DNA of 34,480 nt from Anaerolineae bacterium (lineage in GTDB: Bacteria > Chloroflexota > Anaerolineae > CG2-30-64-16): NCBI GenBank assembly GCA_026645775.1, contig JAPKMS010000026.1, positions 1 to 34,480 on the forward strand, read 5' to 3'. Shown here one piece after another: positions 1 to 34,480 of this stretch (position 1 is the first letter of the stretch; each line of letters begins with the position of its first letter). Under the pieces are notes generated by a model that saw only the letters and a list, made by a program, of their open reading frames with translations, searched no databases and was not told the DNA's origin. The position numbers and the translations under genes were made by a program.

Positions 1-26
1 CATGTTGCGGCCAACGGCGTCTGCCG

Positions 27-125
27 GCAGTTGAAACTGCGCCTACCTTCACAAAGTCCACCGACGTGGACTGAGTTCCAGTCGGCGCAGGCCGACTTCG
101 CAACGGTAGCCGCAACTTCAGTTGC
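27..125. repeat. REP-like cluster of four short palindromes
   Basis: Four perfect hairpins follow one another: GCAGTT-GA-AACTGC (27-40), AGTCCAC-CGAC-GTGGACT (55-72), AGTCGGC-GCAG-GCCGACT (80-97) and GCAACT-TC-AGTTGC (112-125). GCCTACC at 41-47 is nearly the inverse of GGTAGCC at 105-111, so the whole block is itself an imperfect palindrome. It lies downstream of the last gene of the leftward operon, and nothing between 1 and 215 looks coding. Arrays like this are typical of REP/BIME elements in bacteria. Here they could also act as a bidirectional transcription terminator or mRNA stabiliser. The family assignment is inference. Confidence 0.65.
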
Positions 126-215
126 CAGGCGGGGCACACGCCACACAATCACCTCGCCCACACGATAATTTGATAGACGTTGACGGGCCAGGAAAGTTCC
201 GATCCGGTTGGCGCA

Positions 216-599
216 TTACGCCGGGTTACGGAATACCAGGTCAAATTCCAGCGTGCGGGTGTCTAGCACCGCCTCGGCCCGGCTTAGCTCGATCTCCAGC
301 CGATAGCGCGCGCCGGGATGGGGCGCGTGACGCAGGTGCAGTGTGACCGTCTGGTAGGTTTCCCGGATTTCCACCACGAACATCGTCGTCACCATGCCGC
401 CATCGGGGTCAAGCACGGTGAAGGCTAGATTCGGGAACGCCGCAAAAGGGCTCGTCTCGATGCGCACCCACAGCCGGTCGAGTTCGGGGTACGGCCACAC
501 CTCGGCCCGGTTGATCACGGGTGGATGCTCTTCCACGACGGCCGGTATCTCGGCCAGGGCTTTGCGGTAGATTTCGATCGGATCGTCAATTTGGGTCAT
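216..599 (-). CDS. small conserved-looking protein of unknown function
   Basis: A 127-residue protein that I do not recognise. It has no signal peptide or membrane segment. A short helical N-terminus (about residues 7-22) is followed by alternating hydrophobic/polar stretches and the sequence AFTVLDPDGGMVTTMFVVE, which suggests a beta-sandwich-like fold. The ATG at 597-599 is chosen because an AGAGG lies 8 nt upstream. It also sits 1 nt after the stop of the upstream transporter gene (TGA, T, ATG), which implies translational coupling. It is the last gene of the leftward ftsY-prfB-smc run. An earlier TTG-type start would only add residues encoded within the transporter gene. I assign no function. 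Confidence 0.7.
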   Translation of the reverse strand: MTQIDDPIEIYRKALAEIPAVVEEHPPVINRAEVWPYPELDRLWVRIETSPFAAFPNLAFTVLDPDGGMVTTMFVVEIRETYQTVTLHLRHAPHPGARYRLEIELSRAEAVLDTRTLEFDLVFRNPA

Positions 600-600
600 A

Positions 601-1476
601 TCAATACCTCTGCGCCACCAACATGCCGCCCAACACCAGTGCGGCGCCCAGGGCAATCGTCAGCGTCACCGGCTCGTGCAGCAGCGTGACGGACAGCACG
701 GCGGAGATGACCGGGATCAGGCAGAGCGCCAGAGCGGCCCGCGAAGCCGGGATCTTGGCCAACAGGTGCAGCCACCACAGATTGGCCAGCGCGCCCGCCC
801 CCAGCCCCAACAACAGCAGCGCACCCCACGCTGACAACGGGAGATCCAGCCGCAGCCCTTCGAGCAGGGCTACCGGCAGCAGAAACAGGGCGCCGACCGC
901 CGATATGACTGCCGTGAGCACATCCGCGGGGTAACGTTCGCTCAACTGCTTGCCGCCGACGCTGTACACGGCGCCGAAAAATCCGGCGATCACCATCAAC
1001 GCATCGCCCAAGAGGCCCGTCCCGCCGAGGCTGAAGTGTCCGGATCCCAGGCTCACCAGCCCGGCGCCCACGAACGCGGCCGCCAGTGCGGCCCATTCGA
1101 TGCCCTTCAGGCGTTCATGCAGCAGCAGCGTCCCGATCAGCACCAGAAAAACGGAGGTCAGGTTGGACAGCACGCCCGCATTAGTCGCCGTGGTGAAGCG
1201 CAGCGCCAGGTTTTCCAGAAAGTAGAACAAGGTGATCCCGATGAACGCGACCCAGGTCACGGTGCGCCACCGCTCGCGCATCAGTGCCGCGGCCTGGGGC
1301 AGCTTCCGCTGCTGCGCAAGCCATGCCGCCAGCAGCACCGCGGAGAGCGCCCAGCGCAGGAACGCAATCGCAGTGGGACCGGTCCACGCCAGGGCAGCTT
1401 TGGTCAGCGGAAAGCTGGCGCCCCAAAAGAAGACTGTGCCCAGCGCCAACAGATAGAGCACGAGACGGCGGCTCAT
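601..1476 (-). CDS. EamA-family drug/metabolite transporter
   Basis: A 291-residue inner-membrane protein with about ten hydrophobic segments arranged as two EamA repeats, the standard size and layout of the DMT superfamily (RhaT/YdcZ/PecM relatives). Recognisable family sequence includes the N-terminal FFWGASFPLTK and, in the repeat boundaries, the motif LLHERLKGIEWAALAAAFVGAGL, matched in the second half by LLHEPVTLTIALGAALVLGG. Such proteins export or exchange small metabolites or amino acids; the substrate cannot be read from sequence. The ATG follows the smc stop codon by three nucleotides, with GAGG 8 nt upstream inside the end of smc, so it should be translated from the same mRNA. Its presence in an smc operon is probably incidental. 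Confidence 0.88.
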   Translation of the reverse strand: MSRRLVLYLLALGTVFFWGASFPLTKAALAWTGPTAIAFLRWALSAVLLAAWLAQQRKLPQAAALMRERWRTVTWVAFIGITLFYFLENLALRFTTATNAGVLSNLTSVFLVLIGTLLLHERLKGIEWAALAAAFVGAGLVSLGSGHFSLGGTGLLGDALMVIAGFFGAVYSVGGKQLSERYPADVLTAVISAVGALFLLPVALLEGLRLDLPLSAWGALLLLGLGAGALANLWWLHLLAKIPASRAALALCLIPVISAVLSVTLLHEPVTLTIALGAALVLGGMLVAQRY

Positions 1477-1479
1477 CCG

Positions 1480-4400
1480 CTATGCCTCGATGGCGTCGGC
1501 CGGCAGCAGCTCGCGGCCGGCGAGTTTCAGGGAGAGGGTCTGCGAGGTGTTGTCGGAGCCCATCGAGATGCCGTAGATAGTGTCGGCGGCCTCGATGGTG
1601 CCGCGGTTGTGGGTGATCAGAATGAACTGGGTTTGCGAGCTCAAGGCCTTGAGCGCATCCCGGAACCGGCCGACGTTCGCCTCATCGAGCGCGGCATCCA
1701 CTTCGTCCAGCACGCAGAACGGCGTGGGGCGGGTCTTGATGATGCTGAAGATCAGCGCGGCGGCGGTGAGCGCCCGCTCGCCGCCGGAGAGGAGCGCCAA
1801 CCCCTGTTCGCGCTTGCCGGGCGGTCGGGCGATGATTTCGATGCCGGTCTCCGTGGGGTTGTCCGGGTCATCCAGCACCAACTTGGCCGCGCCGCCGCCG
1901 AACAGGTTGACGAACTCATCCTTGAATTTGGCGGCAATCGACTTGAAGGTGGTGAGGAATTCGCGCTCCATCACCCGATCCAGCTCGGCGATGATCTCCT
2001 GCAAAGACGCGACCGCCTTCTCCAGGTCGGCGGACTGCGAGGTGAGGAAGTTGTGGCGCGCTTCCACTTCGTTGTACTCGGCCAGGGCATCCAGGTTAAC
2101 CGGGCCCAGGCGCGCAAGCTGGGCGCGCAGGCTGCGCACATCCGAATCCAACCCCTCGGGAAGCTCGGTGACCACGGGCAGGCGCGTGACCATGCCGTTA
2201 AGGGGCAGGGGCGGCTGGCTGTCCACCAGGTCATCGCCGGCCTCATCCGGCGAGGCGCCATCCGTTTCAGCCAGGGCTTGCGTCAGCTCCACCAGCCCCA
2301 GGTCTTTTTCGATCTCCCCGCGCAGGTGGGCCAACTCATCCTGGCTGCGCTGCTGGGCCAGCTCGGCCTGGCTCTGACGCATCTGTGCATGGCGAAGCTG
2401 ATCGCGTAACTGGCGTTCCTGGCTTTCGGCCTGGCGTTGCTGCGCTTCGAGTTGCGCCACGCGGGCTTCGGCCGGCTCGATCTTGGCCGTCAGCTCGGCG
2501 ATTTCGGCCGCAAGTGCACCGGCGATGCCGCTCTGCGCGTCGATAGCCGCGCTGGCCTGGGCCTGCTGCTCGCCAAGGTTTGCCAGCCGCGCCTGCTTGC
2601 TGGTGATTTCGTTGGCGCGTTCGCGCCGGGCCGCAGCCAATTCCTGGACGCGCGCCTGGTAGCTTTGCAATTGGCCGGCGCTGACTGCGGCCTCCGCGCG
2701 GAGGCGGGCCAGCTCGCGCACCCAATCGTCGCTGGTCAGATCGGCCAGGGCGCGGCGGACGGTCTCCACCTGCGTCTCCTGCGCCGCCGCCTTGGCTTCC
2801 AGGTCGCTGATCGTGCGCTTGAGCTCGACTTCGCCGGTTTCCAGGGCGGCCAGCTCTTTCGTGATCCCGCGGCGGCGATCTTCGTGCCAGGTGCGGGTTT
2901 GGCGGGCGCGCTCGGCCGCGAGTTGGACGCGGTTTTGCTCGGCAGCCAGGCGGTTCTGGGCCGCGGTCAGCTCCTCGCGGCGGCTGCGCAGAGTGTCGAG
3001 AGCGGCGCGCACCTGGGCCTGGTTGCGGCGGGCCTCGGCGACGTGCGCTTCGAAGCCGGCGGCCTGGGCGGTTGCGCCTTCGATTTGCGGCGGCAGCTCA
3101 CGCAGGGCGCGTGCCCGCGCCAGCATCCCGCCATCGCGGCCGCGGTTCTCGGCGCCGCCGGTGACGCTACCGCTGGCGCGCACGATCTCGCCATCCAGTG
3201 TGACCAAGGTCGCGCCGGACGCCCGGCCCAACAATCGTCGCGCGGTTGGCAGATCCTCGACAACCAGCGTGTGGTTCAAGGCCAGTTCGACCGCTGCCCG
3301 GATCGCGGGATCGTATTTCACCAATTCGCTGGCCAGGCCCACCACGCCGGCCGCCTGCGGCGCCTCAATGGCCCGGCCGGGACGCAGGGTGTCCAACGGC
3401 AGGAAGGTCGCGCGGCCCGCCTGGCGCTGTTTCAGGAAGGTGACTGCCGCTTCGGCATCTTCCCAGCGGCGCACGACGATGTCTTGCATGCGGCCGCCCA
3501 GCGCGGCTTCCAGGGCCCGCTCAAGCTCGGCGGGCACGTTGATCAGGTCGCCCAGCGCGCCGATGATGCCCTGCAAGGCGGGCACGTCTGCGCCGGGCTG
3601 CCGGGAGGCTGCCTGGCCAGATTCGCCTCTGCGGGCGGCAAGCACGGCCCGCGCACCGCCGCCGAGCCCCGCGCCTTCATCGCGCAGCCGCGTCAGCATG
3701 TCTTGCTGGTCTTGCAGCCGCGCCACGGCGCGTTGGGCCGCGGTCAACTGCTCGGCTGCGCGGCGCTCGGCCTCTTGCGCCGCAGCCAGGGCCTGGCCCT
3801 GCGCTTGTCGGTCGCGGTCGATCTGCGCCAGGCTGGCAACGGTGTCACTGGCCTGCTGGGCCAAGGCCTTGATCTGTGTTTCGGTCTCCGCTAATTGGGC
3901 GGCGGCGGCGGCGGCGGCCTGGGCTTGCTCGGCATCGCTGTGCGCCAGCTCACCCCGCCGCTCAGCCGCCTGCGCCAGACGCGATCGGCGCTCGGCCAGT
4001 TGCGTCTTCAGGTTCAGCGCGGCTTCCTGTGCCTGAGCCAGCACCCGGCTCTGCGCCTGGCGGGCCTTCTCGCGCCGATCCAGGTCTGCTTGTGCCGCGG
4101 CCACGCGTGCCGACTGGGTCTCGTGCTGCGCGCGTCCCTCGCTCAGCGCGGTTTCTGCGGAGCGGAGGCGCTGTGCGCCATCTTCCAACAAGGCTTGCAG
4201 GTGACCCAGCTCGCGTTGCAGCTCCTCGCCTTGTTCGCGCCACAGGCGGAGCTGTTCGGCGCGCACGGCCAGTTGCCGTTGCACCGTCTCAGCCTGCTGG
4301 TGTAACTGGCTGCTGGCCCGGTGCCAATCGGTGAGCTGTTCGCGCAGTGCGGTGCGCTCGGCCCGGCGCGCGCCCACCTGCTCCAGCAATGCGTTGAGTT

Positions 4401-5184
4401 CATCGCCCTGGTCTTCGGAGACCCGGACGGACTCCACGGACCGATCCTTGGCCGCGGCCAACGCCAGCAAGCTCTGGCGCCAGCGGAAGCCGTACCACAC
4501 CGCCAACTGGGCTTCCAAATCGCGCTTGATCTGCTGGTATTCTTGGGCGCGCCGGGCCTGGCCTTTCAGATAGCGCAGCCGGGGCACGAGCTCGCTGATA
4601 ATGTCGCGCGCACGGGTGAGATTGGTGGTTGAATCAGCCAGTTTCTGGGCCGCCTGGTCGCGCTTGGCCTGGTGGACGGTGATCCCGGCCGCCTCCTCGA
4701 AGAGTTTGCGGCGTTCTTCGGGACGTTGCGACAGGGCCTGATCCACCAACCCCTGGCCGATGATGCTGTAGGTGCGTTCGCTGAGGCCGGAGCTGCCCAG
4801 CAGCTCGCTGATGTCGCGCAGGCGTACGCGGTTGCCGTTCAGGAAATACTCGTTTTCGCCCGATCGGTAGGCGCGACGTGCGATCTCGACTTCGGCGAAG
4901 TCGATCGGGAGCCAGCCGGTGGTGTTATCGAGGGTAAGCGAAACGTGGGCCATGCCCATGCGCGCCCGATGCTCGCTGCCCGAGAAGATCATATCCTCCG
5001 TGCGTTTGCCGCGCAGCGCGCTGAAGCTTTGCTCGCCCAGCACCCAGCGCAGCGCATCGGCCACGTTCGATTTGCCGCTGCCGTTGGGACCGACCACCGC
5101 GGTCACGCCGGCATCGAAAGCAAATTCGGTGCGGGAAGCAAAGGTTTTGTAACCGTTGAGAACCAATTGTTTGAGGAATCGCAC
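1480..5184 (-). CDS. smc: chromosome segregation ATPase SMC
   Basis: A 1234-residue SMC protein, close to the usual bacterial length. The Walker A box GPNGSGKSN is at residues 32-40. Two long Ala/Glu/Gln/Arg-rich coiled coils (about 170-510 and 680-1020) flank a hinge at about 530-660 ([15 protein letters not shown]...). The C-terminal head has the ABC signature LSGGE at about 1132 and Walker B/D-loop [13 protein letters not shown] at about 1159. The dimer organises and condenses DNA, normally with ScpA and ScpB, which are not in this window. The neighbours ftsY and, divergently, rnc recreate the common rnc-smc-ftsY association. Start: GTG at 5182-5184 is the first possible codon after an in-frame TAA eight bases further upstream and gives the expected [16 protein letters not shown] start. 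No Shine-Dalgarno is present; the bases just upstream read CCTCCT on the coding strand. Confidence 0.97.
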
Positions 5185-5206
5185 AGGAGGATGTTACCGT
5201 ATATTC

Positions 5207-5227
5207 CGCCCGACGCGCTATCGGGCG
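5207..5227 (-). other. hairpin in the leader of smc
   Basis: A perfect 7-bp stem, CGCCCGA/TCGGGCG, with a 7-nt loop ends 22 nt upstream of the smc GTG codon. It has no following T-run on the coding strand, so it is not a typical terminator. It could shape translation initiation of smc, which lacks a Shine-Dalgarno, or be an mRNA processing site. The role is inference. Confidence 0.4.
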
Positions 5228-5298
5228 CACCTGGGCATGGGCAAACCCTGCCACAAAAGCCGCCGGCGATGCCTGTCGATCAGACCCGGGTGCATCAA

Positions 5299-5661
5299 TT
5301 AGCGCCGCGGGTTATGCAACTCGAAGCACTCGCGACAGTAAACGGGGCGGCCCTGCCGGGGCTCGAACGGCACCTCGGTGGTCTTGCCGCAGTCGGCACA
5401 AACGGTCTGGAACATCTGGCGCGGGCCCTGTTGAGACCGGCCGCCCTCATAAGTCTCGCGGCCGCGCGATTCGCCCCCAAAGCTCCGGTCGCGGCCGAAA
5501 CTGCCGCCCTCACGACTGGCTTTGCGCACAGCCCGGCAGTCAGCGCAGCGGGTGGGCTCACTGAAACCGCGGGTAGCGTAGAATTCCTGCTCGCCCGATG
5601 TGAAGGTGAACTGCTTGCCACAATCCCGGCAAGTCAAGGTCTTGTCCGCGTACTCACCCAC
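5299..5661 (-). CDS. small protein with two CxxC zinc-ribbon halves
   Basis: A 120-residue protein with two pairs of CxxC knuckles: CRDCGKQF and CADCRAVR in the N-terminal third, then CADCGKTT and CRECFELH at the C-terminus. A Gly/Arg/Ser-rich linker (about residues 50-85: repeated RGRE, GGRS, FGRD) joins them. The N-terminal part, with YADKTLTCRDCGKQF and EQEFYATRGF, matches the probable zinc-binding domain family often named zinc-ribbon CxxC-CxxC. The Arg-rich linker suggests nucleic-acid binding (inference). GTG at 5659-5661 is chosen because GGAGG lies 6 nt upstream and the family starts at M-GYADKTL; the longer open frame upstream lacks a ribosome site. It lies between prfB and smc, 114 nt before smc, with its own promoter upstream. 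Confidence 0.88.
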   Translation of the reverse strand: MGEYADKTLTCRDCGKQFTFTSGEQEFYATRGFSEPTRCADCRAVRKASREGGSFGRDRSFGGESRGRETYEGGRSQQGPRQMFQTVCADCGKTTEVPFEPRQGRPVYCRECFELHNPRR

Positions 5662-5716
5662 GGTAATCCTCCGAAATGTGACGAAATGAGCGGTAACTTG
5701 TGACTGACTCGCGCCC

Positions 5717-5744
5717 ATTATAGGCGGATTATCGGATTTGGCAA
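5717..5744 (-). promoter_or_regulatory. sigma70-type promoter for the zinc-ribbon gene and smc
   Basis: On the minus strand TTGCCA (5739-5744) and TATAAT (5717-5722) are separated by 16 nt. The predicted start of transcription, near 5710, leaves about 48 nt before the GTG codon of the zinc-ribbon gene. This would let the zinc-ribbon/smc part of the run be transcribed independently of ftsY-prfB. Confidence 0.65.
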
Positions 5745-5768
5745 GATTACCGCACGCCGCCGGGCTCC

Positions 5769-6873
5769 CTATTTGTCGGCGCCGACCTGGTCTTTGAGCC
5801 ACGCCTCGATGAAGAGATCGATTTCGCCGTCCAGCACCGCGTTGGTGTTGCCCGTTTCGACCTCGGTGCGCAGATCTTTGACCATCTGATAGGGTTGGAG
5901 CACGTAAGAGCGGATCTGGTTACCCCAGCCGGCTTCCACGTGTTTGCCCCGCAGGCGCGCTTGTTCGGCCTCGATCTTCTGCAGCTCGATGTCGTACAGC
6001 TTGCCGCGCAGCACCTTCATCGCCGATTCGCGGTTCTGCAACTGGCTCCGTTCGTTCTGGCAGGTGACGACGATCCCGGACGAGATGTGCGTCAGCCGCA
6101 CGGCGGTGGAGTTTTTCTGCATGTGCTGGCCGCCCGCGCCGCCGGAGCGGTAGACATCCATCTTGATGTCTTCGGGCTTGATATCGATTTCGATGTCTTC
6201 ATCGAGGACCGGCACGACTTCCACCAGTGCGAACGAGGTGTGCCGGCGCGCCGAGGCATCGAATGGGCTGATACGCACCAGCCGGTGGACGCCGCGCTCC
6301 GCCTTGAGGTAGCCGTAGGCCCAGGGGCCGGTGATCTCGATGGTGACGGTTTTGATGCCGGCTTCCTCGCCTTCGAGCTGGTCGGTGATGATAGCTTCGA
6401 AGTTGTGGCGTTCCGCCCAGCGCAGATAGAGACGTTGGAGCATCTGTGCCCAATCTTGGGCTTCGGTGCCGCCCACCCCCGCGTGCACCGACAGGATCGC
6501 ACCGCTGCGGTCGTATCGGCCGCCCATGGCCAATTGGAACTCCAGCCCTTCGTAGCGTTTGGTGAGTTGCTCAGTCTCCCGGCTGACCTCGGCCTGGATG
6601 TCTTCGTCCTCGGCCTCGGCCGCCATCTCCAGCAGCTCCAGCGCGTCGGCTACATCCTGTTGGAGCTTGTCCCAGGTGCCCACCTGCTCGCGCAAAGCCG
6701 ACAGCTCGCGCATCACCGTCTTGGCGGCCTGGGGATCGTTCCAGATATCGGGGCTAGCGGACTTTTCGTCTAGTTTTGCGATTTCAGCCTGTTTGCCTGG
6801 GACGTCAAAGACGCCTCCGCATGGCATCAATTTGCTCAGAGAGCAGCGCCAATTGGGACCGGATCTCTTCCAT
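5769..6873 (-). CDS. prfB: peptide chain release factor 2, made by +1 programmed frameshift
   Basis: RF2 recognises UAA and UGA stop codons and triggers peptide release on the ribosome. The frame-0 ORF starts at ATG 6871-6873 (GAGG nine nt upstream) and runs 22 codons to an in-frame TGA at 6805-6807. The remaining 345 residues are in the +1 frame, joined at CTT-TGA-C, giving 367 residues, close to E. coli RF2. The anticodon-like tripeptide SPF is at about 202-204 and the catalytic GGQ at about 247-249 (SGGAGGQHMQKN). The gene follows ftsY by 83 nt in the same direction. Annotating it from the long open frame alone would lose the true N-terminus (MEEIRSQLALLSEQIDAMRR). Confidence 0.96.
6805..6818 (-). 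promoter_or_regulatory. RF2 programmed +1 frameshift signal
   Basis: Read on the minus strand the site is GGAGG (6814-6818), three bases (CGT), then CTT-TGA-C with the stop at 6805-6807. This is the classic arrangement: an internal Shine-Dalgarno three bases before the CUU slippery codon, UGA in the A site and C after it. When RF2 is scarce, ribosomes pause at UGA and slip +1 to GAC, producing full-length RF2, so the factor controls its own synthesis. The mechanism is established for E. coli; here it is inferred from the intact elements. Confidence 0.94.
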
Positions 6874-6917
6874 CGGATATTACCTCGTATGACTCACTGT
6901 TGTGGGCGATATCAGAC

Positions 6918-6952
6918 GTGACAATGTGGCGTATCACGCTTCACATCGTCAC
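6918..6952 (-). other. long hairpin between ftsY and prfB
   Basis: GTGACAATGTG (6918-6928) pairs with CACATCGTCAC (6942-6952) over 11 bp with one G-U pair on the coding-strand RNA. An inner GCGT/ACGC extends it around an ATC loop with a TT bulge. It begins a few bases after the ftsY stop codon. No T-run follows in the direction of transcription, so it is more likely an mRNA stabiliser or processing site than an intrinsic terminator. Confidence 0.5.
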
Positions 6953-6956
6953 GCAT

Positions 6957-7904
6957 CTAGTCCAGAATCGCGTCGACAAATGCCTTCGGCTCGAACTCGG
7001 CGAAATCGTCCGCCTTTTCACCGGTGCCGACGAAGCGGACCGGCAAGCCTAGCTCCTGCTCGATGGCGAAGACGATGCCGCCCTTGGCCGTGCCATCCAG
7101 TTTGGTCAGGATGATGCCTGTGACCTGGACGGCTTCTTTGAAATGCTTGGCCTGGCTGATGGCGTTTTGGCCGGTGGTTGCGTCCAGCACCAACAGCGTC
7201 TCGTGCGGCGCATCATGCACCTGCCGCGCACACACGGCCCGCACTTTTTCCAGTTCTTTCATCAGGTTATATTTGGTGTGCAGCCGGCCGGCGGTGTCGA
7301 TGATCAGGAGCTCGGCCTGGCGGGTTTCCTGGCTGGCCCGGATCGCGTCGTAGACCACCGCACCGGGGTCGGCGCCGGGCGCTTGGGCGATCACCTCCAC
7401 CCCCGTGCGCTCGCCCCAGATTTTGATCTGATCGATCGCGGCGGCCCGGAAGGTGTCGGCCGCGGCCAGCACTACTTTTTTACCGCGCGCCTTGTAGTAG
7501 CGCGCCAGCTTGGCGATGCTGGTCGTTTTGCCTGAGCCGTTGACGCCGACGATCAGCATCACCGTCAGCAGCCGCGGTTCATCGATGGTCATCACGGGCG
7601 GGGCGGCCAGCAGCTTGAGCAACTCGTCCTTGAGGACCGCGCGCACGTCCTCGACGCGCTTCAGCCGCTCACGCTGGACGCGCTCGCGCAGATGGGCCAC
7701 CAGTTGCGATGCCGTGTTGATCCCCAAATCAGCCTGGATCAGCAGTTCCTCCAACTCATCCCAGGTTTCATCGGTGACTTCATTGGCTTGGAAGATGGTG
7801 GTGATGCGCCCGAAAAAGCCCTGCCGGGTCTTGCTCAGGCTGGCTTGGATTTTGGCGTCGTCCTCGGCCTGCTGGGCCGCTGTTTTGCGAAAAAGACCGA
7901 ACAC
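6957..7904 (-). CDS. ftsY: signal recognition particle receptor FtsY
   Basis: A 315-residue SRP GTPase: it docks SRP-bound ribosomes at the membrane by forming a GTP-dependent complex with Ffh. The N domain occupies about 30-105. The G domain has the P-loop GVNGSGKTT (120-128), the family motif DTFRAAA (150-156), DTAGR (203-207), TKLD (267-270) and the closing [12 protein letters not shown]. There is no long acidic A domain; only about 25 residues precede the N domain, starting FGLFRK. GTG at 7902-7904 is used: AAGGAG sits 6 nt upstream and family members start with FGLF/FSWF-type sequence. The open frame extends 27 codons further but through a leader hairpin. First gene of the leftward run. 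Confidence 0.95.
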
Positions 7905-7929
7905 CTGCTGCTCCTTGGTGGCCGTTTGG

Positions 7930-7973
7930 GTGCGACAAAAACCCCAGCCTTCAGCAGGCTGGGGACATCGCAC
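7930..7973 (-). repeat. leader palindrome upstream of ftsY
   Basis: CCCCAGCC (7942-7949) and GGCTGGGG (7957-7964) form a perfect 8-bp stem around TTCAGCA. An outer GTGCGA (7930-7935) pairs with TCGCAC (7968-7973). It lies in the predicted ftsY 5' untranslated region, about 26 nt before the start codon. It resembles the other short palindromes of the window (REP-like, often with a TTCA core), so it may be a repeat inserted in the leader or a genuine regulatory stem. Confidence 0.55.
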
Positions 7974-7990
7974 AACGAATGACACCCCGG

Positions 7991-8019
7991 ATTATACACG
8001 AGCCGACCCGGAATGACAA
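7991..8019 (-). promoter_or_regulatory. ftsY promoter
   Basis: On the minus strand TTGTCA (8014-8019) and a perfect TATAAT (7991-7996) are 17 nt apart. Transcription should start near 7984 and give a leader of about 80 nt that carries the palindrome at 7930-7973. The -35 box shares bases with the -35 box of the divergent rnc promoter. Confidence 0.8.
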
Positions 8020-8041
8020 AGCCAGTGCGCTATGTTATACT
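8013..8041 (+). promoter_or_regulatory. rnc promoter
   Basis: ATGACA (8013-8018), a 17-nt spacer and TATACT (8036-8041) with an extended TGT in front form a strong sigma70-type promoter. Its -35 box overlaps that of the divergent ftsY promoter, so the two should compete for RNA polymerase. The start of transcription is expected near 8048. Confidence 0.78.
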
Positions 8042-8059
8042 CCCCATTCCTGAAAGGGT

Positions 8060-8088
8060 GATGCGCCGGCAGGTCAATGAGGCGCATC
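8060..8088 (+). other. hairpin in the rnc 5' untranslated region
   Basis: GATGCGCC (8060-8067) and GGCGCATC (8081-8088) are perfectly complementary with a 13-nt loop, about 12 nt after the predicted transcript start and 34 nt before the rnc start codon. In E. coli RNase III cleaves its own leader in such a stem to limit its synthesis. An equivalent role here is only inferred, and an 8-bp stem is short for RNase III. Confidence 0.45.
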
Positions 8089-8122
8089 TCTGTTTGACGT
8101 TTTGACTTTTCCTGGAGCCCCG

Positions 8123-8911
8123 ATGACCCACGATTATGATAGCCTGCGGGAATTCGCAGAACGCAACGGCTTGACGTTTAACAACCCGGTGTTACTGCGC
8201 ACGGCCCTGACCCACCGTTCCTACCTTAATGAACACCCCGATTACGATTGGGAGGATAACGAGCGGCTGGAATACCTGGGCGATGCCGTGTTGGATTTTT
8301 TGCTGGGGGAATACCTTTTCTTACATTTTCCGAACGCGCCCGAGGGCGAGCTGACCGCCCTGCGCGCGGCATTGGTCCGGCGCGAGACGTTGGCGCGGCT
8401 GGCACAGGGGCTGGCGCTCGGCCCGATGCTCTTCATGGGACACGGTGAGGTGGAGACGGGCGGGCGTACGCGTCTGGCGACGTTGTGCGCGGCTTTCGAG
8501 GCCTTAGTGGGCGCCCTGCACCTGGATCAGGGCCTGGCCCAGGTGGCGCAGTGGGTGCTGCCGTTGATGGAAGGTGAGCTGGCCGGCGCGCGCGTCGAAG
8601 TGGCGGACAAAGACCCCAAGAGCCGGTTCCAGGAGTTAGCACAGGGGTCCTTCGGCATCACGCCGCGTTACCGGACGGTGAGGTCTGAGGGTCCCGATCA
8701 CGCCAGGAATTTCGTGGTTGAGGTGGCGCTGGATGAGGTGATCTGCGGCCGGGGGGCAGGTTCGAGCAAGCAGGTCGCCGCGCAAAACGCTGCGATCGAT
8801 GCCCTGGCCCGCGTCGCCGAATGGACCGTCCTGGTGGCCGAGGAGAGCTCAGCTATCGAGCGCGGCGCTGTCGATCCCACGCTCGCGGCCGCTGAGCAGG
8901 TCACGCAATAG
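8123..8911 (+). CDS. rnc: ribonuclease III
   Basis: A 262-residue double-strand-specific RNase that processes rRNA precursors and structured mRNAs. The nuclease domain (about 1-155) carries the signature NERLEYLGDAVLDFLLGEYLF with the metal ligands E50 and D54. The second motif reads LCAAFEALVGALHLDQG: E126 is kept, but the position of the usual aspartate (Asp107 in the Aquifex enzyme) is Ala123. A dsRNA-binding domain follows from about DPKSRFQEL (164) to the GAGSSKQVAAQNAAIDAL helix. ATG 8123 has TGGAG five nt upstream; a TTG at 8102 is in frame but has no ribosome site. The gene is divergent from ftsY and its last 63 nt overlap the convergent glycosyltransferase gene. Confidence 0.93.
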   Translation: MTHDYDSLREFAERNGLTFNNPVLLRTALTHRSYLNEHPDYDWEDNERLEYLGDAVLDFLLGEYLFLHFPNAPEGELTALRAALVRRETLARLAQGLALGPMLFMGHGEVETGGRTRLATLCAAFEALVGALHLDQGLAQVAQWVLPLMEGELAGARVEVADKDPKSRFQELAQGSFGITPRYRTVRSEGPDHARNFVVEVALDEVICGRGAGSSKQVAAQNAAIDALARVAEWTVLVAEESSAIERGAVDPTLAAAEQVTQ

Positions 8912-10081
8912 CGCCAGTTGCTCGGTCAGGCGGTGCTCGCGGCGCTGCGGGCCTTGCTGAGCGGCTTCCCACGCCAGCTCTGCCACCCGCGCTGCGGCCT
9001 GCGGCCGACCCAGGCTGCGCGCATGCGCGGTGCATTGGGCCAATTCGCTGCCCTGTGCATCCAGCCAGTGGAAGACCGTCATCAACGCATCCAGCGGATC
9101 CTCCGCCAGTACGCCGGCCCCGCCCTGCGTCACGTACTCCGCGTTCCCCGTTTCCTGGCCGGGAATCGCTTCCACCAGCAGGATCGGCAGCCCTGCCGCC
9201 AGCGCTTCGCTGACGATCAGCCCGCCCGCCTTACACACGATGAAGTCGGCGGCCTGCATCAACTCGACCATGTTATCCACAAAGCCGTGAACCTGGGCCG
9301 GCAGATGCCAGGTCTCCGCCTCCCAACGGTCGCGCAGCTCGTCGTTGCCGCCCGCCACCAGCACGAGCTCGAGCGGCAGCCCGGTGTGGTTGAGCGCCCG
9401 CGCAACGGGCTCCAGTTTCTGCACGCGTTTGCTGCCGGCCATCAGCGCCACAAATCGATCGTTGTGCAGCCCCAGCTTCGCGCGCAACTGGGCGCGATCG
9501 ACCGGGCGGTTCAGCGCCGGGTCGACCGGCAAGCCAGTAATTTCCAGACGATCCGCCGCGAGCCCGCTTTCCAACGCCTTGTTGAGGACGGTGGCCGTCG
9601 GCACCAGGCATTTATCCACATCATCGTTGAACCAGAGGCCGTGTACAGTGGCCAGGTCGGTGACCACGGTGAGCACCGGGATATAGTCGCGCGAGAGGGC
9701 GAAGATCGCGGCCAGCGGCGCCTGGTAGAGAGGATAGGTGGTGATGATGGCGTCGGGCTGGTGCTGCTGCAGTACATCGCGCAAAGAGCCATACAACATG
9801 GCGATCAGTGCCTGTTCGACGATGCCGACCGGCAAGGAGCCATCGCTCGCCTCGTAGCCAATCCGGTAGAGGTCCGGCATTTCCCGGACCAACCGGTCGT
9901 AATCGTCCTGCGCCCGGCGCAAGAGCGCGGGCGCGCGCCGGTCTTCCAGCGGATTGACGACTGCCACATCGCAGGCATCGCCGTAGCGTTCGCGCAGCGC
10001 CGCTGCAACGGCGTTCGCTGCCGCACGATGCCCGAACCCGGCATCGGCCGTGAGGATCAGGATTTTTTTGGTCGTTGACAT
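8849..10081 (-). CDS. MGDG-synthase/UgtP-type glycosyltransferase
   Basis: A 410-residue GT-B fold enzyme of family GT28, of the kind that moves glucose or galactose from a UDP-sugar onto diacylglycerol at the membrane. The N-terminal motif LTADAGFGHRAAANAVAAAL is that of the MGDG synthase domain. The C-terminal half has the nucleotide-sugar site: VLVAGGNDELRDRW, then GFVDNMVELMQAADFIVCKAGGLIVSEALAAGLPILL and the Gln-Glu pair in PGQETGNAEYV. The ATG at 10079-10081 has no clear Shine-Dalgarno; a longer frame adds 12 unsupported residues. It probably forms an operon with the small membrane protein 57 nt upstream. Its C-terminal codons overlap the end of rnc on the other strand. Product could be a glycolipid (inference). 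Confidence 0.85.
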   Translation of the reverse strand: MSTTKKILILTADAGFGHRAAANAVAAALRERYGDACDVAVVNPLEDRRAPALLRRAQDDYDRLVREMPDLYRIGYEASDGSLPVGIVEQALIAMLYGSLRDVLQQHQPDAIITTYPLYQAPLAAIFALSRDYIPVLTVVTDLATVHGLWFNDDVDKCLVPTATVLNKALESGLAADRLEITGLPVDPALNRPVDRAQLRAKLGLHNDRFVALMAGSKRVQKLEPVARALNHTGLPLELVLVAGGNDELRDRWEAETWHLPAQVHGFVDNMVELMQAADFIVCKAGGLIVSEALAAGLPILLVEAIPGQETGNAEYVTQGGAGVLAEDPLDALMTVFHWLDAQGSELAQCTAHARSLGRPQAAARVAELAWEAAQQGPQRREHRLTEQLALLRDLLSGRERGIDSAALDS

Positions 10082-10138
10082 GGCCGCATTATCGCGTGAA
10101 GGGCGCGTTTCTGTCAATCGCTGCGCCGGTCCTTCGGC

Positions 10139-10291
10139 CTATCCGCCCCACGGGACATCCGATGGGGTATCGGGCCGCACGATGGCGGCCGTCGGTGCGG
10201 CTGTCGGGACCGGACCACCGGCCGGCCACGCGATCAGGACAAACGAGACGTAGAGCGCCCAGATGATGGCAAACGCCGTGCGCTGGTGCAT
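10139..10291 (-). CDS. small single-pass membrane protein (50 aa)
   Basis: An ORF too short for ordinary tracking. It starts at ATG 10289-10291, with GAGAGG four nt upstream, and ends at TAG 10139-10141. The product begins MHQRTAFAIIWALYVSFVLI, giving one hydrophobic helix (about residues 5-23), followed by a Pro/Ala/Thr-rich tail (GGPVPTAAPTAAIVRPDTP) ending WGG. It lies 57 nt upstream of the glycosyltransferase gene in the same direction, so it may be a membrane partner or simply a leader gene. No function is assigned. The good ribosome site and coherent membrane helix are the support; conservation is untested. Confidence 0.55.
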   Translation of the reverse strand: MHQRTAFAIIWALYVSFVLIAWPAGGPVPTAAPTAAIVRPDTPSDVPWGG

Positions 10292-10424
10292 GATCCCTCT
10301 CCCTTCGTGGCCCCTTGGGGGCCTTGCAGGGTAGAGGGTTCATGAACGGCGCGGTCTTTCATGGCCCGATGCCGTCATGCTGTGAAGTTAAGCATGGCTG
10401 GTACCGTCTCAATAGTCCGGGGCG

Positions 10425-10459
10425 ACGTGCCCGGCACTTCCGCAAAGTGCCAGGCACGT
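10425..10459. repeat. 35-bp near-perfect palindrome in the 10292-10589 gap
   Basis: ACGTGCC (10425-10431), GGCACTT (10433-10439), loop CCGCA, AAGTGCC (10445-10451) and GGCACGT (10453-10459) fold into 14 base pairs with a single C/A mismatch. Sequences of this kind are typical of REP-type elements mobilised by IS200-like (RAYT) transposases, but no such transposase is in the window. It is the main feature of the 298-bp stretch between the small membrane protein and the GNAT-like gene. I see no gene there. Confidence 0.6.
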
Positions 10460-10535
10460 GATGGCAAGCCCCTAACAAATTGAGAAGACACCCTGGCTGC
10501 GATGGGGGTGAGACCGAGGATGCAGGAAATGAAGA

Positions 10536-10561
10536 GGGGCACACAGTTCCCTGCGCGCCCC
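10536..10561 (-). terminator. possible terminator after the GNAT-like gene
   Basis: On the minus strand GGGGCGC and GTGCCCC pair over 7 bp with one G-T wobble and a 12-nt loop, followed by TCTTCATTT. It lies 28 nt beyond the stop codon of the GNAT-like gene, the last of its run. The T-tract is poor, so efficiency is doubtful. Confidence 0.35.
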
Positions 10562-10589
10562 TTGCGGTGTTGTGATGCCAGGATGAAGG

Positions 10590-11711
10590 CTATAAGGCCT
10601 TTTCGTAAATGCGGTGCCGCTTGTAGATCCGGCCGCCGGCGGTGATCGTATCGTTGATGGTCAGCACGTGTTCTTCCATCTGGACCAGGTCGGCGTGCTC
10701 GAAGTGGCCGGCCTCAATAGTCTTTTGCATTTCGACGTAGAGGATGGCGTTGACGCCCAACCCGCGATACGGCGCCAGGATGCCGGCGCCGTTCAGGTTG
10801 AGCCATCGGGTGCGCTTGAATTCGAGCAGGAGCCAGAACCAGCCGAACGGCAGGATGCGGCCCCGGGCGCGGCGGATTCCATCGGAGAGATCGGGGAAGC
10901 CCAGCAGGAAGCCGGCGATGGTGTCTCCCTTCATCACGAGCTTGATCAGTTTCGGATCTGCGATGCTTAACAGCCGCTCACCGATCACCCGGGCCTCCTG
11001 GTCGGTGACGGGGTTGAACTCCCAGTTTCCCACAAAGGTGTCGTTGTAGGTCTGCACGATGCGCGGAATCCACGCGCGCAGTTCGGTCTTGTCGGTGAAG
11101 GTCTTAATGCTGAAACCGCGCCGCTCTTTCATTTTCTCGGCGATGTCCACCAGGCGTTCGGGCAGGACGGCGCCGCCGGGCAGGTAGGCCGATAAGAAGT
11201 CACGCTGGCGCACGTAGCCGGCGCCTTCGATCAACGCGCCGTAGTAGGCGTGGTTGTAGGGGATGCCGACGGCGGGGTGGTGCTCGAACCCCTCGACCAG
11301 CACACCGATGCCGTCGCCTTGGAGGAACCCCTTGGCCCCCACGATCTTGGTCAGACCGCGGGCGCGGGCCCAAGCTTCGATCTCGCCGAACAGCGCCTGG
11401 GCGGCTTCGGCGTCATCCTCCGCATCGAACAGATAGAAAAAGGCGGTTTTGCTGTTCCAGTGGGCGTTGTAGTGCCGGTTTTCCAGCACTGCGATGCGTC
11501 CGACGGCCCGTCCATCGCGCTCGGCCAGGAAGAAGTCGGCGTCCGAGTGTTCGTAGAACGGATATTTGCGCCGGTTCAACATCAGCTTGAGATCATCGAC
11601 CAACGGCGGCACCCACTGCGGGCAGTCGCGGTAGAGCCGAAATTTGAGTTCGATGAAGCGGTTGACGTCGCGCCGGGAATCGGTGTTGAGTTTGCTAACG
11701 CTGAGTGTCAT
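10590..11711 (-). CDS. GNAT-like acetyltransferase family protein
   Basis: A 373-residue protein resembling the YghO-like group of predicted N-acyltransferases. The N-terminus has the group's FIELKFRLYRDCPQWVPPL. A first GNAT-like unit includes FFLAERDGRAVGRIAVLENRHYN. The C-terminal half has GDTIAGFLLGFPDL and the loop LAPYRGLGVNAILYVEM, which resembles the acetyl-CoA pyrophosphate-binding loop. The substrate is unknown. ATG at 11709-11711 is chosen over an in-frame start 18 codons upstream because that stretch (poly-Pro) lies within degV; AAGGA is about 10 nt upstream. It follows degV by 13 nt, so the two are probably co-transcribed, which hints at an acyl-group connection (inference). Confidence 0.75.
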   Translation of the reverse strand: MTLSVSKLNTDSRRDVNRFIELKFRLYRDCPQWVPPLVDDLKLMLNRRKYPFYEHSDADFFLAERDGRAVGRIAVLENRHYNAHWNSKTAFFYLFDAEDDAEAAQALFGEIEAWARARGLTKIVGAKGFLQGDGIGVLVEGFEHHPAVGIPYNHAYYGALIEGAGYVRQRDFLSAYLPGGAVLPERLVDIAEKMKERRGFSIKTFTDKTELRAWIPRIVQTYNDTFVGNWEFNPVTDQEARVIGERLLSIADPKLIKLVMKGDTIAGFLLGFPDLSDGIRRARGRILPFGWFWLLLEFKRTRWLNLNGAGILAPYRGLGVNAILYVEMQKTIEAGHFEHADLVQMEEHVLTINDTITAGGRIYKRHRIYEKAL

Positions 11712-11724
11712 GCGCTGTGCGTCC

Positions 11725-12579
11725 TTATTCGGTGGTGGGGGCGGGGGTGAAGAAGCCGACCACAAGCGCTCCTGGCCCGGCGTGGGTGACGATCGCCGGC
11801 ACCAGGTCCATGATCAGCACATCGTCCGTGCCGAGCGCCTCTTTCAGCTCGGCAGCCAGCGCGGCCGCGTCATCCGGCGCGGAGGCGTGCATGACGGTCA
11901 GATGGGCATCGGCCCCGCGCGCTGATTCGGTAATGGCCAGCTCTTTGATGCGGGCCAAGGCGCGGCGCTTGGTCCGCTCTTTCTCAAATTGCTCGATGCG
12001 ACCATTCAGGAAGGTCAGGATCGGCTTGATTTGCAGAATGCCGCCGACCAGTGCCTGTGCCCCGCCGATGCGGCCGCCGCGCTGCAAGAATTCCAGCGTG
12101 TCCACCAAGAAGTAGATGCGTGCCCGAGCCATCATGGCGCGGACGCCTGCCTCAACCTCGTCGGCAGTGGCGCCGGCTTTGGCCCACTTATCCGCCTCCA
12201 GCACGATGGCGGCCAGGGGGCCGGCGATGGTGCGCGTGTCGATAATGCGGATATCCACGCCGGGGAAATCGCCGCGGGCGGTCTCTGCCGAGCGCATGGT
12301 GCCGCTTACGTCGGCCGAGGGGTGGATGCAGACGATGGACTCTCCGCCTTGGGAAAGCTCCTGGAACGCAGCGATGAAATCGCCGGGGTAAGGGGCCGCT
12401 GTTTTCGGCAGCTCCCGCCCGGCGCGCAGGCGAGCCATGAAGCCTGCATTGTCGATGTCGATGCCCTCGCGAAATGATTGCCCCCCGAAGTTGATGATCT
12501 GGGGGATCAGTGGAATGCCCAGGCGCCTTGCTAAATCCGGCGCCAGGCCACAGGTGGTGTCCGCCACAATGCGGGTCAT
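11725..12579 (-). CDS. DegV-family fatty-acid-binding protein (FakB-like)
   Basis: A 284-residue DegV protein. Members bind a fatty acid in a cleft between two domains and, as FakB, present it to the kinase FakA for phosphorylation. Typical sequence: the N-terminal MTRIVADTTCGLAPDLARR, then TAAPYPGDF (the TSQPSP-like segment), SADVSGTMRSAETAR (the SGTY/SGT ligand loop), IIDTRTIAGPLA, and FLVDTLEFLQRGGRIGGAQALVGGILQIKPIL. No fakA is visible here. The start is firm: ATG 12577-12579 with AAAGGAGG five nt upstream. It is the first gene of a pair with the GNAT-like gene and lies 77 nt downstream of the final stop codon of the interrupted glycosidase gene. Confidence 0.92.
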   Translation of the reverse strand: MTRIVADTTCGLAPDLARRLGIPLIPQIINFGGQSFREGIDIDNAGFMARLRAGRELPKTAAPYPGDFIAAFQELSQGGESIVCIHPSADVSGTMRSAETARGDFPGVDIRIIDTRTIAGPLAAIVLEADKWAKAGATADEVEAGVRAMMARARIYFLVDTLEFLQRGGRIGGAQALVGGILQIKPILTFLNGRIEQFEKERTKRRALARIKELAITESARGADAHLTVMHASAPDDAAALAAELKEALGTDDVLIMDLVPAIVTHAGPGALVVGFFTPAPTTE

Positions 12580-12607
12580 GGAGGCCTCCTTTGCGAATAA
12601 GTAAGAT

Positions 12608-12655
12608 AAAAACAGACCCGTGCGCAGGCGCTGGCCGATCGACCGGTGCCTGTTT
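12608..12655 (-). terminator. probable intrinsic terminator after the glycosidase gene
   Basis: On the minus strand AAACAG (12650-12655 read inverted) and CTGTTT (12610-12615) close a long hairpin, extended by ACC/GGT past a 2-nt bulge. The stem runs into TTTTT ending at 12608. It follows immediately after the TAA at 12657-12659, the stop codon that would end the glycosidase if its internal TGA were read through. This supports TAA, not TGA, as the ancestral gene end. Confidence 0.5.
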
Positions 12656-12656
12656 G

Positions 12657-12845
12657 TTACGAGCAGTCTCCCACGAGGAGATCCGGGTTCGGCAGATAGG
12701 TGCGCGCATCGACGCCGTGTGTCCAGAAGTTGGTGTTCGCGGATAGGCCGTCGACTTCCACCCAGAAGTGAAGCTTGCTGCCGGGATCGCGGGCCGGGCT
12801 CACATCGATGTCGTTGAAATCCCAGCGGCTGGCCGCGGCGCCTTG
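12657..12845 (-). pseudogene. in-frame 3' continuation of the glycosidase beyond a TGA
   Basis: After the TGA at 12846-12848 the same frame stays open for 62 codons to TAA 12657-12659. It encodes SRWDFNDIDVSPARDPGSKL... and NFWTHGVDARTYLPNPD. These align with the preceding module of the same protein (VWDFNDVDVSAARDARNKL... and NVWVHGADARTFMPDQY). The conserved second copy shows this was coding sequence recently or still is. The TGA (probably once CGA or TGG) removes the last half-module. Readthrough of TGA followed by C, a recent nonsense mutation, or a base-call error are all possible. Confidence 0.8.
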
Positions 12846-15050
12846 TCACCGTGGCGCACCGCGCGCCACCCGTTCGCCGGGATCGTTGTTCACCGCCCGC
12901 ACCAGCCAGATCGCCGGCTGCCAGGCGTCGGCGGTTTGTGCGACCAGCAGCCGCTGGCGCGTGCCGTGCGCAAACAGATCGGCGCTGAGGTTAGCCAGGT
13001 GGGCCTCGGACACGGCCGCATTGCCGTGGGGCCAGAGGATTTGGATGCGTGCGTCGATGGCCGCGGGCCAGGCCCCGGCCCGCACGAGCCCCTCGCTTTC
13101 GGGCTGATACTGGTCGGGCATGAACGTGCGCGCGTCGGCCCCGTGCACCCACACGTTGGATCGGCACGGGAACCCCGCGACGCGCACCGTGAAATAGAGT
13201 TTGTTGCGCGCATCGCGCGCGGCGCTGACGTCCACGTCATTGAAGTCCCACACGGGCACGCGCCGGCCGTTGAAATCTGCCAGCCGCGGCGCCCCCGTCG
13301 CGACCGGTTCGACCGGCTCGTTGTTGAGCGCCCGCCACAGCGTCACCGGATGGGCGAAGTCGCAGGGGACGGCCGCGCGGCTGTCGGGGAAGGTGAGATA
13401 GGCGGTCAGGTTGGCCAGGCGTGCTTCGGCCACGGGCGCGTCGTCGTGCGGCCACAAGATGGCGATCTTGGCATCGACGGACGGCAGGGCCAGGCGGATG
13501 CTGGCGCGCTGCCCCGGCGCAATCGCGAAGACCAGCACGCTGCCGGCCTGGGTGTGCGGCAGCGGTGCGCCATCCGCTTCGACCGTGGTGTCGCGCAGCT
13601 CGCGCAGGCCCAGAATTTGTCCCAAGTCCAGGGTCACCTCGCCGGCCGCGGTCGCCGATACGTGCAGTGCGCCGGGCTCCTGCCAATCGACGAACAACTG
13701 GGCCCAGCCCTGTCCCTGCCAGCGTGCGGCCGCGTCGCCGATTCGGCCGTTGCCGCTGCTGAAAAGCGCGTCGTCGGCGGTGTAGCGGTACGCGATGCTC
13801 CCGGCGGGGGTTGCCGTCACCTCCACGCGGCCGCGCGGGGCCCGGCCAGGCGCCAGGCGCGCGGCCAGCGCCGGCAACGCCACTGCGCTGGGTTTCGGCA
13901 GGCCGGCCGAGTCGAACAACCCGAAGCTGCGTTCCTTGGGGTTAGGCCCTGGCGGCAGGTCCCACAACATCCACTTGCCCGCACCGGCCAGGCCCAGCTC
14001 GTAGGCCCGCAGCCACCCGGCGCTTTCACAGATGGCCGCCTGCGCCGGCTCCAGCTCGCTGGTCGAGTAGCCGAACTCCGTCAGCAGCACCGGCTTGCCT
14101 GGAAACGCCGTGCGCAACCCCTGGGCGATGGTGAGCTGGTACTCCAACTGCCGGGGCGAGGCATCGCGCGGGTAGCGGTTAATAGAGATCATGTCGAGGC
14201 GGTCGTTGGCGGGCAGCGCGGCCAGCAGCGGATCGCTCCAGCCGATTGTCACCAGCCGGCCAGGATCCGCGGCGCGCACGGCGTTGAGTTGGGGCGCGAT
14301 CCAGGCGGCCGCGGCGGCGTTCAGCTTGTCCAGGAAGGCTTGCCACGGGACCGCCTCGGGTGAGCGCACAAAGTCGACCGTGCTGACACGATAGCTGCGG
14401 GCGCTGATCCAGTCGCTGATCGCCTTCAACAGCGCATCCAGGGTCTCGCTGGCGTTGGCGAAGCGGACCGCCTCGTCGTCAGACATCCAGCCCGCGGCAT
14501 TACCGTCGCCGCGCGCCCAGGCGAGCGCGGCTTCCGGCGTACGCTGCGGCGGGTAGAGCGCGGTCAGATCGGGCGCAAAGAGCGGGTTCGCGCTCGGAAA
14601 GCGCATCTGGGTCAGATGGTAGAAACGGGGTTCGTTCTTCAGGTCGTAGCCGAGCAGCGCCGGATGGCCGGCGTAGCGTGCCGCGATCAGGCCGGCGTGG
14701 GCGCCCAGCGTTTGGACGTAGGTCAGACTGTAATCGGCGAGGGTCAACAGCAACTGGACGCCGGCGCGTTCGGCTGCGGCGACCAGCGCATCGAGCTTGG
14801 TCCAGTCGTTTTTTGGGAATTCGTTCTGCAAAGGGGCCGCGACGAAGGTGCGGATGGTGTTCGCCCCAGCCTGCCGCGCCAGCCGGAAGTCGGCCTCGAT
14901 GAGCGCGGCATCGAACTTGCCGGCCTGGAACTGCGCCCAGGCCCGGTCGCTGTGGCCGACGTAGTTCACGATAACCGCGAAGAACGGTCGGCCGTCGGCG
15001 GTGTACAACCGGCGCGCATCCGGGGCAACGGAAACGTAATTTTGCGCCAT
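12846..15050 (-). CDS. clan GH-A glycoside hydrolase, cut short by an in-frame TGA
   Basis: 734 residues up to the TGA, about 797 with the tail. A (beta/alpha)8 domain of the GH5/cellulase-like type fills about 10-400. The predicted acid/base is E140 (YDLKNEP) and the nucleophile E325 (VLLTEFGYS). It should hydrolyse a beta-glycosidic bond in an oligo- or polysaccharide. Two C-terminal beta-rich modules of about 110 residues follow, each with ILWPH...A...LANL and WDFNDVDV...NVWVHGADART signatures. No signal peptide is visible (MAQNYVSVAPDARRL), which is odd for such a domain layout. ATG at 15048-15050 is used; AAAGGAG is 10 nt upstream, and a TTG two codons earlier is an alternative. Divergent from ppk2. 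Confidence 0.82.
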   Translation of the reverse strand: MAQNYVSVAPDARRLYTADGRPFFAVIVNYVGHSDRAWAQFQAGKFDAALIEADFRLARQAGANTIRTFVAAPLQNEFPKNDWTKLDALVAAAERAGVQLLLTLADYSLTYVQTLGAHAGLIAARYAGHPALLGYDLKNEPRFYHLTQMRFPSANPLFAPDLTALYPPQRTPEAALAWARGDGNAAGWMSDDEAVRFANASETLDALLKAISDWISARSYRVSTVDFVRSPEAVPWQAFLDKLNAAAAAWIAPQLNAVRAADPGRLVTIGWSDPLLAALPANDRLDMISINRYPRDASPRQLEYQLTIAQGLRTAFPGKPVLLTEFGYSTSELEPAQAAICESAGWLRAYELGLAGAGKWMLWDLPPGPNPKERSFGLFDSAGLPKPSAVALPALAARLAPGRAPRGRVEVTATPAGSIAYRYTADDALFSSGNGRIGDAAARWQGQGWAQLFVDWQEPGALHVSATAAGEVTLDLGQILGLRELRDTTVEADGAPLPHTQAGSVLVFAIAPGQRASIRLALPSVDAKIAILWPHDDAPVAEARLANLTAYLTFPDSRAAVPCDFAHPVTLWRALNNEPVEPVATGAPRLADFNGRRVPVWDFNDVDVSAARDARNKLYFTVRVAGFPCRSNVWVHGADARTFMPDQYQPESEGLVRAGAWPAAIDARIQILWPHGNAAVSEAHLANLSADLFAHGTRQRLLVAQTADAWQPAIWLVRAVNNDPGERVARGAPR

Positions 15051-15094
15051 GAGCAAGGTTCTCCTTTGCAGCGGTTGGCCGAAACAAGGGCCTT

Positions 15095-15123
15095 ATTTTA
15101 TCACAGTTCCGCAGGATTGGGCA
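15095..15123 (-). promoter_or_regulatory. possible promoter of the interrupted glycosidase gene
   Basis: On the minus strand TGCCCA (15118-15123) precedes TAAAAT (15095-15100) by 17 nt. The -10 box is extended by TGA. The -35 match is weak. It would start transcription near 15088, about 38 nt before the ATG. Confidence 0.45.
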
Positions 15124-15133
15124 GGTGAACTGT

Positions 15134-15163
15134 TTGACAAACCTTGTGCCGATGTGCTAACGT
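15134..15163 (+). promoter_or_regulatory. possible ppk2 promoter
   Basis: A perfect TTGACA (15134-15139) is followed after 18 nt by TAACGT (15158-15163) with an extended TGC in front. The -10 hexamer is imperfect. The gene start lies 45 nt downstream. Confidence 0.55.
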
Positions 15164-15207
15164 GTCGCAAGTGTTATTTTCCCCTCATGCGTGCGCAAGG
15201 AGGTCTT

Positions 15208-16029
15208 ATGAAGGACACGGCTTTGCATCTTCGGCACCTGGTGAAGCCAGGTCAGAAACTGCACCTCAAAGATGTTGATCCCGGCGACACGGCGCCCTAC
15301 AAGCACAAGGACGAGGTCCAGGAGCTGTTGGCTGACGACAAGCGTGACCTGGTCGAACTGCAAGAGCTTCTGTACGCCGAAGGTAAGCACAGCGTGCTGG
15401 TGGTCCTCCAGGCGATGGACACCGCGGGCAAAGATGCCACGATCCAGCACGTGTTGTCAGGCGTCAATCCGCAGGGCTGCCCCGTGACGTCCTTCAAGGT
15501 GCCGACGGCGGAGGAAATCGCCCACGACTATCTGTGGCGGGTTCATCAGGCAGTGCCAGGCAAGCGGATGCTGGGCGTATTCAACCGCTCGCACTACGAG
15601 GATGTGTTGGTGGTGCGGGTGCACAATCTGGTCCCCAAGGATGTATGGAGCCAGCGGTATGCTCAGATTAATGCCTTCGAGAAACATCTCACGGAGAATG
15701 GCGTCACGATCCTGAAATTCTTCCTGCACATTTCGAAAGACGAACAGAAGAAGCGTCTGCAAGCGCGCCTCGATGATCCCCAAAAGCACTGGAAGTTCGC
15801 GGTAGGCGACTTGAAGGAACGCGCTTTGTGGGATCAGTACATGGAAGCGTACGAGGATGCGTTGAACCACACCAGCACCCCGTGGGCGCCGTGGTACCTC
15901 ATCCCGGCCAACCGCAAATGGTATCGTAACCTGACCGTGGCGCGGGTGATCGTGGAGACGTTGCGCGGCTTCAAGATGAAGTGGCCGGAGCCTGCCGATG
16001 ATCTATCGGGTGTGGTGATCGAAGACTGA
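15208..16029 (+). CDS. ppk2: PPK2-family polyphosphate:nucleotide phosphotransferase
   Basis: A 273-residue cytoplasmic enzyme that uses inorganic polyphosphate to phosphorylate nucleotides. The P-loop-like Walker A is MDTAGKDATI (70-79), the Walker B region is VFNRSHYEDVLVVRVH (124-139), and the lid segment includes RYAQINAFEKHL. The motif SGVNPQGCPVTSFKVPT and overall length match the class III type (AMP and ADP phosphorylation); the class is inferred. The start is firm: ATG 15208 with AAGGAGG four nt upstream. The open frame continues 53 codons further upstream, but through the promoter. A strong terminator follows, so the gene is transcribed alone. Confidence 0.93.
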   Translation: MKDTALHLRHLVKPGQKLHLKDVDPGDTAPYKHKDEVQELLADDKRDLVELQELLYAEGKHSVLVVLQAMDTAGKDATIQHVLSGVNPQGCPVTSFKVPTAEEIAHDYLWRVHQAVPGKRMLGVFNRSHYEDVLVVRVHNLVPKDVWSQRYAQINAFEKHLTENGVTILKFFLHISKDEQKKRLQARLDDPQKHWKFAVGDLKERALWDQYMEAYEDALNHTSTPWAPWYLIPANRKWYRNLTVARVIVETLRGFKMKWPEPADDLSGVVIED

Positions 16030-16054
16030 CGCAGTCGTCTTTGCAAATACAGAT

Positions 16055-16098
16055 GCTGCGGGATCGCTTGTCATAACAAACGATCCCGCAGCTTTTTT
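16055..16098 (+). terminator. intrinsic terminator of ppk2
   Basis: GCTGCGGGATCG (16055-16066) and CGATCCCGCAGC (16081-16092) make a perfect 12-bp stem with a 14-nt loop, followed directly by six T. It lies 26 nt after the ppk2 stop codon, facing the end of the convergent lipoprotein gene. Confidence 0.95.
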
Positions 16099-16109
16099 CT
16101 TGTACGAGG

Positions 16110-18593
16110 TTATTGCGAGCGCAGGAACAGGTAGTTGCTCAGCGCCAGTTGCAGGCTGCACCCGGTGCTGTCGCACACCGCCCGAAACTCCACTTGTTGG
16201 CCCGTGTTGATGGGCCAGTCGACCGGGCCGCCGACGCCAATCTGGGTGAGTCCGTCGAGAACCCGCAAGTAGACCACCGACGCGGTCCAGCCGTTCGATC
16301 CGACGAAGAGCGGGTTGATGCCATCGATCGTCAGGCGATAGCCCGACTGATCCCCCAGTGTCCCCGAATCCAGATCGGCCATGCGCACCACTTCGCTCAC
16401 CACGCCCTGTGCGATCAGCTCCGGCGCGCTGAGGCCAGGGTCGCCCGCCTCAAGGCTGAGCTCCCGGATGATGCTCTCGCCCGCGTTATTCACGACGCGC
16501 AGGGTGTAGTACTGGCTCCCGGCCGGACAGGCCTGGCTGGAGCCTTCGCCCGATTTGCCCACATCATCCAGGTAGACCTCGCGCACGTTCGTTACGCTCC
16601 AGTGGAGGGTGGTGCATCCGCCCGCCGGCAGCGAGTACCGCTCGGCCCAGAACCGGATCGCGGCAGCGCTGCCCTCCAAGACGGTGATGGTGACCCGTTT
16701 GGTGGTGGTGACGCCGGCGTTGCTTTCGACGCGCAACTCGTAGTCGGTGCTGGTGTTCGGGCAGACCTGCCGCGAAGCTTCGCCGGCGACGCCCTCGTTG
16801 TTCAGGTAGACAGCCCGGACATCGGTCACGCTCCAGCGCAAGGTGGTGCAGTCGCCCGATGTGATCTGGTAGCTGTCCGCGGTGAAGACAACGGTGGCCT
16901 GGGTGGCGTTGACCGCGATGGTGACCGTGCGGTCCTGTGTGCCCGCGGAAGTGGTGACGCGCAGGGTGTACGAGGTTGTCTGGAGCGGGCAGACCTGCCG
17001 GGTTTGGTTGCCCGTCACCGATGCGCCATCCAGGTATACCGCGATGACGTTGTCCACCTGCCAGTGCAGGATCGTGCATTGGCCGGACGTTAGCGTGTAC
17101 TGATCCGCCCAGAAAGTGCTTGCCCATGCGGGACGCGTAGGCGTGGCGGTGGCGACCTGGCCCAGCGGGGTGGCGGTCGGCGTCGGAGAAGCCTGCCCCC
17201 CTTGGGTCGAACCGCCCGGGGTGGGCCGCCGGGTGGGCGTGGCCGGTGCGCCGCCAGCCACCGGCGTGCCGCCGCTATCGGGGATCGGGATCGCGATCTG
17301 GGTGCCTTGGGGCGCCGGCGCTTGGACCACCTGCGATGTGGCCGTGGCCGGCAGGGTGAGCTGGACGGTCACTTCGTTGCTGACGGGCGTCCAGGTTCCG
17401 GCGCTTTCGACTTCGAGGACGAACCGATATTCGCCCAGCCCGCCGCGCGCGAGGATATCGCTCAGCGGCAGTCGGGTCTCCAGGGCCGACGGCGTATCGA
17501 GCGTCCGTCCGTCGAGGCGCACGTGCCAGCGCAGATTGCTTTGCCCCTCGTTCGCCAGTGCGGGCCGCACAAGCTCCATGCCGACGGCCTGGATCGACAA
17601 GATTTGGGCGTATTCCAGCCCGATGCTCAGCCGGCGCGTCGGTGCGGCCGCATCATCCACCACGAGTGAGGCATACAGGCGGGTCGTCGCGCCCGGCGCC
17701 AGATCCAAGTCCTCAGGTTTGAGGTTGAAGACGTGCGAGAAATCAATCCGGCCGCGGGCTTGCGCGGGATCCGGCTTGAACCGCAGCGTGACCTCGGCAA
17801 CGGTCTTATCCAGCGCCTCGTTGCCGCTGACACGGCCCGCGCCGCCCGATGTGTCTTGCTTCAATGCCACGTGGGCCAGCACCAGGCCATCTTGCAGCGC
17901 CGGCAGCGCCGAGTAGCGATACTGGCCTGCCACAGCCAGCGGGGTAGTCAGTTGATCCGCCGGCGTTTGCGGGCGGATGAGCGTCAACGTGGCATCGGCC
18001 AGGCTCCACTGCCCCTGCAGCGCATAAATCGCCGGCGCACTGGCCCCGAATTGGATGCTGTCACCCACGACGCGGCCGTTGATGCGTTCCCAGGTCGTGC
18101 CGTTCCAGCGGTAGGGGGCCACCCCAAACTGATCGGCGGTGACGTCCGACGGCAGCGGCAGCTTGATCAGCGCCACACCGGTGATCTCGGCGCCCTCGAC
18201 CGCAAACTGATAGGCGTTTCCCAGCAGGCTGCGGGGGATGGGTACGGCCGGCGCTCGCTCGGCCACGCCGAGGCTCACCGTCGCCTGGGCCGACAGTGCC
18301 TGTTTCGGCACGGTGACTTCAGCGCCATTTTCCAGCACGACTGTGCCGCCTGCTGCCGGCTCAAGCACTGCGACGCCCTGGGCGACGATCGGCTCTACAG
18401 CGCCTGCATCCGGTGTCGCCGCCGGCGGAGTGGGGGTTTTGCCGCGGCAACCGGCCAGCGCGGCCAGCAGCACACACGCTAACAGCGCCCACCGGACCCC
18501 CCGCAGGAGTCGGTTCGGGCGGGCCCGTCCGGCCGATGCGGTCGTGTTGGCGGTTTGCCGCACGGATATTTCAGTTTGCTGGACAAGTTTCAT
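16110..18593 (-). CDS. surface lipoprotein with ZU5-like domain and three Ig-like Cys modules
   Basis: An 827-residue protein. An unusually long basic N-terminus precedes the hydrophobic stretch and lipobox LAALAGC, with lipidation expected at C49. A segment at about 85-160 (GGTVVLENGAEVTVPKQALS) resembles a ZU5-type domain. A central beta-rich region is followed by a Pro/Thr/Gly-rich linker (about 440-510). Then come three tandem modules of about 72 residues, each with two cysteines and the pattern C-T-x-L-x-W...V-Y-L-D...V-C-P...Y-x-L-R-V. A final domain of about 120 residues contains two more cysteines. It probably sits on the cell surface; ligand unknown. ATG 18591-18593 has only a weak GGGG upstream. 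Divergent from the secreted glycosidase gene. Confidence 0.8.
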   Translation of the reverse strand: MKLVQQTEISVRQTANTTASAGRARPNRLLRGVRWALLACVLLAALAGCRGKTPTPPAATPDAGAVEPIVAQGVAVLEPAAGGTVVLENGAEVTVPKQALSAQATVSLGVAERAPAVPIPRSLLGNAYQFAVEGAEITGVALIKLPLPSDVTADQFGVAPYRWNGTTWERINGRVVGDSIQFGASAPAIYALQGQWSLADATLTLIRPQTPADQLTTPLAVAGQYRYSALPALQDGLVLAHVALKQDTSGGAGRVSGNEALDKTVAEVTLRFKPDPAQARGRIDFSHVFNLKPEDLDLAPGATTRLYASLVVDDAAAPTRRLSIGLEYAQILSIQAVGMELVRPALANEGQSNLRWHVRLDGRTLDTPSALETRLPLSDILARGGLGEYRFVLEVESAGTWTPVSNEVTVQLTLPATATSQVVQAPAPQGTQIAIPIPDSGGTPVAGGAPATPTRRPTPGGSTQGGQASPTPTATPLGQVATATPTRPAWASTFWADQYTLTSGQCTILHWQVDNVIAVYLDGASVTGNQTRQVCPLQTTSYTLRVTTSAGTQDRTVTIAVNATQATVVFTADSYQITSGDCTTLRWSVTDVRAVYLNNEGVAGEASRQVCPNTSTDYELRVESNAGVTTTKRVTITVLEGSAAAIRFWAERYSLPAGGCTTLHWSVTNVREVYLDDVGKSGEGSSQACPAGSQYYTLRVVNNAGESIIRELSLEAGDPGLSAPELIAQGVVSEVVRMADLDSGTLGDQSGYRLTIDGINPLFVGSNGWTASVVYLRVLDGLTQIGVGGPVDWPINTGQQVEFRAVCDSTGCSLQLALSNYLFLRSQ
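16445..17114 (-). repeat. three tandem Ig-like modules within the lipoprotein gene
   Basis: Copies begin near 17114 (FWADQYTLTSGQC), 16885 (FTADSYQITSGDC) and 16652 (FWAERYSLPAGGC), spaced by about 230 nt. Each copy keeps two cysteines placed to form an internal disulfide. The copies differ clearly at the DNA level, so the duplication is old. Confidence 0.85.
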
Positions 18594-18644
18594 GGTGGCC
18601 CCGTTTACAAGATGATCGCTGCGCATCTCAGCGCGCTGGTTCGC

Positions 18645-18673
18645 AGTCTAAAGCGGGCGCGGGATGTTGTCAA
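18645..18673 (-). promoter_or_regulatory. promoter of the lipoprotein gene
   Basis: On the minus strand a perfect TTGACA (18668-18673) and TAGACT (18645-18650) lie 17 nt apart. Transcription should begin near 18638, 45 nt before the ATG codon. Confidence 0.75.
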
Positions 18674-18679
18674 GTGAGC

Positions 18680-18693
18680 GGTTTGCTCAAACC
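18680..18693. promoter_or_regulatory. possible operator between divergent promoters
   Basis: GGTTTG-CT-CAAACC is a perfect inverted repeat of 6-bp arms. It overlaps the -35 box of the rightward promoter and lies just upstream of the leftward -35 box, where a dimeric regulator could control both genes. The regulator is not in the window; the role is inference from position and symmetry. Confidence 0.4.
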
Positions 18694-18711
18694 AAAATGC
18701 TGAGCGATAAT
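18683..18711 (+). promoter_or_regulatory. possible promoter of the secreted glycosidase gene
   Basis: TTGCTC (18683-18688), a 17-nt spacer and GATAAT (18706-18711) give a moderate sigma70-type promoter. It would leave a leader of about 82 nt before the ATG at 18801. Confidence 0.5.
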
Positions 18712-18800
18712 GTGAACCGCAAAAGAGTGCTGTCAAAGCGCATCTCCCCGGCGGCACCCCACTGATTCTGCACCTGTCTGAAGGACGAAGGAGGCCTCTG

Positions 18801-20357
18801 ATGCGGTTTTGCCACAAGGCGCGCATCGCGCTGTTTCTGATGATCTTGCTGAGCCTGTCACCGATCGTCGCGCCGGCAGCCCAGGCGGGCAGGACCCCAC
18901 CCGAAAATCGCTCGGCCTATGGCATGGATCTGTTTGGCCTGGGCTGGCAGTGGGTCTTCCCACGTGTAGAGGCCTATCCGCGCCTGTCCGGTTCGATCCG
19001 CCTGGACATGCTCGATGATGCCATCCACCAGGCCGCGGATGCCGGTGTGCGCTGGAGCCGGCTTTCGGTGTGGTGGTGTATGGTCGAGCCGGAGCGGGGG
19101 CAGTTTTTCTGGGACGACCTGGACGCGGCGATCCAGATCAGCCATAACTACGGGATCGCCACGATGCCGGTGCTGCTTTACCCGCCCTATTGGGCGGTGA
19201 AGAACGGTGTGGCCGGCGTCGAGTGCGTCAACAATATGCGCAAGAACTACCCGCCGCAAGATATGGCCGATTGGGAGAACTTCGTACGCGCCATGGTCCG
19301 CCGTTACGGGCCGCAGGGCAAAAACCTGGTGAACGCCTGGGAGATCTGGAACGAGCCCGATCTGCCGGAATTCCTCTCGGTGGATAACGACTGGGGCAAC
19401 GGCACTGTGCCGGTCTACGCCGAACTGCTCAGCCGGGCGGCGGCCGTCATCCGGGCCGAGGCTCCCGGCGCCAAGATCTTGTTTGGCGGCCTTTCCGACA
19501 TCAACGGCCCGGCATTCCTTGACAAGGTGCTGAGCCAGACCGGCCCGTACTCGGTGCGCAACAGTTTCGACATCGTTTCCGTCCACGCGTACAGCCAGCA
19601 TGCGTGGAAACTGAGCCAGATTCGGAACGTGCTGGCGAAGTATGGCTTGGGAGATCGCCCACTGTGGGACACCGAGCTGAACTACCTCGGCTGGAGCTAT
19701 GGAGATGCCGAGACGGGGTTGGCCGGCCTCTTCCAGTTGGTGACAGACCAGGGCGTTCAGCGCTCCTTCTGGTATCTGTCGACGACATCGCACTGGGGGC
19801 CGGGAATCTTCCACCCCCGCTGGCCGGAATGGGATCCGCTGCCGTTCGTGCAGAGCCCGTTTTACGAGACTTACCGGGCGCAGGCCGCCGCCTTTGCCTT
19901 GCCCGCCGCGCCGACGCCTCTGCTGCCGGGCGCCACACCCAAAACGCAGCAGGTCACCTTTGAATGGTCTGCTGTGGCGCCCGGCACTTACCCGCTGGCC
20001 GGCTACAAGCTCCAGGTGGATACCCGGCTGTTCATGGATCAGCCCTATTTCGCCGACCCGCTGATCGATGCTTGGGTGTCCGGGGACCGGCTGACGTTTG
20101 TGCCGTTCCTGGTCAGCAGCGGTGGGGGGATGCGGTCAGCCGTGGGGGTGGCTGCGCCGGCGGACGTGCGGTTGCGCCAGGGTTGGGAGAATGTCACTTA
20201 CCAGGCGCCGGCGCCGCTGTCGCCCGGCCGCTACTACTGGCGCATCGCCGCGGTGGATGTGCAGGGCAATGTCGGGCCGTACAGCCCGCCGCAGACCTTC
20301 CAGGTGCGCTTCCCCTACAGCTCATTCCTGCCGCTGACGACGCTCAACGGCCCGTGA
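18801..20357 (+). CDS. secreted clan GH-A glycoside hydrolase with C-terminal beta domain
   Basis: 518 residues. A signal peptide (basic MRFCHKAR, hydrophobic ALFLMILLSLSPIVAP, cleavage after AQA near 29) leads to a TIM-barrel of the GH39/GH5-like type. The predicted acid/base is E185 (AWEIWNEPDLPEF) and the nucleophile E292 (PLWDTELNYLGW). The barrel starts with GVRWSRLSVWWCMVEPERG, typical of the clan. After about residue 375 comes a fibronectin-III-like domain (PATPLLPGAT...VTFEWSAV...YYWRIAAVD), and the protein ends PYSSFLPLTTLNGP. The short 'FLPL' C-terminus resembles the tails of many secreted Chloroflexota proteins. The substrate is unknown. ATG 18801 has GAAGGAGG seven nt upstream. 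No terminator is seen after it. Confidence 0.87.
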   Translation: MRFCHKARIALFLMILLSLSPIVAPAAQAGRTPPENRSAYGMDLFGLGWQWVFPRVEAYPRLSGSIRLDMLDDAIHQAADAGVRWSRLSVWWCMVEPERGQFFWDDLDAAIQISHNYGIATMPVLLYPPYWAVKNGVAGVECVNNMRKNYPPQDMADWENFVRAMVRRYGPQGKNLVNAWEIWNEPDLPEFLSVDNDWGNGTVPVYAELLSRAAAVIRAEAPGAKILFGGLSDINGPAFLDKVLSQTGPYSVRNSFDIVSVHAYSQHAWKLSQIRNVLAKYGLGDRPLWDTELNYLGWSYGDAETGLAGLFQLVTDQGVQRSFWYLSTTSHWGPGIFHPRWPEWDPLPFVQSPFYETYRAQAAAFALPAAPTPLLPGATPKTQQVTFEWSAVAPGTYPLAGYKLQVDTRLFMDQPYFADPLIDAWVSGDRLTFVPFLVSSGGGMRSAVGVAAPADVRLRQGWENVTYQAPAPLSPGRYYWRIAAVDVQGNVGPYSPPQTFQVRFPYSSFLPLTTLNGP

Positions 20358-20420
20358 AGGCTGAGGCGAAGAGGGGCGTGTTTTCAGCATCGGTCGTGCG
20401 TACATGAGGTGTGACGTCTC

Positions 20421-20945
20421 TTAGGTCCTCCGCCCGCCATTGACCATCTGCATCAGCTCCCTGGCCCAGGCCGGCACGCGCTCTGCCAATCGGCGGCGGT
20501 AGATGAGCGCCAGCACGGCCAGCCAGGCCAGCACGAGCGCACCGATCCGTGGTTGATGGATGAAGAGCAGGGTCACCGCCGCGAGATCCAACAGGCGGAG
20601 GCACAGCACGATCACGGCCTTGCGCCGTGCGAGCAGCAGCGCCGCCGCGGCAACGATGACGAACACCGCCGCCAGCCAGGCCGGCACAAACCTGGCAGCC
20701 GCCAGGTAGGTCAACACACCCGCGTACAAGATCAGATCGAACACGAAGTCGTAGCGCCCCAGGTGGGTGGGCACGCCGCCGCGCCGCGCCGCCCACCCAT
20801 CGAGCTGATCGGTGGTCCAGGCCGCGACCAACACCAGCACCGCGGCCGGCAGCGCGTCCTGGCCGCGGACGAAGCCGAGCCAGGCGAGCACACCCGCCGC
20901 CGCGATCCGTGAGAGGGTTAAGAGATCCGCAAGCGTCGCGTACAT
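20421..20945 (-). CDS. CDP-alcohol phosphatidyltransferase family protein
   Basis: A 174-residue membrane protein with about five hydrophobic helices, the size of PgsA-like enzymes that join a CDP-diacylglycerol phosphatidyl group to an alcohol. The signature motif D-xx-D-G-xx-A-R...G...D-xxx-D appears at residues 46-70 as DQLDGWAAR...GRYDFVFD. All acidic residues are present, but the Gly-to-third-Asp spacing is one residue shorter than the usual GxxxD. The alcohol substrate cannot be named. ATG 20943-20945 is used; it lacks a Shine-Dalgarno, which fits the promoter placed immediately upstream. Divergent from the metallophosphatase gene and convergent with the glycosidase gene. Confidence 0.83.
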   Translation of the reverse strand: MYATLADLLTLSRIAAAGVLAWLGFVRGQDALPAAVLVLVAAWTTDQLDGWAARRGGVPTHLGRYDFVFDLILYAGVLTYLAAARFVPAWLAAVFVIVAAAALLLARRKAVIVLCLRLLDLAAVTLLFIHQPRIGALVLAWLAVLALIYRRRLAERVPAWARELMQMVNGGRRT

Positions 20946-20953
20946 GATTGAGC

Positions 20954-20982
20954 AGTATATCACCGGTCACCCGGCGCGCCAA
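20954..20982 (-). promoter_or_regulatory. promoter giving a leaderless or near-leaderless mRNA
   Basis: On the minus strand TTGGCG (20977-20982) and TATACT (20954-20959) are 17 nt apart. Only 8 nt separate the -10 box from the ATG at 20945, so transcription should begin at or within a few bases of the start codon. This explains the missing ribosome-binding site. Confidence 0.7.
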
Positions 20983-20988
20983 GCGATT

Positions 20989-21016
20989 TTGATGGGGCTG
21001 GGGGGCCGGGTATAAT
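20989..21016 (+). promoter_or_regulatory. promoter of the metallophosphatase gene, probably leaderless
   Basis: TTGATG (20989-20994), a 16-nt spacer and a perfect TATAAT (21011-21016). The GTG at 21024 begins 8 nt after the -10 box, where transcription should start. The two divergent -35 boxes are only 6 nt apart. Confidence 0.72.
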
Positions 21017-21023
21017 CGTGCCC

Positions 21024-21887
21024 GTGATTTCGCTTGCATTGCTCTCTGACATCCACGGCAATCTGCCGGCCCTTGAAGCGGTGGCGGCGGATATTCGGGC
21101 GCGACGGCCGGATGCCATCTACGTACTGGGCGATATGGTCAACGGTTGCGCCTGGTCGCCTGAGGCGTTGGATTTCGTGTTGGATCAGGGCTGGCCGATG
21201 CTGCTGGGCAATCATGATGACGCCGTGATGCAGCTTGGCGCGCCGCGCATGGAAGCGCGGTACCATGACCGGCAACGCTACGCGGCGCTGTGGTGGACCC
21301 GCGGCCGCCTGGCCCCGCGTCACGTGGCCGTGTTGGAGCAGCTGCCGCTCGCCCTCCCGCTGGCGTTTGCGGATGCCCCGCCTCTGCGCCTGTTGCATGG
21401 TTTGCCCGGCAACTTCTTCGTCGGCTTCCGTCCAGATTCTCCTGAAGGGTGGGCGATCCGCCATCTGGAGGGCGTGGCCGAGCAGGTGGTGGCGGGCGGG
21501 CACACCCACGTGCCGATGGTGCGACCGTTTGGCCGGTGGGTGGTGATTAACAGCGGATCGGTGGGCGCGCCGTATGACGGCGACCCGCGGGCCGGATATG
21601 CCTGGCTGGAGGGGGATGTCTCTGGCTGGCGCGCTGAGATCCGGCGCGTGGATTACGACCTGGCGGCGGTCGATGCCGGTTACCACGCATCGGGGTTGGC
21701 CGCCGCGGGCGGCGTGTTGGGCGCCATGTTCCACCGCACGGTGATGACGGCGCTCCCCTGGGTTTCGGATTTCGCCTGGTGGCTGCGGGACCAGCCGGCG
21801 GAGATCCTGGGCAACCCGCGCCTGGCACAGCAGTTGTACGACGCGGCCCATGGCCCCGGACGTTGGGCGTTTCCCTACGCGGGCTAA
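21024..21887 (+). CDS. calcineurin-like metallophosphoesterase
   Basis: 287 residues with the full set of metal-binding motifs: SDIHGN (8-13), GDMVNG, GNHDD and, later, GGHTHVP. This is the two-metal phosphoesterase fold of the YfcE/Metallophos_2 kind. The C-terminal 80 residues (after the core ends at GWRAEIRRVDYD) contain several Trp and aromatic residues and no recognised domain. The substrate is unknown. GTG 21024 is preferred over the in-frame GTG at 21018 because the promoter places the first transcribed base at about 21023-21024, and the family starts a few residues before LLSDIHGN. The codon has no Shine-Dalgarno. Confidence 0.88.
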   Translation: MISLALLSDIHGNLPALEAVAADIRARRPDAIYVLGDMVNGCAWSPEALDFVLDQGWPMLLGNHDDAVMQLGAPRMEARYHDRQRYAALWWTRGRLAPRHVAVLEQLPLALPLAFADAPPLRLLHGLPGNFFVGFRPDSPEGWAIRHLEGVAEQVVAGGHTHVPMVRPFGRWVVINSGSVGAPYDGDPRAGYAWLEGDVSGWRAEIRRVDYDLAAVDAGYHASGLAAAGGVLGAMFHRTVMTALPWVSDFAWWLRDQPAEILGNPRLAQQLYDAAHGPGRWAFPYAG

Positions 21888-21901
21888 CAAAACCCGGTGT
21901 G

Positions 21902-21915
21902 ACGACTTCAGTCGT
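21902..21915. repeat. short REP-like palindrome
   Basis: ACGACT-TC-AGTCGT has 6-bp arms and the same TC core as GCAACT-TC-AGTTGC at 112-125. It lies in the 72-bp gap between the phosphoesterase gene and the next ORF. Confidence 0.45.
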
Positions 21916-21959
21916 TTCAGCCCAGCGTCAGGCAGATTTCTTCAAGGTTGAGGTGGCAG

Positions 21960-22370
21960 ATGGCGTTTTTTGAAGGATTGGTGGAGACCGAAGACGGCGT
22001 GCCGGTGGCGGCCGTCCATATCGGCGGCGAATCGTTCTATGTGATCGATGATCAGGGTTTTCGGCGGCACGTGGATGCGCAACCGATCGATCGCGCGGTG
22101 CTGGCGCAGTTTCTGGAGCAGCTCCAGGAGCACCCGGACGAAGCCAGCGCCGCGATGCTGCGGATGATGGGGCAGGATGACCTGTTTACGAAGGCGATGG
22201 TCGATTCGACGATCCGCAACATCAACCTGGATCAGATCGCGGGCCAGAGTCTGCCGCCGGAAGCGCGGCAGTGGCTCGGCATGCTCGGCTTTCGTATCGT
22301 GATCGATCTGCATGGCGAGATCCTGCGCGTGGATATGCCCGCCGCGCCCGAAGACTGGAGTGAGGAGTAG
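21960..22370 (+). CDS. small acidic protein of unknown function
   Basis: A 136-residue soluble protein without recognised domain, signal peptide or metal motif. It begins MAFFEGLVETEDGVPVAAVHIGG with a likely beta-hairpin start (GESFYVIDDQGFRRHVDA). Helical segments follow (AVLAQFLEQLQEHPDEASAAMLRMMG), and it ends in IVIDLHGEILRVDMP. It is acidic overall. ATG 21960 has GAGG six nt upstream; the TTG four codons earlier would place that site inside the gene. It stands alone between the phosphoesterase and the FMN riboswitch promoter, in the same direction as both. It may be lineage-specific; no function assigned. Confidence 0.72.
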   Translation: MAFFEGLVETEDGVPVAAVHIGGESFYVIDDQGFRRHVDAQPIDRAVLAQFLEQLQEHPDEASAAMLRMMGQDDLFTKAMVDSTIRNINLDQIAGQSLPPEARQWLGMLGFRIVIDLHGEILRVDMPAAPEDWSEE

Positions 22371-22395
22371 GCCCGCGGCCGGCTTGCGGGGCTTC

Positions 22396-22423
22396 TTGAC
22401 ACGTCTTAACGCTGTGCTATACT
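22396..22423 (+). promoter_or_regulatory. promoter of the riboflavin-transport operon
   Basis: A perfect TTGACA (22396-22401), a 16-nt spacer and TATACT (22418-22423) extended by TGC. Transcription should start near 22430, about 13 nt before the first paired base of the riboswitch. Confidence 0.85.
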
Positions 22424-22442
22424 TCACATCACAAATGCAAAA

Positions 22443-22589
22443 CACCTTCGGGGCAGAGTGAGGAAGATTCTTCCGTTTCTCGACCGGCGGTAAGGCTGAC
22501 ACAGCCGAGCCCGCGAGTCCCTGCGCAGGCGCAGGGGCAGACCCGGTGAAATGCCGGGGCCGACGGTAAAGTCCGGATGGGAGAGGGTG
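22443..22589 (+). ncRNA. FMN riboswitch (RFN element)
   Basis: The conserved core elements appear in order: CTTCGGGGCAG (22446-22456), CGACCGGCGGT (22481-22491), AGCCCGCGAG (22508-22517), GGTGAAATGCCGGGG near 22545-22559, CCGACGGT and AGTCCGGATGGGAGAG (22570-22585). The closing stem P1 is CACCTTC (22443-22449) with GAGGGTG (22583-22589). A variable hairpin CCCTGCGC/GCGCAGGG occupies about 22520-22540. FMN binding stabilises this fold. Because an intrinsic terminator follows, FMN is expected to switch off the ABC transporter genes by premature termination. The aptamer identity is from the sequence; the regulatory direction follows the known class behaviour. Confidence 0.95.
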
Positions 22590-22637
22590 AGCGCCAGTTC
22601 GGCGGTTCGCGCCGGATGTTTTACGCGTTCTGTGCGC

Positions 22638-22668
22638 CCCAGGGTGTTGTGCCCTGGGGCTTTTTTGT
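22638..22668 (+). terminator. riboswitch-controlled intrinsic terminator
   Basis: GCCCCAGGG (22638-22646) and CCCTGGGGC (22654-22662) form a perfect 9-bp stem with a 7-nt loop followed by six T. It stands 48 nt after the aptamer and 38 nt before the permease start codon, the layout of an expression platform. CAGGG in its left arm is complementary to CCCTG in the aptamer's variable arm, a possible antiterminator pairing (inference). Confidence 0.92.
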
Positions 22669-22705
22669 GCCCCCAACGCAGCTTCTGGTCGACAAGGCAA
22701 ACGGT

Positions 22706-23509
22706 ATGAATTCTCAGGATCTGTGGCGTGGCCCCGCACGGGCGGGCAAACGGCTCTTGCGCATCGACCTGGTGTTGATCCCGGTGGCGCTGGCCGCGTT
22801 TTTGCTGGCCTGGGATGGGTTGGTGCGGTGGCAGAAATACCCCGCCTTCTTTTTGCCGAGCCCGCAGGGGGTGTGGACGCGCTTCCTGGCCCTGGCCGGC
22901 GACGGCACCCTGGCGCTGCACACGCGCGTCACCCTGGCCGAGGTCTTTGCCGGGCTGGCGCTGGGCCTCACCGTGGCCGCGGTGATCGGCTACGGGTTAG
23001 CCAAGTCGCCGCTCTTGGAGCGCATCCTGTCGCCCTACATTGTGGCCTCGCAGGCCGTCCCCATCGTCGCACTGGCGCCGCTGTTGGTGGTGTGGTTCGG
23101 CTTCGGCAGCCTGTCGAAGGTGCTGGTGTGTGCGCTGACCGTGTTTTTCCCGGCGCTGGTTAACACCATCGTCGGCATCCGCTCGGTGGAGCCCGACCTG
23201 CGCGCCTTGATGCGTTCGCTCCAGGCCGGCCGCTGGCAGACCTTCGCCCTGTTGGAGGTGCCGGCCGCCCTCCCGGTGCTGTTCGCCGGGCTGAAGGTGT
23301 CAGTCACCCTGGCCGTGATCGGCGCCGTCGTGGGGGAGTTCGTGGGCGCCGACCGTGGGCTGGGTTTTCTGATCAACCTGGCGCGCGGCATCCTGGATAC
23401 CCCAATGCTTTTCGTGGCCCTGTTTACCCTGGTGGCCATCGCGCTGGCCCTCTATTCCGGCGTCGCGCTGTGCGAATACTTTGTGTTGCGGTGGCGCCGG
23501 GTACAGTAG
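22706..23509 (+). CDS. ribX: riboflavin ABC transporter permease (RibX-like)
   Basis: A 267-residue inner-membrane permease of the NitT/TauT/thiamine-precursor type with about six membrane helices. The cytoplasmic coupling helix, with an EAA-like loop, lies around SLQAGRWQTFALLEVPAALPVLFAGLK. By family alone it could carry nitrate, taurine or pyrimidine precursors. The FMN riboswitch in its leader points to riboflavin, as in the RibXY systems reported for Chloroflexota. ATG 22706 has AAGG eight nt upstream. The frame is open 43 codons further back, but through the riboswitch and terminator, so that part is not coding. The next gene begins 18 nt later. Confidence 0.88.
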   Translation: MNSQDLWRGPARAGKRLLRIDLVLIPVALAAFLLAWDGLVRWQKYPAFFLPSPQGVWTRFLALAGDGTLALHTRVTLAEVFAGLALGLTVAAVIGYGLAKSPLLERILSPYIVASQAVPIVALAPLLVVWFGFGSLSKVLVCALTVFFPALVNTIVGIRSVEPDLRALMRSLQAGRWQTFALLEVPAALPVLFAGLKVSVTLAVIGAVVGEFVGADRGLGFLINLARGILDTPMLFVALFTLVAIALALYSGVALCEYFVLRWRRVQ

Positions 23510-23527
23510 CATCTCTGGGAGGAGAAC

Positions 23528-24538
23528 ATGCGTCCATTCATTTTCATCACGTTGATGGCGGCCCTGCTGCTGGCCGGGTGCGTCCCCGTGGCGCCGCCGG
23601 TCTCAAACGCGACCAGCCAGCCGCAGACTACGACCGCGCCGACCGAAATCACGCTGGCTATGGGTTATATCCCCAGCGTCCAGTTCGCGCCGTTCTATAT
23701 GGCGCAGGCGCGCGGCTATTTTCGGGATGCCGGGCTGGCCGTCACCTTCCGCTACGGCCTGGAGTCGGATCTGCTGAAACTGGTGGGCACCAACGAGCTG
23801 CAATTCATGATCGGCAGCGGTGAAGAGGTCATTCTGGGCCGCAGCCAGGGCCTGCCGGTGCGCTATGTGATGCGTTGGTACCGCCGGTTCCCCGCAGTGC
23901 TGTTTGCTAAGGCCAGCTCAGGCATCAAGACGCCGGCCGACCTGGTTGGCAAGCAGGTGGGCGTGCCGGGCCTGTTCGGCGCGAATTACGTGGGTTGGGA
24001 GGCGTTGGTCTACGCGGGTAAGCTGGACGCCAGCCAGATCACGCTCCAGAGCATCGGCTTCACCCAGGCCGCGGCCGTCCGCCAGGACCAGGTCGACGCG
24101 GCCATGGATTACATCGTCAACGGCCCGGTGCAGTTGCGGCTGGCGGGCGAAGACGTGACCGTGATCCCTGTTTCGGATTTTATCGATCTGCCGTCCAACG
24201 GCATCATCACCAACGACGTGACCATCCAGGCGCACCCGGAGTTGGCGCAAGCGTTGGTCACCGCGCTGCTGCGCGGGCTGACCGACACCCTGAACGAGCC
24301 CGATGCAGCGTTCGAAGCCAGCCTGCGGGCCGTGCCCGAGGCGGGCGGCGATCAAGCCGCGGTCAGCCGGGCGATCTTCGATGAGTCGCTGAAGCTGTGG
24401 CAGGCGGACGCGGCGGAATTGGGCCGCTCGGACCCGGCGGCCTGGCAGACGGCCGCGGTGTTCATGAAGCAGATGGGGCTGATCCAGACTGACGTCAACC
24501 CGGACGATCTGTACACCAACCGTTTCGTGGAAAAGTGA
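23528..24538 (+). CDS. ribY: riboflavin ABC transporter substrate-binding lipoprotein (RibY-like)
   Basis: A 336-residue lipoprotein: signal peptide with lipobox LLAGC (lipidation at C18), a short Ser/Thr/Pro linker, then an NMT1/THI5-like binding fold. Family landmarks are LAMGYIPSVQFAPFYMAQARGYF near the start, GSGEEVILGRSQGLPV, and KTPADLVGKQVGVPGLFGANY. Under thiamine control such proteins bind pyrimidine precursors; here the FMN riboswitch indicates a flavin ligand (inference). ATG 23528 has GGGAGGAG three nt upstream. It follows the permease by 18 nt and precedes the ATPase by 13 nt, so all three genes form one operon. Confidence 0.88.
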   Translation: MRPFIFITLMAALLLAGCVPVAPPVSNATSQPQTTTAPTEITLAMGYIPSVQFAPFYMAQARGYFRDAGLAVTFRYGLESDLLKLVGTNELQFMIGSGEEVILGRSQGLPVRYVMRWYRRFPAVLFAKASSGIKTPADLVGKQVGVPGLFGANYVGWEALVYAGKLDASQITLQSIGFTQAAAVRQDQVDAAMDYIVNGPVQLRLAGEDVTVIPVSDFIDLPSNGIITNDVTIQAHPELAQALVTALLRGLTDTLNEPDAAFEASLRAVPEAGGDQAAVSRAIFDESLKLWQADAAELGRSDPAAWQTAAVFMKQMGLIQTDVNPDDLYTNRFVEK

Positions 24539-24551
24539 AGGGGAACAGCGC

Positions 24552-25310
24552 ATGGCGCCCATCCTGGAGGCGGACTCCCTCCGCGTGACCTTCGACGATC
24601 CGCACCGGGCGATGCTGATCGCGGTAGACGGGCTGTCGTTGGCGGTTGAGGCGGGTGAGTTCCTGGCCATCGTCGGCCCATCGGGCTGCGGCAAGAGCAC
24701 CTTGCTGCGCCTGCTGAGCGGGCTGCTCCGGCCCATGGCCGGCCAGGTATCCCTGCGCGGCCAGCCGCTTGCCGCGCCGCGCCGCGAGATCGGCTATGTC
24801 TTCCAGCGGGCCAACCTGATGCCGTGGCGGACGGTGCTGGGCAACATCATCCTGCCGCTGGAGATCGACGGCGTGGCGCGGGAGGAACGTGAAACGCGCG
24901 CCCGCGAGCAGATCGCGCTGGTGGGGCTGGAGGGCTTCGCCGATGCCTACCCCCAGCAGCTCTCCGGCGGCATGCAGCAGCGCGTGGCCCTGGCCCGTGC
25001 GCTGATCCACAAGCCCAGCGTGCTGCTGCTGGATGAGCCGTTCGGCTCGCTGGACGCGCTCACCCGCGAGCGCATGAACGCCGAGCTGCTGCGCATCTTT
25101 GACCTGCGCAGCCCGACGGTCGTGATGGTGACGCATTCCATTACCGAGGCGGTGCTGCTGGCCGACCGCGTGCTGGTGCTGTCTCCGCGGCCCGGCCGCG
25201 TGCGCGCCGAGTTTCCTGTGCCGCTGCCCCGTCCCCGGCAGGTGGATGTCACCTCCGAACCAGGTTTTCTGCAACTGGTGCGCGCTGTGCGCGCGGAAAT
25301 TGTGGATTGA
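24552..25310 (+). CDS. ABC transporter ATPase of the riboflavin uptake operon
   Basis: A 252-residue ATP-binding subunit of the NitT/TauT class, expected to drive the RibX-like permease. Walker A is GPSGCGKST (about residues 42-50), the Q-loop lies in VFQRANLMPW, the signature is LSGGMQQRVALARAL, Walker B is VLLLDEPFGSLD, and the switch histidine is in MVTHSITEAVLLADRV. ATG 24552 has GGGG about 8 nt upstream. The gene completes a self-sufficient three-component transporter under the FMN riboswitch; the published RibXY description names permease and binding protein. Downstream is a REP-like palindrome and then the glgA promoter, so the operon ends here. Confidence 0.93.
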   Translation: MAPILEADSLRVTFDDPHRAMLIAVDGLSLAVEAGEFLAIVGPSGCGKSTLLRLLSGLLRPMAGQVSLRGQPLAAPRREIGYVFQRANLMPWRTVLGNIILPLEIDGVAREERETRAREQIALVGLEGFADAYPQQLSGGMQQRVALARALIHKPSVLLLDEPFGSLDALTRERMNAELLRIFDLRSPTVVMVTHSITEAVLLADRVLVLSPRPGRVRAEFPVPLPRPRQVDVTSEPGFLQLVRAVRAEIVD

Positions 25311-25314
25311 GACG

Positions 25315-25329
25315 GCAGGTTCAACCTGC
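25315..25329. repeat. short palindrome after the riboflavin operon
   Basis: GCAGGTT-C-AACCTGC is a perfect inverted repeat five bases after the ATPase stop codon. It belongs with the other REP-like palindromes of the window by size and position. It lacks a T-run, so termination is uncertain. Confidence 0.45.
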
Positions 25330-25367
25330 AACCTGATTCCGCTTTGGTCCCGGGTTTGAATTTTGGG

Positions 25368-25396
25368 TTGCCGCATGCGCTGAAACGTGCTATACT
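25368..25396 (+). promoter_or_regulatory. glgA operon promoter
   Basis: TTGCCG (25368-25373), a 17-nt spacer and TATACT (25391-25396) extended by TGC. The leader to the glgA ATG is about 66 nt. Confidence 0.72.
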
Positions 25397-25468
25397 GCCG
25401 CTCCGTCAGCCGGTGGGTCGTGGAACAGGCACGAACGACCGGCCATCTCCGAATCGAGCGAGCCAGGC

Positions 25469-27046
25469 ATGGGCATCCAACCGTCTCTCAAGATCCTTTA
25501 TCTCTCTGCCGAAGTGGTCCCCTTCGCCAAAACTGGGGGCCTGGCCGATGTGGCGGGCGCGCTGCCCAAGGCGGTGCGCAGCTTGGGGCATGACATCCGT
25601 ATCATGATGCCGCGCTACGGCCGGGTGGAGGTCGAGAAGTTCGGCCTGAAGCGACTGCTGGATGCCGTCAACGTGCCCATGGATGAGCGGACCGAGCCGG
25701 CCGCCATTTTTGAGGCGAGCATCGGCGCCGGCGCCGGGCAAACCCCCGTCTATTTTGTGGATAGCGAACGCTACTTCGATCGCCCGGGGATCTACATGTA
25801 CCCGGACGACGCGGAGCGGTTCATCTTCTTTTCGCGCGCAGCGCTGGAGACGTGCCGGGCCCTGAATTGGCAGCCGGATGTCATCCATTGCAACGAGTGG
25901 CACACGGCGCTGATCCCGAACTGGCTCAAGACGGTGTACCGCGATGATCCGTTTTATGCGCCGCTGGCCACTCTCTACACCGCGCATAACCTCGAATACC
26001 AGGGCATCTTCGGCTATCGCATCCTGGAGATCGCCGGCCTGGCCGACACGGGCTACATTGCCCATCCCGACGTGGCGCCCGACTTGAACTACGTGGTCGA
26101 CCTGATGGCCCGCGGGCTGCTGTTTGCCGACATCATCAACACCGTCAGCGAGAGCTACGCCCGCGAGATCCTGACGCCGGAGTACGGTCACCGCCTGGAC
26201 CCGATTCTGCGCGACCGTCGCGATCGGCTGTTCGGCATCTTGAACGGGATCGACACCGAGCTCTACGACCCGGCGACCGACCCGCACATTGCAGCGCACT
26301 TCGATCTGAACTCACTGGCCGGCCGCGCTGCCAACAAGGCCGCGCTGCAGGCCGAGGCCAGGCTGCCCGTGCGCAAGGATGTCCCGCTGATCAGCTTTGT
26401 CGGCCGGCTGACCGACCAGAAGGGTTTCGACCTGGTCAACGCCATCGCCGATCCGCTGCTGCGCCAGCTTGGCTGCCAGTTCGTGGTGATGGGCACTGGT
26501 GAGCTGCGCTATCACGATATGTTGAACGCCCTGGCGGCCCGTTACCCCGAACAGGTGGCGGTCTTCCTGACCTTCGCCCGGCCGCTGGAGCAGCGCATCT
26601 ACGCCGGCAGCGACATCTTCCTGATGCCGTCGCGCCAGGAGCCGTGCGGGTTGAGCCAGATGCTGGCCATGCGTTATGGCGCGGTGCCGGTGGTGCACGC
26701 GATCGGCGGCCTGGCCGACAGCGTGGCGAATTACAACGCCGAAACCGGTGAAGGTAACGGGTTCAGTTTCGCCCAATACGACGCGATGGCGCTCTACACC
26801 GCGCTGATCCGGGCGGTCGAGACATATCACCACCGGGATACCTGGCGGCAGTTGGTGCGGCGCTGCATGGCGGTTGATTTTTCGTGGGCGCACTCCGCGC
26901 AGCGGTACGTGGATCTGTACTGCCGGGCGTTGGCCGCGCGGCGGCAGAGCCAACGGACGTTGGAGGACTATGCGCTGCGGCGGGGTGATGCGGACGCGGT
27001 GACCGGGACACGCGGCGACGCGGAAATAGGTGACACGGCGCCATGA
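25469..27046 (+). CDS. glgA: glycogen (starch) synthase, ADP-glucose type
   Basis: A 525-residue GT5 enzyme that extends alpha-1,4-glucan chains from ADP-glucose. The N-terminal domain starts ILYLSAEVVPFAKTGGLADVAGALP, with the substrate-binding KTGGL at 21-25. The middle has HCNEWHTALIPNWLK and TAHNLEYQG. The C-terminal domain has SFVGRLTDQKGFDLV and the E-x7-E retaining motif region PSRQEPCGLSQMLAMRYGAVPVV. About 30 extra residues at the C-terminus (after LYCRALAARR) are Arg/Asp/Ala-rich without recognised function. ATG 25469 has a poor ribosome site. Its stop codon overlaps the next gene by 4 nt (ATGA). No glgB, glgC or glgP is nearby. Confidence 0.95.
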   Translation: MGIQPSLKILYLSAEVVPFAKTGGLADVAGALPKAVRSLGHDIRIMMPRYGRVEVEKFGLKRLLDAVNVPMDERTEPAAIFEASIGAGAGQTPVYFVDSERYFDRPGIYMYPDDAERFIFFSRAALETCRALNWQPDVIHCNEWHTALIPNWLKTVYRDDPFYAPLATLYTAHNLEYQGIFGYRILEIAGLADTGYIAHPDVAPDLNYVVDLMARGLLFADIINTVSESYAREILTPEYGHRLDPILRDRRDRLFGILNGIDTELYDPATDPHIAAHFDLNSLAGRAANKAALQAEARLPVRKDVPLISFVGRLTDQKGFDLVNAIADPLLRQLGCQFVVMGTGELRYHDMLNALAARYPEQVAVFLTFARPLEQRIYAGSDIFLMPSRQEPCGLSQMLAMRYGAVPVVHAIGGLADSVANYNAETGEGNGFSFAQYDAMALYTALIRAVETYHHRDTWRQLVRRCMAVDFSWAHSAQRYVDLYCRALAARRQSQRTLEDYALRRGDADAVTGTRGDAEIGDTAP

Positions 27047-28251
27047 AGACTGAACGGCTGTATTATCAGGATGCGTATTTGCGGGAGTTTGCGGCGCGGG
27101 TGGTGGGACGGACGACCCTCGGCGGGCAGACGGCGGTGGCGCTGGATCGTACGGCGTTCTACCCCACGGGGGGCGGACAGCCTGCTGATATCGGCGTGCT
27201 AGCAGTGGCCGGCGATCCGGCCGCGGCAGCCGCGGTGATGGATGTGGTGGCCGACGACGGCGTCATCTGGCACGTTGTGGATCGGCCGTTGGCGGCGGAT
27301 AACCTGGTCGGTGCAGTGGATTGGGATCGCCGTTTCGACCATATGCAGCAGCACACCGGGCAGCACGTCCTCTCACAGGCGTTCATCCAGACGCACGACG
27401 CCGAGACGGTGGCGTTTCACCTGGGCGGGGTCGCCTGCACCATCGATTTGAACCGCACCGACCTGGGGCCCGAGGCGCTGGCCGCGGCCGAGGTGGCGGC
27501 GAACGCGATCATCGACCGGGCCTTGGCGGTGACGCCCAGCTTTGTCGAACCGGAGGCGCTGGCCGCGCTCCCGCTGCGTAAACCGCCCAAGGTCACCGAA
27601 GGCATTCGGATCGTCCAGGTGGCCGGCTTCGATTGGTCGCCTTGCGGCGGCACGCACGTGGCGAACACGGCGCAGATCGGCGCCATCAAGATCGCGGGCA
27701 CGGAGCGCCGCGGGGCCGAGTTGCGCGTCACCTTTCTCTGTGGCCGCCGCGCCCGCGTCGATCACGCTCGATTGCAGCGGTTGGCCGAAGGGCTGGTGGT
27801 CCGTTTCACTACCGCGCAGGATGACCTCCTGAACGCAGTAGACCGTCGGGCCGCCGAGATGCAGACGCTGCGTCGGGATCTGGCCGACCTGGAGGCGCAG
27901 TGGGTGGAGTCGACGGCCGCGGCGCTGTGGCTGGCCGCACCGGTGCACGGCGCGCTGCGCGTCGTGGCGCTGGCCGTCGACTACCCGATCGAACGTGCCC
28001 GGCGGGTGGCGCAAACGTTGCGCGCTCGGCCCGGTGCGGTGGTCTGCCTGGGCGTGCGCGGCGAGCGGCCGCAGCTCATCTGCGCCCGCGCCGATGACGC
28101 GCCGGTAAACGCCGGTGACTTGCTGCGCATCGCAGTGACGGCCGGCGGCGGCCGCGGTGGGGGCCGTCCCGATTGGGCACAGGGCGGCGTGCCGACGAAT
28201 GAGGGGCTGGCTTTGGCCCTGGCAGCCGCCCTGGCGGCGCTACCCGAATGA
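27043..28251 (+). CDS. AlaX-type alanyl-tRNA editing protein with DHHA1 domain
   Basis: 402 residues, the long AlaX form: a free-standing relative of the AlaRS editing domain that removes wrongly attached amino acids from tRNA-Ala. The N-terminal beta domain has AFYPTGGGQPAD (39-50). The catalytic zinc site is H100/H104 in HMQQHTGQH plus C201/H205 in CGGTHV. A coiled region (about 265-295) leads to the DHHA1 domain with its glycine-rich end GGGRGGGRPDWAQGG. The ATG overlaps the glgA stop by 4 nt, so translation should be coupled although the functions are unrelated. The ribosome site lies in the end of glgA and is weak. Confidence 0.92.
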   Translation: MKTERLYYQDAYLREFAARVVGRTTLGGQTAVALDRTAFYPTGGGQPADIGVLAVAGDPAAAAAVMDVVADDGVIWHVVDRPLAADNLVGAVDWDRRFDHMQQHTGQHVLSQAFIQTHDAETVAFHLGGVACTIDLNRTDLGPEALAAAEVAANAIIDRALAVTPSFVEPEALAALPLRKPPKVTEGIRIVQVAGFDWSPCGGTHVANTAQIGAIKIAGTERRGAELRVTFLCGRRARVDHARLQRLAEGLVVRFTTAQDDLLNAVDRRAAEMQTLRRDLADLEAQWVESTAAALWLAAPVHGALRVVALAVDYPIERARRVAQTLRARPGAVVCLGVRGERPQLICARADDAPVNAGDLLRIAVTAGGGRGGGRPDWAQGGVPTNEGLALALAAALAALPE

Positions 28252-28291
28252 TTTCGGCCACAGATCACGTTTCATGTCTCACGAGGTACCT

Positions 28292-29185
28292 ATGCGCGAA
28301 ATCTCTCCCGGCATCTTTGTCGAAACCGACCAACGCGGCGCCAACTACGGCGGCATCCTGACCAACGATGGCGTCATCGTGATCGACACGCCGATCGTGC
28401 CCAAGCAGGCAGTGGCTTTTCGCGATGAGCTGCGCCGTGTGTCCGGCGGCAAGCCGTTCCTGTTTGTGATCAACACCGATCATCACCGCGGCCATATCAT
28501 GGGCAACCAGTTTTTTGTCCCGACGCCCGTGGTCGCGCACGATTTTGCCTGGAAGCACATGAAGGGCTACGGCGATAACTTCAAGCAGCGGGTGATCGAC
28601 TCGTTCAAGAAGGAGCCGGACATCCAGGCGCAGTTCACCAACATCGAGATCATCGTCCCCAAAGTGACCTTCTCGCACCGGCTCGACATCGTGCGGGGCG
28701 GCCGGGATCTGCGTATCATTCGCATCGGCGGTCACACGGTGGCCACTTCGGTTGTCTGGCTGCCGAATGAGCGCATCCTGTTCGTGGGCGATGCCGTCTG
28801 GGTGGATCAGCACCCCTACATGGCGCAGGCCAATTCGAAAGAATGGCTGGATGGCTTGACTTTCATCCGCAAGTTGAAGGCGGATCAGATTGTGCCGGGC
28901 CGCGGCCCCGTCTGCGGGCGCGACGCTACCGAGCGTATGTCCGAATACATCCGCTACATGCGTGCACGCGTCCGGCTGTTCCACCGTCAGGGCAAGACCA
29001 AGCAGGAAACCATTCCTACCGTCTTACGCGAGATCGTGGGATCCTTCCCTGTTCCGACCATGCTCAAGTCCAAGACCGAGTCACAGATCAAGCAGGGGAT
29101 CGGCCGCATTTGGAACGAGCAGGAAAAGGCCACCAAGACCAAAGAAAAGGTCGAACCCGAGGCCGATGAGATGGGTGACGAATGA
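28292..29185 (+). CDS. metallo-beta-lactamase-fold protein with altered metal motif
   Basis: A 297-residue protein of the MBL hydrolase fold. The usual HxHxDH motif appears at 63-68 as D-H-H-R-G-H (NTDHHRGHIMGN), so the first His and the Asp are replaced. The later ligands H148 (GGHTVATSV) and D167 (FVGDAVW) remain, but the final His position reads PGRGP, with R204. The metal site is therefore incomplete by normal standards, and activity is uncertain. A Lys/Glu-rich tail ends the protein. ATG 28292 is preferred to ATG 28274 because GAGG sits five nt before it. It follows alaX by 40 nt and precedes the TPR gene by 21 nt, likely in one operon. Confidence 0.82.
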   Translation: MREISPGIFVETDQRGANYGGILTNDGVIVIDTPIVPKQAVAFRDELRRVSGGKPFLFVINTDHHRGHIMGNQFFVPTPVVAHDFAWKHMKGYGDNFKQRVIDSFKKEPDIQAQFTNIEIIVPKVTFSHRLDIVRGGRDLRIIRIGGHTVATSVVWLPNERILFVGDAVWVDQHPYMAQANSKEWLDGLTFIRKLKADQIVPGRGPVCGRDATERMSEYIRYMRARVRLFHRQGKTKQETIPTVLREIVGSFPVPTMLKSKTESQIKQGIGRIWNEQEKATKTKEKVEPEADEMGDE

Positions 29186-29206
29186 TCCACTTCGTAAAGA
29201 GGCTGT

Positions 29207-30190
29207 ATGGCACACGCAATCGTCGCTGAGGCGTTGACGCCGGCCGATGAGCTGCGCGTGCGTCTGGCTGAGTCCGAAAAACAGGTGGTGAACCTTGCAC
29301 ACACCGGCGCCCGGGCGCTGGACTTACTGCTGAACTTGGATCGGCTGGCAGAGTTGTGGCCGCAGATCGAGGCGCTGGGGGTCGATTTGCGGCCGGAGCT
29401 GGGCCGCTGGGAGACGCTGCAAGCCGCAGTGCGGCGGAATGCGCCGGCGCTGCTGGGTGAGCTGCGGGCCGTGGGCGGTCTGTCGGCGGCGCGGGCCGCG
29501 CAACATCCGGGCGCTGACGCGGGCTGGTGGTGGTATCTGGCCGAGGAAACCCGCAGCAAGGCCCGGCGGCATTGGCTGCGGACCGGCCTGATCGTGGCCG
29601 GCATCGTGCTGGTGGGTGCTGTGCTGGTGCTGGCGCTGCGGACCTTCTTCCCCGTCGACCCCGCCATCGAGATGGCCCGAACGCATCAAACCGCGGGCGA
29701 GACCAAGATCAAGGAGCAAGGCGACTTCGCCGGCGCGCTGGCCGATTTTATGACCGCGGCCAGCTATCGGCCGGGCGATGTGGACAACTGGATCCGGCTC
29801 GGCTGCGTTCAGCAGAAGCTGGACGATGACGACGCCGAGGAGAGCTTTGCGAAGGCGCGGGCCCTGTTAGGCAGTGACGTGGAGCTGCATCTGCTGCGGG
29901 CGACGGTTTTCACCGATTTTGGGATGCTCGATGAGGCGCGGGCTGACCTGGATGCGGTGCTGGCGGTCGAACCGGACAACTCACTCGCCCACTATTACCT
30001 CGCCACCGTGTTTGAGGCGCGCCAGCAGTATCAGGAAGCGATGAACGCGCTGATCCGCTCATCCGAGCTGGCAGAGAAGGCTAAGCAGTCTGAGCTTGCT
30101 GTGATGGCGCGCTATCGGCTGGGCATCTTGATGCAGCGGGCCCCGGTCAACGCAATGCTCTCGATCACACCGACCCCAGTTGCGCCGTAG
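29207..30190 (+). CDS. membrane-anchored TPR protein
   Basis: 327 residues. A helical N-terminal region (1-105, Leu/Ala/Glu-rich) probably lies in the cytoplasm, followed by one membrane helix at about 126-147 flanked by Arg. The outer C-terminal part contains about four TPR-like repeats: AGETKIKEQGDFAGALADFMTA, VDNWIRLGCVQQKL, AEESFAKARALLG, and LAHYYLATVFEARQQYQEAMNAL. It ends with a short Thr/Pro tail. TPR domains bind other proteins, so a scaffold role at the envelope is plausible; the partner is unknown. ATG 29207 has AGAGG four nt upstream. It lies between the MBL-fold and DUF456 genes in the same direction. Confidence 0.78.
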   Translation: MAHAIVAEALTPADELRVRLAESEKQVVNLAHTGARALDLLLNLDRLAELWPQIEALGVDLRPELGRWETLQAAVRRNAPALLGELRAVGGLSAARAAQHPGADAGWWWYLAEETRSKARRHWLRTGLIVAGIVLVGAVLVLALRTFFPVDPAIEMARTHQTAGETKIKEQGDFAGALADFMTAASYRPGDVDNWIRLGCVQQKLDDDDAEESFAKARALLGSDVELHLLRATVFTDFGMLDEARADLDAVLAVEPDNSLAHYYLATVFEARQQYQEAMNALIRSSELAEKAKQSELAVMARYRLGILMQRAPVNAMLSITPTPVAP

Positions 30191-30240
30191 GGATAGCCCG
30201 AAACGGATCCCCAGTTGCACGTCAGCGGAGGAATTTACCT

Positions 30241-30744
30241 ATGCCGGAATTACCCTTTTGGATTGCGCTCGCGGCCATGGTGATCGGCCTGGCCGGCACG
30301 GTGTTGCCCGCGCTGCCGGGCGTCGGCCTGATCTGGATCGCGGCGTTGATCTACGCGATCGCCGATGGCTTCACGACGCTCACGCCGCTGGGCTTCGGCA
30401 TCCTCACCGCGTGCGCGGTGATCGGGCTGGTCGCTGATTTCGTGCTGACCCAGGCCGGCAGCCGGGTGGCCGGCGCATCGTGGCAGGCGTTGGCGGCAGG
30501 TGTGGCGCTGGGCGCGGTGGGTTTTATGCTGGGGCTGTTTGTGGGCGGCATCGGCGCGGCGCCGGCAGGCATTGTCGGCACGCTGCTCGGCATCTTCCTG
30601 GTCGAGTACCGCCACCGTCAGGACTGGCTGGAGGCATTGAAGGCCGGCGGCGGCTGGTTGGCCGGCTGCGTGGTCTCGCGCGCCATGCAAATGATCCTGG
30701 CGCTGGTGATGATCGCCGTGTTTGTCTGGCAGGCGGGGTTTTGA
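30241..30744 (+). CDS. DUF456 family membrane protein
   Basis: A 167-residue integral membrane protein with about four hydrophobic segments. The family hallmark is present near the N-terminus: GLAGTVLPALPGVGLIWIAAL. A glycine-rich central stretch (GLFVGGIGAAPAGIVGTLLGIFLVEY) precedes a short cytoplasmic loop and the last helix. No biochemical role is established for the family. ATG 30241 has GAGGA about nine nt upstream. The next gene starts one base after its stop codon, so the two are surely co-translated. Confidence 0.85.
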   Translation: MPELPFWIALAAMVIGLAGTVLPALPGVGLIWIAALIYAIADGFTTLTPLGFGILTACAVIGLVADFVLTQAGSRVAGASWQALAAGVALGAVGFMLGLFVGGIGAAPAGIVGTLLGIFLVEYRHRQDWLEALKAGGGWLAGCVVSRAMQMILALVMIAVFVWQAGF

Positions 30745-30745
30745 G

Positions 30746-31669
30746 ATGGCTGTTGAAGGGGATGCATCTGTGGGGGCGGGCGTGAAGTCGCCGGTGCTTG
30801 TCTATCATGCGGCCAGCCAACGCGCGGCCGGCCCGCCTAACTCGCTGCACGGCCTGCGCGCGTGCCTGGCAGCCGGCGCTGGCTTCATCGAAGTGGACGT
30901 GACGCCGCTGGCCGATGGCGAGTTCGCGCTGCTGCATGATCGGTTCCTGGAACAAGGCACGGATGGCAAGGGGACCGTGAACTCGGCCACGGCGGAACAG
31001 GTGCGCGGGCTGCGGCTGCTGTGGCAGGGTGCGGCCACCGATGAAGCGGTTGCCACCTTGCGCGAGGCGGTGGCGCTGGCCGGCGAGATTCCCGCTTTGC
31101 AGGAGCTCCACCTTGACTTGAAGACGCACACGCCCATTGCGGATGCCTCGTTGGCGGCCCTGGCGCAGCAAGTCATCCCGTTGGGCACGCGGGTGCGGGT
31201 CAGCAGCACCGACGACCGGGCGATCCGGCGTTTGGCGTTGCTGGCGCCGGATCTGCCGCTGGGATACGATCCGCGACGCTACCTCGATATGGATCCAGGC
31301 GCGTCCCGGCCGCGTTCACGCTACCTGGCCCGCGCCGGCGTCTACGGCTACCTGGACGACCACCCGTTGGCCGCCGATCGCTGGGGGACGCCGGCCCAAT
31401 ACTTGGCCGCACGGGCCGAAGCGTTGTGGGCGCTGGCGCCGGTCCCGATGTGGTACGTTCGGGCCACCCTGCTGGCGCGCATGCTGGCCGACGGCTTCGA
31501 TTGGATCGCCGATCTGCACGCCCGTGGCGCGCAGGTGACGGCGTGGACGCTCAACCCCGGCCAGCCGCACCACATCATGCTGGCGGCCCAGTTGGTCGCG
31601 CGCGGGGTGGACCGCATCATCACCGACGACGCAGACGGCTTGGCTGCAATCCTGCGCAAGCTGGCCTAG
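30746..31669 (+). CDS. glycerophosphodiester phosphodiesterase family protein
   Basis: 307 residues with a TIM-barrel GDPD domain: enzymes of this family split glycerophosphodiesters into glycerol-3-phosphate and an alcohol. Motifs seen are YHAASQRAAGPPNSLHGL at the start, FIEVDV (the metal-binding ExD), LLHD, and the C-terminal VTAWTLNPGQ...GVDRIITDDADGL. The usual HRG of the first motif reads HAA here, so the Arg next to the catalytic His is missing. There is no signal peptide, so it should be cytoplasmic. ATG 30746 follows the DUF456 stop by one nt; an in-frame TTG at 30722 lies inside that gene. The stop codon is one base from the end of the convergent AlkZ-related gene. Confidence 0.82.
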   Translation: MAVEGDASVGAGVKSPVLVYHAASQRAAGPPNSLHGLRACLAAGAGFIEVDVTPLADGEFALLHDRFLEQGTDGKGTVNSATAEQVRGLRLLWQGAATDEAVATLREAVALAGEIPALQELHLDLKTHTPIADASLAALAQQVIPLGTRVRVSSTDDRAIRRLALLAPDLPLGYDPRRYLDMDPGASRPRSRYLARAGVYGYLDDHPLAADRWGTPAQYLAARAEALWALAPVPMWYVRATLLARMLADGFDWIADLHARGAQVTAWTLNPGQPHHIMLAAQLVARGVDRIITDDADGLAAILRKLA

Positions 31670-31670
31670 C

Positions 31671-32528
31671 TCACAGAATTTTCCCCAGCGCCACCCACTC
31701 AGCCGGCCCATCAGCCACGGATACATCCCTGACGATCACAGTCGCGTGCTCCAAGGCAGCCAGGGCAGCCTCGACATCGGACTTCGGCCAGCCGAACAGC
31801 AGGGCCAGATCGCGGGTCCGGGTCGCGCCCACCGAACGCAGATAAAGCTCGATCAGCGTGCGCCGCGCCTCAGCCTGGCGGATGGGTCGGGCCTGCCTGG
31901 CCAGGTCGGGGTAGTGGCGGTGGACGCACTCATAGACGAATGCGTATTTCCATGCGCCGGCCTTGGCAGTGCCTACGGGTAGGATCTTGAAGTCGGCCTG
32001 AAGCATCTCCATTGCCCGGTTGAACGCCGAGTCGCTCGTCTTGTTGGTCATGCGGGCCAGCTTGCGCAGGCTGATGGTATCCAGCGGGCCCTCTCCCAGC
32101 AGCGTCTCGTAGAGCGTCTTCGCCTCGTGGGTCATGCGTCCTTCGTCATACTGCACCAGATAATCCCGCTCCGGCTCGCCATAGTTCTCTGAGAGGGCAT
32201 AGAAGTAGGGGACAACGTCCAGGCTGATGAAGGTCGCCTTTTTGCGCAGCACCTTGGCGTAGTACCAGACCCGCGCCCCCAGCAGCTCGTCCTTCCAGCC
32301 CCAGGTGATGTGCCCCGGATCGTCGTGTTCGTCGGCCACGGGCCGGTCGCCCGCGACCGCGGCCCACAGGCTGGGCATGGTTATCTCTTTGATGGGCCAA
32401 AAGTAGACATAACCTCGTTCGTTCACGAACGCGAGCGCGTCCTCTTTAGCGGTCAGGCGCTCTCCCGGCCTGAGATGGTACGTCTCGGCGCGATAGGATT
32501 CGAGGCGATCGAGGGCAAGCGTGGGCAT
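31671..32528 (-). CDS. AlkZ-related winged-helix protein
   Basis: 285 residues resembling the winged-helix AlkZ/YcaQ group, whose founding member is an E. coli DNA glycosylase for cross-links. Seen here: AFVNERGYVYFWPIKEITMPSLWAAVAG, the tryptophan-rich ITWGWKDELLGARVWYYAKVLRKKATFISLDVVPYFYAL, a winged-helix-like segment DTISLRKLARMTNKTSDSAFNRAMEMLQ, and a second one near the C-terminus (TRDLALLFGWPKSDVEAALAAL). The glutamine pair used for catalysis by AlkZ is not evident, so a DNA-binding but perhaps non-glycosylase role is possible (inference). ATG 32526-32528 has GGAG six nt upstream. It is transcribed alone from a clear promoter. Confidence 0.65.
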   Translation of the reverse strand: MPTLALDRLESYRAETYHLRPGERLTAKEDALAFVNERGYVYFWPIKEITMPSLWAAVAGDRPVADEHDDPGHITWGWKDELLGARVWYYAKVLRKKATFISLDVVPYFYALSENYGEPERDYLVQYDEGRMTHEAKTLYETLLGEGPLDTISLRKLARMTNKTSDSAFNRAMEMLQADFKILPVGTAKAGAWKYAFVYECVHRHYPDLARQARPIRQAEARRTLIELYLRSVGATRTRDLALLFGWPKSDVEAALAALEHATVIVRDVSVADGPAEWVALGKIL

Positions 32529-32550
32529 CGGCGACTCCAGACAAGGGTAG

Positions 32551-32575
32551 AAACCCGGTTCCGTGCAGCGGGTTT
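32551..32575 (-). other. hairpin at the start of the AlkZ-related mRNA
   Basis: AAACCCG (32551-32557) and CGGGTTT (32569-32575) form a perfect 7-bp stem with an 11-nt loop. Transcription should start near 32579, so the stem sits at the very 5' end of the mRNA, where it could protect against decay. Confidence 0.4.
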
Positions 32576-32585
32576 TCGGAGGCCC

Positions 32586-32614
32586 ATTTTAGCCCCTTGC
32601 GGGGGCGGTGGCAA
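32586..32614 (-). promoter_or_regulatory. promoter of the AlkZ-related gene
   Basis: On the minus strand TTGCCA (32609-32614) and TAAAAT (32586-32591) are exactly 17 nt apart, placing the start of the mRNA about 51 nt before the ATG. Confidence 0.7.
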
Positions 32615-32711
32615 ACCCAGGAGGAAGCTCATGACCGCAAAGAGGATCAGCGCTCATCTATTTCCGGTTCGGTTTAGCTCGTGACCAACCCTGTTTTTCT
32701 GTACAACGCCG

Positions 32712-32742
32712 TTGCGGTCTTGCGGGCGAATCGTGGTACTAT
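32712..32742 (+). promoter_or_regulatory. possible promoter of the MazG-like gene
   Basis: TTGCGG (32712-32717) and TACTAT (32737-32742) are 19 nt apart, long for sigma70, but the -10 box is extended by TGG. It would give a leader of about 34 nt. Confidence 0.4.
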
Positions 32743-32781
32743 TGGGCCGGAACGACACATCACCCATCGGGGAGCAATCAC

Positions 32782-33183
32782 TTGATCCGCCAACTACAGC
32801 AACTCGAAGAATTCCACCGTGTCTTCGGCGCACACCTGGAGAGCGCACCGACCGCCGATCTCACGGACGAAACCATTGCGCTGCGCGTCAGCCTGATCCA
32901 GGAAGAGCTGAACGAATACCGCGAAGCCGCCGCCGACCATGACCTGGTCGCGGTGGCCGATGCGCTGAGCGATCTGCTGTACGTCGTGCTGGGCACCTAC
33001 GTTTCGCACGGTCTGCAGGACGTCGCCGAGGCGTTGTTTGATGAGGTGCACCGCAGCAACATGAGCAAGCTTGACGAGAACGGCGAAGTGATCTACCGCG
33101 CCGATGGCAAGGTGCTGAAGTCGGCCCGCTGGAGCCCGCCCGATCTGGCCGCGATATTGGCCCGCGCATCCCAAACGGATTGA
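32782..33183 (+). CDS. MazG-like nucleotide pyrophosphohydrolase
   Basis: A 133-residue all-alpha NTP-PPase of the MazG/HisE-like superfamily. The metal-binding pattern is seen as LIQEELNEYREA (ExxE, residues about 39-50) followed after a helix by DALSDLLYVVLG (the ExxD-equivalent reads DALSD, about 59-63). The conserved FDEVHRSNMSKLDENG after it is typical of the group, which removes pyrophosphate from non-canonical or excess NTPs. The substrate is unknown. The start is TTG at 32782 with GGGGAG seven nt upstream; no ATG or GTG is available before it. The stop codon lies within TTGA, where a TTG in frame with the asparaginase overlaps it. Confidence 0.87.
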   Translation: MIRQLQQLEEFHRVFGAHLESAPTADLTDETIALRVSLIQEELNEYREAAADHDLVAVADALSDLLYVVLGTYVSHGLQDVAEALFDEVHRSNMSKLDENGEVIYRADGKVLKSARWSPPDLAAILARASQTD

Positions 33184-33257
33184 TTTCACCACCCACCCAA
33201 CCCACAAACAAACCAACCAACCAACTAACCAACAAACCAACCAACCACCAACCTACC
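33184..33257 (+). repeat. G-free CCAA-repeat leader of the asparaginase gene
   Basis: From 33183 to 33259 the plus strand has no G at all and consists mainly of AACC/AAAC tetramers such as CCAACCAACCAAC. It joins the MazG-like gene to the asparaginase gene and replaces any Shine-Dalgarno. The mRNA here should be unstructured. The opposite strand is a run of GGTT units able to form two-layer G-quadruplexes. Copy number of the tetramer may vary by slippage (inference). Confidence 0.85.
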
Positions 33258-34307
33258 ATGCCCAAACACCTCTACATTGCCTACACCGGCGGCACCATCG
33301 GCATGCAGCGCACACCGGATGGCTACGCCCCCGCCCCCGGCTTCCTGGCCGAGCAGATGGCCCGCATGCCTGAGCTGGCCGACCCGCGCATGCCGGCTTA
33401 CACGCTCCACGAGTACAACCCGCTGCTCGACTCGTCCAACATGCGGCCGGCCGACTGGGTGCGCATTGGGCAGGACATCTGTGAGCACTACGCGGACTAC
33501 GATGGCTTCATCGTGCTGCACGGCACCGATACCATGGCCTACACTGCGTCAGCGCTGCCGTTCTTCCTGGGCGGGCTGGCCAAGCCGGTCATCGTGACGG
33601 GGTCGCAAATCCCGTTGTGCGAAGTGCGGAACGACGCGCGGGCGAACCTGGTCACCTCGATGCTGATCGCTGCGGAGTATCCCGTGCCTGAGGTATGCCT
33701 GTACTTCGGCAACCGACTGCTGCGCGGCTGCCGGGCCGTCAAAGTGGATGCCGACGGTCTCGACGCGTTTGATTCGCCCAAGTGGCCGCCGCTGGGTGTG
33801 GTGGGGGTCGAGGTGCAGATCGAGCCGCGGTTCCTGGCCGCGCCCCTCCCGGCCCAGCGGACGACAAGCGGAAGCTGCCGGGCTGAAGGCATCTCTCTTG
33901 CCCTCCCGGTGGCCGACGCGACCGTTGGTGCGTTCCGGCTCTTCCCGGGGCTCTCGCCCGATCTGCTGCGCAACGTGCTCCAGCCGCCGCTGCAGGGGCT
34001 GGTGCTGGAGGCTTATGGTGCGGGCAACGGTCCGGATCAGGATGCCGCCGTGATGGCCGTGCTCCGGGAAGCCACGGCTCGAGGTGTGGTGATCGTGGCG
34101 GTCACCCAGTGTCTGCGGGGTGTGGCGCGGCTGGGCGAGTATGCGGCCGGCGCTGCGCTGGCGCGCGCCGGGGTGATTGGCGGCGGCGACATGACCGCCG
34201 AGGCCGCACTCTGCAAGCTGTACTACCTGTTCAGCCAGGGATACCCGCCGGAGGTCGTCAAGCGGAAAATGGGCGAGGCGCTCTGCGGTGAGCTGACGCC
34301 GGCATGA
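33258..34307 (+). CDS. ansA: type I (cytoplasmic) L-asparaginase
   Basis: A 349-residue enzyme that hydrolyses asparagine to aspartate and ammonia, closest to E. coli AnsA in length and start (IYVAYTGGTIGMQR-like: LYIAYTGGTIGMQRTPDG). The first catalytic threonine lies in TGGTIG (about residues 10-15). The second catalytic motif is VLHGTDTMAYTASAL, and the lysine region follows. NDARANLVTSMLIAA and the C-terminal allosteric-type domain with QCLRG are also present. There is no signal peptide. ATG 33258 matches the family start but has no Shine-Dalgarno. The frame is open back to TTG 33180, which overlaps the preceding stop codon and would add a 26-residue Pro/Thr/Asn-rich tail. Confidence 0.93.
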   Translation: MPKHLYIAYTGGTIGMQRTPDGYAPAPGFLAEQMARMPELADPRMPAYTLHEYNPLLDSSNMRPADWVRIGQDICEHYADYDGFIVLHGTDTMAYTASALPFFLGGLAKPVIVTGSQIPLCEVRNDARANLVTSMLIAAEYPVPEVCLYFGNRLLRGCRAVKVDADGLDAFDSPKWPPLGVVGVEVQIEPRFLAAPLPAQRTTSGSCRAEGISLALPVADATVGAFRLFPGLSPDLLRNVLQPPLQGLVLEAYGAGNGPDQDAAVMAVLREATARGVVIVAVTQCLRGVARLGEYAAGAALARAGVIGGGDMTAEAALCKLYYLFSQGYPPEVVKRKMGEALCGELTPA

Positions 34308-34363
34308 TGAAAGCGAGATAACAGCGCCAATCTGCGTTCCATCGTCGGTATGGAGGCCGCATC

Positions 34364-34480
34364 ATGTTTCTTGAAGCAATGAATTGGATGGACGTCGAGC
34401 GCCACCTGGCGCGCGACGACCGCATCGTGGTGATCACCGGCGCGTGCGAGCAGCACGGCTACGTCAGCCTGCTCTCCGAC
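34364..34480 (+). CDS. creatininase-family amidohydrolase, 5' part
   Basis: Only the first 39 codons are inside the window: the start is ATG 34364 with GGAGG seven nt upstream, and the frame is open to the right edge. The sequence MFLEAMNWMDVERHLARDD...VVITGACEQHG matches the N-terminus of the creatininase family, where the Glu and His in the EQHG motif bind metal. Family members hydrolyse amide rings such as creatinine or formamide-type substrates; which one cannot be judged from this fragment. It follows ansA by 56 nt in the same direction. Confidence 0.8.
   Translation, partial: MFLEAMNWMDVERHLARDDRIVVITGACEQHGYVSLLSD

Follow-up and report, generated by a model that had tools for sequence, protein, structure and literature searches.

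The window, meaning the whole 34,480-nucleotide stretch of DNA that was analysed, comes from the bin of an uncultured Chloroflexota bacterium, and the named related loci likewise come from Chloroflexota metagenome-assembled genomes (MAGs). On its minus strand lies a glycoside hydrolase gene with a TGA in its frame, followed downstream by a DegV family gene (11725..12579) that starts at ATG 12579 with AAGGAGG upstream.

The glycoside hydrolase gene, its in-frame TGA, and the tail

As truncated, the glycoside hydrolase open reading frame (12846..15050, minus strand) begins at ATG 15050, which is preceded by AAAGGAG, and ends at TGA 12848-12846 after 734 amino acids. The initial annotation of this stretch had described an in-frame TGA with an open continuation of 62 codons, and frame reading together with orthologue alignment bore this out: the TGA (12846..12848, minus strand) is codon 735 in frame with ATG 15050, the next codon is CAA, and 62 sense codons lead to the ancestral TAA at 12659-12657. 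This tail (12657..12845, minus strand, including the TAA) includes the peptide LHFWVEVDGLSANTNFWTHGVDAR; it encodes the C-terminal part of the second of two modules and ends in PNPDLLVGDCS. The openness of 62 codons by itself is little evidence in a GC-rich window, in which stop-to-stop gaps of at least 62 codons make up 24% of all gaps and ORFs taken as genes can have as many as 342 open codons after them; the tail is regarded as real coding sequence because it is homologous to the C termini of orthologues, not because it is open. A plausible terminator had also been claimed after the TAA, and this was no better than chance (3 found vs. 2.7 expected; z = −0.09).

The catalytic domain spans approximately residues 1–430 and is of the GH-A type, with the motifs NEP (in LKNEPRF) and TEFG read from the sequence; both motifs are typical of GH-A clan enzymes. 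In profile searches the product fell just above two cut-offs, both marginally: PF00150 (Cellulase/GH5) at 24.5 bits against 23.5, and PF02449 (GH42) at 21.6 bits against 21. The gene product is thus predicted, on marginal matches, to be a GH5-like or GH-A clan glycoside hydrolase, placed at the level of the clan rather than in an exact CAZy family, and it differs from the clan in bearing tandem C-terminal modules without a Pfam match above cut-off. No obvious signal peptide was found in the ORF. After the catalytic part, the truncated ORF encodes a linker region, then module 1 and the beginning of module 2.

The two module copies, of about 130 residues each, start after approximately residue 520. 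Module 1 (13086..13487, minus strand; residues 522–655) is an intact beta-sandwich, and module 2 (12660..13085, minus strand; residues 656–797), delimited with the help of a structural model, is cut by the TGA; the boundaries of both are approximate. A second copy of a WDFND...HG.DART motif had been proposed for the tail, and it is present, with the first copy reading VWDFNDVDV...WVHGADART and the second RWDFNDIDV...WTHGVDART, although the residue before HG is V or T rather than N or T as proposed. The module pair matched no Pfam family above cut-off, and it recurs in many Chloroflexota proteins, where it is usually C-terminal and in some cases preceded by TPTPT-like linkers, so that the tandem beta-sandwich pair would apparently constitute an undescribed domain family. 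Its pattern in the window (12660-13487, minus strand) and at the related loci L002-L055 can be written AKIEIVWPHG...ANITAYLF...VWDFNDVDVSAARDP.NKLYF.V.VDG..T..NVW.HGADART. A PDB fold search returned generic immunoglobulin-like sandwiches only (TM ~0.2) and no usable assignment.

The two modules were modelled with 28 sequences, an amino acid being put in place of the TGA, resulting in a confident model (pLDDT 89.9, pTM 0.87). In this model the TGA falls within strand 211–215, the first strand of a hairpin, and the four strands of module 2 beyond it (218–228, 238–245, 249–252, and 255–258) are lost. The stop leaves the catalytic domain and module 1 intact. The cut lies inside a folding unit and not at a domain border, where, going by the model, a designed short form would sooner be expected to end.

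Orthologues and constraint on the tail

The initial annotation had suggested that orthologues be aligned across the site, and four full-length orthologues without a stop were found to have sense codons there and a homologous tail: G006 (69% identical; ACC, T), G004 (62%; GTG, V), G005 (61%; CGC, R), and G072 (47%; V). The tail can be aligned over its whole length with the C termini of all four, and also with about two dozen further module-pair homologues up to a common Cys near the C terminus. Because the four orthologues share both a sense codon in the TGA column and the same tail, the long form is ancestral. The column itself is unconserved, with R, T, V, E, A, P, D, S, and Q found there among 27 module homologues. 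The flanks of the TGA can be aligned with G006 and G004 free of frameshifts, and since both lie in the same frame, one substitution is enough. Compensating frameshifts around the TGA were considered and rejected, since the neighbouring frame is plausible when taken alone, yet it is the annotated frame that the orthologues match on either side of the TGA, and no frameshift is therefore needed.

A search of 396 genomes of the class, with matches in 68, found no relative with a stop at this site. By this comparison, made above the strain level, the stop is private to the lineage of the source genome (G000), the only genome found in its genus. Among the same 396 genomes the sole other homologue with an internal stop is that of G039, in which the stop lies elsewhere in the sequence. 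This locus (L022; G039:C1:1911494-1912291), in a single-contig genome, combines an internal stop in module 2 with frame breaks and ambiguous bases there, and looks like a sequencing error or decay. Homologues in G025 and G058 were at first flagged as having an internal TGA, which proved to be the result of alignments that overran the gene's own final stop; a longer query shows none.

The tail is 66–76% identical to its orthologues, compared with 61–69% for the sequence before the TGA. The dN/dS estimate that had been proposed as a check gave values of 0.05–0.14 for the tail against the orthologues (Nei-Gojobori), with synonymous sites near saturation. Changes private to the window were also counted at sites identical among the three closest orthologues, which is a rough test on few sites: codon positions 1 and 2 of the tail carried such changes at 6 of 93 sites, against 8.4 expected under unchanged constraint. 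Had the tail been unconstrained for 20% of the branch, 11.7 would be expected (P = 0.044, and P ≤ 0.044 for any share of at least 20%), and had it been unconstrained for 50% of the branch, 16.6 (P = 0.001). A tail released from constraint for more than about 20% of the branch would thus fit these counts poorly, and the private-change test excludes an old pseudogene. An undecayed tail implies that the stop is very young, or that the base is wrong, or that the tail is still translated, and it is equally expected from a young mutation as from readthrough.

Decoding of UGA in the source genome

The initial annotation had held that UGA is not generally reassigned, which stands for ordinary genes and overlooks the selenocysteine decoding of this genome. 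That other genes in the window end in TGA was verified for 10 of the 18 ORFs checked. The RF2 gene prfB (5769..6873, minus strand) was confirmed to have the classical CTTTGAC +1 frameshift site, present as CGG AGG CGT CTT TGA C with its TGA at 6807-6805. A Shine-Dalgarno-like GGAGG stands just upstream of the CTTTGAC (6780-6873, minus strand). A reassignment of UGA to an amino acid, general or partial, has nothing in its favour beyond the glycosidase gene itself and was rejected on the TGA-ending ORFs and on the presence of RF2 with its UGA-dependent frameshift switch; the tRNA-Trp has a CCA anticodon, and no TCA-anticodon tRNA was among those recovered in a bin whose tRNA set is incomplete. 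We regard it as next to inconceivable.

Selenocysteine is inserted at UGA elsewhere in the genome, which encodes selA (579 bits; C307:7721-9052, L117/L118) and selB (334 bits; C311:2010-3977, L109) and has in-frame UGA codons in the catalytic site of selD (SSCAG-U-ASKL; C270:2017-2952, L121) and in the formate dehydrogenase alpha subunit gene fdhA (HCARL-U-HSP; C334:14933-17080, L124). No tRNA-Sec was found over the cut-off in this fragmented bin, from which many other tRNAs are missing too (those for Ile, Phe, Tyr, and Asp are not among the ones recovered). The glycosidase gene resembles selD and fdhA in that a homologous tail follows an in-frame UGA, but differs from them in having neither a bSECIS element nor a Cys or Sec column. 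Following a published bSECIS model (PMC13188914), a hairpin with an apical G 16–37 nt after the UGA was sought; both positive controls had one, that of FdhA with a GGUCU loop 18 nt after the UGA and that of SelD also passing, and no qualifying hairpin followed the glycosidase UGA. This failure is informative because the criterion is loose, with 107 of 223 background TGAs passing. Cys was found at the column in 0 of 27 homologues, and the position is a variable one in a non-catalytic module rather than a redox site. Selenocysteine at the glycosidase UGA was rejected on the absent bSECIS and the lack of Cys, and we consider it extremely improbable despite the machinery at hand.

The initial annotation had also called the TGA-C context leaky. 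The site does read UGA-C, a context in which bacterial termination has been documented as inefficient (PMC5289835); in Escherichia coli reporters UGA is the most error-prone stop, with leaky readthrough inserting mostly Trp and then Cys (PMC11126739). Trp and Cys were not seen in the homologues at the TGA column. Among the ten TGA-ending ORFs of the window, none has C at +4. The site shares the tetranucleotide UGAC with the autoregulatory site of prfB (PMC5289835), which the host uses for +1 frameshifting, but it lacks a slippery codon, an upstream Shine-Dalgarno-like stimulator, and conservation, and its continuation is in frame 0. No stable RNA structure was found downstream of the TGA (z about +1). 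Of the features by which readthrough may be recognised, the site accordingly has the leaky context and has neither a stop conserved in relatives with an in-frame extension nor a stimulatory structure. These observations allow for some readthrough at the UGA-C; selection for readthrough draws no support from conservation, structure, or residue.

Origin and consequences of the stop

The initial annotation had offered functional readthrough or, failing that, a nonsense mutation of very recent date or a wrong base. The second of these alternatives is supported by the sense codons in orthologues, the homologous tail, the private TGA, and the lack of decay, and the support found for readthrough was of a generic kind. 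On the alignments, the TGA probably arose as a recent nonsense substitution, private to this lineage, in a glycoside hydrolase gene of the chromosome. The ancestral product had about 797 amino acids, comprising the catalytic domain and two tandem beta-sandwich modules, and a point substitution would then have created a stop that ends translation at residue 734, inside module 2, and removes four strands. The main product would keep the catalytic domain and module 1, with module 2 incomplete and probably unfolded, and, as with leaky stops in general, a small share of ribosomes may read through the UGA-C.

That the base is real is a judgement against an artefact of base calling, assembly, or strain mixture, under which the gene would be intact and the metagenome-assembled contig would carry at the TGA an error of the consensus or a minority allele. 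Such an artefact would agree with the fragmentation of the bin (478 contigs, 4.49% contamination), with a TGA unique to the source genome, and with a tail that shows no relaxation at all; however, the change is a single clean substitution in surroundings free of frameshifts and other anomalies, no internal stop occurs in the large genes searched (prfB, selA, and selB), and the bin holds no alternative copy carrying a sense codon. We consider an artefact unlikely, if a credible enough source of such a codon.

We likewise suggest that the substitution arose recently rather than being tolerated by way of readthrough. Functional readthrough would mean that the UGA-C is selectively kept leaky and yields a minor full-length product with a complete module 2 beside the short form, for which the inefficiency of UGA-C (PMC5289835), the error-proneness of UGA in E. 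coli reporters (PMC11126739), the tail without visible relaxation, and the absence of C at +4 from the ten TGA-ending ORFs of the window could be cited. Yet no orthologue has a stop at the site, so that no conserved programme is apparent; no stable structure follows the TGA; the position is unconserved and the cut interrupts a folding domain instead of falling at a border between two; the usual inserts Trp and Cys (PMC11126739) are absent from the homologues; and a preserved tail is as much to be expected of a young mutation. Functional readthrough accordingly appears improbable. More speculatively, a newly acquired UGA-C could act as a leaky switch that produces a major short and a minor full-length form, with the tail kept by selection, in which case a bacterial readthrough gene would have been caught early; we hold this to be a long shot.

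A recent nonsense substitution would have many counterparts, in that in-frame stops in bacterial genes are widespread and mostly persist at the time scales of population polymorphism, with carbohydrate transport and metabolism among the more frequent functional categories (Belinky et al. 2021, PMC7918605). The glycosidase stop resembles those cases in being short-lived within a gene sequence that keeps dN/dS below 1, and it differs from them in being seen in one genome only and in lying near the 3′ end with the catalytic domain spared. Stops that leave a tail under constraint are frequent in bacteria on the time scales of populations (PMC7918605), so the glycosidase stop is an ordinary instance of the short-lived in-frame stops known from bacteria. 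It would gain importance only if strains of the species had the stop in common and still retained the tail, given that there are few documented cases of selected UGA readthrough in the chromosomal genes of bacteria. For annotation, the case indicates that in a selenocysteine-using genome an in-frame UGA should be tested for a bSECIS element and a Cys column, both negative here, before a pseudogene is called.

A GTG that overlaps the glycosidase TGA (GTGA) opens a 374-codon ORF in the frame of the downstream DegV gene (11725-12849, minus strand). The extra 90 codons before DegV look spurious, because the gene has its own ATG start behind the AAGGAGG, and the Pfam match sets in at residue 2 counted from that ATG.
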